Shown: positions 1 through 59,248, counted from the stretch's first letter. The stretch is DNA of 59,248 nucleotides from Deltaproteobacteria bacterium (GCA_028713995.1 JAQTNF010000012.1:1-59248); one strand, 5' to 3'. Numbers and translations: made by a program. The notes: generated from the letters alone by a model not told the origin.

Positions 1-583
1 CCACGTCCACCACGGCCCACTTGGCGCGCTCCTGCGCCACGCGCAGCTCGCCCCTGACCTGCTCGATCTCGGTGACGAGGTCGGTCATGTTGCGCTCGAT
101 CTGGAGCGTGGCCTGCACGTTCGAGTCGTCGATGAAGCCGCGCAGGCGCGCCAGGATCTCGTTCTTGGAGCGCGCTCGCCCCTCGAGCTGGGCGATGCTC
201 TCGGTCAGATCCTCGCGCTCCATGGACTTCTCGAGCAGGAGCCCTTCGGCCGCCACCTTGGCCATCATCTCGCCGAGCCTTCCCGGAGGCACCTTGACGA
301 TGAGCTGGTCGTCGGTCACGAGCATGGGGAACCCGCCCAAGGCCTTGGCCGCATCCGCGAGGCTCTCGCGCACCTCGATCGGGTGCACCACCTTGAGCAC
401 CACGCGGCCCGTGAGCGCCGTGGCGCGCTGAAGCTCGGATATTTGGGCGGGCTCGGGTTCGGACAAAGGCGCGGGCTCGGTCGCGGCAGGCTTGTCGGCC
501 GGGGGCTTCTTGTCCGCGGCGGGCACCGGCCGCGCAACGAGGGCAAGCGCGCCCGCGGCGCAAAGGGCGAGACTGCGTGTCAT
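1..583 (-). CDS. DUF4349-like periplasmic protein, 3' end cut by window edge
   Basis: The reading frame enters at position 583 and runs off the window at position 1, so only the first 194 or so residues are seen. It opens with a signal peptide (SLALCAAGALALVA, then ARPVPAADKK), a Pro/Ala-rich linker and a domain with the pattern of DUF4349: a beta segment (TGRVVLKVVHP), a region ending in VKVPPGRLGEMM, then a long coiled coil (ARSKNEILARL, EIEQVRGELRVAQE). ATG 583 is chosen because AGGAG lies 7 nt upstream; in-frame ATGs at 589 and 598 exist. It lies 16 nt after the stop of a paralogous DUF4349 gene, so the two probably form one operon. The function of DUF4349 proteins is unknown; an envelope role is inferred. 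Confidence 0.72.
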   Translation of the reverse strand, partial: MTRSLALCAAGALALVARPVPAADKKPPADKPAATEPAPLSEPEPAQISELQRATALTGRVVLKVVHPIEVRESLADAAKALGGFPMLVTDDQLIVKVPPGRLGEMMAKVAAEGLLLEKSMEREDLTESIAQLEGRARSKNEILARLRGFIDDSNVQATLQIERNMTDLVTEIEQVRGELRVAQERAKWAVVDV

Positions 584-599
584 GGGCATGCTCCTCATG

Positions 600-1874
600 T
601 CACTTCACCTCGAACGTCGCGAGCGACTTCTGCACATCCTTGCCGAACGTGGTGTACGACTCCTGCGACGGGTAGAACACCTCGACCACGTACAAATCCT
701 CTCCGCGGGCGTGGACACCGACCATGTAGTAGCGCGGCTTGACATCCCTGCTGCGGTAGACCCGGTAGGCGAGCTTGCCGGCCGTGCCCTCGGCCACGGT
801 CTCCTCGTCGCGGCCCTCCATCTCGTGGCGCACCGCGTCCGACCAGAACCGGTTGTCGCCGCGAGGCTCGTTGTCCACGCGCCCGGCGCGCAAGGTGGTC
901 GTGTCCGCGGCCTGCGCGCGGAACACGTCGTCCTTGTCGAAGAGCACGAAACCCTTGGGCAGGGTGATGGATACGTCGTCGCGGCCCTCCACGATGGACG
1001 ACATGTGCGCCACGAGATCGCGCACCCACGGGAACGGCGAGCGGTGCACCTCCACCGCGCTCTCGTCGAGCACGGGCTCGAGCTCGATGGTGATGGTGAA
1101 GAAGTCCACCAGGTTCTGCAGGGTCTCGAGGGTCGACTCGATCGATTCGATCTGCTCGGACAGGCGCTTGACCTCCTGCAGGATGCGCAGCCGCTCCTCC
1201 ACGTCGGCCATGTCCTTGAGCAGCTTGAGGAGCCGGTCGCGCGCCTCCTTGGCCACGGCGAGCCGGGCGCCGAGATCCGTGAACTGGGCGGTCACGTCGA
1301 GGGCCTTGACGCGGCGGTCGAGGATCTCGCCCACGTCGCCGAAGACGCGCATGACGGCCTCGAAGTCCGTGGCCGGGATGCGCACCACGATGACGCGCGC
1401 CGTGAGCGACTCGATGTAGCCCTTCCTCTCCTCGGTGATGCGCGTGATCCGGTCGACCGCCTCGAGCAGGCGCTTCACGCGCAGCTTCAAGTAGCCCATG
1501 TAGACCACGAGCGGCTCCTCGGGCTCGGGCGTATTGTCGGTCCGTCGCACCGCGGGCCCCGCTTGCGGCTCAGATCGCCCCTTGCCGTACGACTTGTCAC
1601 CCTCTGTCTTCTTGGCCGGCGGCGGCGCCGGTTGCGCCACGCCAACGGACGAGACCTCCACGTCGCCGGACGCGACCGCCTCGTCCGCGAAGCGGTACTC
1701 GGCCTCGTAGTTGGCCTGGGCGCCGTGTCCCGCGAACGCCTCCTTCGCAACCGGCTCGCCCGCGGCCGCGGACTCGGCCTGGACCGGCGCGTACGCGGCC
1801 TGGGGAGCCATGTAGGCGCCGCCCCCGCAGCCCGCAAGGAGAAGCGACGCGATGAAGAATGGGAACCTTTTCAT
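600..1874 (-). CDS. DUF4349 domain lipoprotein
   Basis: A 424-residue predicted lipoprotein: the N-terminus MKRFPFFIASLLLAGC ends in a clear lipobox (LAGC). After a Gly/Ala/Pro-rich linker of about 120 residues comes the DUF4349 core with VVYMGYLKLRVKRL, VVRIPATDFEAVMRVFGDVGEI, the R-x6-D-V-T-x3-D-L segment (DVTAQFTDLGARL), and a coiled coil (KRLSEQIESIESTLETLQ). Roughly 130 C-terminal residues (from about 290) form an extra domain that includes FVLFDKDDVFRAQA. It precedes the truncated paralog at 583 and follows the rubrerythrin-like gene by only 3 nt, so the three genes are likely co-transcribed. Family function is unknown. Confidence 0.82.
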   Translation of the reverse strand: MKRFPFFIASLLLAGCGGGAYMAPQAAYAPVQAESAAAGEPVAKEAFAGHGAQANYEAEYRFADEAVASGDVEVSSVGVAQPAPPPAKKTEGDKSYGKGRSEPQAGPAVRRTDNTPEPEEPLVVYMGYLKLRVKRLLEAVDRITRITEERKGYIESLTARVIVVRIPATDFEAVMRVFGDVGEILDRRVKALDVTAQFTDLGARLAVAKEARDRLLKLLKDMADVEERLRILQEVKRLSEQIESIESTLETLQNLVDFFTITIELEPVLDESAVEVHRSPFPWVRDLVAHMSSIVEGRDDVSITLPKGFVLFDKDDVFRAQAADTTTLRAGRVDNEPRGDNRFWSDAVRHEMEGRDEETVAEGTAGKLAYRVYRSRDVKPRYYMVGVHARGEDLYVVEVFYPSQESYTTFGKDVQKSLATFEVK

Positions 1875-1877
1875 GGG

Positions 1878-2396
1878 TCACCCGTCGAGCGTGCTGTGCT
1901 CGCGCGCTTCGTGCCACGCCTGGGGATCCTCGAGATACAGGAGGGAGTCCTTAATCGACATGAAGTGCTCACGCTCGATGCCGGCGAGGAACTTGAAGAA
2001 GCGCGCCTCCATGGGATTGTCGCTTCCCTTCGCGAGCTCCAGGTAGAGCGATGCTCCCTTGTCCTCGAAGCCGGCGGCCCGCTTGAGCGCGGCGATGTCG
2101 TTCTCGTCGTGGTCCGCGACGGAGCCCTTGTCGCGGGCGATGCCGGCGAGCACCTTGCGCACCTCGGTGCCCTTCACCTCGATAGGAACGTCGGTGGGCC
2201 AGCTCCCGGCGCCGGTGAGCTCCCGATGCAGCCTGGCGATGCGCGCGATGTGCTCCTGCTCGTCGCCGGCGAGCGTCTCGAACAGGGCCCTCGCGACCCT
2301 GTTGCGCGAGCGCGCCGCCTCCTTCTCGTAGAACTCCACCTCGATCTTCTCGTTTGCGAGCGCGAGCTCTATCGAGGACATGCGATTCATGTTCAT
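1878..2396 (-). CDS. Rubrerythrin-like ferritin-fold protein
   Basis: A 172-residue four-helix protein with two Glu/His clusters expected for a diiron site: an early Glu-rich helix (EKIEVEFYEKEA, residues 17-28) followed by D-E-Q-E-H at 45-49, and later a Glu helix (GASLYLELA) followed by E-R-E-H. This is the ferritin-like/rubrerythrin arrangement; no C-terminal rubredoxin CXXC knuckles are present. The start ATG 2396 is preferred over an upstream in-frame ATG at 2450 because GGGGAGGGGAAAGGG lies just before it. Family members reduce peroxide or sequester iron, so an oxidative-stress role is inferred. It diverges from the thioredoxin-fold gene at 2504 and leads the DUF4349 pair. Confidence 0.8.
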   Translation of the reverse strand: MNMNRMSSIELALANEKIEVEFYEKEAARSRNRVARALFETLAGDEQEHIARIARLHRELTGAGSWPTDVPIEVKGTEVRKVLAGIARDKGSVADHDENDIAALKRAAGFEDKGASLYLELAKGSDNPMEARFFKFLAGIEREHFMSIKDSLLYLEDPQAWHEAREHSTLDG

Positions 2397-2489
2397 TCCC
2401 TTTCCCCTCCCCGAAACATCATTTTGGCGCGATGCGGGCCGGATGTCCATGCCTTGGCCGATCTCTTCCGATCGCCGCGCGTCCGATGG

Positions 2490-2495
2490 TACACT
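2490..2495 (+). promoter_or_regulatory. Putative leaderless -10 box (TACACT)
   Basis: TGGTACACT ends 8 nt before ATG 2504, with no purine-rich ribosome site between. If the box is a sigma70-type -10, transcription would begin at or next to the A of the ATG. The same TGGTACACT with the same 8-nt spacing stands before the gene starting at 20453 on the other strand. Confidence 0.5.
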
Positions 2496-2503
2496 CGTCG
2501 ACG

Positions 2504-3409
2504 ATGAACGTCGAACAACACGGCGGCGCCGGGGCCGGACTCGATCTCGAGGTATTCCTTGATCTGCACGAGGTCCCGACCGCGGATCGAGAAGCCTGCC
2601 GGGGCTGCGCGCGGCTCATCCTGGCCGCGGCCGGGCCCGAGCCGGTGCGCCCCAAGCACGTGCTCGAGGCGCTCGAAGCGGCTCGCGAGCTCAGGCGGCC
2701 CGTCGAAACGATGACCCTCATCGAGGAGATGGGCGCCGCCCTGGTCGAGTATCAGCGCTCCATCGAGCCCCGGGCCGCGGCGGTTCCGGCCGAGGCCCCG
2801 GCCGAGGAGCGGTCGTCCGTCCCGGGCGTGATCCACCTGTCCGGCGTCACCCTCGCCGCATTGGCGACCGTGGTCGTGGCCGTGATCGCGGCGATCGCGA
2901 TCTTCGCGCGCACACCGGCCGACGCCCATGCAAAGGCCGCCGGGGCGCCCCGGATCGCGAGCGACGCGAACGCGGGCCCTGAAGTCGCACCGGGAAAGGA
3001 CGCGGGCCCCGCCCTGATCGAGGGCGAGCCCGACCTGCGGGTCGTCAACGCCGCGGATCCGGGAGCGCCCATCGCGCTTTCGGAGTACCTGGCGCCGGGC
3101 AAGATCACGGTGGCGGAATACTTCAGCCGACGCTGCCGGGCGAGTCGCGACCTGGACGGAATCCTCAGGTACCTGTCGAGCAAGCGCGCCGACCTCGCCA
3201 TCCGCCAGCTCGATTTGGATCGGCCGACCGCGAACGCGATCGACCTCGGGTCGCCGCTCGCGCAGCAGCACGGCGTGCGCACGACGCCGTATTTGCGCAT
3301 CTACGACCGCTCCGGGGTGCTCGTGGCCGAGGGCGAGGAGGCCAAGACCAAGGTGCGCGGTTGGTACGACAGAGCCCAGTACGCCGATCGGGTGGAGCTC
3401 AAGCGTTAG
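2504..3409 (+). CDS. Membrane-anchored thioredoxin-fold protein without CXXC
   Basis: A 301-residue protein: a soluble acidic N-terminal part (about 1-110), one transmembrane helix (VTLAALATVVVAVIAAIAIFA, about 113-135), an Ala/Gly/Asp-rich linker, and a C-terminal thioredoxin-like domain (about 180-300). The thioredoxin resemblance rests on ITVAEYFSRRCRAS at about 200-214, where the active-site CXXC would sit but only one Cys remains, and on the cis-Pro strand VRTTPYLRIYD near 260. It is therefore unlikely to be a dithiol oxidoreductase. ATG 2504 is chosen over upstream in-frame ATGs because it follows the TACACT box at leaderless spacing. It is convergent with the b561-like gene, with 6 nt between stops. 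Confidence 0.7.
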   Translation: MNVEQHGGAGAGLDLEVFLDLHEVPTADREACRGCARLILAAAGPEPVRPKHVLEALEAARELRRPVETMTLIEEMGAALVEYQRSIEPRAAAVPAEAPAEERSSVPGVIHLSGVTLAALATVVVAVIAAIAIFARTPADAHAKAAGAPRIASDANAGPEVAPGKDAGPALIEGEPDLRVVNAADPGAPIALSEYLAPGKITVAEYFSRRCRASRDLDGILRYLSSKRADLAIRQLDLDRPTANAIDLGSPLAQQHGVRTTPYLRIYDRSGVLVAEGEEAKTKVRGWYDRAQYADRVELKR

Positions 3410-3415
3410 CCGGAG

Positions 3416-4321
3416 TCAGACGCCGAGGAGGGCCGTCCGGAGCAGCCCGGTGACGATCGTCAGGAACGCGAGGACGAGGGTGGTCCGCCCGGCCCAGCGG
3501 TGGATCGAGCGCAGCACCGGCCGGTCCTCCTTGGCGACCATTGTCCGAAAGATGGCGTAGCCAAGGACCACGGTCGCGGCGGCGATGAGGAGCGTCACGC
3601 CCCCTATGAGTGAGTGGAAGACCCTGAAATGGGGCCTCGCAACGACCGCCACCATGACGAACCCGCACACCACCCCTGCCGTCATGACCGCCACGGCGAT
3701 GAAGTTGACCCGCTTGTGGACCTTGAGCCACGCGCCACGCGGCCTCTTGGCGCGCGCCACGAACATGGCGGCCAGGTAGGCGATCGCGCCGAGGCCCGCG
3801 GCGATTGCGTGCCACGGCCACAAGAGAGGCCGCGCGGCCGCGTCCCACAGGGGCATTGCCGCGCTCCTCACGAGGAACAGCGCGGTGACCTGACGCACGA
3901 TGTGGATCGGGCTCACGTCCGGGTGGGCCAGCTCGCCGCCGTTGTGCCCGGCGAACCCCACGAGGAGCGCGATGACCGCTGTCGCGGCGATCATCCCGCG
4001 CGCCGTGGCGAACGCGGTCGTGGTGGTGAGTTGCAGGAAGGCCCACACGGCTGCGACCGCGCCGGCCGTCGTGGCCACGACCGCCGAAAGCCGGTGCAGC
4101 GCGAGGCGCCTCTCCTCGAGCCCGGCGGCCATGAGCACGTCCGCGGCCATGAACCCCGTGAACGCGGCGGTCACCGCGGACAGGGCCGTCAGCACGAGCA
4201 TCACCGAGGCGTGCTCGCGCCACGGCCGGCCGGGCATGACCACGCCGAGCACGGCGAAGAGGAGCGAGGCGATCCCGAACGCGATGGGGAAGTGCAGGAT
4301 GATGTGGTGCAGGTAGACCAT
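3416..4321 (-). CDS. DUF2231/cytochrome b561-like membrane protein
   Basis: A 301-residue polytopic protein with about eight hydrophobic helices in two halves. The N-terminal half (HHIILHFPIAFGIASLLFAVLG) resembles DUF2231-type membrane domains; the C-terminal half has three well-spaced His motifs in or next to helices (LKVHKRVNF, FRVFHSLIGG, RSIHRWAGR) like the haem ligands of cytochrome b561-type proteins. An electron-transfer role in the inner membrane is inferred. ATG 4321 is preceded by GTAGGGAGAGAGGGGG, a strong ribosome site, and lies 14 nt after the activase stop, so the two are likely one transcript. No partner oxidoreductase gene is adjacent. Confidence 0.68.
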   Translation of the reverse strand: MVYLHHIILHFPIAFGIASLLFAVLGVVMPGRPWREHASVMLVLTALSAVTAAFTGFMAADVLMAAGLEERRLALHRLSAVVATTAGAVAAVWAFLQLTTTTAFATARGMIAATAVIALLVGFAGHNGGELAHPDVSPIHIVRQVTALFLVRSAAMPLWDAAARPLLWPWHAIAAGLGAIAYLAAMFVARAKRPRGAWLKVHKRVNFIAVAVMTAGVVCGFVMVAVVARPHFRVFHSLIGGVTLLIAAATVVLGYAIFRTMVAKEDRPVLRSIHRWAGRTTLVLAFLTIVTGLLRTALLGV

Positions 4322-4335
4322 GTCCCCCTCTCTCC

Positions 4336-5298
4336 CTACTCGTCCGCTCCGCCCCGGCCGCTCCAGCGCTCGCACTGCCCGCCCCAGAACGCGATCGGCC
4401 GTCCGTCCTGCGTGACCTCCACGATGTCGCACTCGTTGTCGCAGCGGTCGCACCCGAACGCGCGCGTGGCGATAGTTGCGCGCGCGATGGCGTCGTGGCC
4501 CTTGAAGCGCGTCGTCCCCTTCCCGTCCCGCGCGTAGAGCGCCATGCCGAGCGCGCCCATCACGTCGTTGTGGGGAGGCACAATGATGGGGACGCCGAGC
4601 TCCTCCTCGAAGGCGCGCACGATGCCCGGGTTGTTGGACACGCCGCCCAGGAACAGCACGTCCTCGCGGATGGGTTTCCCCTTGGCGCAGTTGTTGAGAT
4701 AGTTCTTGACGAGCGACCGGCACAACCCGGCCAGGATCTCGCTCTGACCGAAACCCTGCTGCTGCCTGTGGATCATGTCGGTCTCGGCGAACACCGTGCA
4801 GCGCCCGGAGATGGGCGCGGGCCGGGCCGCGGACAGGGCGAGGGGGCCCACGTCCTGCACGTCGAGCCCGAGCCTGCGCGCCTGTGAGTCGAGGAACGCG
4901 CCCGTGCCCGCCGCACAGATGGAGTTCATGTTGAAGTCGGCCACCATGCCCCGGTCGATGACGATGATCTTGGAGTCCTGGCCGCCGATCTCGAAGACGG
5001 TGCGCACCTTGGGATGCACGGTCACGGCGCCCCGGTAGTGCGCGATGATCTCGGTGCGCGTCACGTCCGCGCCCACCACCGAGCCGATCAGGTTGCGACC
5101 CGAGCCCGTCACGCCCGCGCCCAGCACGGGCACGCGCGAGCCGCCCAGGGCCTCGGCGAGGCAGCGCCGGGTTGTGCCCACGGGGTCTCCGCGCGTGTAC
5201 CTGTAGAAGCTGGCGAGGACCTTGCCCTCGTCAGAGAGGATGACCAGGTTCGTGGACACCGAGCCCACGTCGAGACCGAGGAACACGCCTTCGCGCAT
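4336..5298 (-). CDS. BcrAD/BadFG/HgdC-type ATPase activase
   Basis: A 320-residue member of the 2-hydroxyacyl-CoA dehydratase/benzoyl-CoA reductase activase family (ASKHA ATPase fold). Seen: the phosphate motif LGLDVGSVSTN at 8-17, GGQDSK at 105-110, CAAGTGAFLD with C128, and GRCTVFAETD with C167. The last two cysteines sit where family activators bind the [4Fe-4S] cluster bridging the homodimer. The C-terminus adds a Cys cluster (C283, C286, C290, C309) typical of longer fused activase-dehydratase proteins. No dehydratase subunit is encoded nearby, so the electron acceptor is unknown. A b561-like membrane protein follows 14 nt downstream. Confidence 0.87.
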   Translation of the reverse strand: MREGVFLGLDVGSVSTNLVILSDEGKVLASFYRYTRGDPVGTTRRCLAEALGGSRVPVLGAGVTGSGRNLIGSVVGADVTRTEIIAHYRGAVTVHPKVRTVFEIGGQDSKIIVIDRGMVADFNMNSICAAGTGAFLDSQARRLGLDVQDVGPLALSAARPAPISGRCTVFAETDMIHRQQQGFGQSEILAGLCRSLVKNYLNNCAKGKPIREDVLFLGGVSNNPGIVRAFEEELGVPIIVPPHNDVMGALGMALYARDGKGTTRFKGHDAIARATIATRAFGCDRCDNECDIVEVTQDGRPIAFWGGQCERWSGRGGADE

Positions 5299-5407
5299 GG
5301 CTCACCCTAACCTCGCGGCGGATCCTATACCCGCGGGGCGCGCTCCTGTCGAGGCGAAGCCCCGGACGGTGCGGAGCCCCGAACTTGCCCAAACCGGTCC
5401 GGTCCCT

Positions 5408-5413
5408 TACGCT
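5408..5413 (+). promoter_or_regulatory. Putative leaderless -10 box (TACGCT)
   Basis: TACGCT ends 7 nt before ATG 5421. The intervening TCCGGGA places GGGA directly against the ATG, too close for a normal Shine-Dalgarno. It fits the TAnnnT spacing seen before other genes here. Confidence 0.4.
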
Positions 5414-5420
5414 TCCGGGA

Positions 5421-7106
5421 ATGGCCGGCAAGCGCAAGGGCGACCGCCCTCCCCCTCCCGGGCTCGCGCCCAAGGACGCGTCCGAGCCGGGCGAGCCGTC
5501 CGCGTCCGCGCGGCGCGCGGTGGCCGAGGTCATCGAGCTGCAGCGCCGCATCTTCGAGCGCCAGCGCCGCATCATCGAGTCGCGCGAGGCGCACCCCACG
5601 CCGGGCTTCCGCAGGTACCGCAGCGAGTACCTGCGCGCCGTGGACAACTACATGTCCGAGTCGGGGTTCGGCGCGCTTTCCGACGCCATGGCCGCGGCCC
5701 GCATCGCGTACGTGGCCGACTACCACACGCTCGCGCTGGCCCAGAAGACGTTCGTCAAGATCGTGGAGTCGGTCATGCGCCAGGTGGAGAACCTGTGCCT
5801 GGTGCTCGAGTTCGTGCACGAGCGACACCAGCGCCACCTCGACCGCTACCTCGCCGGGGAGCTGCGCGAGGACGCCTTCCTGAAGGCCATCCGCTACAAG
5901 GAGAGCTGGCCCTACGACATCTGGCCCAACTTCAAGCCGATCTTCGAGCTGGCCATCGAGAACGGCTTCCCGGTGGTGGCCATCGACTCGGACGCGACGC
6001 TCCCCCTGCGCGACCGCGACCGCCGCGCCGCCTCGCACATCGCCAGGGCCGCGGCCGCCTGCCCGGAGTCCACCCTGCTCGTGCTCACGGGCCAGATGCA
6101 CGTGGCGCCCTGCCACCTGCCGGCTGCCGTGGACGGCGCGTTCGCGAAGCTCGGCATGCCCGCGCCGGAGCGGGTCGTCGTGTACCAGAACGCCGAGGAG
6201 ATCTACTGGCAGCTCGCGCGCGCGGGCCGCGAGGAGGTCGAGGTCGTCAAGGTCGACGACGAGAGCTTCTGCGTCAACAACACGCCGCCGCTCGTGCAGC
6301 AGCTGTCGTACCTGCATTGGATCCAGTACGATTCGGACCTGCTCGAGTACGAGGAGATCGAGAGCACGGTGCGTTCCCTCATCCACGGCATGGCGCGCTA
6401 CCTCAATCTCCCGGTCGGCCGCGCGGCCGAGGAGGCGCGCGTGCTCATGCCCGGAGATCTCGATCTCATGGACGTCCTCGGCTCGAGCGGGCTCGACGCG
6501 GCGGGCAAGGGGCGCATCCTCACCCAGATCGAGCTCGAGGAGAGCGCGTGCGTGCCGAGCCTGAACCTCATCTACCTGGCCACCCTGTCGGTCAACCACG
6601 CGGCCGAGGAGGCGAGCCACTACGTCAAGCACGTCGTGTCGCGCGGGGTCGAGCCCGCGGAGCTGCGGGACGCCTTCTACTTCCACGTGCTCAACGAGGC
6701 GTGCGGGTTTTTCGGCTCCAAGGTCGTGAACCCCAAGCGCAAGTGCGATCACGAGGGGCGGCTGCGCGGCATCGTGGCTCGCGCAAGGCAGCGCGACGGC
6801 AGGCCCACGGCCGCGGAGAGGGCGGCCGAGTTCTCGCTGCAGCACCTCGCGTGGCAGGGCGGCGGCGGACGGCGGGCCGGATCGGCGAAGGCGCTCGCGG
6901 ATCCGGCGGTGCTCGCGGCCGCGGCCCACATGCTCGGCTACATCCTCGGCGACAGGCTCTATTACGGGCTCACGAACGGCGACGTTCAAAAGAACCTCGT
7001 GCGCTGGCTCTTTCTCGCGCCGCTCGACAAGGAGCGCGAGGCCCTCGACGTGTACCTTTACCTGTCCGAGAAGCTGCGCGGCGTGCGCATCCCCACGCGG
7101 ATCTGA
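5421..7106 (+). CDS. ChaN-like domain protein with long C-terminal extension
   Basis: A 561-residue protein with no signal peptide. Residues about 60-260 resemble the ChaN/haem-binding (DUF399) fold: VADYHTLALAQ, then LVLEFVHERHQ and LDRYLAGELREDAF, then W-P-Y and FKPIFELAIENGFPVVAID, then TLLVLTGQMHVAP. ChaN-family lipoproteins bind haem in iron-regulated systems; this one appears cytoplasmic, so that role is uncertain. The C-terminal half (about 270-561) is unrecognised, largely helical and Glu/Arg-rich, containing HAAEEASHYVKHVV and FFGSKVVNPKRKCD. ATG 5421 is chosen from its position after a leaderless -10 box. It is convergent with the next gene, with 6 nt between stops. Confidence 0.62.
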   Translation: MAGKRKGDRPPPPGLAPKDASEPGEPSASARRAVAEVIELQRRIFERQRRIIESREAHPTPGFRRYRSEYLRAVDNYMSESGFGALSDAMAAARIAYVADYHTLALAQKTFVKIVESVMRQVENLCLVLEFVHERHQRHLDRYLAGELREDAFLKAIRYKESWPYDIWPNFKPIFELAIENGFPVVAIDSDATLPLRDRDRRAASHIARAAAACPESTLLVLTGQMHVAPCHLPAAVDGAFAKLGMPAPERVVVYQNAEEIYWQLARAGREEVEVVKVDDESFCVNNTPPLVQQLSYLHWIQYDSDLLEYEEIESTVRSLIHGMARYLNLPVGRAAEEARVLMPGDLDLMDVLGSSGLDAAGKGRILTQIELEESACVPSLNLIYLATLSVNHAAEEASHYVKHVVSRGVEPAELRDAFYFHVLNEACGFFGSKVVNPKRKCDHEGRLRGIVARARQRDGRPTAAERAAEFSLQHLAWQGGGGRRAGSAKALADPAVLAAAAHMLGYILGDRLYYGLTNGDVQKNLVRWLFLAPLDKEREALDVYLYLSEKLRGVRIPTRI

Positions 7107-7112
7107 TCCGTC

Positions 7113-8270
7113 CTACTGGACCAGTGTGCACCCGATCTTGCCGCCCTTCTCGCGACAGATGGCGGCCGCGATCTTGCCGCGGTTGCCGATCGTCACGATG
7201 AAGGTCTTGTACTGCGGGAGCGGCTCCTTGCGCACGATCGGCTTGCCGCCCTTGACGACCGCGCCGGCGAGCACGGCCTGCTTGTAGAGATCCGCGGACC
7301 ACACCGAGTAGTCGAGCGAGATCTTGTCGCCCTTCTTGTCCCCGCGGCTCGGGCCGGACGGTGGCGTTGCGGGCGGCGTCTCCTTGGCGGGTTTGGCCCC
7401 GACGCCGTCGCCCTTCTGGTCCTGCTGGCGGGCCGCGCCGTCCTCGGCGACGTCCGCGGAACCCTGGTTCGGCGCAAAGGCCATGAACGTGAGCTCCTTG
7501 ACGGTCGTGTCGGCAGCCACTTTGCCGAAGCCCGTCACGTCGAAGATGCTCTCGCCCTCGGGCCGCTTGAGCGCCAGGGCGCAGCCCGTCTGGCCGTCGT
7601 TCTCACGGCAGATGGCGCTCACCACGTTGTTCCCGTGGCCGATGGTCACGATGAAGGTCGCGTAGTGCGGGAACTCGACCTCGGCCGTGGCCGCGGCGCC
7701 CGCTGAGCCTCCCACCTCGCCCTGCGCGTAGCCGCCCGAGTGCCACAGCGTATACTCGACGGCCATGGTGGCCGGCTTCGAGGCCGTGATCGTCATCTTG
7801 CGGGTCGTGCCGTTGACCGTGGCCTTGCCCACGCCCGGCGCGGTGAGGATCGTGTCGTTCGCGGCGGTGGCCTTGAGCGCGGCGCATTGCACCACCCCGC
7901 TCGTCTCGCGGCACACGGCGCTCGCCGTGTTCTTGTAGCGACCCACGGTCACGATGAACGTCTTGCCCGCCGGGAAGCTCTCCTTCTTCACCGCGGCCTT
8001 GAGCTCCTCGGTGGCCCAGCCGCCGGCCTCGCTCTGCACGTAACCGTCCTTGTGCCAGATCGAGTACTCGACCGGCACCTTGCCCGGCTGGGCGGCGGTG
8101 ATGATGAGCTGCTTGGCCGCGCCGTCCGCCTCGACCTTGGCCAGGTTGGGCACATCGAGGATCACCTTGTTCCCGGCCTGCGCGCTCGAGGGCGCGAGCC
8201 ACAAGAGCCCGGTCAGCGCCGCCCCGCCGATGCCCCAGACCGCCCCGACATTCCGTGATTTTCGAATCAT
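7113..8270 (-). CDS. Secreted protein with three Cys-paired repeats
   Basis: A 385-residue exported protein with a classical signal peptide (cleavage likely after AQA, residue 32). The mature part is three copies of a domain of about 100 residues. Each has a hydrophobic strand (LIITAAQPGKVPVEYSIWH, MTITASKPATMAVEYTLWH, SLDYSVW in the third), then KTFIVTVG/ATFIVTIG/KTFIVTIG, and ends with C-R-E-x6-C (C120/C129, C221/C230, C372/C381). The third copy carries a Lys/Pro/Gln-rich insertion at about 266-316. The constant nine-residue Cys separation suggests one disulfide per domain. I do not recognise the family. ATG 8270 follows AAAGGAGAGGGAA. Confidence 0.75.
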   Translation of the reverse strand: MIRKSRNVGAVWGIGGAALTGLLWLAPSSAQAGNKVILDVPNLAKVEADGAAKQLIITAAQPGKVPVEYSIWHKDGYVQSEAGGWATEELKAAVKKESFPAGKTFIVTVGRYKNTASAVCRETSGVVQCAALKATAANDTILTAPGVGKATVNGTTRKMTITASKPATMAVEYTLWHSGGYAQGEVGGSAGAAATAEVEFPHYATFIVTIGHGNNVVSAICRENDGQTGCALALKRPEGESIFDVTGFGKVAADTTVKELTFMAFAPNQGSADVAEDGAARQQDQKGDGVGAKPAKETPPATPPSGPSRGDKKGDKISLDYSVWSADLYKQAVLAGAVVKGGKPIVRKEPLPQYKTFIVTIGNRGKIAAAICREKGGKIGCTLVQ

Positions 8271-8373
8271 TTCCCTCTCCTTTTTTTGCGAAGCGAGGCG
8301 CGCGTGCGCCCGCACGAAGAAATAGAATACAGGGGTTTGACGTGTCGGGCCCCATGAGAATTCACCATGACCG

Positions 8374-9120
8374 TCATTTCCCGTACGAGAGCCCGCAAAA
8401 GACCTTTTCCGCGTGCACAACGGCTCCGGGCGTGTCCACGTCCTGCCAGCGGCCCGCGCCCACATCGTGCACCGCCGCCAGCCCTTGCGCGGCAAGGGCG
8501 CGCACGCCGTCCGAGAGCGAGCAGTCGCCGTCGGCGCGCGACGAGGAGGCGCGCTCGAGCGCCACGAACAGGCCGGGCGTGCAGGCGAACAGCCCCGTGT
8601 CGACCGCGTCGAAGTCAGCGAGGTCCTTGGCGATGGCCGCGATGCGGCCGTTCGCGGTGCGCACCTTGGTGGCGTCGTCCATGTCGTAGATCTCCGAGAG
8701 CTTGCGATCCACCGCGAGCGTGAGCCCGCCCTCGGGCACGGGCGCGGTCATGAGGCCCGCGATGAGCGAGGCATCGAAGACATGGTCCGACATGGACAGG
8801 AAAAAGCGCCGCTCGCCCACGAGCTCGCGCGCGGCGAGCACGGACAGGCCGTTGCTCTGCTTCCAGCGCGGGTTCATCGCGAACGACACGGGCAAGGCCG
8901 GGCGTCCCGACTCGATGCCGGCCCGCACCTCGTCGCCCCGGTAGCCGATCACCACCACGGCCTGCCCGGCTCCGGCCTGCGCGAACCGGTCGAGCACGCG
9001 CAACGCGAGCGCCCTGCCGGCCACGGGCAGGAGCGGCTTGGGCGGGCCCGCGTCGCTCTTCAACCGGGAGCCCAGCCCTGCGGCGATCACCACCACGAGG
9101 TCGATGTTCGGAGTGTCCAT
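8374..9120 (-). CDS. NTP transferase, inositol-1-phosphate cytidylyltransferase-like
   Basis: A 248-residue GT-A-fold nucleotidyltransferase. The signature VVIAAGLGSRL at about 10-20 followed by PKPLLPVAGRALALRVLDRF is the nucleotide-binding loop and lysine of sugar-1-phosphate nucleotidyltransferases. NGLSVLAARELV and LSMSDHVFD match the pattern of cytidylyltransferases that activate inositol-1-phosphate or choline phosphate. It would make a CDP- or NDP-linked head group for lipid or polysaccharide synthesis; the substrate cannot be told from sequence. A fused CDP-alcohol phosphatidyltransferase domain, found in bifunctional homologues, is absent. The downstream secreted-repeat gene lies 103 nt away on the same strand. 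Confidence 0.72.
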   Translation of the reverse strand: MDTPNIDLVVVIAAGLGSRLKSDAGPPKPLLPVAGRALALRVLDRFAQAGAGQAVVVIGYRGDEVRAGIESGRPALPVSFAMNPRWKQSNGLSVLAARELVGERRFFLSMSDHVFDASLIAGLMTAPVPEGGLTLAVDRKLSEIYDMDDATKVRTANGRIAAIAKDLADFDAVDTGLFACTPGLFVALERASSSRADGDCSLSDGVRALAAQGLAAVHDVGAGRWQDVDTPGAVVHAEKVFCGLSYGK

Positions 9121-9271
9121 GGAACCGAGTCGTAACGGGGGCCCAAGGCCGTGTCAACGCGGCTGCCGGGACCTGCCTCGCAGGAAAGATGCGCCGAGGC
9201 TGAAATTGTCGGATAATTGGTACTTGAGCCCTATGCGCCATGGATTTCCGGATCGGAGAAGAGGTCTCGTC

Positions 9272-9787
9272 ATGAGGCGGCTTTGGATGGTGCTGTTGAG
9301 CGGGGTCGCATTGCTCGCGCTCGGGGGCGGGTGCTGGCGAAGCGGCGAGGTCCGGCCCGGCCAGGAGGACTGCCCGTTCGATTGCCTGGGCAACTCCGCG
9401 TGCGAAGCCGCGGGCGGCGACCCGGTCGATCCGGGCGGGGACGCGGGCTTCGACAGGTACCTGTGCGCTGCTCAGGACATCTGTTGCCGCGTGCCGGACG
9501 GCGGCTCGGACGTGGACACGGACGCGGACACGGACACCGGCTCGGGCGGAGACACAGATTCCGACACGGACGGCGACACGGACGCCGATACCGATACCGG
9601 CTCGGACACCGGCACGAACACCCTCGACGACGCGGGCGTGGACGCGGGCGACGATGCAGGGGTCGACGCGGGCGTGGACGGCGGCACGGATACCGAGACC
9701 GACACCGCGTACAAGACCTTCCTGTGGCCGTGCATCATCTGCAACAACGCGCCCTTCAACGCCCCCATCGTCAAGCTGCCGTACTGA
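9272..9787 (+). CDS. Asp-Thr-rich lipoprotein
   Basis: A 171-residue predicted lipoprotein: MRRLWMVLLSGVALLALGGGC gives a lipobox (GGGC). A short Cys-rich module follows (DCPFDCLGNSACEAAGG, YLCAAQDICC; six or more Cys in about 40 residues). Then come about 65 residues of DTDADTD and DAGVDAG repeats, and a C-terminal tail with WPCIICNN and a final Tyr. ATG 9272 is chosen for GGAGAAGAGG upstream and the signal peptide. Function unknown. The Cys-rich module plus acidic linker looks like a surface-displayed domain on a spacer, by analogy with the other Asp-rich lipoproteins here. Confidence 0.62.
   Translation: MRRLWMVLLSGVALLALGGGCWRSGEVRPGQEDCPFDCLGNSACEAAGGDPVDPGGDAGFDRYLCAAQDICCRVPDGGSDVDTDADTDTGSGGDTDSDTDGDTDADTDTGSDTGTNTLDDAGVDAGDDAGVDAGVDGGTDTETDTAYKTFLWPCIICNNAPFNAPIVKLPY
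9510..9715 (+). repeat. Asp-rich coding repeat
   Basis: Degenerate GAC-ACG/GAC-GCG dipeptide-coding repeats (DT, DA, then DAGVDAG units) inside the lipoprotein at 9272. Short tandem units like these can change length by replication slippage. Confidence 0.75.
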
Positions 9788-9869
9788 GCAGGCGGCGCAA
9801 ACACCCACGGCTTGCGCCCGTGATATTTGCGAGGTTTGCAAGGGAGGGGGAGAGGAGAGGCCCCGACCC

Positions 9870-9897
9870 TTGTCCGATGCGACGCCGGATGTACAAT
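9870..9897 (+). promoter_or_regulatory. Putative sigma70 promoter for 5'-nucleotidase gene
   Basis: TTGTCC (9870-9875) and TACAAT (9892-9897) are separated by 16 nt, close to consensus spacing. Transcription would start around 9904, leaving a short leader with CGGGAGG before ATG 9930. Confidence 0.55.
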
Positions 9898-9929
9898 TTA
9901 TAAACAAAATGACGCCTCGGGAGGACACC

Positions 9930-11480
9930 ATGACATACCGCAAACCTCAACGTGTCTTTCGTGCCATGCCGATCGCCTGCCGCCTTGCGCTCCTTTTCGC
10001 GGTCGCCTCACTCGGCTGCGGTGACAACGGATCCCCGATAGATGCGGGCGAGTCCGTGGATATGGACGGCGGGACATGGCCCGCCTGTGACAGCGGCGCA
10101 ACGACGCAAGTCGTGACCTTCGTCCACGTCAACGACCTGCACGCCCACTACTCACCCATCCCCGCTGATGACAATGAGAGCCCGTACAGTCGCATCGTGG
10201 GTTACTACAACGAGGTCGTGCGGGAGAACCCCTATACCGTCTTCACGTCCGGCGGGGATTTCTACGAGAAGGGCTCGATCGCGGAGGTGCTCTCCTCGGC
10301 GGCGTCGACGACCGCGCTCGCGCCGTCCATGCCCTTTGACGTCCAGGTCCTCGGCAATCACGACTTCGGGTGGAACGCCACGGCGCCGCGCCAGTTCACC
10401 CAGAAGGCGCACGGGGTCATCCTCGCCAGCAACGTGAAGTACGTCGGCACCGCGTCGCCGGGTCTCAGGACGGTTGACTACGCCGAGCTCGAGGTCGGGT
10501 GCGTGCGCATCGGCGTCTTCGGCATGGTGCCGTACCCCTGGAACGAACGGGGCGAGGATTACGTGGGACAGTAATATCCGAAGTACAAGATGCGTTACGA
10601 TTTCGCCGAGCGCGCTCGGGAGATCACCCACGCCCACCGCTCATCCGTGGACCTGCTCGTCATGTTGAGCCACCTCGGCCTCAAGCGCGATCGTGAGGTG
10701 GCGAACGGCGTGTCCGGCATCGACCTGATCTTGAGCGCCCACTCCCATGACCTCACCAAGGAGCCGGAGAAAGTCGGCGACACGATCATCATCCAGGCCG
10801 GCGCGTACGCCGAATGGGTGGAGCGCCTCGACCTCACCTTCGACCTCAAGGAACGCAAGGTCGTGGGCAGCGCCTTCACGCTGAAGAAGAACGAGCGCGG
10901 CGTTCTTCCCGTCGACGACGCCACGCAGCAGGCGGTGGAGGCGGTGATGTCCAAGTACGCGCCGGACGGGCTCAAGCGCGTGGTCGACCTCGAGCATTCC
11001 CGCGACGGGCGGGGCATCGGAGATATCACCGCCAAGGCCGTTCTCACGCTCCTCAAACCCGACGCCGCCATTGTGGACCAGAAGAGCGTCCTGCAACCCT
11101 GGATCGCGGGACCGCTTTCCGACCAGGACTTCGTGTCGAGCTACGTCGTCGCCCACCAGCGCCCTGGCACGCCGCCCTTTACGAGCTTCTATTTCGTCAA
11201 GATCAAGGGCTCCGACCTCGCGGATATCAGGAAGAAGCTGCCGGCGGGCTGGAGCTACGCGGGGCCGGATGCCGGCTCGTTCGAGGCCGATACCGTGTAC
11301 AGGCTGGCGATCCAGAAGCACGAGGCGCTCGACCCTCGCGACGTCCTCCCGCACGGCGTCGCCACGGCGATCGAGGATCCGGTTTACGCCGCCGATGCCT
11401 GGAAGCTCCTCGACGAGTACGGCAGGAAGCGTGACGGCGAGGGAAAGGCGATGGACGACGGGCTGCCTCCTGCGCCCTGA
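9930..11480 (+). pseudogene. 5'-nucleotidase/UshA-family lipoprotein interrupted by TAA
   Basis: One continuous reading frame of 517 codons encodes an UshA-type 5'-nucleotidase, except for a single TAA at 10572-10574 (codon 215). Before it: a lipoprotein signal (FAVASLGC), then metallophosphatase motifs VHVNDLHAHY, TSGGDFYEKGS and LGNHDFGW. After it, in the same frame: LVMLSHLGLK and SAHSHD, which supply the remaining metal ligands, then the C-terminal nucleotidase domain (GIGDITAKAVLTLLKPDAA, VLQPWIAGPLSDQDF). No frame change is needed; TAA differs by one base from a Tyr codon. It is either a recent nonsense mutation, a sequence error or readthrough. ATG 10590, 15 nt past the stop, could restart translation but its half would lack the first metal ligands. 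Confidence 0.85.
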
Positions 11481-11506
11481 CGGCGCAAGGCGGACGGGTC
11501 GAGGGC

Positions 11507-13898
<2,392 letters not shown>

Positions 13899-13943
13899 GG
13901 CGCCGGCTCGACCGGGCGGACCGCGGCCCGGGTCATAAGGACC

Positions 13944-14834
13944 ATGTCCCTCGCCCGTTCCACACTGCTCCTTTTTCCCCTGCTCGCCTGCGGGTGCGCG
14001 CTCTTTCCGCCACGGCTCGGCGCCGGGAGCCCTTTGCCCGCTGACAACGGATCCGCGCCGGCTCCCCTGGACGCGCACGTCGACGCCGGAGCGCCGGACG
14101 CGGCGGTCGAGGAGGAGAGCATGGAGGACGGACAGGCGCTCGCGGACCTCATCGCGACGCGCCTGCGCGAGGAAGACGGCCGGGAGCCCTTGCGCCCGGT
14201 CGGCCCCGAGATCCTGGGCGGCCCGCATGTGCCGCGCGTGCCGTCCGCATACGAGAACTCGCGGCTCGCGCCCGAGGAGTGCCTGGCGAAGCTCGAGAGC
14301 CTGGGGGTGGCGTTCGCGAAGCCTTCGTTCGAGACGCCCGGCGTCGAGACACCGCTGCTCCTCAAGGGTCCCGTGGCGGGCGTGATCGTGCGGCCGCGGT
14401 GGGACAGGCCCAAGCCCGAGAATGCGGTCATGGACTGCCACCTGGCGCTGGCCGTGTTCGACCTGGCGGAGCGCGCCCGCGAGAGCGGCGTGACCGAGAT
14501 CCTCTACTACTCGGCCTACAGGCCCTTGCGACGGGGCGACCGCCCGCGCAATCCCAGCCAGCACCGGGCCGGCCTGGGCCTCGACGTGCGTTGGCTGGTG
14601 CTGCGCGACGGGCGCACCCTGGACGTGCTCGACGACTTCGAGCGCAGCGACGGCGCTCCGCCCTGCGAGGGCGAACCCACCACGCACGAGGGCAGGCTCC
14701 TGCGCGACCTGGCGTGCGGCCTCTACCGCGACGCCATCTTCAACGTGATCCTCACGCCAAACGCCAACAAGGCGCACCACAACCATTTCCATCTGGACGT
14801 CACGCGCGGCGCCAAGTGGCACATCGTGAGGTGA
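13944..14834 (+). CDS. Extensin-like C-terminal domain lipoprotein
   Basis: A 296-residue lipoprotein (SLARSTLLLFPLLACGC) with a Pro/Ala/Asp linker and a C-terminal domain of the extensin-like_C family (PF06904), related in fold to LAS-type metallopeptidases. Seen: CLAKLESLGVAFAK, MDCHLALAVFDLAE, YYSAYRPLR, the S-x-H-x2-G-x3-D motif (SQHRAGLGLDV) and the terminal HHNHFHLDV. These His/Asp residues match the zinc-site pattern of D,D-peptidase-like enzymes, so peptidoglycan hydrolysis in the envelope is plausible. The linking Asp at LGLDV and final HFHLD are intact. It precedes the O-antigen ligase-like gene by 43 nt. Confidence 0.75.
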   Translation: MSLARSTLLLFPLLACGCALFPPRLGAGSPLPADNGSAPAPLDAHVDAGAPDAAVEEESMEDGQALADLIATRLREEDGREPLRPVGPEILGGPHVPRVPSAYENSRLAPEECLAKLESLGVAFAKPSFETPGVETPLLLKGPVAGVIVRPRWDRPKPENAVMDCHLALAVFDLAERARESGVTEILYYSAYRPLRRGDRPRNPSQHRAGLGLDVRWLVLRDGRTLDVLDDFERSDGAPPCEGEPTTHEGRLLRDLACGLYRDAIFNVILTPNANKAHHNHFHLDVTRGAKWHIVR

Positions 14835-14840
14835 GCCCGG

Positions 14841-14869
14841 TTGTCTTCGCCCGGGGCGTGGGATAGGCT
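14841..14869 (+). promoter_or_regulatory. Promoter with leaderless spacing before polymerase gene
   Basis: TTGTCT (14841-14846), 17 nt, TAGGCT (14864-14869), then 8 nt to ATG 14878 with no Shine-Dalgarno. Both hexamers and their spacing resemble sigma70 promoters, making this one of the best leaderless candidates in the window. Confidence 0.6.
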
Positions 14870-14877
14870 CGCACGGC

Positions 14878-17388
14878 ATGGCTCGAAACAAACTGGAGGC
14901 GTTCCAGGTTCTCCTGGCCGCCGTGCTCGTCCTGCCGGTCCTGGCGCTGGGCGCGGTGCATGCACAGGTGCTGGCCGTGTTGCTCGTGGCCGGAGCGGCC
15001 CTCACGGCGGGGATGGTGGTCTGGCGCAAGGAGCTCGGGCACGTACGGCTCGACCTGCCGCTCGCGCTTTTTCTCACGCTCGCCGCGTTCACCCTCCTCC
15101 AGATCGCGCCGCTGCCTGCCTTCCTGGTGAGGATCCTCTCTCCTGAATCCTACGACGTTCGCAGGGCAGCGCTCGCCCCGCTCGGCCTGCCGCCGCCCTC
15201 CTTCATGCCGCTCTCCCTCGACGTGGCGCTCACCCTGCCGGAGGTCGGCAAGCTGCTCCTGTACGCGTCCGTGTACGTCGCCGCCTTCCTGTGGACGCGG
15301 CGGCGCGGCTCAGGGCTCGTGCTCAACCTGGTCGTGGCGGCGAGCGGCGCGTCCGCGGCCGTCTTTCTCACCCACAAGATCCTGCTGCTCGACGCGGTCT
15401 ACGGATTCTACAAACCGCTGCACCTGGGCTCCGGTCCGGGCGCGATCTTCGCCCCGCTCATGAACGCCAACCACCTCTCGGCCGTGCTCGGAATGGGCGC
15501 CACCGTGGCCGTGGGGCTCGCGCTCGCCACCCGCGAACGCATCCGGCGCACGCTCCTTTTGTTCGTGGCGGCCCTCATCGGGGGCGCCCTCCTGCTCACG
15601 CTGTCGCGCGGCGGCATCGCCGCGTTCGTGGCCGGCCAGTGCCTGTTCGTGATGCTGCGCGTGATCCACCGCCTGCGCGACAAGGGGCGCGAGGCGCGCG
15701 CACAGCACCTCGCGTGGCTCCCGCTCGGTCTGGCCCTGTCGCTCGGCCTGGGCTTCTTCGTGGCGCAGGACGCCATCGTCGGCGAGTTCGTGAACGGCGA
15801 CGTCTCCAAGCTCGACATGATGCGCGAGGGGCTGCCGCTCATCGGCCGCTTCCCGGGCACGGGCGTGGGCCGCGGGGCGTTCTGGGTGGGCTTCCCCCTC
15901 GTCAGCGAGCTCGCCTCGCGCGTCACATTCACGCACGCCGAGAACGCGATCATCCAGTTGCTCGCGGACTGGGGCGTCCTCTTCGGCGGCGCGGCGCTCG
16001 CCGGGTTCGTCTTCGTCGTAGCGCGCGGGCTCTGGAGGCCGCCGGAACGTGTGCACGCCACCGCCGCGCTCGCGGCCCTCATCGCCTTCGGCCTGCACAA
16101 CATGGTCGACTTCAACATGGAGGTGCCCGGGGTCGCGATCCTGGCCGCGGCCCTGCTCGGGGTGGTTGAAGCCAAGTCGCCCGGCGCCTCGGAACCGCTC
16201 GCGGCCTCCAACGAAGGCAGGAGGGTGCCCACCCTCGGCTTGCAGGCCGTGGCCGTGGTCCTCCTCGCGCTCGCACCGGCCGTGGGCCTGTGGGTCGCAG
16301 CGCACAACGTGGACTCCGAGGAGCGGGCCCTGCGGCGCGCCCTCGACCGCGAGGACGGCGAGGCCTTTGCGCCCGCGAGCCTGAAGGGCCTGCTCCAGCG
16401 CCACCCGGCCTCGTGGTACGTGCCCTTCCTGGCAGGCGTGCGAAGCTACCACACGCGCGTGGGCAACCCCCTGCCGTGGCTCGGCCGCGCCGCGGCGCTG
16501 AACCCGTCATCCGCGTCGGTCCACTTCTACGTGGGCCGCGTCCTGTTGCGTGGCGGCCGCCTCGGCCAGGCCCTGCTCGAGTACCGGCTCGCGAGCCGCT
16601 GGAACCCGTCCCTGGCCGGCAACGCTGCCGACGAGCTCACGGCCCGTTTGCCGCGCTTCGAGCCGCTCAGCACGATGGCGGTCACGCACGAGGATCGCGT
16701 GCTCATGTGGGACGCCCTCGCGAGCGCCCTGGCGCGACGGGGCAAGGACTCCGAGGCCGAGGCCGCGGACAAAGCGCTCCTTTCCGAGAGCCCGACCGAG
16801 GCCCGCGCCATCGGCCGCCACGCTCTTCGGCTCGCGGGCCGCGGCGATCTGCACGGCGCGCTCGCGCTCACAAAACGCCTGGCCGCATTGCCGGACCACC
16901 AGGCCCCGGGCGCCATGCTCGAAGCGGAGATCAGGCAGAAGAGCGACGATGAGAAGGGCGCGGCCGAGGTGCTAGAGCGGGCGCACGACGCCCTGCCCCA
17001 GCACCCGGAGATCCTGTCGCGGCTGGCGTGGGCGCGGCAGCGGGCCGGAAACCACGCGGGCGCCCTGGCCGCCGCCGCGGAGCTGCGGGCCCTGGCCGCG
17101 GACGTGGGCCGGCGCGCCCAGGCGGAGATCCTGGAGGGAACCCTGGAGCAGGCAGAGGGGCGCGTCCAAGCGGCCATGGCCAAGTTCCGGCAGGCCTATG
17201 CCATGACGCCCTCTGACACGAGCCTGCTCGTGCGGGTCGCTGACCTGGCCGAGCAGAGCGGCGACCTCGCGCGCGCGCTGGACGCGCTTAGGCGTCTCGT
17301 CGCGCAGGATTCCTCGAACGCGGCGTACGCCGAGCGCCTGAAGCGCATCGAGGACCGCGCCCGCGGGAGCGAGCTGGGGGTCAGATGA
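14878..17388 (+). CDS. O-antigen ligase/polymerase-family membrane protein with TPR tail
   Basis: An 836-residue fusion. Residues about 1-450 hold around twelve hydrophobic helices of the O-antigen ligase/Wzy family, with the large periplasmic loop typical of the family (GFYKPLHLGSGPGAIFAPL, NANHLSAVLGMG, TLSRGGIAAFVAG, and GTGVGRGAFWVGFP through THAENAIIQLLADWG). From about 480 to the end is a soluble TPR-rich region (LGRAAALNPSSASVHFYVGRVLLR; HPEILSRLAWARQRAGNHAGAL). It would polymerise or ligate lipid-linked glycan at the periplasmic face. The Wzc-type kinase gene lies 67 nt downstream on the same strand, supporting an exopolysaccharide assembly role. Confidence 0.8.
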   Translation: MARNKLEAFQVLLAAVLVLPVLALGAVHAQVLAVLLVAGAALTAGMVVWRKELGHVRLDLPLALFLTLAAFTLLQIAPLPAFLVRILSPESYDVRRAALAPLGLPPPSFMPLSLDVALTLPEVGKLLLYASVYVAAFLWTRRRGSGLVLNLVVAASGASAAVFLTHKILLLDAVYGFYKPLHLGSGPGAIFAPLMNANHLSAVLGMGATVAVGLALATRERIRRTLLLFVAALIGGALLLTLSRGGIAAFVAGQCLFVMLRVIHRLRDKGREARAQHLAWLPLGLALSLGLGFFVAQDAIVGEFVNGDVSKLDMMREGLPLIGRFPGTGVGRGAFWVGFPLVSELASRVTFTHAENAIIQLLADWGVLFGGAALAGFVFVVARGLWRPPERVHATAALAALIAFGLHNMVDFNMEVPGVAILAAALLGVVEAKSPGASEPLAASNEGRRVPTLGLQAVAVVLLALAPAVGLWVAAHNVDSEERALRRALDREDGEAFAPASLKGLLQRHPASWYVPFLAGVRSYHTRVGNPLPWLGRAAALNPSSASVHFYVGRVLLRGGRLGQALLEYRLASRWNPSLAGNAADELTARLPRFEPLSTMAVTHEDRVLMWDALASALARRGKDSEAEAADKALLSESPTEARAIGRHALRLAGRGDLHGALALTKRLAALPDHQAPGAMLEAEIRQKSDDEKGAAEVLERAHDALPQHPEILSRLAWARQRAGNHAGALAAAAELRALAADVGRRAQAEILEGTLEQAEGRVQAAMAKFRQAYAMTPSDTSLLVRVADLAEQSGDLARALDALRRLVAQDSSNAAYAERLKRIEDRARGSELGVR

Positions 17389-17455
17389 ATGAGTTGCGCC
17401 CAAAGCGATATGGCCGCATGATTAATTTTCGGATCCGAGGTGGATTGAGAACCGC

Positions 17456-19777
17456 ATGAGCCAGCACGACGTCATTTCCATTCCGCCCCCCCCGGCCCAG
17501 CAGCCGGCCCATGCGCCCCAGGACGCGGGGCCCGACATCTGGGAGTACATCCTCATCCTGCGCCGCAGGATGCTCCTCATCGTCCTGACCGTGCTCGTGG
17601 CCGTGGGCCTCACCGCCTTCGTCACCATGCGCATGACCAAGATCTACAGGGCGACCGTGACCTTGCGCATCGAGACGCAGGCGCCGCGCGTGCTCGGCAA
17701 GGACGTCGAGAACGTGGTGGAGATGGGCACGGGCTCGTACTGGTCGAACCAGGAGTACTACGAGACGCAATACAAGATCATCGCCAGCCGCGACGTGTCC
17801 GCGCGCGTGGTCAAGGACTTGAAGCTCAACGAGGATCCGGAGTTCATGGGCGTGCCCGAGGAGGAGCGCGCCGGGTGGAAGCCCGTCACGATCGACAAAG
17901 CGGCGAGCATCATGCAGGACCTCCTCACGGTGGAGCCGGTCAAGGATTCGCGGCTCGCGCGCATCCATGTGGACCACCCGGATCCGGCCCGCGCGCAGCT
18001 CTACGCCAACGCTGTGGCCAAGGCCTACCTCGACAAAAACCTGGAGGCCATGCTGCAAGGCACGGTCGACGCGGTGGACTGGCTCTCCAAGCAGCTCGAC
18101 GACGCGAAGACCAAGCTCTCGGCCTCGGAGAGCTCGCTATACGGCTACAAGAAGGACAACGATATCCTCTCCGTGTCGCTCGAGGAGCGCCAGAACATGC
18201 TCACCGCCCAGCTCGAGGCCACGGCCGGCAAGCTGGGCGAGGCGCGCGCGAACCGCATCGCCATCCAGGCGCGCAAGAACGCCGTCGCCAAGGTGTCCTC
18301 GACCGGCGATCCCATGGCCATCCCGCTCGACTCGCTCAACAACAGCCCGATCATCCAGAACCTCAAGGAAGAGCAGGTGAAGCTCAGCCAGGAGTATGGG
18401 GAGCTGTACGAACGTTACGGCGACAACTTCCCGCGCATCATCGAGATCAAGGCCAAGATGAAGCGCATCCGCGAGGATCTCACCCGCGAGGTGAACAACG
18501 TGCTCGCCGCGGTCGACGCGGAGCTGGACGCGGCGCGGGCCACCGAAGCCGGCCTCGATCAGAGCCTCAAGGACCTCACGGAGCAGGCCCTCGAGGTGAA
18601 CCAGAAGGAGATGGAGTACAACCGGCTCGCACGCGAGAAGACCAACAACGAGAAGGTCTACGAAATGCTGCTGGGCCGCACCAAGGAGGCCGACCTCTCC
18701 AAGCTCCTGCGCGTCAACAACATCGAAATCCTCGATCCGGCGCTCCTGCCCGTCAGCGCGATCCGGCCGCGCATGGGCCTCAACCTGGCGCTCGCCATGG
18801 TGCTGGGCCTCATCCTGGGCGTGGGTCTCGCCATCACCATCGAGTTCGCCGACCGCACCATGAAGACCCAGGAGGATCTCGAGGCCCTGGGCATCGCGTT
18901 CCTCGGCATCGTGCCCTCCATCAGCGACGTGGCGGCGAAGAGCGGCTCCTACGCGTACGCATACGGCGGGACCAAACCCCGCAAACGCAAGGGGAAGCAC
19001 GCGCCCGTCCTGGAGGGCAAGGACGGCGAGGCGCCCAACTACGACCTTTTCGTGCACGATTACCCCAAGAGCCAGGTGGCCGAGTCGTGCCGCGCCATCC
19101 GCACCAACCTGCTCTTCATGTCGCCCGACAAGCCGGCGCGCCGCATCCTCGTCACGAGCCCCTCGCCCCAGGAGGGCAAGACCACGGTGGCGATCAACGT
19201 GGCCATCGCCATCGCCCAGTCCGGCGCGCGCACGCTCCTCGTGGACACGGACATGCGGAGGCCCCGCATCCACAGGGCGTTCGGGCTGAAACCCAAGGTG
19301 GGCATCTCCACCATGGTGCTCGGCGAGTCGACGTTCGAGGAGTCGGTGGTGACGACGCAGGTGCCGAACCTCCACCTCCTGCCGTGCGGGCCCACGCCGC
19401 CCAATCCGGCCGAGCTCATGCACACCGAAGCCTTCGAGCGGGTCATCGCCGATCTGTCGGCGCGGTTCGACAAGCTCGTCTTCGACTCGCCGCCAGTGGC
19501 CGTGGTCACGGACGCGGCGATCCTGTCCAAGCTCGTGGACGGCACCATGCTCATCCTGAAGAGCTTGAAGACGAGCCGCGACATGGCGCGCCACGCCACG
19601 AACGTGCTGCGCGACATCGGCGCCAACATCCTGGGCGGGGTGCTCAACGATCTCGACCTTGAGAACCGCAAGTACGGCTACTACTACTACTACCGTCAGA
19701 AGTACGGCTACTACGAGTCAGAGGACAAGGCGCGCGATTCGGCGAACGAGGCCGAGCAACGTCCCGCCGCGTCGTGA
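17456..19777 (+). CDS. Wzc-type polysaccharide co-polymerase and tyrosine autokinase
   Basis: A 773-residue fusion of a Wzz-type chain-length domain and a BY-kinase. A first transmembrane helix (MLLIVLTVLVAVGLTAFV, about 39-56) and a second (LALAMVLGLILGVGLAITIEF, about 445-465) bracket a periplasmic coiled-coil domain. The cytoplasmic kinase has Walker A SPSPQEGKTTVAIN, Walker A' LLVDTDMRRP and Walker B KLVFDSPP. The C-terminus has a Tyr cluster (KYGYYYYYRQKYGYY), the usual autophosphorylation tail. Family members control length and export of capsule or exopolysaccharide. The phosphatase and outer-membrane channel partners are not in this window. Confidence 0.92.
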   Translation: MSQHDVISIPPPPAQQPAHAPQDAGPDIWEYILILRRRMLLIVLTVLVAVGLTAFVTMRMTKIYRATVTLRIETQAPRVLGKDVENVVEMGTGSYWSNQEYYETQYKIIASRDVSARVVKDLKLNEDPEFMGVPEEERAGWKPVTIDKAASIMQDLLTVEPVKDSRLARIHVDHPDPARAQLYANAVAKAYLDKNLEAMLQGTVDAVDWLSKQLDDAKTKLSASESSLYGYKKDNDILSVSLEERQNMLTAQLEATAGKLGEARANRIAIQARKNAVAKVSSTGDPMAIPLDSLNNSPIIQNLKEEQVKLSQEYGELYERYGDNFPRIIEIKAKMKRIREDLTREVNNVLAAVDAELDAARATEAGLDQSLKDLTEQALEVNQKEMEYNRLAREKTNNEKVYEMLLGRTKEADLSKLLRVNNIEILDPALLPVSAIRPRMGLNLALAMVLGLILGVGLAITIEFADRTMKTQEDLEALGIAFLGIVPSISDVAAKSGSYAYAYGGTKPRKRKGKHAPVLEGKDGEAPNYDLFVHDYPKSQVAESCRAIRTNLLFMSPDKPARRILVTSPSPQEGKTTVAINVAIAIAQSGARTLLVDTDMRRPRIHRAFGLKPKVGISTMVLGESTFEESVVTTQVPNLHLLPCGPTPPNPAELMHTEAFERVIADLSARFDKLVFDSPPVAVVTDAAILSKLVDGTMLILKSLKTSRDMARHATNVLRDIGANILGGVLNDLDLENRKYGYYYYYRQKYGYYESEDKARDSANEAEQRPAAS

Positions 19778-19787
19778 GGAGATCGTC

Positions 19788-20453
19788 CTAGCGGGTGGGG
19801 GCCGGAGAGGCCGGCGCGGCCGAGTCCCAGCGCACCTCGCCCTGACCGAGCGGAGACGAGAAGGCCAGGGTGAAGAAGCGTGTGGCCGGGCCGATGACCG
19901 GCTCGCCGTCCGGGAACGCGCGCGGGAACACGATGCGGTAGGGCGTGCGGTGAACCAGATCGAACGCGAAGTATTGGAACGCGCTCGTCTCGGGGTGCTT
20001 CACCTCCTCCACCGACACGGGCGCCACCGCGCGGCCGCGGTCGTCCACGAGACGCACCCGCCACGGGCCATCGTCGGGCGCAAGGTTGTCCACGCCCTTG
20101 AAGGCGCTCATGCTCGAGACGAAGAACTCGTGGCCCCGGGCCAGGGCCGTGAACTCGCGGTCCTGCAAGTCCTGGCGCTCGGCCGGCGACATCCGCAGGT
20201 CCTGCGCGACCTTGACAACGTACCCCCAGCGAAATTCGTAGCCCAGGTAGGTGACGCGCACGGTGAGCACGTTCTCGATGCCGTCGACCGGGATGATGCT
20301 GAGATCGCGCGTCCACGTCTCGAACACGCGCTGGTAGTCCGCGGGCTCGAAGTTGCGCGCGCCCTCGCGCATGTCCACCCTGGGCGGACCGCAGGACGCG
20401 GCCGCGGCGCAGGCGGCGAGGACGAAGCACGGGATGGTTCGGGAGCGGGGCAT
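19788..20453 (-). CDS. Hypothetical lipoprotein
   Basis: A 221-residue protein with a lipoprotein signal (TIPCFVLAACAAAASC) and a compact soluble domain rich in beta strands (NVLTVRVTYLGYEFRWGYVVKV, PWRVRLVDDRGRAVAPVSVEEV, YRIVFPRAFPDGEPVIG). No family is recognised. It may contribute to the envelope side of the neighbouring polysaccharide or bactofilin systems, but only position suggests this. ATG 20453 is preferred over an in-frame start at 20471 because it follows TGGTACACT at leaderless spacing. It is convergent with the kinase gene, with 10 nt between stops. Confidence 0.65.
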   Translation of the reverse strand: MPRSRTIPCFVLAACAAAASCGPPRVDMREGARNFEPADYQRVFETWTRDLSIIPVDGIENVLTVRVTYLGYEFRWGYVVKVAQDLRMSPAERQDLQDREFTALARGHEFFVSSMSAFKGVDNLAPDDGPWRVRLVDDRGRAVAPVSVEEVKHPETSAFQYFAFDLVHRTPYRIVFPRAFPDGEPVIGPATRFFTLAFSSPLGQGEVRWDSAAPASPAPTR

Positions 20454-20461
20454 CGGCGAGG

Positions 20462-20467
20462 AGTGTA
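20462..20467 (-). promoter_or_regulatory. Putative leaderless -10 box (TACACT)
   Basis: On the minus strand TGGTACACT ends 8 nt before ATG 20453, with CCTCGCCG between and no ribosome site. Box and spacing are identical to those before the gene at 2504. Confidence 0.5.
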
Positions 20468-20506
20468 CCACGGATCGATTGCGGGAGGAGCGGGCAGGAA
20501 CGGAGG

Positions 20507-21157
20507 CTACGCCTTCTTCCTGACGGCCTTGGTCTTGCCGATGGCGCGGACCTTGGGCTCAGGGGGCTTCTTCTTGGCCGCCTCGACGACCGGCGCCTCG
20601 GCCTTGGTCTCGGGCGGACGCGGCGGCTGTGGCCTGGGCACGGGACGCGCGACAGGGCGAGGCGCAACGGCAGGGGCTCCCACTTTTCTCACGCGGGCCT
20701 GGGCCGCGACCTGGGCCGCGGACGATTCCTCGGTCGCCTTGGGCTCCTCCACTTGGCGCACGTGCTTGGCCGCCGGGCGCTGCGAGGTCTCGCGCGCGGG
20801 CTGGGCCGACGAGGCGCGCGCGCCCCGGTCGATGTCGAAGTCGCCCATGTCCACGTTGCCGCGGAAGGACGCGCCGTCGACGATAATCACCCGAGGTGCC
20901 GTGATGTCACCCACCACGCGTCCCTCCTCGGTGATGTGCACCGCCTCCTGGGCCGAGATGTTGCCCACAAGCACCCCGTTGATGATGGCGTTGCGCACGT
21001 TGATGTTGGCCCGGACCACGCCGTTCGCCTCGATGGTCAAGGTGCGCGCCAGGGTGATGCTGCCCTCTACGCGTCCCTCGACCGTCAGGTCCTCGTCGCC
21101 CTCCAGGTTGCCGCTCACGACGGTGTTGCTGCCAATGATGGTGATGGGATCGGTCAT
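20507..21157 (-). CDS. Bactofilin with Pro/Ala-rich basic tail
   Basis: A 216-residue bactofilin (polymer-forming cytoskeletal protein, DUF583). Residues about 1-110 show the repeating right-handed beta-helix pattern (TVVSGNLEGDEDLTVEGRVEG, ANINVRNAIINGVLVGNI, GRVVGDITAPRVIIVDGASFRGNVDM). The remaining half is a disordered Pro/Ala/Lys-rich tail ending KTKAVRKKA, likely a binding or bundling segment. Bactofilins form filaments that position envelope and polysaccharide machinery. ATG 21157 has GGAG 10 nt upstream; an in-frame GTG at 21166 is possible. It follows a second bactofilin by 37 nt. Confidence 0.92.
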   Translation of the reverse strand: MTDPITIIGSNTVVSGNLEGDEDLTVEGRVEGSITLARTLTIEANGVVRANINVRNAIINGVLVGNISAQEAVHITEEGRVVGDITAPRVIIVDGASFRGNVDMGDFDIDRGARASSAQPARETSQRPAAKHVRQVEEPKATEESSAAQVAAQARVRKVGAPAVAPRPVARPVPRPQPPRPPETKAEAPVVEAAKKKPPEPKVRAIGKTKAVRKKA

Positions 21158-21194
21158 CTTGCTCACGCTCCGATTCTTGTGCCGTGCAGCCGGC

Positions 21195-21509
21195 CTAGAC
21201 GTCCATGTCCACGTTGCCCTTGAAGATCGCCCCGTCCGCGATGAGGATGCGCGGCGCCTTGATGTCGCCGACGGCCCGGCCGCCGGCCGCGATCTCGACC
21301 TTGTCCGAGGCCTGGATGTTGCCCGTCACCTGGCCCGACACCTCGATGTTGCGCGTCTCGATGTCGGCCTCGACCACCCCGGACTGCTCCACGTAGAGGT
21401 TCTCCTTTAGGACGATGCGGCCCTTGACCGTGCCCTGGATGATGAGATCCTCCTCGCCGGATATCTCGCCGTCGATCACGATCGAGCTGCCGATAACCGT
21501 ATTCGCCAT
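21195..21509 (-). CDS. Short bactofilin
   Basis: A 104-residue minimal bactofilin, essentially all beta-helix: VIGSSIVIDGEISGEEDLII, KGRIVLKENLYVEQSGVVEADI, GRAVGDIKAPRILIADGAIFKGNVDM. It lacks the Pro/Lys-rich tail of the following paralog. ATG 21509 follows CGGAGGGACAC; longer in-frame starts reach 21629 but encode unrelated sequence. The two bactofilins probably co-polymerise or form separate scaffolds, as described for multi-bactofilin sets in Myxococcus; this is inference. Confidence 0.92.
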   Translation of the reverse strand: MANTVIGSSIVIDGEISGEEDLIIQGTVKGRIVLKENLYVEQSGVVEADIETRNIEVSGQVTGNIQASDKVEIAAGGRAVGDIKAPRILIADGAIFKGNVDMDV

Positions 21510-21789
21510 GTGTCCCTCCGACTGCTTCTTCTCGCCGAATGTTTTCACGGTGGTCCCTCGCCTTGCCTCGCCGAACGGCGTCGGTTGTTGCGTGCAAAGG
21601 AGCCTAGCAACGGGCCAAGGCGGTGTCAACCGCGCCGGACGGCGGACCGAGTGTCTACGGGCGTTGTCACTTCGTGGGGTCTATCGGGCGTATCTATCCG
21701 AAATCACTGGGTGATGGATTTTGGCACGGCACGAGCAACGCATCGCTCCCGACCGCCCCGGAGCGGGGCCAAGAACAAGGAGGGCGACC

Positions 21790-24138
21790 ATGGGACGACA
21801 TCGGGCATTTCCGTTCGCGATCGTGCTCGTCGCGGCGATCGGCGGAGGTTTCGGGGGAGCCGGCTGCAACCAGAACCCGAACGACATTCCAATCGACAAG
21901 CCAGGGCATGAGGATGGGACAGATCACGGCACGGACCACGGTTGGGGCACAGACGACGTCTGGGGTATCGAACCGGCGTCGGACGAGCCGATCGACACGG
22001 ACACGGTCACGGACCCGAGCCAGTGCCCAGCCGGTGACGAAGTCCCTCCGTTCACGGTGCCGGACGGCGACAATCCCGGCCTCGAGCCCGCGACGAGCTG
22101 CGACGAGGTGATCGACGGGCTGCGGCAGAAGATCCTCACCGAGATGGAGCAGTCGCTGGAAGGCGCGCGTCAGCGGATCTTGAGCCAGAAGCTGCACCCG
22201 GAATCGTGCGGAGCCGACGCCGACTCGGACGCCGACTCAGACGCCGACTCGGACAGCGACTCGGACAGCGCCGCGGACACGGACAGCGGCAGCGACGGCG
22301 CCTCGGACTACTCCACCACCAACAACCAGGAGCCCGAGGTGGACGAGGCCGACTTCCTCAAGAACGACGGCTCATACATCTACCTCCTGGCCGACAGGCG
22401 CCTGCAGGTCCTCGACGCCTGGCCGGTCGAGGGCGCGCACCGCATCTCGGCCACGCCCGTCCCTGGCGAGCCGCGCAAGATGTTCGTGAGCAACGGCAAG
22501 GCCGTGGTCTACTCGTCGATGGGCGCGACCTACACGGGCGATCCGAATTTCGATCAGGCCGCGTCGTCGGAGTGCACCTACGGGTACGACTGTGAGCTCG
22601 TCGGCGACGGCCGCCCGCTCAAGATCACGGTCTGGGATCTCGCGGATCTCGCGGCGCCCAAGCTGACGCGCGAGATCGACGTGTCGGGCTCGCTGCTCGC
22701 GGCGCGGCGCATCGGCGACACGGCCTTCACGGTGGTCGTGTTCCCGGAGGCCGCGGGCGTGAGCTGGTCGTCGCTCGGCCTCGCGATCGTGCCGCAGGAG
22801 CTGTCGGAATACTCGTGGAGTTGCGGCGACGACATCCCGTTCTCGGTCTGCGAGATTGACGCCATGTTCGACGCGCTGCTCCTCAAGAACCGGGACGAGA
22901 TCGCGGCGCTCAAGCCCGAGATGGTGCTGCCGTCGGTCACGGATCGCCGCCTCGAGAACGGCGCGTGGACGCAGAAGAGCGATCTCTTCGCCGACTGCGC
23001 GGGCTTCTACACGTCGGCCGCGAGCGACGGCCTGAACCAGATCTCGGTCCTGGCCTTCGACCCCGCGGTCCTGGCCGACGTCTCGGCCACGTCGATCATC
23101 GACCGTCCCGGCGCCGTGTACGCGGCGGACAAGTCCCTGTACATCGCGTCGCGCCACGCGCCCGTGTCGGGAGAGGACTGGTACGACGACCCGTACGCCG
23201 TGCCCGAGGCCACCACGGTGCACAAGTTCGCGCTCGATCCCGCGGCCATGACCTCCGAGTACCGAGGCAGCGGCGCGGTCAAGGGCCGTGTGCTGAACCA
23301 GTTCTCCATGAGCGAGCACGACGGGTACCTGCGCATCGCCACGACGACCAGCCACGCCCCGGATTCGAACGCCCACAGTACGGTCACGGTGCTGGCCGAG
23401 GAAAGCGGCGCGCTCGCGACCGTCGGGCAGGTGGACCACATCGCGCCCTCCGAGGACATCCGCTCCGTGCGCTTCAGCGGCGACAAGGGCTTCCTCGTCA
23501 CGTTCAAGAAGACCGACCCGCTCTTCGTCCTCGACCTCGCAAAGCCCGAGTCGCCGACGATCGTCGGCGAGCTCCAGATCCCGGGGTTCTCGACCTACAT
23601 CCACCTCATGGACGCCACGCACCTGCTCACCATCGGCTACGACGCGGACGACATGGGGGGCTTCGCGTGGTTCCAGGGCGTGATGCTGCAAATCTTCGAC
23701 GTCTCCGACATGTCGAACCCCGCGCTCACCCACAAGGAGGTGATCGGCACGCGCGGCTCCACCTCCGAGGCGACCACCAACCACCTGGCGTTCAACTACT
23801 TCCCGTCGCGCGATCTGCTCGCCATCCCCATGACGATCTGCGCGGGCGGCGACGAGGGCAACTACGGATACGACATGACGTTCAGCGGGCTGCTCGTCTA
23901 CAAGGTCACGGCCGCTGCGGGCTTCGAGAAGCTGGGCGGGCTCGCGCACGCGGCTCCCACGTCGGGCGACGACTACGACTCCGTGTGCGGGAACTGGTGG
24001 ACCGACGGCACGAGCGCCGTGCAGCGCAGCGTGTTCATGGAGGACTACGTCTACTCCGTGGCTCCTGAGCTGGTGCTGGGCGCGGACGTGAACGACCTCT
24101 CGACCCCGCTCGCCTCCATCGACCTCACCGCGCCCTGA
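21790..24138 (+). CDS. Secreted beta-propeller lipoprotein (Beta_propel family)
   Basis: A 782-residue predicted lipoprotein (FAIVLVAAIGGGFGGAGC). After an Asp/Ser-rich linker ([14 protein letters not shown], about 143-170) comes the large domain of the Beta_propel family (PF09826), marked by EVDEADFLKNDGSYIYLLAD near its start. Further blades follow: RPLKITVWDLADL, VYAADKSLYIASRH, VRFSGDKGFLVTFKKTDPLFVLDL and HLLTIGYDADD. Family members are extracellular, of unknown function. ATG 21790 follows AAGGAGGGCGACC. The 160 nt upstream contain no gene. It diverges from the bactofilins. Confidence 0.85.
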   Translation: MGRHRAFPFAIVLVAAIGGGFGGAGCNQNPNDIPIDKPGHEDGTDHGTDHGWGTDDVWGIEPASDEPIDTDTVTDPSQCPAGDEVPPFTVPDGDNPGLEPATSCDEVIDGLRQKILTEMEQSLEGARQRILSQKLHPESCGADADSDADSDADSDSDSDSAADTDSGSDGASDYSTTNNQEPEVDEADFLKNDGSYIYLLADRRLQVLDAWPVEGAHRISATPVPGEPRKMFVSNGKAVVYSSMGATYTGDPNFDQAASSECTYGYDCELVGDGRPLKITVWDLADLAAPKLTREIDVSGSLLAARRIGDTAFTVVVFPEAAGVSWSSLGLAIVPQELSEYSWSCGDDIPFSVCEIDAMFDALLLKNRDEIAALKPEMVLPSVTDRRLENGAWTQKSDLFADCAGFYTSAASDGLNQISVLAFDPAVLADVSATSIIDRPGAVYAADKSLYIASRHAPVSGEDWYDDPYAVPEATTVHKFALDPAAMTSEYRGSGAVKGRVLNQFSMSEHDGYLRIATTTSHAPDSNAHSTVTVLAEESGALATVGQVDHIAPSEDIRSVRFSGDKGFLVTFKKTDPLFVLDLAKPESPTIVGELQIPGFSTYIHLMDATHLLTIGYDADDMGGFAWFQGVMLQIFDVSDMSNPALTHKEVIGTRGSTSEATTNHLAFNYFPSRDLLAIPMTICAGGDEGNYGYDMTFSGLLVYKVTAAAGFEKLGGLAHAAPTSGDDYDSVCGNWWTDGTSAVQRSVFMEDYVYSVAPELVLGADVNDLSTPLASIDLTAP
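22216..22305 (+). repeat. Asp-Ser/Ala coding repeat
   Basis: Tandem GAC-TCG/GAC-GCC codons encoding a DSDADSD linker between the lipobox region and the propeller domain of the lipoprotein at 21790. Confidence 0.75.
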
Positions 24139-24190
24139 GCGTGCTCCCTGAGCGGAGCTTGACTCCCGGACGCGGGCCGACCCATCATCC

Positions 24191-24205
24191 CGTTCCTAAG
24201 GAACG
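24191..24205 (+). promoter_or_regulatory. Hairpin covering the PAP2 ribosome site
   Basis: CGTTCC-TAA-GGAACG is a perfect 6-bp inverted repeat with a 3-nt loop. The AAGGA ribosome site of ATG 24210 lies inside it, 7 nt from the start codon, so in RNA the stem could limit initiation. TTGACT at 24159-24164 may be the upstream -35. Confidence 0.4.
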
Positions 24206-24209
24206 CCCC

Positions 24210-24767
24210 ATGGGAGCCGACACCCAGATCTTCATCGCAGTGAACCGCGCCTTTGACGGGCCGGCGGCCACGGCGTTCTTCTCGGCCGTCACCTGGCTCG
24301 GCAACGGGCTCGTGCTGGCCGCGATCATCGTTCCTTCGTGGCTGATCCTCGATCGCGCGCGGATGAAGGCGCACCTCATGCCCATGGTCGTGGCCGTAGC
24401 GCTCGGCGGCGCGGCCGCGAACCTGCTCAAGGTGGCCGTCGATCGTCCGCGTCCGCCCGCGGCCCTTTCGTCGCAAGGGGTCCCGGTCCACGCGCCCGGC
24501 GGTGTGCCCCGGGATCGCTCGTTTCCATCCGGCCACGCCCAGACCGCCATGGGAGCGGCCGCTTACCTGTCGTTCGTGTACCCGATCCTCGCGCTCCCGT
24601 GCCTCGCGCTCGCCGCGCTCGTGGCCTTGTCGCGCGTGGCGCTCGGCGTCCACTACCCGTCCGACGTGGCCGCGGGCGCGTTGCTCGGGGCCGCGTGCTC
24701 GGTCGCCGCGTTCCTGCTCGCCCGCCGCCGCATGGCGGGTCGGAGGTTTCCATGGAAAAGCTTCTGA
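24210..24767 (+). CDS. PAP2-family membrane phosphatase
   Basis: A 185-residue integral membrane phosphatidic-acid-phosphatase-type protein with about five helices. All three PAP2 motifs are intact: K-x6-R-P (KVAVDRPRPP), P-S-G-H (SFPSGHAQT) and S-R-x5-H (LSRVALGVHYPSD). Members dephosphorylate undecaprenyl pyrophosphate, phosphatidic acid or phosphatidylglycerol phosphate at the membrane. An undecaprenyl-pyrophosphate role would fit the nearby glycan genes but is not provable here. The 3' end overlaps the MscS gene by 16 nt. Confidence 0.9.
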   Translation: MGADTQIFIAVNRAFDGPAATAFFSAVTWLGNGLVLAAIIVPSWLILDRARMKAHLMPMVVAVALGGAAANLLKVAVDRPRPPAALSSQGVPVHAPGGVPRDRSFPSGHAQTAMGAAAYLSFVYPILALPCLALAALVALSRVALGVHYPSDVAAGALLGAACSVAAFLLARRRMAGRRFPWKSF

Positions 24768-25639
24768 ACCAAGGCTCGGTGCACGCCTTCGCGCACAAGG
24801 CTCTCGAGTGGGCCGCCGGGGCGCTGCCGCTCATGATCTTCACCCTCCTCGCGGCGATCCTGGCCATGGCCCTGTTCAAGACGGCCGTGCGCCGGCTCGA
24901 ACGCTTCCTCGCGCGCCGCGCCCTGGAGCTCGGGCCCGAGCTGGAGATGGAGAAGCGCGTCGCCACCATGACCGGCATCGTGCGCCGCGTGGGACTCGTG
25001 GCCCTGTGGGCCATCACGATCATGATCCTGCTGCGCGAGCTGGGCGTGGACATCGCGCCCATCCTGGCCGGCGCGGGCATCGTGGGCCTGGCCGTGGGCT
25101 TCGGCGCGCAGAACCTGGTCAAGGACGTGTTGAGCGGCTTCTTCATGCTGCTCGAGGACCAGGTGCGCGTGGGCGATACGGCGGTCGTCAACGGCACCGA
25201 GGGTCTGGTGGAGGCCATGAGCCTGCGCACCATCCGCCTGCGCGATCTCACGGGCACGGTGCACGTCTTCCCCCACGGCGCGGTTCAGTCGCTCGCCAAC
25301 CGCACCAAGGGCTGGTCCGCCGCGGTGCTCGACGTGGCGGTCGCCTTCAAGGAGGACACGGATCGCGTGGCCGCCGTGATGATCGACGCGGCCGCAAAGC
25401 TGCGCAAGGACCCGGCGTTCGCACCCAGGATCACGGACGACCTGGAGGTCTTCGGCGTCGCCGACATCGGCGAGAGCGCGGTGGTGATCAAGATCCGCAT
25501 GAAGACCGTGCCCGGCGACCAGTGGGACGTGGGCCGCGAGCTGCGCCGCAGGATCAAGAAGGCCTTCGACGCGCAGGGCATCGAGATCCCGTTCCCGCAC
25601 CACACCGTGGACATCGTGCGTGAACGATCGCGCGGGTAG
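24752..25639 (+). CDS. MscS-family mechanosensitive channel
   Basis: A 295-residue small-conductance mechanosensitive channel. It has an N-terminal pair of helices, a pore-lining helix with the Ala/Gly pattern (AGAGIVGLAVGFGAQNLVKDVLSG, about 105-130), the conserved beta-domain entry FFMLLEDQVRVGDTAVVNG, and a C-terminal alpha/beta domain ending EIPFPHHTVDIV. It opens under hypo-osmotic stress to release solutes. The ATG lies inside the PAP2 coding end with CGGAGG upstream, so translation is coupled. It is convergent with the prepilin peptidase, with 4 nt between stops. Confidence 0.93.
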   Translation: MEKLLNQGSVHAFAHKALEWAAGALPLMIFTLLAAILAMALFKTAVRRLERFLARRALELGPELEMEKRVATMTGIVRRVGLVALWAITIMILLRELGVDIAPILAGAGIVGLAVGFGAQNLVKDVLSGFFMLLEDQVRVGDTAVVNGTEGLVEAMSLRTIRLRDLTGTVHVFPHGAVQSLANRTKGWSAAVLDVAVAFKEDTDRVAAVMIDAAAKLRKDPAFAPRITDDLEVFGVADIGESAVVIKIRMKTVPGDQWDVGRELRRRIKKAFDAQGIEIPFPHHTVDIVRERSRG

Positions 25640-25643
25640 GGCC

Positions 25644-26564
25644 TCACCGCAGCCCGAGCAGGCCCTCGATCGCGCCGATGTACAGGTTCATGAGCGCGTC
25701 GCCGAAGAGCAGGAACTCGATGGCGCCGAGCGCGAGGAACGGGCCGAACGGCACCTTGGCCTTGCGGAAGCGCGGATCGGGCGCGAGCTCTTTGCCGTCC
25801 GGGCCGAGATCGTTGTCGTCCACGGGCGGCGGCGGCTCGATCCCGGTGCGGCGGCGGCGCACGACCATGATCGACCCCACCGCGAGCCCTTGCAACGCGC
25901 CCGCGAACAGGGCGAAGACCGCGCCGCGCACGCCGAGGAACGCGCCGATCATGGCGACGAGCTTGGCGTCGCCCTCGCCCATTCCCGGGCTGCCCGTGAG
26001 CATCCTGTACCCGAGCACGAACGGCAGGTAGATGACCAGGAACCCGCCTGCGGCCGCGGCAAGAGGCTCCCACCAGCCGTGGCCGAGCACGAACCAGCTC
26101 GCGAGCAGCCCCACCACGATTCCGGGCAGGGTGATGGCGTCCGGCAGGAGGAACGTCTCGAGGTCGATGAGCCCGGCCGTGACGAGGGCCCACACGAACG
26201 CGAACAGCACGAAGTACTGGCCGAGCCCGACGAGCGCCGCGTCGGGCGCGGCGAGCAGGGTGACGCGCGCCACGGCCACGGACAGAAGCGCCATGCAGAG
26301 CTCCACCACCGGGTAGCGCGGCGAGAACGAGGCCTTGCAGTGGCGGCAGCGGCCGCGCAGCACCAGGTACGAGATCACGGGGATGTTGTCGTAGAACCGG
26401 ATCGGCGTGCCGCACGCCATGCAGTGCGACGCGGGCCGAACCACGGACTGCCCTTGAGGCCAGCGCGCGATGACCACGTTGGCGAACGAGCCCCACAGCG
26501 CGCCGAACACGCCCGCCAAAAGAAGGATCTGCCACGCCGGCACGATCGCGAGGAGCTCGCTCAT
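25644..26564 (-). CDS. pilD: Prepilin peptidase (A24 family, PilD-like)
   Basis: A 306-residue polytopic aspartic peptidase that cleaves and N-methylates type IV prepilins or type II secretion pseudopilins at the inner membrane. Seen: the N-terminal LWGSFANVVIARWP segment, the cytoplasmic zinc motif with paired CXXC (CMACG and CRHC), and the two catalytic Asp segments, GLIDLETFLLPDAIT and GEGDAKLVAMIGAFLG. The C-terminus is somewhat longer than usual, with a charged cytoplasmic tail. No pilin or secretion genes are adjacent, so its substrates lie elsewhere. A TAAGTT box precedes the ATG by 6 nt. Confidence 0.93.
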   Translation of the reverse strand: MSELLAIVPAWQILLLAGVFGALWGSFANVVIARWPQGQSVVRPASHCMACGTPIRFYDNIPVISYLVLRGRCRHCKASFSPRYPVVELCMALLSVAVARVTLLAAPDAALVGLGQYFVLFAFVWALVTAGLIDLETFLLPDAITLPGIVVGLLASWFVLGHGWWEPLAAAAGGFLVIYLPFVLGYRMLTGSPGMGEGDAKLVAMIGAFLGVRGAVFALFAGALQGLAVGSIMVVRRRRTGIEPPPPVDDNDLGPDGKELAPDPRFRKAKVPFGPFLALGAIEFLLFGDALMNLYIGAIEGLLGLR

Positions 26565-26570
26565 GGGCGC

Positions 26571-26576
26571 AACTTA
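26571..26576 (-). promoter_or_regulatory. Putative leaderless -10 box (TAAGTT)
   Basis: On the minus strand TGCTAAGTT, an extended -10 pattern, ends 6 nt before ATG 26564, with GCGCCC between and no ribosome site. Confidence 0.4.
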
Positions 26577-26664
26577 GCACGACCCGCGCTGCGCCGCGAA
26601 GCGCAGGATGTGCTGCTTGTCGCCCCCGGCGGTTGCGGTAGAGTCGCCAGCGGAGGAAGGACAC

Positions 26665-27621
26665 GTGGAACGATCGGCTGCCGCGAGCGCCCTCGGGCTC
26701 TCTCTCGCACGGCGCGAAGGCGCGGGCCTCGGCGTCGAGAACGGGTCGGACGCGGTGCGGCTCGTGCACGGCGCGGCCGACGGCTTCGCCGGCCTCACCG
26801 CGGATCGCCTGGGACCGGCCGTGCTCGTCGAGCGCCACGACCCGGCCGCGGACGCGGAGGGGATCATCGAGGCCCTGGCCCGGCGCTTCGGCGCGCAGGA
26901 ACCGATCTTCCTCAAGGAGCGCTGGTCCAAGGAGCGCGCGGACCGGGCCGGCGGACAGGTGCGCGGCGCCGCGTGCCCGCCGGATATCCTCGTGCCGGAG
27001 CAGGGGCTCGTCTTCGGCGTGAGCCTCGCGCACGAGGAGCACATCGGGCTCTTCCTCGACGCGCGTCCGGCGCGGGCCCTCGTGCGCCGCGTGGCGGAAG
27101 GTCGGCGCGTGCTCAACCTGTTTTCGTACACGGGCACGCTCGGCGCGGCCGCGGCCGTTGGCGGCGCCCTGTCCAGCACCAACGTGGACGTGATGCGGTC
27201 GGCCCTTGCCACGGCGCGGGACAACTACGCGCGCAACGGGCTCGCCGCGGACACGCGCACGTTCCTGCGCTGCGACGTATTCCAGCACCTCGCGCGCGCG
27301 GCCAGGAGCGAGGCGCGCTGCGATCTCATCGTCGTGGATCCGCCGCCCCGGGCCGCCCGCCCCGGACGCCGCGGGTTCGACGCGCGCACCGGGTACGGCA
27401 GGCTCCTCGCGCGGTGCCTCAAGGTGCTCGCGCCAAACGGGCTGATCCTGGCCGGCACCAACCTCAAGGGAGGAGGCTTCGAAGAGCTCGAGGACCCGCT
27501 GGCACAGGGTGCGCGCCTCGCCGGACGGAATGTCGAAATCGTGGAGCGCGTCCCGGCCGGACCCGACTTCCCGCAGCCCTCGGATCGCCCGGCCGCGCGC
27601 TTCGTGCTCGCGCAAGCCTGA
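26665..27621 (+). CDS. RlmI-like class I SAM-dependent methyltransferase
   Basis: A 318-residue methyltransferase resembling RlmI/RlmK-type 23S rRNA (cytosine-C5) enzymes. It carries the linker-domain pattern ADGFAGLTADRLGPAVLVERHD, then LFLDARPARALVR, the SAM-binding motif VLNLFSYTGTLGAAAAV, the acidic motif TNVDVMRSAL, and motif IV DLIVVDPPPRA. An N-terminal PUA domain typical of RlmI (about 396 residues) is reduced or absent. GTG 26665 is chosen because GAGGAAGG lies just upstream and no ATG fits; the previous gene is divergent. The target could be rRNA or another RNA. Confidence 0.78.
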   Translation: MERSAAASALGLSLARREGAGLGVENGSDAVRLVHGAADGFAGLTADRLGPAVLVERHDPAADAEGIIEALARRFGAQEPIFLKERWSKERADRAGGQVRGAACPPDILVPEQGLVFGVSLAHEEHIGLFLDARPARALVRRVAEGRRVLNLFSYTGTLGAAAAVGGALSSTNVDVMRSALATARDNYARNGLAADTRTFLRCDVFQHLARAARSEARCDLIVVDPPPRAARPGRRGFDARTGYGRLLARCLKVLAPNGLILAGTNLKGGGFEELEDPLAQGARLAGRNVEIVERVPAGPDFPQPSDRPAARFVLAQA

Positions 27622-27706
27622 TTGCGAATCCGCAGCTCCGCTCTTTCCAATGCATCGCGATGCTGTGCTAGGATGGAACGATTCCACAATGCCAGGAGGT
27701 CGATTC

Positions 27707-29491
27707 ATGAAACGCGATTTCGCAGCCATCTGGGGTCTCGCCTGCGCCGCGGCGCTTGCTTTCGGATGCTCCGACGCCGACGACGACGGCAACGCCGACG
27801 CCTCGGCCGACGCAGACACAGGCACCGACACGGGCACCGACACCGACACAGATACAGATACCGACACGGATTCCGACACCGACACAGATACCGACACGGA
27901 TTCCGATACGGACGCCGACGCCGACACCGACACGGATGTCGATACGGACGCCGACGCCGACACGGATACCGACACGGACACCGATACCGACACGGATTCG
28001 GACACCGACACGGACGCCGATGCCGGCATGGACGGTGGAACCGACGCGGGCGTGGACCTCGGCTGCGTCGTGCTCGTCGATGGCGCGGGCGGGAACGACT
28101 CGAACGACGGCAGCACGTGGGCGCTCGCGAAGAAGACGGTGCAGGCCGGCCTCGACGCGGCGAAGGAGATGATCCTGGTTGCCGACGCGGGGGACGATGC
28201 GGGCGATGACGCCGGCAGCGGATCCGGCCCGTGCGAGGTGTGGGTCGCAGCGGGCACGTACATCCCCACCCTGGTGACGGACTCGGGCGACCCGCGCACC
28301 GCGACGATCCTGCTTCGGGCGGGCGTCGCGCTCTACGGCGGCTTCGTGCACGGCGTGCTCTCGCGAGACGACCGCGACGTCGATGGGCATCCGACGATCC
28401 TTTCCGGCGATCTCGCCGGCGACGACGCGACCACGGGCAACGCCGAGAACGCCTACCACATCCTGACCGGCGCGGACGACGCCGTCATCGACGGCTTCAC
28501 GATCACGGCCGGCAACGCGGAGGAGGACAGCGGTGGCGGCATGTACAACCCCGGCGTCTCTCCCGTCGTGGCGCGCTGCACCTTCTCGGGAAACACGGCT
28601 CGGAACGGTGGCGGCATGTACAATGGCCCCGGCTCCGCGCCGGTGGTGACGGACTGCACCTTCTCGGGAAACACGGCCCAAACGGGAGGCGGCATGAGCA
28701 ACTACGGCTCGGCGGCCGTGGTGTCGCGCTGCACGTTCGCGGGCAACACGGCCGATTCCGCGGGCGGGATGGACAACCTCAACTCCGATGCGGTCGTGAC
28801 GGGCTGCGTGTTCTCGGGAAACAATGCCACGAACGGCCTCGGCGGCGGCATGTGCAACACGGAGAGCCCGACGACGGTGACGGGCTGCACGTTCACGGAC
28901 AACACGGCGAGCATACACGGCGGCGGGATGGCCAACTGGACCGCCTCGCCGACGGTGACGAACTGCGCGTTCGCGGGCAACACGGCGGACATGCGGGGCG
29001 GCGCGATGTCCAACCTCAGCGGCTGCGCGCCGACGCTGACGAACTGCACGTTCGCGGGCAACACGGCGGACATGTTCGGCGGCGCGATGATCAACGCGAC
29101 ATCCTCTCCGACCATGACGAGCTGCATCCTGTGGGGCAACTCGGCGCCCACGGATGCCGAGATCTATGACGACGATTCCTCGAGCAAACCCGTGGTGACC
29201 TACAGCGACGTCGAGGGCGGCTGCGCCAACATCGCCCATGCCGTGTGCGGCAGCGGCAACATCGAAGCGGACCCATTGTTCGTGAACCTGGACGCGGACG
29301 CGGGCGTCATGGATCTCCGTCTCGGGACAGGCTCGCCGTGCATCGATACGGGCTCGAACGCCGCGGTCCCTTCCGGCGTCACCACCGACCTCGACGGCAA
29401 CCCACGCATCGTCGCCGGGGCGGTGGACGCGGGTCCAGATGCGGGCGCGACCGCCACGGTCGACATGGGCGCGTACGAGCGGAGCGGGTAG
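27707..29491 (+). CDS. Right-handed beta-helix lipoprotein with Asp-Thr linker
   Basis: A 594-residue lipoprotein (AALAFGC) with an extreme Asp-rich linker of about 75 residues (DTDTDSD). Then comes a domain opening with VDGAGGNDSNDGSTWALAKKTVQAGL and VWVAAGTYIP, the usual start of pectate-lyase-like beta-helix surface proteins. Eight or so near-identical coils follow, each with C-T-F-S/A-G-N-T-A and GGGM-x-N, the GG-x-I/FxxN style of polymorphic outer-membrane repeats. It ends with GSPCIDTG and VDMGAYERSG. Likely surface-exposed; enzymatic activity is not evident. ATG 27707 follows AGGAGGTCGATTC. Confidence 0.85.
   Translation: MKRDFAAIWGLACAAALAFGCSDADDDGNADASADADTGTDTGTDTDTDTDTDTDSDTDTDTDTDSDTDADADTDTDVDTDADADTDTDTDTDTDTDSDTDTDADAGMDGGTDAGVDLGCVVLVDGAGGNDSNDGSTWALAKKTVQAGLDAAKEMILVADAGDDAGDDAGSGSGPCEVWVAAGTYIPTLVTDSGDPRTATILLRAGVALYGGFVHGVLSRDDRDVDGHPTILSGDLAGDDATTGNAENAYHILTGADDAVIDGFTITAGNAEEDSGGGMYNPGVSPVVARCTFSGNTARNGGGMYNGPGSAPVVTDCTFSGNTAQTGGGMSNYGSAAVVSRCTFAGNTADSAGGMDNLNSDAVVTGCVFSGNNATNGLGGGMCNTESPTTVTGCTFTDNTASIHGGGMANWTASPTVTNCAFAGNTADMRGGAMSNLSGCAPTLTNCTFAGNTADMFGGAMINATSSPTMTSCILWGNSAPTDAEIYDDDSSSKPVVTYSDVEGGCANIAHAVCGSGNIEADPLFVNLDADAGVMDLRLGTGSPCIDTGSNAAVPSGVTTDLDGNPRIVAGAVDAGPDAGATATVDMGAYERSG
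27800..28030 (+). repeat. Long Asp-Thr coding repeat
   Basis: About 75 consecutive codons alternating GAC/GAT with ACG/ACC/ACA, GCC or TCC. The codon mixture indicates old expansion with later drift rather than a fresh identical array. It is the longest such block in the window. Confidence 0.85.
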
Positions 29492-29543
29492 GAAGAGTCG
29501 TCGGGACGATCTTTGAGCGGCGGGACGGTCAGTCCGTTGACGA

Positions 29544-30410
29544 TCAGATATCGGGTTCGATCTCGATGCGGTAGTCGCCGACGGCCCCGCCGTTCTGCGC
29601 GTCCACCACGATGAAGTACGTCTCCCCTGCCACGAGGGTCAGCCCGACGCTGGTGTTGAAGCAGCCCTCCCCAGACGGCTCGAGGTTGGTGCATTCTCCC
29701 TCGTCGGTGAAAAGGGCCGTGGCCGACCGGCTCCATCCCTTGCTCTGACCGGCGCAGTCGTAGATCGCCATCGAGCCGGCAGGGACGGGCAGGTCGGTCC
29801 CGGAGTCGCTGTCCGGGATCGACCGGTAGTAGGCGGTCACCCACACATCGCCGTTCACGCTGTTGTTCACCAGACGGACGACCTGGTCGTATCCGTTCCA
29901 GTTCGCTTCGTCCGTGCTCGGGCCTTCCGTGTGCTCATTGCCGGAAGCGGTCGTGATCGTGTTCTTGGCGCCGTCGTCGCGGCTGCTCGTCCCCGGCGGG
30001 AGCCAGGCAGCGGACCCGACGAGATCGTAGGTGTGGGTGTAGGCGAGCGCAAACGTGCAGCCCGTGTCCGTGTAGGTGTCGGAGTCGGAGTCCGTGTCGG
30101 AGTCGGAGTCCGAGTCAGCGTCCGTGTCGCCATCAGAGTCCGAGTCGGCGTCGCTGTCCGCGTCCGAACCCGAGTCGGAGTCCGAGTCGGAGTCCGAGTC
30201 CGAGTCAGCATCCGTGTCGCTGTCCGTGTCGCTGTCCGTATCGCTGTCCATGTCGCCGTCCGCGTCCGTGTCGGGCCCACCGTCAGGGCTTGCGTCGAAC
30301 GATCCGTTGTCATCGTCTCCGGAATCCACGGGCGTGACCTTGGCGCAGCCCGAGGTTGCGAACGAAGCCGCGAACAGCGCACCCACCGTGAATACAAGCA
30401 TGGTTCTCAT
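29544..30410 (-). CDS. Asp-Ser-rich lipoprotein with beta-sandwich-like tail
   Basis: A 288-residue lipoprotein ([13 protein letters not shown]) with about 75 residues of DSDTDSD repeats, then a domain of about 165 residues. The domain includes [49 protein letters not shown] and [29 protein letters not shown]. The last segment resembles pre-peptidase C-terminal-type domains in which a tail strand pair reads T-Y-x-I-V-V-D-x8-G-x-Y. Function unknown; probably a surface adhesive or ligand-binding module. It is convergent with the beta-helix gene. Confidence 0.7.
30063..30298 (-). repeat. Asp-Ser/Asp-Thr coding repeat
   Basis: Roughly 78 codons of GAC/GAT alternating with TCC, TCG, ACG, GCG and GGC in the lipoprotein at 29544-30410. 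The same DS/DT theme as four other blocks here, with its own codon pattern. Confidence 0.8.
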
Positions 30411-30531
30411 GGGCGTTCTCCTTGCAACAGGGGCCCGGATTCAATCGAGCCGCCGACAGGGGCACTTATAGCCGGGAAGAGACGCTCGGTCGAGGACCGA
30501 ACGCACCCGCCCATTCGCGCCCACTCGCGCC

Positions 30532-30560
30532 TTGCACGCCATCCGGAGAACGCCTAGATT
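30532..30560 (+). promoter_or_regulatory. Putative promoter of the Arn-like operon
   Basis: TTGCAC (30532-30537), exactly 17 nt, TAGATT (30555-30560). A start near 30567 leaves about 18 nt before ATG 30585 and no clear ribosome site. Confidence 0.55.
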
Positions 30561-30584
30561 CGAACCCCGTAGCGGCCCACATCG

Positions 30585-31667
30585 ATGGTCGCGTTGGAGA
30601 GCACCTTGAGGATCTTGAGCCTGGGCGCCGGGGGGTTCATCGGCTCGCACCTCGCGAGCCACCTTCTCGCGCGGGGCCACACGGTCACGGGCGTCGACAT
30701 CCACTCGGACAAGATCGGGGAGCTCCTCGAACACCCAGGATTCACCTTCGTCCGGCAGGACATCCGCGACACGGGCTTCGAGGTCGAGCGGCTCGTCGCC
30801 GAGGCCGACGTGGTGATCGACCTCATCGCCTACGCCAACCCGGGGCTGTACCTGCGCCAGCCCCTCGACGTGTTCCATCTCAACTTCACCGAGAACATGA
30901 AGATCGCAGAGGCGTGCGTGGCGCGAGGGCGTCGCCTCGTGCAGTTCTCGTCGTGCGAGGTGTACGGCAAGACCGTGGCCCGCGCGGCGCCCGGCAAGCT
31001 CATCGATCCCGAGGATCCGGCGCTCGCAACGTTTCGCGAGGATGAGACCGACTTCATCCTGGGGCCCGTGTCGAAGCACCGATGGATCTACGCCTCGGCC
31101 AAGCAGCTCCTCGAGCGCGTGCTGCACGCTTACGGCCTCGAGGGAAGGCTCGACTACACCATCGTGCGTCCCTTCAACTTCATCGGCCCGAAAATAGACT
31201 ACCTGCCGTCGGACACGCCCGGCTTCCCGCGCGTCTTCCCGCACTTCATGGAGGCGTGCCTCAAGGGTACGCAGATGAAGCTGGTGGACGGTGGCCGCAA
31301 CCGCCGCTGCTACACGGACATCGAGGACGCCGCGGCCTGTATCGGCCTCATCGTGGAGAACCCCGGCGGCGTGTGCGCGCGCCAGATCTTCAACGTGGGC
31401 TCGCCGAAGAACGAGGTGAGCATCCGCGGTCTGGCCGAGCTCATGCGCGACCTCTACGCGACGAAGCTCGCCCGCCCCGGCGCGCGCCTGCCGTCCATCG
31501 TGGACGTCCCGGCCCGCGAGTTCTATGGCCCGGGCTACGACGACTCGGACCGCCGCATCCCGGACATCTCGAAGGCGCGTACCCTGCTCGGCTGGGAGCC
31601 CCGCTACGATCTGCGCGAGACGCTCGAGCGCACCATGCGCCACTACCTGGCCGCGAACGGCTCCTGA
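30585..31667 (+). CDS. ArnA-dehydrogenase-like UDP-glucuronate decarboxylase
   Basis: A 360-residue SDR-family enzyme closely patterned on the C-terminal oxidative decarboxylase domain of ArnA and on UDP-xylose synthases. Seen: the NAD motif GAGGFIGSHLASHL, SSCEVYGKT, ILGPVSKHRWIYASAKQLLERVLHAYG with the catalytic Tyr/Lys, VRPFNFIGP, and DGGRNRRCYTDIED, where ArnA has its catalytic Arg (RCFTDI in E. coli). The expected reaction converts UDP-glucuronate to UDP-4-keto-pentose (or UDP-xylose). The formyltransferase domain of ArnA is absent. First gene of a four-gene operon. Confidence 0.87.
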   Translation: MVALESTLRILSLGAGGFIGSHLASHLLARGHTVTGVDIHSDKIGELLEHPGFTFVRQDIRDTGFEVERLVAEADVVIDLIAYANPGLYLRQPLDVFHLNFTENMKIAEACVARGRRLVQFSSCEVYGKTVARAAPGKLIDPEDPALATFREDETDFILGPVSKHRWIYASAKQLLERVLHAYGLEGRLDYTIVRPFNFIGPKIDYLPSDTPGFPRVFPHFMEACLKGTQMKLVDGGRNRRCYTDIEDAAACIGLIVENPGGVCARQIFNVGSPKNEVSIRGLAELMRDLYATKLARPGARLPSIVDVPAREFYGPGYDDSDRRIPDISKARTLLGWEPRYDLRETLERTMRHYLAANGS

Positions 31668-31680
31668 AGGCGTCGCGAAG

Positions 31681-32433
31681 GTGGGCGCGTCCAACGTCAT
31701 GGTGCTGATGCCGGCTTACAACGCCGGTCCCACCGTGGAGCGGGTCTTTTCGCGCATTCCGTCCGTGGCGCGCGCCCGGATCGGAGGCTACGTCGTGGTG
31801 GACGACGGCAGCACGGACGACACGCGCGAGGCCCTCGGGCGCGTGATGCGTGACTTCCCCACCCTGGTCGCGCTCGAGCACGGCGAAAACCGCGGCTACG
31901 GCGCGGCCATGAAGACTCTGCTCGGCTACGCGCGCGAGCACTGCGCGGGCGCGGCGATCGTGCTGCACGCGGACGGCCAGTACTCGCCCGAGCGCATCCC
32001 CGCTCTCCTCGCACCCATCGAGGCCGGCGAAGCGGACGTCGTGCAGGGGTCGCGCATGCTGGGGGGCGGCGCGCTCGCGGGCGGCATGCCGCTCTACAAG
32101 TACGCGGCCAACAGGATCCTCACGAATATCGAGAACCGCGCCTTCGGCCTCAAGCTCGCCGAGTACCACAGCGGGTACATGCTCTACTCGCGCCTTGCCC
32201 TCGAACGCATCGCCTTCGAACGGCTCTCCGACACGTTCGTGTTCGACCTGGAAATGATCGTGGCCGCGCGCGTGCTCGACCTGCGCGTCCGCGAGCTGCC
32301 CATCCCCACCATCTACGCGGACGAGGTCTCGCACCTGCGTCCCGTGCGCTACGGCCTCGAGGTGCTCTCGGTGGTGCGGCGATACCGGCGCGGCCGCTAC
32401 CACGCGCTCCTCGGCGTCGGAGGCCGGCCGTGA
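31681..32433 (+). CDS. GT2 glycosyltransferase, ArnC/DPM1-like
   Basis: A 250-residue GT-A glycosyltransferase with VMVLMPAYNAGPTVERVF, GGYVVVDDGSTDDTREAL and the metal-binding HADGQYSPERI, then QGSRMLGGG and EYHSGYMLYSR. The pattern is that of dolichol/undecaprenyl-phosphate sugar transferases. It lacks the two C-terminal membrane helices of ArnC and is shorter. GTG 31681 is chosen (GAAGG upstream); ATG 31699 is an alternative that trims the first strand. Starts 13 nt after the decarboxylase stop and overlaps the next gene by 4 nt, so the two are translationally coupled. Confidence 0.83.
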   Translation: MGASNVMVLMPAYNAGPTVERVFSRIPSVARARIGGYVVVDDGSTDDTREALGRVMRDFPTLVALEHGENRGYGAAMKTLLGYAREHCAGAAIVLHADGQYSPERIPALLAPIEAGEADVVQGSRMLGGGALAGGMPLYKYAANRILTNIENRAFGLKLAEYHSGYMLYSRLALERIAFERLSDTFVFDLEMIVAARVLDLRVRELPIPTIYADEVSHLRPVRYGLEVLSVVRRYRRGRYHALLGVGGRP

Positions 32434-33317
32434 TCCTGGTGACCGGCGGCGCGGGCGTGGTCGGCGCGCGGCTCGTGCGCGGGCTCGCCACGGCAGGCCA
32501 CGCGGTGCGCGCGCTCACGCTCCCCGGGGACCCGAACGCGGCGCGGCTCGCGGACACGGGTTGCGAGATCGCTTACGGCGACGTGGCTGACGCGGGCTCG
32601 CTCGTCCGCGTATTCGACGGGGTGCACACGGTCTACCACCTGGCCGCGGTGATCATCACGCGCGACCCGCGCGACTACGACCGCATCAACGTCGGCGGCG
32701 TGAGAAACGTCGTCGCGGGCGCACGCGCCGCGGGCGTCACGCACTTCGTGCACGTCTCCTCGGCCGCGGCCCTGCACCCGGAAGGGTCGGCCTACGCCCG
32801 CTCCAAGCTCGAGGGCGAGCGCATCGTGAGCTCGCAGGACGCCATGCGGTTCACGATCGTGCGGCCCACGCTCGTCTACGACAGGGACGGCGGGCAGGAG
32901 TTCCGCATGTTCCTCGCCGCACTCGAGCGCTTCCCCGTGGCGCCCTTCGTGGGGCTCGGCCGGGCGCGAAAAAACCCGGTGCACGCGGACGACGTCGTGA
33001 AGGGGCTCCTCGCCATCGCGGGAAACCCTCGGGCCCACGGCAAGACCTATGCGCTGAGCGGCGGCGAGGCCATCCCCGTCCGCGAGCTCGCGAAGCTCAT
33101 GCTGCGGCTTCGCGGCTCGTCGCGGCCCATCGTCCCCGTCCCGGTGCCGCTCTGCCGGCTCGCGGCGTTCGTCATGGAGCGCGTCATGAGCGATCCTCCC
33201 CTCACGCGTTACGCCGTGAGCCGCATCGTGGAGGACGCGGACCTCGACAACTCGGAGGCGCGCCGCGACCTCGGCTACGATCCCGTGGGCGTGCGCGAGG
33301 GGCTCGCGAGATGCTAG
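32430..33317 (+). CDS. NAD-dependent epimerase/dehydratase (SDR)
   Basis: A 295-residue extended SDR. It has the dinucleotide motif VTGGAGVVGARLVRGL, TVYHLAAVI, HVSSAAALHPEGSAYARSKLEGE with the Y-x3-K pair, and VRPTLVYDRDGG. It resembles hydroxysteroid-dehydrogenase-like or sugar-nucleotide epimerases. In this operon it probably reduces or epimerises the keto sugar formed by the first enzyme; that is inference from position. The start is GTG 32430 in a GTGA overlap with the glycosyltransferase; the end overlaps the next gene by 7 nt. Confidence 0.82.
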   Translation: MILVTGGAGVVGARLVRGLATAGHAVRALTLPGDPNAARLADTGCEIAYGDVADAGSLVRVFDGVHTVYHLAAVIITRDPRDYDRINVGGVRNVVAGARAAGVTHFVHVSSAAALHPEGSAYARSKLEGERIVSSQDAMRFTIVRPTLVYDRDGGQEFRMFLAALERFPVAPFVGLGRARKNPVHADDVVKGLLAIAGNPRAHGKTYALSGGEAIPVRELAKLMLRLRGSSRPIVPVPVPLCRLAAFVMERVMSDPPLTRYAVSRIVEDADLDNSEARRDLGYDPVGVREGLARC

Positions 33318-35143
33318 CGGCCGTGACCACGCGCGCCCGCCGCGCCATCGATCTCGCCTCGGACCTCTGCGAGCGGCGCACGGCGCTCCTGCTCGCCCTC
33401 GTCCTCTTTTTCGCGGCCGTGCTGCGCGCGCTCACCCTGTGGAGCCTCGCCGGAACCGTGTATTGGGACCACCTCCTCACGGACGAGCGCGTGTACCACG
33501 ACTGGGCGAAGGCCATCGCGGACGGCGCGTGGACGTCGTCGTCGGTGTACGAGTTCGCACCCCTGCCCGCCTACCTCATGGCGCTCGTGTACAGGCTCTT
33601 CGGGCCGGACGTGCTGTACGTCCGCCTCCTCAACCTGTCGCTCGGCGTGCTCGCGTGCGGCCTCTTCTACGTGATCGGCCGGGAGCTCGGCGGCAAGGCC
33701 GTGGGGCTCGCGTCTGGCGTCCTCGCCGCGTGCTACGGCGAGCTCGTCTTCTACAGCGTGGTGCCGCTCAAGACGTCCCTCTCCGTGTGCGCCCTCGCGC
33801 TCGCCCTCGCGCTCGCCCTCGCGCTCCTCAGGGAGGATGCGATCCGCGCGTGGCGGGCCCGGGCTCTCGCGCTCACCCTGGGCCTCGTGTGCGGGGCCAT
33901 GGTCCACGTGCGGGGCAACACCGTCGTCGTCGCGCCGACGCTCGCGCTCTTCGCGCTCGTCGCCCCTCGTGCGCGCGCCTCTCGCGATCGGGCCGTCGTC
34001 GTCGCGTTGTTCGTCGTCGGCTTCGCCGTGTCGCTCGCGCCGGCGATGATCCGCAATCGTGTCGTGGCCGGAGAGCTCGCGCTCACCACCGCCCAGACCG
34101 GACGCAACCTGTACTTCGGCAACAACCCCGGGAACGGCTCGCCCTACTACCTTCCGCTCTCGTTCGCGTCGTCGGCCCCCGAGGAGCAGGCCGTGCAGTT
34201 CGTGATCGAGGCCAGCCGGCGCGAGGGGACCAGGCTCACGCAGGTGCAGGCGTCCGCCTTCTGGACGCGCGAGGTCGCGCGGTACGCGGAGAGCCGGCCC
34301 TCCGATTTCTGGCGCGGGATCCGCGTCAAGGCGCTCGCGCTCGTGAACCGCTTCGAGGCCGGCGACCACTACCACGTGGGCTTCATGGGTCGCTTCATAC
34401 CGCTCCTGCGAATGCTCCTCGGGCTCTCGCTCGTCCTGCCGTTCGGCATGGCCGGCCTCGTCCTCTTCGCGGGCCGCTCGCGCAAGCACGCGGCCCTTGC
34501 GGCCGTCTTCCTCGCGTACGGCGCCACGCTCGTGGCGACCGTGGTGAACGCGAGGTACAGGCTGCCGCTGCTCGTCGTTCTCATCCCGTTCGCGTGCCTG
34601 GGGCTCGGCGGGCTCGCGCGCGACCTTCTGGAAAAACGGGTGCGCCGGGCGGCCATCTTCGCGGCGTGCGTGCTCGCCTTCTTTGCGATCGAGCTTTTGC
34701 CCCTGCCCGGCACGGGCGACCTCACGTCGTACCTCAACACCCACGCGCTCGCCCTCGACGCCGAGGGGCGCACCGACGAGGCCATCGCGTTCTGGGAGGA
34801 GTCGTCGCGGGCCAAGGGCGCGTTCTCGCCCGTGGCGGACCTGTTCCTGGCCGGAAAGCGCTACGAGAAGGGCGATCGGGACGCGGCGTTCGCGCTCGTG
34901 CGCGGCATCCCGGACTCCTCGTTCGCGGCCGCCCCGGCGCACGCCCTGCTCGGCGACCTCCTGGCCCACGAGGGACGCGCGCGCGAGGCGATCGCGCAGT
35001 ACGAGCGCTCGCTCGCGATCAACCCCGGGCAGCGCCGGATCCGCAGGGAGCTCGCGCGGCTCTACGGCCCGATCGATCCGGCAAGGGCGGGCGAGGCGCG
35101 TCGCGAGCTCGCCGTGATTGACAGTTTCTTCGCCCGCCGGTAG
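33311..35143 (+). CDS. GT39/ArnT-like membrane glycosyltransferase with TPR tail
   Basis: A 610-residue GT-C membrane transferase. After a first helix comes the periplasmic loop with the acidic pair LLTDERVYHDWAKAI, as in ArnT/PMT-type enzymes that use lipid-linked sugars. About ten hydrophobic helices follow, with AYLMALVYRLFGPD and a conserved loop TGRNLYFGNNPGNGSPYYLP. Beyond residue 475 the chain becomes a soluble TPR-like region (LALDAEGRTDEAIAFWEE, LLGDLLAHEGRAREAIAQYERSLAINPG). It would transfer the sugar made by the upstream genes to a periplasmic acceptor. The gene starts inside the epimerase 3' end. Confidence 0.82.
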   Translation: MLAAVTTRARRAIDLASDLCERRTALLLALVLFFAAVLRALTLWSLAGTVYWDHLLTDERVYHDWAKAIADGAWTSSSVYEFAPLPAYLMALVYRLFGPDVLYVRLLNLSLGVLACGLFYVIGRELGGKAVGLASGVLAACYGELVFYSVVPLKTSLSVCALALALALALALLREDAIRAWRARALALTLGLVCGAMVHVRGNTVVVAPTLALFALVAPRARASRDRAVVVALFVVGFAVSLAPAMIRNRVVAGELALTTAQTGRNLYFGNNPGNGSPYYLPLSFASSAPEEQAVQFVIEASRREGTRLTQVQASAFWTREVARYAESRPSDFWRGIRVKALALVNRFEAGDHYHVGFMGRFIPLLRMLLGLSLVLPFGMAGLVLFAGRSRKHAALAAVFLAYGATLVATVVNARYRLPLLVVLIPFACLGLGGLARDLLEKRVRRAAIFAACVLAFFAIELLPLPGTGDLTSYLNTHALALDAEGRTDEAIAFWEESSRAKGAFSPVADLFLAGKRYEKGDRDAAFALVRGIPDSSFAAAPAHALLGDLLAHEGRAREAIAQYERSLAINPGQRRIRRELARLYGPIDPARAGEARRELAVIDSFFARR

Positions 35144-35181
35144 CGTTTTCCAATCAACCTTCGAAAGAGCAGGAGCACACC

Positions 35182-36825
35182 ATGAGAACCTTGTCGATCG
35201 TCGTTTTCGCCGCGGCCGCGATCGCGCTGTCGCCCACGCAGGCGCGCGCGCAGGGCACCATGGAGCTCATCAGCGTCAGCACCACGGGCGGCCCGTCCAA
35301 TGGGTACAGCTTCGAGCCGTCCATCTCGGCGAACGGCCGCTACGTGGCCTTCTACTCCGGCGCCACGGACCTGGTCTCCACGACGACCACCGGATACCAA
35401 GTATTCGTTCGCGATCGGTGGAGCAGCACGACCGCGCTCGTGAGCTGGAACGCCACGAGCAGCGCCGGCGGAAACTCGACCAGCAGCGACCCCTCCATCT
35501 CGGCGGACGGCCGCCACGTGGTGTTCGCCTCGAACGCTACGGACCTCGTCGCCACCACCGTCTCGGGGCAGCAGGTCTACCTGCGCGATCTCGACACGAG
35601 CGCCACCACGCTCGTGAGCGTGAACGCCGCAGGGAACGCCGGAGGGAACGCTTCCAGCTCGTCACCCGTCATTTCGGGAGACAACCGCTACGTGGCGTTC
35701 GTGTCTGGGGCCTCGGACCTCGGCCCCGCGGGCAACGGCACCGCTCACATCTACGTTCGCGATCTTCAGACGCACACCACGTTCCTCGTCAGCGCGGCGG
35801 ACACGGACGCCGGAGACGATCTCGGCAACGGCCCTTCGTACGAGCCCTCCATCTCGGGAAACGGGCGCTACGTGGCCTTCGAGTCGGACGCCACGGACCT
35901 CACGTCGCCCGCGACGACCAGCAGGCAGATTTTCGTGCGCGACGTCGTGGACGGGACCACCGTGGTCGCGAGTGTCAACACGGTCGGCGCACCCGGCAAC
36001 AACGGGAGCTACCACGCGCGCATCACGCCCGACGGCAGGTGGGTGGCGTTCAGCTCCTACTCCACTGATCTGGTGTCTCCGGCGACCTCGTGGCGGCAAG
36101 CGTTCCTGCGCGATTTGACGGGCGACACCACGATCCTCATCAGCCAGAGCACGGTCGGCGTGCCCGGCAACAACGACTCCGGCGGCTACGGAGGCGGCCT
36201 TTCCTCTGACGGGCGCTACGTGGCCTTCAACTCGTACGCGAACAACCTCATTCCGGTCGATCTGAACAGCAATGTCGACATCTTCGTGCGCGACCACGTC
36301 GACGAGACCACCGTCCGCGCGGGTGAAGGAGTGGATGGCGGCGAGCCGAACGGCTCGACCGAGCACTCGGCCATCTCCTCGACGGGGCGCTTCGTGGCCT
36401 TTACCTCGTGGGCGAGCAATCTCGTTCCGGACGACACCAACACCTACCCCGATGTTTTCGTCTACGAGCTCCTCGGGCCGACCCCGGACGCGGGCGTGGA
36501 CGGAGGGGTGGACGGCGGCATGGACGCGGGACTCGACGCGGGCGACACGGACACCGGCTCCGCGACGACCGACTCGGACGCCGACACCGACACCGACACC
36601 GACACGGACACGGACGCGGACGCCGACACCGACACGGACACGGACGCCGACTCGGACAGTGACACGGGCACGGGCGACGTGGACACCGGCACGGACACCA
36701 CCGACACGGGCGCCGATGCGGGCGCCGACGCGGGCGATGGCAAAGACAACTCCGGCTGCGGCTGCGCCACCGCGGGCGAGGCGAGTCGCGTGACCTTGTT
36801 CCTCCTCATCGAAAGTCTGATCTAG
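35182..36825 (+). CDS. Seven-repeat TolB/PD40-like propeller protein with Asp-rich tail
   Basis: A 547-residue exported protein (signal MRTLSIVVFAAAAIALSPTQARAQ). Seven repeats follow, each with S-x-D/N-G-R-Y-V-A-F-x-S-x-A-T-D-L-V and a Q-V-F-V-R-D strand, consistent with a seven-bladed propeller of the WD40-like PD40 type. After residue about 430 come DAGVDGG and DTDTDTD repeats, then a Cys-rich end SGCGCATAG and a short hydrophobic run VTLFLLIESLI. GCGC plus hydrophobic stretch resembles the MYXO-CTERM sorting tail, but the usual Arg-rich end is missing; the in-frame codons just after the TAG would encode RSVSRRRF. ATG 35182 follows AGCAGGAGC. Confidence 0.8.
   Translation: MRTLSIVVFAAAAIALSPTQARAQGTMELISVSTTGGPSNGYSFEPSISANGRYVAFYSGATDLVSTTTTGYQVFVRDRWSSTTALVSWNATSSAGGNSTSSDPSISADGRHVVFASNATDLVATTVSGQQVYLRDLDTSATTLVSVNAAGNAGGNASSSSPVISGDNRYVAFVSGASDLGPAGNGTAHIYVRDLQTHTTFLVSAADTDAGDDLGNGPSYEPSISGNGRYVAFESDATDLTSPATTSRQIFVRDVVDGTTVVASVNTVGAPGNNGSYHARITPDGRWVAFSSYSTDLVSPATSWRQAFLRDLTGDTTILISQSTVGVPGNNDSGGYGGGLSSDGRYVAFNSYANNLIPVDLNSNVDIFVRDHVDETTVRAGEGVDGGEPNGSTEHSAISSTGRFVAFTSWASNLVPDDTNTYPDVFVYELLGPTPDAGVDGGVDGGMDAGLDAGDTDTGSATTDSDADTDTDTDTDTDADADTDTDTDADSDSDTGTGDVDTGTDTTDTGADAGADAGDGKDNSGCGCATAGEASRVTLFLLIESLI
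36553..36735 (+). repeat. Asp-Thr/Asp-Ala coding repeat
   Basis: Tandem GAC-ACC/GAC-ACG/GAC-GCC codons joining the propeller to the Cys-rich C-terminus of the protein at 35182. Here the Asp-rich spacer is C-terminal, whereas in the lipoproteins it is N-terminal. Confidence 0.75.
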
Positions 36826-36927
36826 CGCTCCGTCAGCCGCCGCCGTTTTGCCGTCTTTGTTTTTTTTTCACCAAAGTCCGTTCGGACGGGTCAAAATAGT
36901 AAGGTCCGAGACAAGGAGGGACTTCCG

Positions 36928-38097
36928 ATGTCAATTCGCTCCAGGAAGACATTTTTCGTCCTCGTGCTCGTGGGTCTGCTCACCGCAGGCGGCGGGTGCG
37001 ACAGGATGATCATGGGCGACGAGCACGGATGCGGCGGCCACCACGATTGCAGCGGCGACGACGAAAACGACGACAATGATGATGATCACGACACGGCCAC
37101 GTTCACGGACTTCTTCACGGATACGGACAGCGCGACCTCCACCGACACCGCGGCCGACATGGACGCGGACATGGACACGGACGCGGACGGGGACACCGAA
37201 ACGGCCTCCGACACGGACACCGGTTCCGACACCTCAAGCGTGGTGTGCGAGGACTGGGAGGCTCTTGACGCACACATCGTGGATTCGCCGCCGGCCGGCA
37301 TCAAGCCCACGCAGGACGGCATCTGCGGCGACGCGACCTCGCCGTCCCACAGCAACCTGGCCGCGCGGGTGACGATCGACGTCACGACCGCCTCGCTCGA
37401 CGCCGCGGTCGGCACCGTGCTCATCCCGGACGGTTTGAAGGGCAAGGTCGTGGGGCTGCCGCGGATCTCCGTCGAGGAGGCCATGCCATACGAGTTCTAC
37501 GCCATGACCGTCACCGGCATGACCGAGTCGGCGGACGGCTTCACCTTTGAAGCGACGTGGCCCGAGCCGTTCGGCGTGGACCCGGGATCGATCTCCGCCA
37601 CCATGGTCGTCAAGGTGGCCATGGAGATCGCCTGCGGCGACGGCGACGCGGGTGTCGACGGCGGCGTTGACAGCGGGCCGGGGACAAAGACCGTCGAGGC
37701 CGTCACGTACCTGGATCTGTGCGACGGCCCCTCGCACCCGGGCTGGGTCAGCTCGGGCGACGAATGCGCCGTGTGCCGGGCGGTCGCCGAGGTGGCGGCC
37801 TCTCCCACATTTCCTGTCGGGCGGTGCGACGGCCTGGCCCTTCCGGCGTCGTTCAGGCTCGAGCTCGTTCCCGTCTCGTGGCAGGGGCGTTCCGTGGTGG
37901 TCGAGGCGCGCTGCGAAACCGCCGGTCGCGGGATCTCCTTCTCGTGGAAGGCCTCGGCCGGGACCATCGCCGGCCAGGGCGGGAGCCGCGCAACGTGGAC
38001 CCCGCCCGCCGATCCGGGGCCGCATGTCATCCAGGTCGTGGCCGACGACGGCCGCTCGGTGGCCGTGGCCAGCCTGCCCTGGCGCCACCGGGCTTGA
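36928..38097 (+). CDS. Asp-rich lipoprotein of unknown function
   Basis: A 389-residue lipoprotein (KTFFVLVLVGLLTAGGGC). Right after the lipobox is a His/Asp/Cys cluster (DEHGCGGHHDCSGDDENDDNDDDHD) suggestive of metal binding, then a DTDTDMDADMD linker. The rest divides into a beta-rich region (ARVTIDVTTASLDAAVGTVLIPDG, MPYEFYAMTVTGMTESADGFTFEATW) with a DAGVDGGVDSG insert, and a C-terminal Ig-like module (SFRLELVPVSWQGRSVVVEARC, ASAGTIAGQGGSRATWTPP). No family recognised. ATG 36928 follows AAGGAGGGACTTCCG. Confidence 0.7.
   Translation: MSIRSRKTFFVLVLVGLLTAGGGCDRMIMGDEHGCGGHHDCSGDDENDDNDDDHDTATFTDFFTDTDSATSTDTAADMDADMDTDADGDTETASDTDTGSDTSSVVCEDWEALDAHIVDSPPAGIKPTQDGICGDATSPSHSNLAARVTIDVTTASLDAAVGTVLIPDGLKGKVVGLPRISVEEAMPYEFYAMTVTGMTESADGFTFEATWPEPFGVDPGSISATMVVKVAMEIACGDGDAGVDGGVDSGPGTKTVEAVTYLDLCDGPSHPGWVSSGDECAVCRAVAEVAASPTFPVGRCDGLALPASFRLELVPVSWQGRSVVVEARCETAGRGISFSWKASAGTIAGQGGSRATWTPPADPGPHVIQVVADDGRSVAVASLPWRHRA
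37120..37235 (+). repeat. Asp-Thr/Asp-Met coding repeat
   Basis: About 38 codons reading TDTDSATSTDT through DMDADMDTDADGD within the lipoprotein at 36928; more degenerate than the other blocks. Confidence 0.65.
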
Positions 38098-38170
38098 CCC
38101 ACGGTCGCTCTTTCCCGAAAATGGCACCTGCAACGATGCGCAGCGGGCGAAGAGCGCCCGAGAGGTGCCC

Positions 38171-39199
38171 ATGGATGGAACGTTATGGCGATTCGCCTGT
38201 CTCGTGATTGTCGCGGCGGCGCTGACATCCGGTTCGAGCTCGAGCGCCCAGGAGAGCGCACCCGCTCCGACCCCGGGCGGAACCCCGCAGGCCCTGCCGG
38301 CCGGCCTGTTCGATCCGGATCACCTCGTCCGCCTGGCCGCGGTGGAGCAGGTGGCCAAAGACGCGATCGCGCGCGCCGAGTCCAAGCTCGTGAGCATGGT
38401 GCAGACCGAGCCGTTCGCGGACGTGCGCCGCGCCGCGTGCGAAGCGCTCGCCGCCATCGGCGCCACCTCTCGCATCGAGCTGCTTAGGTCGTCGGCCGCG
38501 AACGATCCCAACACCGAGGTGCGCGCCGCAGCGGCCCGGGCCGCGCGCAAGCTGGCCGGCGAGCCTGAGCCCGCGACCACGCAGGCCTTCCCCACGCCTT
38601 TGGAGGCGGCCATTGCCGGGACGCCGGCCGTCGCTGCACAGGACGGTTACAGGCGGCCCGAGCTGAAAGAGGACGGGGAAGCCAAGGAGCAGACGAGGCT
38701 GTTCGCCGTAGGGCTCGGGACCATGGGCGGGTACGGCATCGCGGCGCTCGATTTGCGCTTCCGCATCGCGACCGGCAACGAGATCCTCCCGTGGGTCGGC
38801 CTCGAGCTCGGCGGTGGCTGGTCCCCGCCGAACTTCATGTACTGGTTCATCTCGGGGATGATGGAAGAGATCACGAAGGACCAATGGCTGCTCATCTCCG
38901 GCGCGGGCGGAGTGCTGCTCTACTTCCACAGGTTGTTCTACGTCCCGGTGCGCGCCGGGTTCGACCTGGGCCAGGGCCCGTACTTCCTCCTCGGGGGCGG
39001 CTTCGAGGGCCTGAACGACGAGGGCTTCTTCTCGTGGGGCGTGGAGGCCGGCATCCTCGTGCACCCGTGGACGCTCGACTACATGAAGAAGGTCACGGAC
39101 TGCGGCGCGGCCGACCAGGATCCCAACTACTGCGAAGAGAACCAGGCCTGGCCCGTGATCCCGTTCATCCGTTTCTCCCTCCACTTCTACCTGGTCTGA
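38171..39199 (+). CDS. HEAT-repeat plus outer-membrane-type protein
   Basis: A 342-residue exported protein (signal around FACLVIVAAALTSGSSSSAQE). Residues about 45-130 hold HEAT-like repeats (LVRLAAVEQVAKDAIARAES, DVRRAACEALAAIGA, EVRAAAARAARKLAG). From about 175 the sequence alternates hydrophobic and polar residues with aromatic girdle residues (LFAVGLGTMGGYGIAALDLRF, VGLELGGGW, YVPVRAGFDL) and ends IRFSLHFYLV, typical of an outer-membrane beta-barrel. ATG 38171 has GAGGTG upstream. The radical SAM gene begins 8 nt after the stop. Confidence 0.68.
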   Translation: MDGTLWRFACLVIVAAALTSGSSSSAQESAPAPTPGGTPQALPAGLFDPDHLVRLAAVEQVAKDAIARAESKLVSMVQTEPFADVRRAACEALAAIGATSRIELLRSSAANDPNTEVRAAAARAARKLAGEPEPATTQAFPTPLEAAIAGTPAVAAQDGYRRPELKEDGEAKEQTRLFAVGLGTMGGYGIAALDLRFRIATGNEILPWVGLELGGGWSPPNFMYWFISGMMEEITKDQWLLISGAGGVLLYFHRLFYVPVRAGFDLGQGPYFLLGGGFEGLNDEGFFSWGVEAGILVHPWTLDYMKKVTDCGAADQDPNYCEENQAWPVIPFIRFSLHFYLV

Positions 39200-39207
39200 T
39201 CCTCCGC

Positions 39208-40215
39208 ATGACGGACGCCCACGACCCGCCCGGATGCGAGGTCGGCCCCATCCGGCCGCCGAGCGAGGCGTCCAGCCTGCTCGTGCGCGTGACGCGCAAT
39301 TGCCCGTGGAACGAGTGCGCGTTCTGCGCCGTGTACAAGGGCGAGAGGTTCTCGCGCCGCGCCGAGGAGGATGTGCTGCGCGAGATCGATCTCCTGGCGG
39401 ACGCGGCCCAAAGGGTGGGGGACCGGGACGTTCTCGACGTCCTGCGCGATCCGCGCGCTTGCGAGGACGAGCGACGCGTGGCCGTGTGGCTCCACTATCG
39501 CGGGGAGCACGTGTTCCTGCAGGACGCGGATTCCCTCTCCATGAAGCCCGAGCGGCTCGTGCGGATCCTGTCGCACTTGCGAAAGCGCTTCCCTTCCGTG
39601 AGCCGGGTGACCTCCTACGCGAGATCGCGCACCCTCGCCGCTCGCTCCGAGGCCGCGCTGCGCGACCTGCGGGAGGCGGGGCTCACTCGCATCCACGTGG
39701 GCGTGGAGAGCGGCCACGATCCGCTGCTCGCCTTCATCCGCAAGGGCGCGCGCGGCGAGCATCACGTGCTGGGTTGCCGGCGCGCGATCGAGGCGGGGTT
39801 CGAGGTGTGCTGCTACGTCATGCCCGGGCTCGGCGGGAGGCGATACAGCGCAGGCCACGTGCGAGACACGGCCGCCGTGCTTCGGGAGATCGATCCGCAT
39901 CACGTGCGGCTGCGCACGCTGTGGATCGATCCGGGCTCGCCGCTCGAGGAAATGGAGCGCGCGGGCGAGTTCGAGCCCCTCGATGAGGAAGAGATCGTGG
40001 CCGAGATCCGGGAGCTTCTGCGCGGGCTCGCGGGCGCCTCGGGAAGGATCGTCTCCGATCATCAGCGCAACCTGCTCATGGAGATCGAGGGGCATCTGAC
40101 CGAAGACGCGGCGAGGCTCGTGGGAATCTGCGACGCTTTCCTCGACCTGCCGCAAGCCGGGCGCGATGCGTTCGTGGCGGCGCGGCGTTCGGGCCTCGGA
40201 CCGCGCCCCATCTGA
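39208..40215 (+). CDS. Radical SAM protein with CX4CX2C motif
   Basis: A 335-residue radical SAM enzyme. The cluster motif CPWNECAFCAVYKGERF places Cys at 32, 37 and 40 (CX4CX2C instead of CX3CX2C); this CPWN-x-C-x-F-C form marks a subfamily of unknown activity. Later barrel strands include SRVTSYARSRTLAARS, LTRIHVGVESGHDPLL and CCYVMPGLGG. It probably uses SAM and a [4Fe-4S] cluster for a radical reaction on an unidentified substrate. ATG 39208 has only CCTCCGC upstream, so translation may depend on coupling to the preceding gene. It is convergent with the PilZ gene. Confidence 0.83.
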   Translation: MTDAHDPPGCEVGPIRPPSEASSLLVRVTRNCPWNECAFCAVYKGERFSRRAEEDVLREIDLLADAAQRVGDRDVLDVLRDPRACEDERRVAVWLHYRGEHVFLQDADSLSMKPERLVRILSHLRKRFPSVSRVTSYARSRTLAARSEAALRDLREAGLTRIHVGVESGHDPLLAFIRKGARGEHHVLGCRRAIEAGFEVCCYVMPGLGGRRYSAGHVRDTAAVLREIDPHHVRLRTLWIDPGSPLEEMERAGEFEPLDEEEIVAEIRELLRGLAGASGRIVSDHQRNLLMEIEGHLTEDAARLVGICDAFLDLPQAGRDAFVAARRSGLGPRPI

Positions 40216-40230
40216 AAGGGCGCGAGGGGT

Positions 40231-41739
40231 TCACTTCCCGAAGATCTTCTTGAGGAAGCCCTTCTTCTTGGGCGCGTCGCCCAGCGGCGGGGTCGTCTCG
40301 GGCAGCGGGATGTCGGAGATGAAAGGCGCGGGAGGCCCGCTCGATCGCGGGCGGACCAGGCCTGGCGGCAGGGCGTTGTCGGGCAGCGTCTCCGGAGGCG
40401 GCCCGGCTGCGGGCTTTTCACGCCTCGCGCTTTCGGTCACTCCTTCGAAGATGTCGTCGAGCGCGTCGTTCACGTCCTCGTGCGCCAGCAGCGGAGACGG
40501 CGGTTCCGGATCCACGCTGTCCCGCGTGATCTCCTTGATGAGCTCGTCGACCGCGTCACCCGAAGCCTTCTCGTCCTCCACCTCGTCCCCTCCCAGAATC
40601 CCGTCGTCGCCGAGAACCGCTTCCTCGTCGTTCCCCGATGTCCCGCCGGTCAGGAGATCCTCCACGGACTCACCCTCGGACTCCAGGGCCTTCAGGAAAT
40701 CATCGGGAAGGCCACCTCCCTCGACCGCTGTACGCGGATCGACATCGATCGTCGGGCGGGGCTCATCGTCCTCAAGGAGATCGGCCGAGAGCAATTCCTC
40801 GTCCGACAGTACGTCTTCCTCGGAGGCCGCGCTCTCGTCCGACAGCGCGTCGAAGTCGGGATCGCGATCGCTCGGTTCGGGGATCGGCTCGGGCTCGGGG
40901 ATCGGCTCGGGTTCGGGGATCGGCTCGGGCTCGGGGACCGGCTCGGGCTCGGGGACCGGCTCGGGCTCGGGGACGGGTGCAGGAGCAGGCGCGGGTTCGT
41001 CGATCTTGGGCACAGCCGGGACGAGCGAGGCTCTCTTCGGCCGCTTGGCCGCGGCTTCGGCGATCTCCTTGGCCCCGGAGGCGAGATCCGCGAGCATGGA
41101 GTCGAACTTGCTGAGGTCGATCCCCGCGGCCTTGACCGGCCGCTTGCGGGGGCCGTGCGCGGGCGATGGCACCGGGACGGGCGCGGGTTGTGTCGCGGGA
41201 ATGGGCGCGGGCGGAGGAACCAGGGTCGTCTCTCGCGCGGGCACGGGCATGGGCATGAGGATGGGCTTGGGAACCGGGGTCGGCTCGCGTGCCGGCTCCG
41301 GCTCGGGCGTGAAGGACGCGGGCTCGATCTCAGCCGCAAAGGGAGGAGGCGGGGGCAGCGGGGCCTCGGAGAACCTGGAGGCGACGTGAGCCGCGCCGTT
41401 GCTCGTGCGGCGCTTGTGCTCGAGGATGCGATCGAGGATGGCGCGGCTGCCCGGATCGAGCTTGGCGAACTTCACGCCCATGCCCGCGGGCTTGCCCGCC
41501 TGGTCCGCGGCCCGGTTCCACGCGACCACGCCCACTCCGCGCATGACCGGCGTCCCGTCCGCGAGCTGCAGCTCGAACTTGACGGTGGTGCCCACGGCCT
41601 TGGGCTCGGGAGTCTTGATGAAGATGCCGGCCCGCGAGATGTTCGGGGCGTACTTTTCGACGAACACCGCGTCGTTCGGGAACTTGAGCCGCATCCGGAT
41701 CGTGGCGGCCTTTCCGTCGGTGGGATCCCTGGGAGTCAC
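40231..41739 (-). CDS. PilZ-domain protein with long acidic Pro-Glu repeat region
   Basis: A 502-residue protein with an N-terminal PilZ-type domain (about 1-110: IRMRLKFPNDAVFVEKYAPNISRAGIFIKT, GMGVKFAKLDPGSRAILDRIL), the variant common in Myxococcota. The c-di-GMP-binding RxxxR and D/NxSxxG motifs are only partly recognisable (NISRAG). After it come a Pro-rich region, tandem P-E-P-x repeats (about 255-290), an acidic segment, and a basic end KKKGFLKKIFGK. It starts at GTG 41739 in a GTGA overlap with the end of alaS, so translation is coupled. A signalling or scaffold role is inferred. Confidence 0.72.
   Translation of the reverse strand: MTPRDPTDGKAATIRMRLKFPNDAVFVEKYAPNISRAGIFIKTPEPKAVGTTVKFELQLADGTPVMRGVGVVAWNRAADQAGKPAGMGVKFAKLDPGSRAILDRILEHKRRTSNGAAHVASRFSEAPLPPPPPFAAEIEPASFTPEPEPAREPTPVPKPILMPMPVPARETTLVPPPAPIPATQPAPVPVPSPAHGPRKRPVKAAGIDLSKFDSMLADLASGAKEIAEAAAKRPKRASLVPAVPKIDEPAPAPAPVPEPEPVPEPEPVPEPEPIPEPEPIPEPEPIPEPSDRDPDFDALSDESAASEEDVLSDEELLSADLLEDDEPRPTIDVDPRTAVEGGGLPDDFLKALESEGESVEDLLTGGTSGNDEEAVLGDDGILGGDEVEDEKASGDAVDELIKEITRDSVDPEPPSPLLAHEDVNDALDDIFEGVTESARREKPAAGPPPETLPDNALPPGLVRPRSSGPPAPFISDIPLPETTPPLGDAPKKKGFLKKIFGK
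40873..40981 (-). repeat. 18-bp tandem coding repeat (P-E-P-x)
   Basis: About six copies of an 18-bp unit encoding P-E-P-I/V-P-E-P-E in the PilZ protein. The copies are nearly identical in DNA, so length is likely to vary between strains. Confidence 0.8.
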
Positions 41740-44399
41740 GTCGCCTTGACCTCCCTGGCGGCCGCCTCGGCCACCAAGTTGTAGATCGCCTCCACGGCCT
41801 GCGCGAGCTTGTCCGCCCCGGGTCCGCCTGCCTGCGCCAGATCGGCCCGCCCGCCCCCGCGCCCGCCCACCAAGGCTGCCGGTCCCTTGATGAGGACGTC
41901 GGCGCGCAGCCGCGTCGCGAGGTCCGCGGTGACCGCCACCACGATGGCCGCCTTGCCGCCGTTGTCGCCGCCCAGGCACACCACGCCCGAGCCCAGCCGC
42001 TGCCGAAGGCTGTCGGCCGTGTCCCGAAGCGCCGCCGGATCACCCACCTCGACCGTGGCCGCCAGGACCCGCACGCCGCCGATGTCGCGCGCCCGCGACA
42101 AAAGATCCTGCCCCCCGCCGGCCAGCTTGCGCTTGAGCCTGTCGAGCTCGCGCGCGAGCTCCCGCTCCCGCCCCAGCATCTTCTCGACCTTCTCCTCGAG
42201 GTTCGAAGGGTGGGTCTTGAGCATGCCCGCGGCGCGCTCAAGAAGCCTGCGCTGCTCCGTGGCCCACGTGAACGCGGCCAGCCCGGCCACGGCCTCGATG
42301 CGGCGCACGCCGGCGGCCACGCCGCCCTCGGATACGACGAAGAACGGCCCGATCTCGCCGCTGCGCGACGCGTGGGTGCCGCCGCACAGCTCCCTGCTGT
42401 CGCCCGACACGCTCACGAGCCGCACCACGTCGCCGTATGTCTCCTCGAAGATGGCCATGGCGCCGCGCCCGCGCGCCTCGTCGAACGTGGTCTCCTCGGT
42501 GACGATCTCGTGATCCTCCACGATCTTGACGGTCACGAGCCGCTCGACCTCGGTCAGCTGCTCGGCCGAGAGCGGCTCGAAGTGCGCGAAGTCGAAGCGC
42601 AGGGAGTCGGGCCCCACGCGGCTCCCCTTCTGGGTCGCGTGCGGCCCCAGCACCTGGCGCAGGGCCATGTGCAGCAGATGCGTCGCCGTGTGGTGGCGCC
42701 GGATCGCGTTCCTGCGCGCGGCGTCGACCCGCGCGGTCACCTCGTCCCCCGGGCGGACCCGGCCGCGCGACACGCGACCCTTGTGCACGCGCAGGCCGGA
42801 CACCGGCCGCACCGTGTCGGTCACGTCCATGGCGCCGTCCTTCGAGATGATGGTGCCCGTATCGCCCACCTGCCCGCCGGACTCGCCGTAGAAGGGCGTC
42901 TCGGCCAGCACCAGCTCGGCCTCCTCGCCCATGGTCGCCTCCTCCACGGTCTCGCCGTTGCGGATGACGGCCAGGATCTGGGTGCGCCCCTCGCCGCTTT
43001 CGTAGCCCGTGAAGCGCGTGTCGCCGAGCGAGGCGTGCAGCTCCGCGTACACGGGCGCCACCGCCTCCTCCCCGCTCTTGCCCGCGCCGGACGCCACCTT
43101 GTGCCGCTCCTCGGCCCGCGCCCAGCCCTCCTCGTCGACCGTGAAGCCATCCTCCGCGCCGATGACCTCGATGAGGTCCTTGGGGAAGCCGTAGGTGGCC
43201 GACAGGTCGAAGGCGATGGCGCCGGGCAGGATGCGCTCCTTGCGCGATCCGACGAGCCAGTCCGCGTTGGACTTGAGCAGGTCGAGGCCGCGCTCGAGCG
43301 TGGCCCTGAAACGCTCCTCCTCCTGGCGGCACATGCGGTCGATGAGATCGATCCGGTGGCCGAGCTCGGGGTAGGCGTCGCCCATGACGTCCACGACGCG
43401 CGCGGCCACCTTGTGCAGGAACAGGTCGCCGATGCCGAGCCTGTGCCCGTGCCGGATCGCCCGGCGCATGACGCGGCGCAGCACGTACTCGCGGCCGGTC
43501 TTCTCCGGGAACACGCCTTCGGCCACGAGGAACGCGGTCATGCGCGCGTGGTCCGCGATGACGCGCATGGAGACGTCGTCCTCGGGGAACGCGCCGTAGC
43601 GTCTGCCCGAGAGCTCGGCCGCGGCCTGCACGAGCGGTTTCATCACGTCGATGTCGTAGTTCGAATCCACCCCTTGCAGCACGGACGCGATGCGCTCGAG
43701 GCCGGCGCCCGTGTCGATGCACGGCGCAGGCAGCGGCTTCAGGGCACCGCCCGGCACCTCCACGTGGTACTGCATGAAGACCAGGTTCCACAGCTCGAAG
43801 AAGCGTTCGCCGTTCTCCGGATCGGCCGGGCCGTACGCGTCGCCGCGATCGTAGTGGATCTCGGAGCACGGGCCGCACGGGCCAGTGTCGCCCATGGCCC
43901 AGAAGTTGTCCTTGGCGGGCAGGCGCAGGATGCGCTCGGGGCGCACGCCGATGCGCGTCCGCCAGATGTCCGCGGCCTCCTCGTCGGCTGGCGCGTGCTC
44001 GGAGCCCGCGAACACGGACACCCACAGGCGCTGCGGGTCGAGCTCGAGCTCGCGCGTGAGCAGCTCCCAGGCGAACGCGCAGGCGTCCTCCTTGAAGTAG
44101 TCGCCGAACGAGAAGTTGCCCAGCATCTCGAAGAACGTGTGGTGCCGGCTCGTGCGGCCGACGTTCTCGAGGTCGTTGTGCTTGCCGCTGATGCGGATGC
44201 ACTTCTGCACGGTGGCCGCACGCGGTCCGGGCTTGGGTCGCGCGCCCGTGAACACGTCCTTGAACTGGACCATGCCCGCGTTCGTGAACATGAGGGTCGG
44301 GTCGGCCTCCGGGACGAGCGGGGCGGACGGGAGCACCTCATGGCCCTTGGAACGGAAGTACTCGAGGAACGTGCGTCGGATCTGGGAGGTGGTGATCAT
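41736..44399 (-). CDS. alaS: Alanyl-tRNA synthetase
   Basis: An 887-residue enzyme, close to the family length, that charges tRNA-Ala. The catalytic domain opens ITTSQIRRTFLEYFRSKGHEVLPSAPLVP with FTNAGMVQFKDVF. The editing domain has the zinc motifs HHTATHLLH (about 565) and CGGTH (about 669). The C-terminus has the Gly-rich DHHA1 segment GGRGGGRADLAQAGG. ATG 44399 is preferred over 44438 because MITTSQIRRTF is the standard start; TGGTACTTT lies 10 nt before it, without a clear ribosome site. It is followed by the coupled PilZ gene and preceded by a small lipoprotein gene. Confidence 0.98.
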   Translation of the reverse strand: MITTSQIRRTFLEYFRSKGHEVLPSAPLVPEADPTLMFTNAGMVQFKDVFTGARPKPGPRAATVQKCIRISGKHNDLENVGRTSRHHTFFEMLGNFSFGDYFKEDACAFAWELLTRELELDPQRLWVSVFAGSEHAPADEEAADIWRTRIGVRPERILRLPAKDNFWAMGDTGPCGPCSEIHYDRGDAYGPADPENGERFFELWNLVFMQYHVEVPGGALKPLPAPCIDTGAGLERIASVLQGVDSNYDIDVMKPLVQAAAELSGRRYGAFPEDDVSMRVIADHARMTAFLVAEGVFPEKTGREYVLRRVMRRAIRHGHRLGIGDLFLHKVAARVVDVMGDAYPELGHRIDLIDRMCRQEEERFRATLERGLDLLKSNADWLVGSRKERILPGAIAFDLSATYGFPKDLIEVIGAEDGFTVDEEGWARAEERHKVASGAGKSGEEAVAPVYAELHASLGDTRFTGYESGEGRTQILAVIRNGETVEEATMGEEAELVLAETPFYGESGGQVGDTGTIISKDGAMDVTDTVRPVSGLRVHKGRVSRGRVRPGDEVTARVDAARRNAIRRHHTATHLLHMALRQVLGPHATQKGSRVGPDSLRFDFAHFEPLSAEQLTEVERLVTVKIVEDHEIVTEETTFDEARGRGAMAIFEETYGDVVRLVSVSGDSRELCGGTHASRSGEIGPFFVVSEGGVAAGVRRIEAVAGLAAFTWATEQRRLLERAAGMLKTHPSNLEEKVEKMLGRERELARELDRLKRKLAGGGQDLLSRARDIGGVRVLAATVEVGDPAALRDTADSLRQRLGSGVVCLGGDNGGKAAIVVAVTADLATRLRADVLIKGPAALVGGRGGGRADLAQAGGPGADKLAQAVEAIYNLVAEAAAREVKAT

Positions 44400-44451
44400 G
44401 GGGACCGAAAAAGTACCAAAGATGATCGGGTGTTGCAAGGAGCGGAAGGCT

Positions 44452-44868
44452 TTACTCCGCGCCGCCGTCCGAGACCTCGAAGGTCACCGCGATCTGCGTC
44501 GCCTCGCCTGATCTGACGCGGACCGGGATGGACCGCACGCCCGCGTCGAGCGCGACGGTCGCGTCCCGGCCCTTGATCGGCGCGACCCCGTCGTCCGGGA
44601 CCATGTCGATGAACGTCTGCACGCACCAATCGCCGGCCTCGATGCCGGCCACCTCGCCGTACGCACCGTCCTCGGACACGATCCCGGTGGCGCTGTACGC
44701 AGGCGGCGTCTCGAACGGGCACCCCATGACCGAGATGTCGAGCTCCGCGCCGGCCGTGGCCTCGCCCGAGAACGACCCCGTCACCGTCACCGCGCCCGTG
44801 CCCCCGGGCGAGCAGGCCGCGGCAGCGAGCGAGGCGGCGAGGGCCAGGGCGGGAAGAACGTGGCTCAT
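44452..44868 (-). CDS. Small hypothetical lipoprotein
   Basis: A 138-residue lipoprotein (HVLPALALAASLAAAAC) with an Ig- or carboxypeptidase-regulatory-like beta domain: AVTVTGSFSGEATAGAELDISV, YSATGIVSEDGAYGEVAGIEAGDWCVQTFID, RSIPVRVRSGEATQIAVTFEV. No family assignment. It lies 52 nt upstream of alaS on the same strand and is divergent from clpB. Confidence 0.65.
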   Translation of the reverse strand: MSHVLPALALAASLAAAACSPGGTGAVTVTGSFSGEATAGAELDISVMGCPFETPPAYSATGIVSEDGAYGEVAGIEAGDWCVQTFIDMVPDDGVAPIKGRDATVALDAGVRSIPVRVRSGEATQIAVTFEVSDGGAE

Positions 44869-44936
44869 GGAGGCAAGGAAAACACAGGCGCAAATCGAAG
44901 TCCATCCGGCCGGACGTCGGCCCGGCCGTCCGATCC

Positions 44937-44964
44937 TTGACGTTTCGGGGTACGTGCATACGTT
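44937..44964 (+). promoter_or_regulatory. Putative clpB promoter
   Basis: TTGACG (44937-44942), 16 nt, TACGTT (44959-44964). It resembles a housekeeping promoter. The preceding CC gives CCTTGAC, which partly overlaps the sigma32 -35 pattern, but no CCCCAT-like -10 is present. Confidence 0.4.
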
Positions 44965-44994
44965 GGGCGTGGCTCAAGAGGTCGGAGGTGCGGC

Positions 44995-47573
<2,579 letters not shown>

Positions 47574-47577
<4 letters not shown>

Positions 47578-47723
47578 AGCGCTGGTGCCCGGCGCTATCG
47601 TGAACCACCCTCGCCGTCATTGTGCGGCGGTCGCCAGAGGAGCACAGCACGCTCGGCCCGGGCGTGGGAGTGTCCGTCGCGCGCGGCGACGGCCCAGCGG
47701 CCGCGTCGCGGCCGAGGTCATGA
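47574..47723 (+). pseudogene. Possible decayed short gene coupled to clpB
   Basis: An ATG at 47574 overlaps the clpB stop (ATGA) and reads MKRWCPALS, then TGA at codon 10, then continues in the same frame for another 39 codons (TTLAVIVRRSPEEHSTLG) to a second TGA. The first part looks like the start of a signal peptide. It may be the remnant of a gene once coupled to clpB, or chance. Confidence 0.25.
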
Positions 47724-47882
47724 AAAGGGAGGGGTGGATCGGCTGACGTGGTGACGGTGTCGGGCCCGACCTCTTTTCGCCCTGTTGCTGCGTTCCCGGG
47801 GCAGGCGTACGATCCGATTCAGATCGATTCGAAGACGTTCGGGAACTGATACGGGCCTTGGACGCAACATGGGGAGGGCGAC
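47724..47882. other. Intergenic region without recognised gene
   Basis: Together with the broken frame before it, about 300 nt separate clpB from the next gene. I looked for a 4.5S RNA or tRNA signature and found none. ATGGGGAGGGCGAC at the right end supplies the ribosome site of the gene at 47883. Confidence 0.5.
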
Positions 47883-49835
47883 ATGGACATCGGAAAGGTT
47901 GTGGCGGGCCCTGGTCGAAGAATGGGGGTTCTCAGCGCGATTCTCGTCGCTCTTACAGTGACGCTCGCGTCCTGCGAAACGGGAAGCGGGACGGACGCTG
48001 ACGCCGGCCACGACATCAAGATCGACGTCCCGGATCTCGTCCTGCCGGACGAAGTCTGCGTCTTCAGGGTCGACGCCGACGCCGCGCCCACGGGCGACGG
48101 CCGCTCCTGGGAGACGGCGTTCGCCCGCGTCGAGGATGCTCTCGACGCCGCGGAGGCGGCCCTGGACACCTCTGTCGCGCTTGCGCAGGTCTGGGTGAAG
48201 GAGGGCACCTACTACGTTTATAAGTCCTCGACTGACGACACGATCCAGCTTCGTCCGGGTGTGGAGTTACTTGGCGGTTTCGGGGGCATCGAAGCCGCGG
48301 CCGAGGAACGCGATCCGAGCGTACATGTCACGATCCTCGATGGAACGAACGGATCGCTCGACACGGCGCACGTCGACTCGGTCGTCACCGGCGCCGACAA
48401 CACCCTGATCGACGGGTTCACGATCCGCAACGGTGGGCAGCCACCGGACTTAGCTGGGGAGTTCGACAACTTCGGTGGCGGGATGATCGTCATGGGCGGC
48501 ACATTCGAGGTGAGTCGTTGCCGCTTCGAGGACAACACCGCGCTTTCCGGCGGAGGCATCGATGTATACAGCGGAGAGGCGGTCGTGCGCGAATGCGTCT
48601 TCTTACGGAACACGGCCTACGGCGGCGGTGCGCTGCGTTTCGGATCTGAAGAGTCTCGGGTGAAAGCCACGGTCGAAGACTGCCTATTCGAAAACAACGT
48701 GGCAGATGAAGGAGGGGCGGTGTCCGCATCGAGAACCTCGCTGCATATTTCGTCGAGCCGTTTCCTGAAGAACGAGGCGCGAACCGAAGGCGGCGCCCTG
48801 TTGGTCGTCAATGCGGGAACCGAAAGTCCGCCCGAGCAGATCGCGATCGACGACAGCGTGTTCAGCGAAAACCGCTCTGAAAGAGGCGGAGCGATTATCG
48901 TAAAATACAACCTGACGACGACGATCTCTGGTTGCGAGATCGCGGACAACGAGGCCGCGAAGGTCGGCGGCGGCTTGTCGATATACGGGGACCAGACAAC
49001 GATAGACGGTTGCGAGATCCGAGGGAGTCATGCCGAGGCTGGTGGCGGGCTGGAGGTGCGCGCCGGCGGGACGGTCGTGCGCGACAGCGTGATCGAGGAC
49101 AATCGCGCCGAGGTGGCTGCGGATTCGGAAGAAGGATCTGCCGGTTTCGGCGGTGGCATGCTCGTCATGGATGGCGACGTGACTCTCGAACGAGTGCGCT
49201 TCCTCGGCAACGCGGGAGACGTCGCCGGCGGAGCGCTCGCCCTGTTCGCGGTGTGCAACATCATCGAGGCCTACGATCCTTTTTACGGCACGTACTACAT
49301 ATGCGACGGCTGCAACCACCCGGAAGCGACGGTCGCAAGCTGCCTGCTCGCCGGGAACTCGGCGCCGCTCGGCGGGGGGATCCACTCGCACGGTGCCAAG
49401 GTCGCGGTTGCCAGCTCGACGCTCGCCGGGAACTCGGCGGCCGCGGGCACCTCGATTTTCGGGACGTTCGAGACGGCGCTCTTCCCCTGCACCGAGAGCC
49501 TCTACGCGTCCTTTTCGCTCTCGGGCTCGATCCTTTTCGACGATTCCGCGTCGGCGATGGTGCTGGAGGAAACAACGCTCGAGGCAACCTACACCGATTC
49601 GTCGGCGCCGCTCGGGGGCGAGGGCAACCTGAGCGCGGATCCGGGCTTCGTCGACGCTGACGCCGGCGACTACCGGCTCGTCGCGGGCTCGCCATGCATC
49701 GATGCGGCAAACGGACCCTCGGCACCGGCACAGGACATCGACAGCAACCCGCGCGTCGATGATCCGGACGCGCCGAACACAGGCGCCGGGCCGCCGTGGG
49801 CCGACATGGGCGCCTTCGAGCGCCAGCCGGACTGA
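47883..49835 (+). CDS. Right-handed beta-helix lipoprotein
   Basis: A 650-residue lipoprotein (SAILVALTVTLASC). A short Asp-rich stretch (TDADAGHDIKIDVPD) replaces the long linkers seen elsewhere. The core opens ADAAPTGDGRSWETAFARVEDAL and VWVKEGTYYVYK, then many coils with C-x-F-x2-N-x-A and GGG-x-D/S/R (RFEDNTALSGGGIDVYSGEAVVRECVF). It ends SPCIDAANGPS and DMGAFERQ. It shares architecture with the protein at 27707 but little DNA identity, and has slightly more A/T-ending codons, suggesting a separate history. Surface-exposed; ligand unknown. Confidence 0.83.
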   Translation: MDIGKVVAGPGRRMGVLSAILVALTVTLASCETGSGTDADAGHDIKIDVPDLVLPDEVCVFRVDADAAPTGDGRSWETAFARVEDALDAAEAALDTSVALAQVWVKEGTYYVYKSSTDDTIQLRPGVELLGGFGGIEAAAEERDPSVHVTILDGTNGSLDTAHVDSVVTGADNTLIDGFTIRNGGQPPDLAGEFDNFGGGMIVMGGTFEVSRCRFEDNTALSGGGIDVYSGEAVVRECVFLRNTAYGGGALRFGSEESRVKATVEDCLFENNVADEGGAVSASRTSLHISSSRFLKNEARTEGGALLVVNAGTESPPEQIAIDDSVFSENRSERGGAIIVKYNLTTTISGCEIADNEAAKVGGGLSIYGDQTTIDGCEIRGSHAEAGGGLEVRAGGTVVRDSVIEDNRAEVAADSEEGSAGFGGGMLVMDGDVTLERVRFLGNAGDVAGGALALFAVCNIIEAYDPFYGTYYICDGCNHPEATVASCLLAGNSAPLGGGIHSHGAKVAVASSTLAGNSAAAGTSIFGTFETALFPCTESLYASFSLSGSILFDDSASAMVLEETTLEATYTDSSAPLGGEGNLSADPGFVDADAGDYRLVAGSPCIDAANGPSAPAQDIDSNPRVDDPDAPNTGAGPPWADMGAFERQPD

Positions 49836-49956
49836 TCTCGAAGATCGGCCGCGCTCCGGGGCCCGGCTGAACGGAAGGAGCACGGCATGGCACTTTCCCA
49901 TATCTCCTATTGGCCCGAGCGAGACCGAGCCGTTGGGGCATGCTCTTATGAGCCGG

Positions 49957-50346
49957 CTACTTCAGAGTGCTCACGTCGGCGCAGGCGAGCAGCCGCTCGT
50001 CGGTCGTGACGAGCGTCGCGCGGTGCTCGATCGCCGTCGCGGCGATCAGGCGATCGGCGGGATCGCCGTGGAGCGAGAGGGCGACGGAGCGCACGGCGAT
50101 TTCGATGGTGATGGGGAGCACGGTAAGGTTGCGCGCGCGAAGCGCCAAGCGGCAGAAGCTGGCGGCGTCCGTACCGGGATCGAGGCGGCCGCGCTCGACG
50201 AGCATCGCGATCTCCCACAGCGAGATGTCGCTCACCGCGAGCGAGCCCGCAGCCGCTTCGCGTTCAATGGTGGCGCGGGCCTTGGCCGACAACCGCTTCG
50301 GTGCGAGCGCGTCGAAGACGAGCGCGCAGGTGTCAAGAAGGAGCAT
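49957..50346 (-). CDS. VapC-type PIN-domain ribonuclease toxin
   Basis: A 129-residue PIN-domain protein with the expected acidic residues: LLLDTCALVF (Asp 5), DISLWEIAML (Glu), GDPADRLIAATA (Asp) and VTTDERL (Asp). VapC toxins cleave tRNA or rRNA when the partner antitoxin is degraded. The gene starts inside the 3' end of the antitoxin gene (14-nt overlap), which enforces coupled expression. Confidence 0.92.
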   Translation of the reverse strand: MLLLDTCALVFDALAPKRLSAKARATIEREAAAGSLAVSDISLWEIAMLVERGRLDPGTDAASFCRLALRARNLTVLPITIEIAVRSVALSLHGDPADRLIAATAIEHRATLVTTDERLLACADVSTLK

Positions 50347-50569
50347 CGGCGCTCCAGTCCTCGGCGATAGGCGAGGTCACATCGCCGACCACGGTCTTGG
50401 CCCGCAAAACCGCCAGAGCCTCGCGCGCTTCCGTCGCCGAGTCGTCGCACCCGACGACCCGGGCGATGATCCGTCCACGCCTGGTGATGCGCACCTCCTC
50501 GCCGTGCGCGACTCGGGCGAGATACCGTTGCAGATGCTTGCGCAGGTCGGAGACGGTGGTTTCGATCAT
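50333..50569 (-). CDS. Phd/YefM-type antitoxin
   Basis: A 78-residue antitoxin: the DNA-binding N-terminus MIETTVSDLRKHLQRYLARV, then GEEVRITRRGRIIARVV, is the Phd/YefM fold; the acidic tail (TSPIAEDWSADAPS) would wrap the toxin. ATG 50569 follows AAAGGAGGGATC; an upstream in-frame ATG at 50587 lies inside the operator and is less likely. It neutralises the downstream PIN toxin and likely represses its own promoter. Confidence 0.9.
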   Translation of the reverse strand: MIETTVSDLRKHLQRYLARVAHGEEVRITRRGRIIARVVGCDDSATEAREALAVLRAKTVVGDVTSPIAEDWSADAPS

Positions 50570-50579
50570 GATCCCTCCT

Positions 50580-50600
50580 TTGTACAATTTAAATGTACAA
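50580..50600. promoter_or_regulatory. Inverted-repeat operator of the toxin-antitoxin operon
   Basis: Perfect 7-bp arms TTGTACA (50580-50586) and TGTACAA (50594-50600) flank an AT-only 7-bp centre (ATTTAAA). The site touches the antitoxin ribosome site and probably overlaps its -10 region, the usual place for Phd-family autorepression. It stands out against the surrounding GC-rich DNA. Confidence 0.75.
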
Positions 50601-50662
50601 CACAGGGCCTACGAAGGCAAGGCGCACACGACGGGAGAGATGACCCCGCCACGGAGATAGGC

Positions 50663-50668
50663 TACCCT
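50663..50668 (+). promoter_or_regulatory. Putative leaderless -10 box (TACCCT)
   Basis: TACCCT ends 7 nt before ATG 50676, with TCCGCTC between and no ribosome site. An overlapping TAGGCT at 50658-50663 is an alternative with 12-nt spacing. Confidence 0.4.
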
Positions 50669-50675
50669 TCCGCTC

Positions 50676-52964
50676 ATGCCTGACCCGGCGGGAAACCCGA
50701 CCAGACCCGCGACGATCCGGCGCGCGACGCTGGCCGTCACGGGCATGCACTGCGCCAACTGCTCGGCTGCGGTGGAGCGCGGCCTGCGCATGCTTCCGGG
50801 CGTGATCGAGGCTTCGGTGTCGTACGCCACGGAGCGCGCGGTCGTGACCTACGATCCGGCGGCCGTCGACGAGCGGGCGCTCATCGACAAGGTGCGCTCC
50901 ATCGGCTACGGCGTGGTGGAACCGAAGACCGCGCGGCCCTGGGAGGAGGAGCGCGCGGCGCGCGAGCAGGGAATCCGGCGCGAGATCCACAAGCTCGCCG
51001 TGGGCGTCTCGTTCGCGGCGCCCCTCTTCGCCTTCAGCATGGCGCGGGATCTGGGGCTTCTCGGCGCGGCGGCGCACGGGCCGTGGACCTTGTGGCTCAT
51101 GTTCGCCCTCGCCCTGCCCGTGCAGGCGTATGTGGGCGGCGACTACGCCGTGGGGGCGGTCAAGGCGCTGCGCAACCGGGTCGCGAACATGGACGTGCTC
51201 GTGGCGCTCGGCTCGTTCGCGGCGTTCGCCTTCAGCGTGGCCGTCACGATCGCCCTCGCGCTCGGGAGCGGATCGCTCGGCCACCACGTGTACTTCGAGA
51301 CCGCGGCGGCGATCGTGACGCTGGTCAAGCTCGGCAAGCTGCTCGAGGCGCGCGCCAAGGGCAAGGCCGGGGCGGCTCTCGAGAGGCTCGCGGATCTCGC
51401 GCCGCGCACGGCTCGCGTGCTCGAGGGCGGCCGGGAGATCGAGGTGCCGGCCGGGGCCCTTGCCGCGGGGGACGTGCTCCTCGTGCGGCCGGGGGAGCCC
51501 CTTCCCGCGGACGGCGTGGTGCGCGAAGGCCGCTCGCTCGTAGACGAGAGCATGCTCACGGGCGAGAGCATGCCCGTGGACAAGGGACCGGGCGACGCGG
51601 TGGTCGGCGGCACGGTGAACGGCCCGGCCCTCCTCAAGGTGGAGGTCGCGCAGGCAGGAGAGGGCACCGTGCTCGCCCAGATCGTGCGGCTCGTCCGCGA
51701 CGCGGAGCAGGGCAAGGCGCGCGTCCAGCGGCTCGCCGACAAGGTGGCGTCCGTGTTCGTGCCGCTCGTGGCCGGCGCGGCGCTCGCGGCCTTCCTCGTG
51801 TGGTGGCTCGCGGTTGGGGCCGGGCTCCCCGCGGCGATCGTCCGGGCCGTGGCCGTGCTCGTGGTGGCCTGCCCGTGCGCGCTCGGTCTCGCCACGCCCA
51901 CGGCCGTCATGGCCGCCATGGGCCGGGCAGCCGAAAGCGGCATCCTCATCCGCCGGGCCGACGCGCTCGAGCGCGCGGGCTCGATCCGCACGGTGGTGCT
52001 CGACAAGACCGGGACCCTGACCGTGGGCCGCCCGCAGCTCACGGACGTGATCCCCTCGCCGGGCGTGGATGCTGCCGAGGTGGTCCGGCTGGCGGCGTCC
52101 GCGGAACAGGGCAGCGAGCATCCGCTCGGGAAGGCGTTTGTCACGGAGGCGACGCGTCGGGGCATGGAGATCGGGGAGCCCGAGAGCTTCGAGGCGCGAC
52201 CCGGGTTCGGCGGGAGGGCGCGGGTGGCGGGCCGCAGCGTGCTCATCGGCAATGCCCGCCTCATGCGGGACGAGGGCGTCGTCGTTTCCCCGCTCGAGGC
52301 CGAGGCCGCGCGTCTCGAGGCCCTGGGTCACACGGTCGTGTTCGTGGCTGCGGACGGCGCTCTCGCGGGTCTCGCGGCCTTCGCGGACACGCTCAAACCG
52401 GGCTCGCGCGAGGCGGTGGCCGGGCTTAAGCGCATGGGGCTCGGCGTCGTGCTGCTGACGGGTGACAACCGCACCGTGGCCGAGACAATGGCGCGCGAGG
52501 CGGGCATCGGGCGCGTGCGGAGCGAGGTGCGGCCGGCCGACAAGGCGGTCGAGGTGCGGCGGCTCAAGGAATCGGGCGATGGGCCCGTGGCCATGGTGGG
52601 CGACGGCATCAACGACGCGCCGGCTTTGGCCGAGGCCGACCTCGGCATCGCGCTCGGCACCGGAGCCGGAATCGCCATGGAGACCGCGGACGCCACGCTC
52701 ATGCGCGGGGACCTGCGCGCGCTTTTGGAGGTCGTGGCCCTGTCCCGGGCCGCCGTGCGCGTGATGCGGCAGAACATGTTCTGGGCCTTCTTCTACAACG
52801 TCGCGCTCATCCCGGTCGCGGCGGGCGTGCTTTATCCGCTCGTGTTCCTTCCGGGGTGGCTGCGCGCCCTGCACCCGGCCGCGGCCGCTCTCGCCATGGC
52901 GTTCTCGAGCGTGACAGTGGTCGCAAACAGCCTGCGCCTGCGACGCATCAAGCTCGCCGCATGA
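50676..52964 (+). CDS. copA: Cu+-type P1B ATPase
   Basis: A 762-residue heavy-metal-transporting ATPase. One N-terminal HMA domain ([15 protein letters not shown], Cys 26 and 29), eight predicted transmembrane helices, the ion-site CPC ([12 protein letters not shown], about 398-400), the phosphorylation motif DKTGTLT (about 442), a His-Pro motif (SEHPLGKAF) and [10 protein letters not shown] (about 641) are present. FFYNVAL in helix 7 and MAFSSVTVV in helix 8 match Cu+-exporting P1B-1 enzymes. It would expel copper(I) from the cytoplasm. It appears leaderless and ends in an ATGA overlap with a short frame. No CueR-type regulator is adjacent. Confidence 0.93.
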
Positions 52965-53074
52965 GCTTCCCGTCCACGCGTTACCTCGCCAACACCGCAA
53001 TCGTGGAGCAGGCAGGACCGGGGAACTGCCCCTGGCCTTTCCGTGACACCTCCTACGCAGTGAGCTACAAATAG
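52961..53074 (+). pseudogene. Short frame resembling the start of the downstream methyltransferase
   Basis: A 37-codon frame whose ATG overlaps the copA stop (ATGA). It begins [13 protein letters not shown]; the adenine methyltransferase at 55872 contains IFPSTRYLGSKRKL. The DNA TTCCCGTCCACGCG is identical in both, followed by TTACCT versus CTACCT. After residue 9 the similarity ends. It may be a truncated first copy of the methyltransferase 5' end, left behind by an insertion. Confidence 0.4.
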
Positions 53075-53086
53075 GAAGACGGAGGG

Positions 53087-53470
53087 ATGATGTCCCAGGC
53101 AGCACAGCAGTGGGTGGAACTGGCTCGCTACGACATGGACACGGCCCGGGCGATGCTCGATTCGGGCCGCTTCCTTTACGTGCTGTTCTGCTGCCAGCAG
53201 GCCGTGGAAAAGATGTTCAAGGGGCTCATCGTGCGGCGCACGGGCGAATTCCCCCCGCGCATACACGGCCTCGTGCGACTGGCCGAGACGGCCGCGATCG
53301 AGTTGGAGGAAGAGCGCCTGGATTTCCTCAGGAAGCTCTCGTCCTACTACATCCAGACACGCTACCCGGAGGAGATCGCCGCACTCGCCGGGAGCGTTTC
53401 CGCGACACAGGCGCGCGAGACGCTGCGCCGGACCGAGGAGTTGATACGATGGGTCGAGTCGATACCGTGA
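53087..53470 (+). CDS. HEPN-domain toxin
   Basis: A 127-residue all-helical HEPN protein: WVELARYDMDTARAMLDSGRFLYVLFCCQQAVEKMFKGLI, then TGEFPPRIHGLVRLAE and SSYYIQTRYPEE. HEPN proteins paired with minimal nucleotidyltransferases act as RNases; the His after PPRI and the Tyr-rich YYIQTRYP segment are the features expected in this subgroup. GGAGGG precedes ATG 53087 (ATG 53090 is also possible). It overlaps the nucleotidyltransferase by 22 nt. Confidence 0.88.
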   Translation: MMSQAAQQWVELARYDMDTARAMLDSGRFLYVLFCCQQAVEKMFKGLIVRRTGEFPPRIHGLVRLAETAAIELEEERLDFLRKLSSYYIQTRYPEEIAALAGSVSATQARETLRRTEELIRWVESIP

Positions 53471-53781
53471 CCGCCGCCCGGGCGCGGCGGGCGATTGATG
53501 TCCTCTCCGGCGAGGCCGTGGTGCGCGCGGCGTACGTCTTCGGGTCGCAGGCGGAAGGGACGGCGGACGAGTGGAGCGACATCGATCTGGCCGCGTTCGT
53601 CGAGGGCGTCGAGTTGTGGGACATCGAGCGCCGCGCCCTCGCCGCGGTGCGGATGCAGAAGATCGCGGGCGACGACATGGAGCTGCATCTTTTCCCGGCC
53701 GCGAGCCTGTCGAACCCGGAGCCGGCGAGCTTTGTCGCATACATTCTTCGATGCGGCGCGCGGGTCGAGCTTTCCTCGTAG
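53449..53781 (+). CDS. MNT-type minimal nucleotidyltransferase antitoxin
   Basis: A 110-residue minimal nucleotidyltransferase: AAYVFGSQAEGTADEWSDIDLAAFVEG contains G-S-x10-D-x-D, the metal and NTP-binding signature. Studied members (MntA-type) inactivate the partner HEPN toxin by adding AMP to a Tyr near its active site. The start overlaps the toxin gene, so toxin and antitoxin are made together. The order here is toxin first. Confidence 0.88.
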   Translation: MGRVDTVTAARARRAIDVLSGEAVVRAAYVFGSQAEGTADEWSDIDLAAFVEGVELWDIERRALAAVRMQKIAGDDMELHLFPAASLSNPEPASFVAYILRCGARVELSS

Positions 53782-54096
53782 CTCCACGGGGGCACGGAGG
53801 TAGGGTTGCTGGCCTCGGCCACTTCGATGACGCCGCATTTGATTGTCACGCCCAGCACCCGGGCCGCGATGTCCAGGTCGGCCTCGCACGCACAGGAAGC
53901 AGGACGCACGGTCCTCTCGGGCGCTGCGATCGGCGCGCACGAAAGATACTGTACGTTATCGGACGTGCGGTTCCGCCCCGCGCCGCGGTTCATCTCGTGA
54001 TGCCGCGCTTCGCCAAGGTCGATTCGTGGAGGCCGTGGCATGGGGAGAGAGCGCCCTGGAATAGTCCGTCATTCCAGTCCTGACCCTATCCTTCCT
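53782..54096. other. Intergenic region with transposase remnant
   Basis: About 315 nt without an intact gene. The only recognisable content is the transposase N-terminus on the minus strand, listed separately. Confidence 0.6.
53973..54041 (-). pseudogene. Remnant of a REP-associated (Y1) transposase N-terminus
   Basis: The minus strand from ATG 54041 reads MPRPPRIDLGEARHHEMNRG, very close to the opening of Y1_Tnp/REP-associated tyrosine transposases (typically MPR-x-PRI-D/E-x2-GA-x2-HVMNRG). The His-Val pair is altered to His-Glu and resemblance stops after about 23 residues; the catalytic HxH and Tyr regions are absent. It is a fragment, not an active element. Confidence 0.55.
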
Positions 54097-55383
54097 TTAA
54101 GAGGGAAATGCATAAGGGAAGGAAAACTGATTTTTCCCATCCGTTTTATACAGATTCTTAATCGGCGAGTAGGTCTTCACGCGAACCTCCTGCGCGCCTG
54201 GCCAGAACTCAACCAATCGAAAGTATCCGTCCGCCGAAGTCGGATGTCTGGCCACCATCTGATAAACCGGGAGGCCATCGTCATCGTTCGAAATCAGAAA
54301 ACCCGGTCCGCACAATTCATGGCCGGAAAAGACAAAGCGAACATTCCCGTTCTCCCTGACCAGCTTCTGCCAGATTTCCTCGCCGTCATTGATGCCGGCG
54401 TCCTCATCGATGATGCCGGCGTCATTCAAAAAATAGCTGTGCGGATTGTAGCTCTGGTCGGGACGAGTGAGGTGGTCATACCGCGTAGAGTCGCAGTAGA
54501 GATACGCATGAGTAATGATGATCGCGGAAGTCGTTGAGTAGCTCTTCAAGACGCCATCCGCCCAATCAAGCACCTCGTCCGTCGGCGCCCACTGGAGACT
54601 GACCACGAGCCAGTCCATGCCTGATACCGAAAACAGATAGTAAGTGTTCTCGATATGATTCTCCATATAACGGCCCGAGGGAGGAGGAATTGTCGTTGGA
54701 AAATAATCGTTAATCAGCGTGACGTCTTCAAGCCACTGGTTCGTGGTGTAGTCATGATTGCCGGTCGCGAGTATATAAGGAACGTGATTGTCAAGTATAT
54801 GCATCGCGTCTGACGCGGCCTGCCACTGTACTGTGCGGTTTACAGTCACGAAGTCCCCCACGGTGAGGACAAAGGCGATGTGAAGCGTCTCTGCCTGGTC
54901 GACAATCCAACTTGTTTGGTCGTTGAAGATCGAGGGATATGATTTGGAGTAGAATTGCATGTCCGGGAGAACAATGATGGTCCAGAAATTGGAGTCTCCG
55001 CCGTCACTGCCAGCATCCGCGGCGGCATCGTTTCCCGCGTCCCCAACATTGGAGTCCGAATTCGTGTCGGTGCCGGTATCACTGCCAGTGTCTGAGTCGC
55101 CGTCGCCATCCGTGTCCGAGTCACCGTCAGTGTCACCATCGGTGTCCGTGTCGCCATCGGCGTCCGAGTCAGTGTCGGCATCGGAGCCAGAATTTGTGTC
55201 GGAGTCACCGTCACCATCGGCGTCCGATCCGGTGTCGGTGCCAGTGTCCGTGCCGCCGTCATTGCCGTTGTCCTTGTCACCGCCGCATGCAGACAACGAC
55301 ATCATGGCCGCCATGGCCATGAGCACGAGAACGCCATGAAGGCCGGAGTTCGGCCCGAGAGGGGTTTGCATCGCATTTCTCAT
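54097..55383 (-). CDS. Metallophosphoesterase lipoprotein with Asp-rich linker
   Basis: A 428-residue lipoprotein (MAMAAMMSLSAC) with about 75 residues of DTDGDSD repeats, then a calcineurin-like phosphoesterase domain: TIIVLPDMQFYSK, LTVGDFVTVN, ILATGNHDYTTN, AIIITHAYLY and FVFSGHELCG. The last motif has GHE in place of the usual GHxH, so one metal ligand may differ. Codons are noticeably more A/T-rich than those of neighbouring genes, suggesting acquisition from another source. The start overlaps a small upstream frame (ATGA). Confidence 0.82.
   Translation of the reverse strand: MRNAMQTPLGPNSGLHGVLVLMAMAAMMSLSACGGDKDNGNDGGTDTGTDTGSDADGDGDSDTNSGSDADTDSDADGDTDTDGDTDGDSDTDGDGDSDTGSDTGTDTNSDSNVGDAGNDAAADAGSDGGDSNFWTIIVLPDMQFYSKSYPSIFNDQTSWIVDQAETLHIAFVLTVGDFVTVNRTVQWQAASDAMHILDNHVPYILATGNHDYTTNQWLEDVTLINDYFPTTIPPPSGRYMENHIENTYYLFSVSGMDWLVVSLQWAPTDEVLDWADGVLKSYSTTSAIIITHAYLYCDSTRYDHLTRPDQSYNPHSYFLNDAGIIDEDAGINDGEEIWQKLVRENGNVRFVFSGHELCGPGFLISNDDDGLPVYQMVARHPTSADGYFRLVEFWPGAQEVRVKTYSPIKNLYKTDGKNQFSFPYAFPS
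55043..55268 (-). repeat. Asp-rich coding repeat in an AT-richer gene
   Basis: About 75 codons of GAC/GAT with ACT, ACC, GGC, TCC and GCC in the lipoprotein at 54097-55383. The Asp-rich linker is conserved in kind although the gene has different codon use. Confidence 0.8.
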
Positions 55384-55535
55384 TTCCCCCTCCCTTCGCT
55401 GGGTTTTTCCTCAGAAGAGCCTGTTTTATTGTTCTCCTCTGTCGCGCCCGGCACGGCCGCGGCGCTCACGAGCGCCAGCGAACTACCTCGGGAATAGGGG
55501 TTCTCGGGACGAGCACAGCTTCTTGTTGATGACAT
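55380..55535 (-). CDS. Small frame coupled to the phosphoesterase gene
   Basis: A 51-residue frame starting at ATG 55535 behind a strong GGAGGAG site and ending in an ATGA overlap with the phosphoesterase lipoprotein. The middle contains a hydrophobic run (SSLALVSAAAVPGA) and the end is charged (EEKPSEGRGK). No family is recognised. The strong ribosome site plus overlap make translation plausible; it may act as a coupling leader peptide. Confidence 0.4.
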   Translation of the reverse strand: MSSTRSCARPENPYSRGSSLALVSAAAVPGATEENNKTGSSEEKPSEGRGK

Positions 55536-55871
55536 CTTCTCCTCCGTGTGTGCCCTAATGAAAAGGGCGAGTGAGTCGACCTCTCGCGAGAAACCCACCC
55601 GCCCAATCCGCACACACGAAGGGAACCACCCCTCCGCTGCCACGGTAGCGGAATGCGAGAGGTCTTTGTCTTGAGCGTCCCTTCGGTTCTCTCCGTCGCG
55701 GTTGGTAAGTCCGCCAAGCCCCTCGAGGGGCAGGAGAGAGCTTCTGGTTGGCTCACTTCAGAGTATGCCGGGGAGTGAGGAGGTTTTCAACAACATGCGT
55801 GACCGTTCGTTGATTGCTGTCAAAAACGCCCATTACATGGTTGATTATGACATGCGCATGAGTGATCTCCC
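55536..55871. other. Intergenic region, no gene recognised
   Basis: About 335 nt between the small frame and the methyltransferase. It holds a weak GCCCT/AGGGC stem (55552-55568) and a 14-bp palindrome (55718-55731). The final 90 nt are AT-richer than the surroundings. Confidence 0.55.
55718..55731. repeat. 14-bp perfect palindrome
   Basis: GCCCCTCGAGGGGC is fully self-complementary. It could be a protein-binding site or, in RNA, a weak stem. No T-tract follows on either strand, so it is not an intrinsic terminator. Confidence 0.45.
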
Positions 55872-56939
55872 GTGAGCTTCGTCCTCACACCGCCCGGACC
55901 GAGGCCGAGGTCGATCTTCCCGTCCACGCGCTACCTGGGCAGCAAGCGCAAGCTGCTCGGCCTGCTCGAGGGCGTGCTCGGGCGCCTTGCGTTCGACACG
56001 GCGCTCGACGCGTTCTCGGGCACGGGCGCGGTCGCGTACCTCATGAAGTCCATGGGCAAGGCGGTCACGGCGAACGACGCGCTCGCGGCCAATGCGGTCG
56101 CGGCACGGGCGCTCGTCGCGAACCAATCGGAGGCGCTCGGCTCAAAGGCGCAGGATCTCGTCTCGGGCCTTCCGCGCGGAAACGAGGCTCCCGGGTTCGT
56201 GGAGACCGAGTTCGACGGGATCTTCTTCGAGCGCGACGAGAACCGCTTCCTCGACCAGATCCTCCCCCGCGTCCACGCGCTTGGAGGCGCGCAAAGGGAT
56301 CTCGCGCTCCTCGCCCTGTGCGGCGCGTGCCTCGCCAAGCGGCCCTACAACCTGTTCCACAGGGCCAACCTCGCCATGCGGCGCCGCGACGTGCCGCGCT
56401 CGTTTGGAAACAAGACCACCTGGGACACGCCCTTTGCCGAGCTGTTCGCGCGCTACGCCGCGGAGAACGACGCGGCGGTCTTCGACTCCGGGAGAGCGTG
56501 CCAGGCCCTGCGCGGCGACGTCCTGGCGCTCGATCCTTCAGGTTACGACCTCGTGTACCTCGACCCGCCCTATGTCTCGGCGCGCGGCGCTGGAGTAGAT
56601 TATTTAGATTATTATCATTTTCTGGAAGGCCTGTGCGAACCCGAGGGGTGGGGCGGCCGCATCCTGCGCAGGTACAAGCACAAGCCGCTCGAGGGGCGCG
56701 GGGCGAGCCCCTGGTGCGATCCGTGCCGCATCGTGGCCGAGTTCGCGCGCGCCGTGGCGCACTTTTCGCGCTCCACGCTGGTCGTGTCCTACCGTTCGGA
56801 CGGCATCCCGTCCTTGGACGCCATCGCCGGGTTCCTGAAGGCCGCGGGCAAGCGCGTGGAAGTGGTGGATGCGGGCTCGTACACCTATGCGCTCAGCCGC
56901 AACCGCGCCTCGCGCGAGGTGGTGCTGGTCGGAACCTAA
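55872..56939 (+). CDS. D12-class DNA adenine methyltransferase
   Basis: A 355-residue N6-adenine methyltransferase of the D12/Dam-like class. It has FPSTRYLGSKRKLLGLLEGVL and the SAM motif ALDAFSGTGAVAYLMKSMG near the N-terminus, RPYNLFHRANLAMR in the middle, and the catalytic motif LVYLDPPYVSARG followed by DYLDYYHFLEGL. GTG 55872 is used; the first 15 residues (SFVLTPPGPRPRS) are atypical for the family, whose members start close to the YLGSKRKL motif. No restriction enzyme gene is adjacent, so it may be orphan or part of a defence system. A run of AT-ending codons at 56589-56621 follows the catalytic motif. Confidence 0.88.
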   Translation: MSFVLTPPGPRPRSIFPSTRYLGSKRKLLGLLEGVLGRLAFDTALDAFSGTGAVAYLMKSMGKAVTANDALAANAVAARALVANQSEALGSKAQDLVSGLPRGNEAPGFVETEFDGIFFERDENRFLDQILPRVHALGGAQRDLALLALCGACLAKRPYNLFHRANLAMRRRDVPRSFGNKTTWDTPFAELFARYAAENDAAVFDSGRACQALRGDVLALDPSGYDLVYLDPPYVSARGAGVDYLDYYHFLEGLCEPEGWGGRILRRYKHKPLEGRGASPWCDPCRIVAEFARAVAHFSRSTLVVSYRSDGIPSLDAIAGFLKAAGKRVEVVDAGSYTYALSRNRASREVVLVGT

Positions 56940-57013
56940 AACCTCTTCAAAACCTCTTCCCCCCCAAACGGATCGTGCGGGAATTGCTCGGAAATGGGAC
57001 GATGGCGCGAAAC

Positions 57014-57041
57014 TTGATCTTGTAATGCTTTAAACTACAAT
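57014..57041 (+). promoter_or_regulatory. Promoter with leaderless spacing before DUF4015 gene
   Basis: TTGATC (57014-57019), 16 nt, TACAAT (57036-57041), then 7 nt to ATG 57049. The nearby in-frame ATG 57043 would lie upstream of the predicted transcription start, which decides for 57049. The best match to a sigma70 promoter in the window. Confidence 0.62.
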
Positions 57042-57048
57042 TATGTAC

Positions 57049-58254
57049 ATGAGCATACATTTAACCACCACAACAGTGGTTGCGGGCCTCCTGGCGTCGT
57101 GGAGCCTGCGCGCGGATCCGTCCCCTTCGCCGTCGAGCGTGCCGCCCGTGGAGACGGCCTATGTCTCGGCCCTGCCGGGCGTGGCCCCTCCCGCGGAGCC
57201 GCCGGGCGCGGAGCTGACCGATCGGGGACGCATGGTGCGCGGCGTGTACGTGCCCGTGCCCAAGGCGCGCGCCGCCAAGCCTGCCGCGTTCGTGGCCTGG
57301 CTGCGCGGGATGGGCGCCACCGCGGTCGTACTCGACGTGAAGGACGACCACGGTCGCGTGACGTTCACCGACGATCTGCCCATGGCCAAGGGCGCGCCGC
57401 ACAAGAACGTGCCGAACCTGCCCGCGCTCGTGGCCGCGCTCAAGCAGGCGGGCATCTACGTCATCGGGCGGCTCGTGTGCTTCAAGGACGATCAGCTGCC
57501 GCAGGCTTATCCCGGGACCGCCGTGCGCGACGCGCGCACCGGAAAGCCGTGGCGCGACCATGCGGGCTTCGCCTGGGTCGACCCGCACTCGATGATCGCG
57601 CACGAGCACATCGCGCAGGTGGCTCGCGCCGCGGAGGCGCTCGGCGTGGACGAGATCCAGCTCGACTACATGCGCTTCCCGGTGGAGCGAGGCTCCTGGA
57701 GCACCCGCTTCCCGAACCGCGTCGGCGCCCCGGAGCGCTACGAGCTCATCGCCGCGCTGCTCGAGCGGGTGGATCGCGCCATCCACATCCCGCTCTCGGC
57801 CGACGTGTTCGGGCTGACCGCGTACCGGCCTGGCGACGAGGACGGGCTCGGCCAGTCGCTCGAGCACATGGCGCCGTACCTGGACGCCATCTCGCCCATG
57901 CTGTACGTGGCCAACTTCCCGCCGCTCCTGTGGCAGAACCAGACCCCTGGCCGCAACTACTCCCGCATCCACGCCGGCGTGGAGCAGATCCGCAGGCGCC
58001 TCGGCGACCGCGTGGCGGTGCGACCTCTCCTTCAGGGGTTTTCCTGGCGCGCGGACAAGTACGGTCCGTCCTTCATCCGCAACCAGATCGACGCTTCGAT
58101 GACCGCAGGCTCGTCCGGCTTCCTGTTCTGGAACCAGGGCGGAGACTACGGCCAGGTGAGCACCGTGTGGAAGCGCCTCGAACCGTGGCCCGCGCCTGCC
58201 GGATCCGCGCCCGAGCCGCTCGCCCTGAGCGAGAAGCGCGCCGACCCGCAGTGA
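57049..58254 (+). CDS. DUF4015 putative glycoside hydrolase
   Basis: A 401-residue exported protein with a TIM-barrel domain of the DUF4015 family (PF13200), regarded as putative glycosidases. Seen: RGVYVPVPKA, GATAVVLDVKDDHGRV, AGIYVIGRLVCFKD, VDEIQLDYMRFPVE with candidate acidic residues, LSADVFGLTAY, ISPMLYVANFPP, VRPLLQGFSW and SGFLFWNQGGDY. The N-terminus (TTTTVVAGLLASWSLRADPSP) serves as a signal peptide. The substrate is unknown; an envelope or exopolysaccharide glycan is plausible from the glycan genes elsewhere here. Confidence 0.83.
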   Translation: MSIHLTTTTVVAGLLASWSLRADPSPSPSSVPPVETAYVSALPGVAPPAEPPGAELTDRGRMVRGVYVPVPKARAAKPAAFVAWLRGMGATAVVLDVKDDHGRVTFTDDLPMAKGAPHKNVPNLPALVAALKQAGIYVIGRLVCFKDDQLPQAYPGTAVRDARTGKPWRDHAGFAWVDPHSMIAHEHIAQVARAAEALGVDEIQLDYMRFPVERGSWSTRFPNRVGAPERYELIAALLERVDRAIHIPLSADVFGLTAYRPGDEDGLGQSLEHMAPYLDAISPMLYVANFPPLLWQNQTPGRNYSRIHAGVEQIRRRLGDRVAVRPLLQGFSWRADKYGPSFIRNQIDASMTAGSSGFLFWNQGGDYGQVSTVWKRLEPWPAPAGSAPEPLALSEKRADPQ

Positions 58255-58271
58255 ACCCCGCGGAATCATCG

Positions 58272-58355
58272 TGCCGGGGACGGGAATCGAACCCGTATGA
58301 ACTTTCGTTCCAGGGATTTTAAGTCCCTTGCGTCTGCCAGTTCCGCCACCCCGGC
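58272..58355 (-). tRNA. tRNA-Leu (anticodon UAA)
   Basis: An 84-nt tRNA on the minus strand. Acceptor arms GCCGGGG (58355 downwards) and CCCCGGC pair; the anticodon stem-loop reads AGGGA-CTTAAAA-TCCCT with anticodon TAA; a long variable arm (class II, as in Leu) precedes the T arm GGGTTCGATTCCC. The 3' CCA is not encoded. It decodes UUA and UUG, codons that are rare in this GC-rich DNA. Confidence 0.95.
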
Positions 58356-58373
58356 TCTTTGGGCTCGCGCCGC

Positions 58374-58874
58374 TCAGGTGATAGCGCGCGTCGAGCTTCC
58401 CTGTCCACCCCGGCCCGCGGCCCCCGGGAACGCGAGGAAGCGCGTCAGGACGAAATTGAACAGGGTCACGATGACGATGCCGACCAGGTTGGCGATCAGA
58501 TATCCGCGGCCCGCGGCGAAGAACGGCACGCACAGGAGGGCAAACATGATCCCGGCCCTCAGCCCCGCGCCGACGGCGCAAATGGCGACGAATGCTGCGT
58601 AGCCGCCGAGCATGCCTTTGCGGGGCCTCGACCTGTAGGTCCATGCGCGGTTGAACGCATAGTTGAACGAGACCGCAACCGCGAAGGCAGGGAACACGCC
58701 GATAGCCGGCAAGAGCCCGAAAGCCTCGACGACAGTGAAGAGCACTGCGGAATCCACGAGCACGCCGAGGCCGCCCACGACACAGAACCGGAACAGGTCG
58801 AAGAGAAACGGATGTGCCCCGAAAAGAGGAAAGATCCGGATCAGTTTTTCGTCGATGGTCTCGGCGAGCTTCAT
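58374..58874 (-). CDS. GtrA-family membrane protein
   Basis: A 166-residue GtrA-like protein with four transmembrane helices: FRFCVVGGLGVLVDSAVLFTVV, AFAVAVSFNYAFNRAWTYRSR, GAGLRAGIMFALLCVPFF and LVGIVIVTLFNFVLTRFLAF. The F-N-Y-x3-R-x-W-T-F/Y motif between helices is the family signature. GtrA proteins help flip lipid-linked sugars for surface glycosylation. It follows the partial outer-membrane protein gene by 12 nt on the same strand. Confidence 0.9.
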   Translation of the reverse strand: MKLAETIDEKLIRIFPLFGAHPFLFDLFRFCVVGGLGVLVDSAVLFTVVEAFGLLPAIGVFPAFAVAVSFNYAFNRAWTYRSRPRKGMLGGYAAFVAICAVGAGLRAGIMFALLCVPFFAAGRGYLIANLVGIVIVTLFNFVLTRFLAFPGAAGRGGQGSSTRAIT

Positions 58875-58886
58875 GGGGGTGGCGGG

Positions 58887-59246
58887 CTAGAAATGGAACT
58901 GGAGGCCGAGCTGGAAATCGAAGTTGTAGGCGACCGTGGGCCACAGGGTGTCGAACATGATCTCCGCGCCGAGGTCGATGTTGCGGTGCAGGCCGTACAA
59001 CGCGCCGAGCCCGAGCCCCGCGCCCTGCTTGCCGGACGGGTGCTGCCGCGTCTCCTTGGTGTCGGCCCCGACGAGGTTCTTTCCGCGGATGTCCACCGCG
59101 TGGTACATGGCGCCCCAGATGTTGAACTCGGCCCGCGCGTACATCCTGAAGCCCGGGTCCGTCGAGAGCGCGCCTTCGTCGTCCACGACCTGCCCGGATC
59201 CGAGGAGCTCGGTGTTCCGCAGGAAGAAGAAGGTCAGCGTGGGGCC
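58887..59246 (-). CDS. C-terminal part of an outer-membrane beta-barrel protein
   Basis: The frame is open to the right window edge, so only about the last 119 residues are visible. Alternating strands (MYARAEFNIWGAMYHAVDI, GLGLGALYGLHRNIDLGAEIMF) end in FQLGLQFHF, the C-terminal aromatic signature recognised by the outer-membrane assembly machinery. A start at 59186 is possible but the sequence upstream (TLTFFFLRNTELLGSG) reads as a continuation of the barrel. Function unknown. Confidence 0.65.
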   Translation of the reverse strand, partial: GPTLTFFFLRNTELLGSGQVVDDEGALSTDPGFRMYARAEFNIWGAMYHAVDIRGKNLVGADTKETRQHPSGKQGAGLGLGALYGLHRNIDLGAEIMFDTLWPTVAYNFDFQLGLQFHF

Positions 59247-59248
59247 CC

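Follow-up and report, generated by a model that had tools for sequence, protein, structure and literature searches.

Gene content of the locus

The window, by which we mean the whole stretch of DNA analysed (59,248 nucleotides), comes from contig C12 of a deltaproteobacterial genome (4.98 Mb, 97% complete). Between positions 30,585 and 35,143, where the preliminary description had placed them, it carries four open reading frames on the same (+) strand that overlap or nearly abut. Gene 1 (30,585–31,667) encodes a UDP-glucuronate decarboxylase-type extended short-chain dehydrogenase/reductase (SDR) of 360 amino acids with a match to the Pfam Epimerase domain. Its best match among solved structures is plant UDP-apiose/xylose synthase (PDB 6h0n, E 1e-84; ArnA, 7e-74), and it passes the NCBIfam model NF008872 (U4kpxs) marginally, with 297.3 bits at a cut-off of 294. 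Gene 2 (31,681–32,433) lies in a frame that is open from 31,525 and stops at 32,433; its start is likely the GTG at 31,681 (alternatively the ATG at 31,699), 13 bp past the stop of gene 1, which gives a protein of about 250 amino acids. It has a PF00535 domain and no transmembrane helix by hydropathy, its NCBIfam scores are 63.6 bits for PpgS, 63.3 bits for AglJ, and 33.9 bits for ArnC, all below the cut-offs, and its match in the PDB is a dolichol-P-mannose synthase (E 3e-11). By these matches it is a predicted soluble glycosyltransferase (GT2) of the polyprenyl/dolichyl-phosphate-sugar-synthase type, nearer to PpgS and AglJ than to ArnC. DPM1, GtrB, and PpgS load other sugars onto lipid phosphate at the cytoplasmic face of the membrane.

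Gene 3 (32,430–33,317) starts with GTG, overlaps the stop of gene 2 by 4 bp, and encodes, by domain and NCBIfam matches, an extended SDR of 295 amino acids with GxxGxxG and YxxxK motifs and a YARSK active site; it is HpnA-like with a score below the cut-off. It probably epimerises or reduces the pentose, perhaps while this is bound to the lipid carrier. An SDR that changes a pentose is known from the pentofuranose pathway of Citrobacter (PMC11127046). Orthologues are found within the Myxococcota cluster (49–58% identity) and, directly after gene 2 as in the window, in Chitinispirillum and Planctomycetota (L072, L073; 43–49% identity). In other Myxococcota families gene 3 occurs without genes 1 and 2 and there adjoins an AsnB-like amidotransferase, a PMT_2 protein, and a UbiA protein that closely resembles decaprenyl-phosphate phosphoribosyltransferases, with a score under the cut-off, a context that suggests lipid-linked sugars.

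Gene 4 (33,311–35,143) starts with ATG, overlaps gene 3 by 7 bp, and combines a PF13231 (PMT_2) domain and about nine hydrophobic segments with C-terminal TPR repeats; the ArnT model of NCBIfam gave no match. Its AlphaFold2 model (pLDDT 90.2, pTM 0.89) was matched by Foldseek to AglB (E 6e-7) and aligned with Z 25–26 to Pmt4, AglB, Pmt1-Pmt2, and ArnT over 315–358 residues, and because these matches are tied the class of acceptor is not inferable from them. The model has both the fold and the acidic residue in the first external loop by which GT-C enzymes are recognised (D58-E59, with D58 nearly invariant), so that gene 4 is, as modelled, a GT-C polyprenyl-phosphate-sugar-dependent glycosyltransferase. 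Members of the GT-C fold use polyprenyl-linked donors.

In the preliminary description the four products had been called ArnA-dehydrogenase-type, ArnC-like without membrane anchors, SDR, and ArnT/GT39-type with TPRs. The SDR assignment of gene 3 holds, as do the decarboxylase-type SDR nature of gene 1, the missing membrane anchors of gene 2, and the PMT_2-plus-TPR layout of gene 4; the three Arn names, however, are too narrow in view of the better match of gene 1 to the plant enzyme, the PpgS and AglJ scores of gene 2 (63 versus 34 bits for ArnC), and the silence of the ArnT model for gene 4.

A possible fifth gene on the same strand (35,182–36,825) begins 38 bp past the end of gene 4 and encodes a putative secreted PD40 beta-propeller protein (7e-18) with a D-T linker; its membership in the operon is uncertain. 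In Myxococcota relatives a PD40 protein (L049) lies between the orthologues of genes 3 and 1, and beyond the repeat it has no recognisable similarity to that of the window. Secreted proteins encoded next to the operon have D-T repeat linkers. The idea that these serve as dedicated acceptors was dropped, and the linkers are not counted as evidence, because the motif occurs at 258 sites in the genome. A search of the genome for AlgX (PF16822) gave no match, and control genomes gave none either.

The decarboxylase clade and its glycosyltransferase partner

In gene 1 the catalytic residues E125, Y169, K173, and R324, which lie in invariant columns, are intact. Of the two cysteines by which UDP-apiose/UDP-xylose synthases are recognised it has only the one at the Cys140 position (C124); the position of Cys100 in AtAXS1 is taken by A84. 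A maximum-likelihood tree of 54 decarboxylases contains an ArnA-type group (14 entries, support 96/95) with Ala at the Cys100 position and Ser at the Cys140 position, the group of the window (14 entries, 99/91) with Ala and Cys at these positions, and a group of UDP-apiose synthases with Cys100 (23 entries, 100/99), to which AtAXS1 and the enzyme of Alloyangia belong. The group of the window and the apiose-synthase group are sisters (99/96), and the ArnA clade stands apart. Like gene 1, all 14 members of its clade have Ala at the Cys100 position and keep the ArnA-like RWIY. The closest relatives of gene 1 are enzymes from Acidobacteriota and Calditrichota (63–66% identity). Within the family to which the window's genome belongs, two genomes (G044, G091) have a Cys100-type enzyme instead, which suggests that genes 1 and 2 were acquired by horizontal transfer.

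A relative of gene 1 was found in 20 of the 289 genomes of the class, the window's own included, and in 18 of the 19 other carriers (the exception is G186) a GT2 of the gene 2 type lies, at least in part, directly beside it. Since a gene 2 match at E 1e-35 or better is present in only 58 of the 289 genomes, chance falls far short of explaining why nearly every carrier has the two genes within about 300 bp of each other. On the apiose-synthase side of the tree 37 of 49 distinct loci have such an adjacent GT2 (10 of 14 in the group of the window and 27 of 35 in the Cys100 group, whose 37 entries are 35 distinct loci with two contigs present twice), versus none of 33 ArnA-type loci, fractions that are not a census because the thresholds were chosen by us and the loci were collected by similarity to gene 1. 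The pair spans at least six phyla. Those GT2s whose partner is a Cys100 enzyme group in a clade of their own (19 members, 100/99), the GT2 of the window forms another with those of the nearest gene 1 relatives from Acidobacteriota and Calditrichota (98/96), and unpaired GT2s from Myxococcota genomes fall between the two. That GT2s of this type are paired exclusively with gene 1 was considered and dropped, as close homologues exist without it. Our search of open-access papers found none on polyprenyl-linked apiose or on a lipid-linked pathway with apiose-synthase-type enzymes; as far as these papers go, the core pair recurs in several phyla and its pathway is apparently undescribed.

Gene 4 is not kept as an orthologue alongside genes 1 and 2: its family is widespread without gene 1, and the nearest homologues found (34%) sit away from the pair. 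Several relatives have a GT-C-like or transmembrane-plus-TPR protein close to the pair, for example a PMT_2 protein in Caldithrix, a transmembrane-plus-TPR protein in Verrucomicrobiales, and a GT-C-like protein in Acidobacteriota with an hhalign probability of 90 to gene 4. For the membrane proteins of Verrucomicrobiales (A4) and Myxococcota (A5) the hhalign match covers only the TPR part, and kinship of their membrane parts with gene 4 is unsupported. The AlphaFold model of a divergent membrane protein from Acidobacteriota (L059:7985-9940) was unusable (pLDDT 43).

Relation to the Arn pathway

The locus had been read as a reduced Arn operon in which the SDR replaced ArnB, the formyltransferase, and ArnD. 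Profile searches with cut-offs over the whole assembly (97% complete) found these three absent both from the operon and from the rest of the genome, which holds no complete arn set elsewhere. Eleven DegT/DnrJ matches, six of them full length, are present, and none of the six reaches the NCBIfam cut-off for ArnB of 631 bits; the best scorer (310.9 bits) passes the cut-off for PseC. For ArnD (NF011923) the best score in the genome is 23.5 bits versus a cut-off of 382 bits, with the positive control from Escherichia coli matched. The domain of the ArnA formyltransferase (PF00551) has just two occurrences in the genome, in frames of 225 and 335 amino acids, the sizes of PurN and Fmt, and neither is fused to gene 1.

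The gene-order comparison that had been proposed points the same way. With the arn proteins of E. coli as probes, ArnB was found nearby at 20 of the 33 ArnA-type loci, ArnC at 25, ArnD at 21, the formyltransferase at 21, and ArnT at 26, whereas none of the five was found near any of the 49 loci on the apiose-synthase side; what recurs in the relatives is the pair of genes 1 and 2. Because gene 1 lies outside the ArnA clade and the neighbourhoods are opposite, the operon is a parallel module and not a pruned Arn operon, and the old name should be dropped for one that marks a separate module. Nor is gene 3 a dedicated substitute for the amino steps, since it is also found without genes 1 and 2 in other genomes. 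The proposal of a non-amino pentose fares better: the gene set fits a pentose added via a lipid carrier, and no amino steps were found. With the Arn pathway (pmrHFIJKLM), which provides lipid A with Ara4N, the module has in common only the superfamily of the first enzyme, homologous in both, and the general logic from UDP-glucuronate via a lipid-linked pentose to a last enzyme of the GT-C fold. It differs in having no aminotransferase, formyltransferase, or deformylase, and in a GT2 that falls outside the ArnC group.

A putative lipid-linked pentose pathway

We consider it fairly probable (roughly 0.6) that the operon encodes a lipid-linked pentose pathway from UDP-glucuronate via a UDP-pentose and a polyprenyl-phosphate pentose to a GT-C transfer that takes place outside the cytoplasm; the reactions, their order, the sugar, and the acceptor are what we infer from the genes. 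Gene 1 would oxidise and decarboxylate UDP-glucuronate, for which a gene of the UDP-glucose dehydrogenase family is present in the genome (C63, 220 bits). Because Cys100 is missing, UDP-xylose or UDP-4-keto-xylose would be a more likely product than UDP-apiose; which of the first two such decarboxylases release, the 4-keto sugar or xylose, is not readable from structure (PMC10338323). Gene 2 would move the pentose onto polyprenyl phosphate at the cytoplasmic face, gene 3 would reduce or epimerise it before or after lipid loading, and a flippase would turn the loaded lipid across the membrane. By domain assignment none of the four operon genes encodes a flippase. At the outer face gene 4 would pass the pentose to a protein, a glycan, or a lipid, its TPR tail perhaps aiding the binding of the acceptor or a partner; this final step is the least certain, because no orthologue of gene 4 is conserved alongside the pair.

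The UDP-xylose of gene 1 might instead stay in a cytosolic glycan route, with gene 2, which could be an ordinary glycosyltransferase, acting on an exopolysaccharide or an LPS side chain, and gene 4 being a neighbour with a substrate of its own. The wide occurrence of the gene 4 family without gene 1 would agree with this, as would the Caldithrix and Halomarina members of the gene 1 clade, which sit within polysaccharide gene clusters. We nevertheless consider it rather unlikely, as the best matches of gene 2 are lipid-phosphate sugar synthases, the four genes either overlap or leave almost no gap, and polyprenyl-linked donors are what GT-C enzymes use.

That gene 1 contracts the ring without Cys100, and that the organism of the window thus delivers lipid-linked apiose, is quite improbable: the sister position to the UDP-apiose synthases, the plant enzyme as best structural match, and the cysteine at the 140 position speak for it, but Cys100 has been described as a key residue in opening the ring and transferring the proton (PMC12820599), and its replacement throughout the clade, together with the retained RWIY, argues against apiose as the product. 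Apiose has to be taken seriously as a product in those Myxococcota relatives in which Cys100 is retained. Synthesis of Ara4N by an Arn pathway with its missing steps scattered through the genome is largely refuted and hardly to be expected. The homology of gene 1 to the ArnA dehydrogenase, just over the U4kpxs cut-off, and a gene 4 fold as near to ArnT as to PMT are outweighed by the low ArnB and ArnD scores, by formyltransferases only of PurN or Fmt size, and by the contrast in clade and neighbourhood between gene 1-type and ArnA-type loci.

The proposed lipid-linked pentose pathway resembles several known systems in part. Three-component extracytoplasmic glycosylation (GtrA/GtrB/Gtr), as in the pentofuranose systems of Citrobacter youngae O1/O2 (PMC11127046), likewise joins a lipid-phosphate sugar synthase, a pentose-altering SDR, and a GT-C transferase. 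There, however, the pentose comes from PRPP as ribofuranose via a polyprenyl phosphoribose synthase, whereas in the window it would come from UDP-glucuronate via a decarboxylase and a DPM1-like GT2, and the operon differs from three-component systems in its lack of a flippase gene. Protein O-mannosylation by DPM1 and PMT/TMTC (PMC7801869 for TMTC) is alike in pairing a DPM1-like synthase that is soluble with a GT-C enzyme that ends in TPRs and carries an acidic pair in its first external loop; the donor in the window would be a pentose, and the likeness to TMTC is one of domain layout. With the bacterial UDP-apiose/UDP-xylose synthases (bUAS; PMC5607165, PMC6193724), the sister clade of gene 1, the catalytic core and the Cys140 position are in common, and Cys100 is the difference. 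A study of 2017 described bUAS genes from only a few species and reported for them neither a conserved operon nor conserved gene neighbours (PMC5607165), whereas in our data the enzymes with Cys100 from Myxococcota, Fibrobacterota, and Planctomycetota do have a conserved GT2 neighbour.

Tentatively, and with less confidence than for the window itself, the pair may represent a widespread route shared by at least six phyla: a decarboxylase resembling apiose synthases, together with a DPM1-like GT2 dedicated to the route, would make polyprenyl-phosphate pentose for GT-C glycosylation outside the cytoplasm. The sugar would be apiose where Cys100 is present, and xylose or else 4-keto-xylose within the clade of the window. 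If so, bacterial UDP-apiose synthases would gain a conserved partner and a function. The conserved pair gives these enzymes and their new Cys100-less sister clade a testable partner and, with lipid-linked pentose, a testable pathway, and the sister clade offers natural enzymes for probing the role of Cys100 in ring contraction. In little-studied phyla (Acidobacteriota, Verrucomicrobiota, Myxococcota, and Fibrobacterota), glycoconjugates at the cell surface would be predicted to carry apiose or xylose. Within the Cys100 group the enzyme of Alloyangia, which we take to be the same genus as Yangia (an older name), has Ser at the 140 position. Yangia has been named as a carrier of bUAS (PMC5607165).

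Conserved Myxococcota cluster and decarboxylase variants

In Myxococcota, alginate-type O-acetylation genes are joined to a putative pentose donor pathway in a conserved gene cluster (L049:4342-18010 and L051:38-12655; also loci L036, L043, and L046), which encodes a TM/TPR protein, a SASA esterase, MBOAT, AlgX, the SDR (g3), PD40, a Cys100-type UDP-apiose-synthase-like enzyme, a GT2, a second AlgX, and a transglutaminase/TPR protein.

Two related enzymes from large genomes (L049:7989-9008 and L050:7989-9008) have Ala at the Cys140 position with Cys100 present, a naturally occurring alteration of the active site seen in apiose synthases. A window-clade decarboxylase is encoded on a haloarchaeal plasmid (Halomarina, L055:9007-10083), where a polysaccharide cluster surrounds it.

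g3 orthologues in another gene setting

At loci L154, L155, and L157, g3 orthologues (in L155 at 7989-8873) are adjoined by genes for an AsnB-like amidotransferase, a DPPR-synthase-like UbiA protein, and a PMT_2 GT-C protein, and none of these loci carries a UDP-glucuronate decarboxylase of the g1 family. Possibly, they represent another lipid-linked pentose system.

Putative secreted proteins and TPR membrane proteins

Most of five putative secreted proteins of the window (27509-29491, 29544-30410, 35182-36825, 36928-38097, and 47883-49835) have long D-T/D-S repeat linkers. The genome contains 258 sites for the (DT)3D DNA pattern; such linkers are therefore found genome-wide.

The same genome encodes elsewhere a g4 paralogue with 33% identity (G000:C15:14034-15260). 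In Verrucomicrobiales, a TPR-bearing membrane protein (L065:4927-7140; also L064, L066, and L067) is encoded divergently to the GT2-g1 pair; the acidic pair following its first hydrophobic segment recalls TMTC O-mannosyltransferases.
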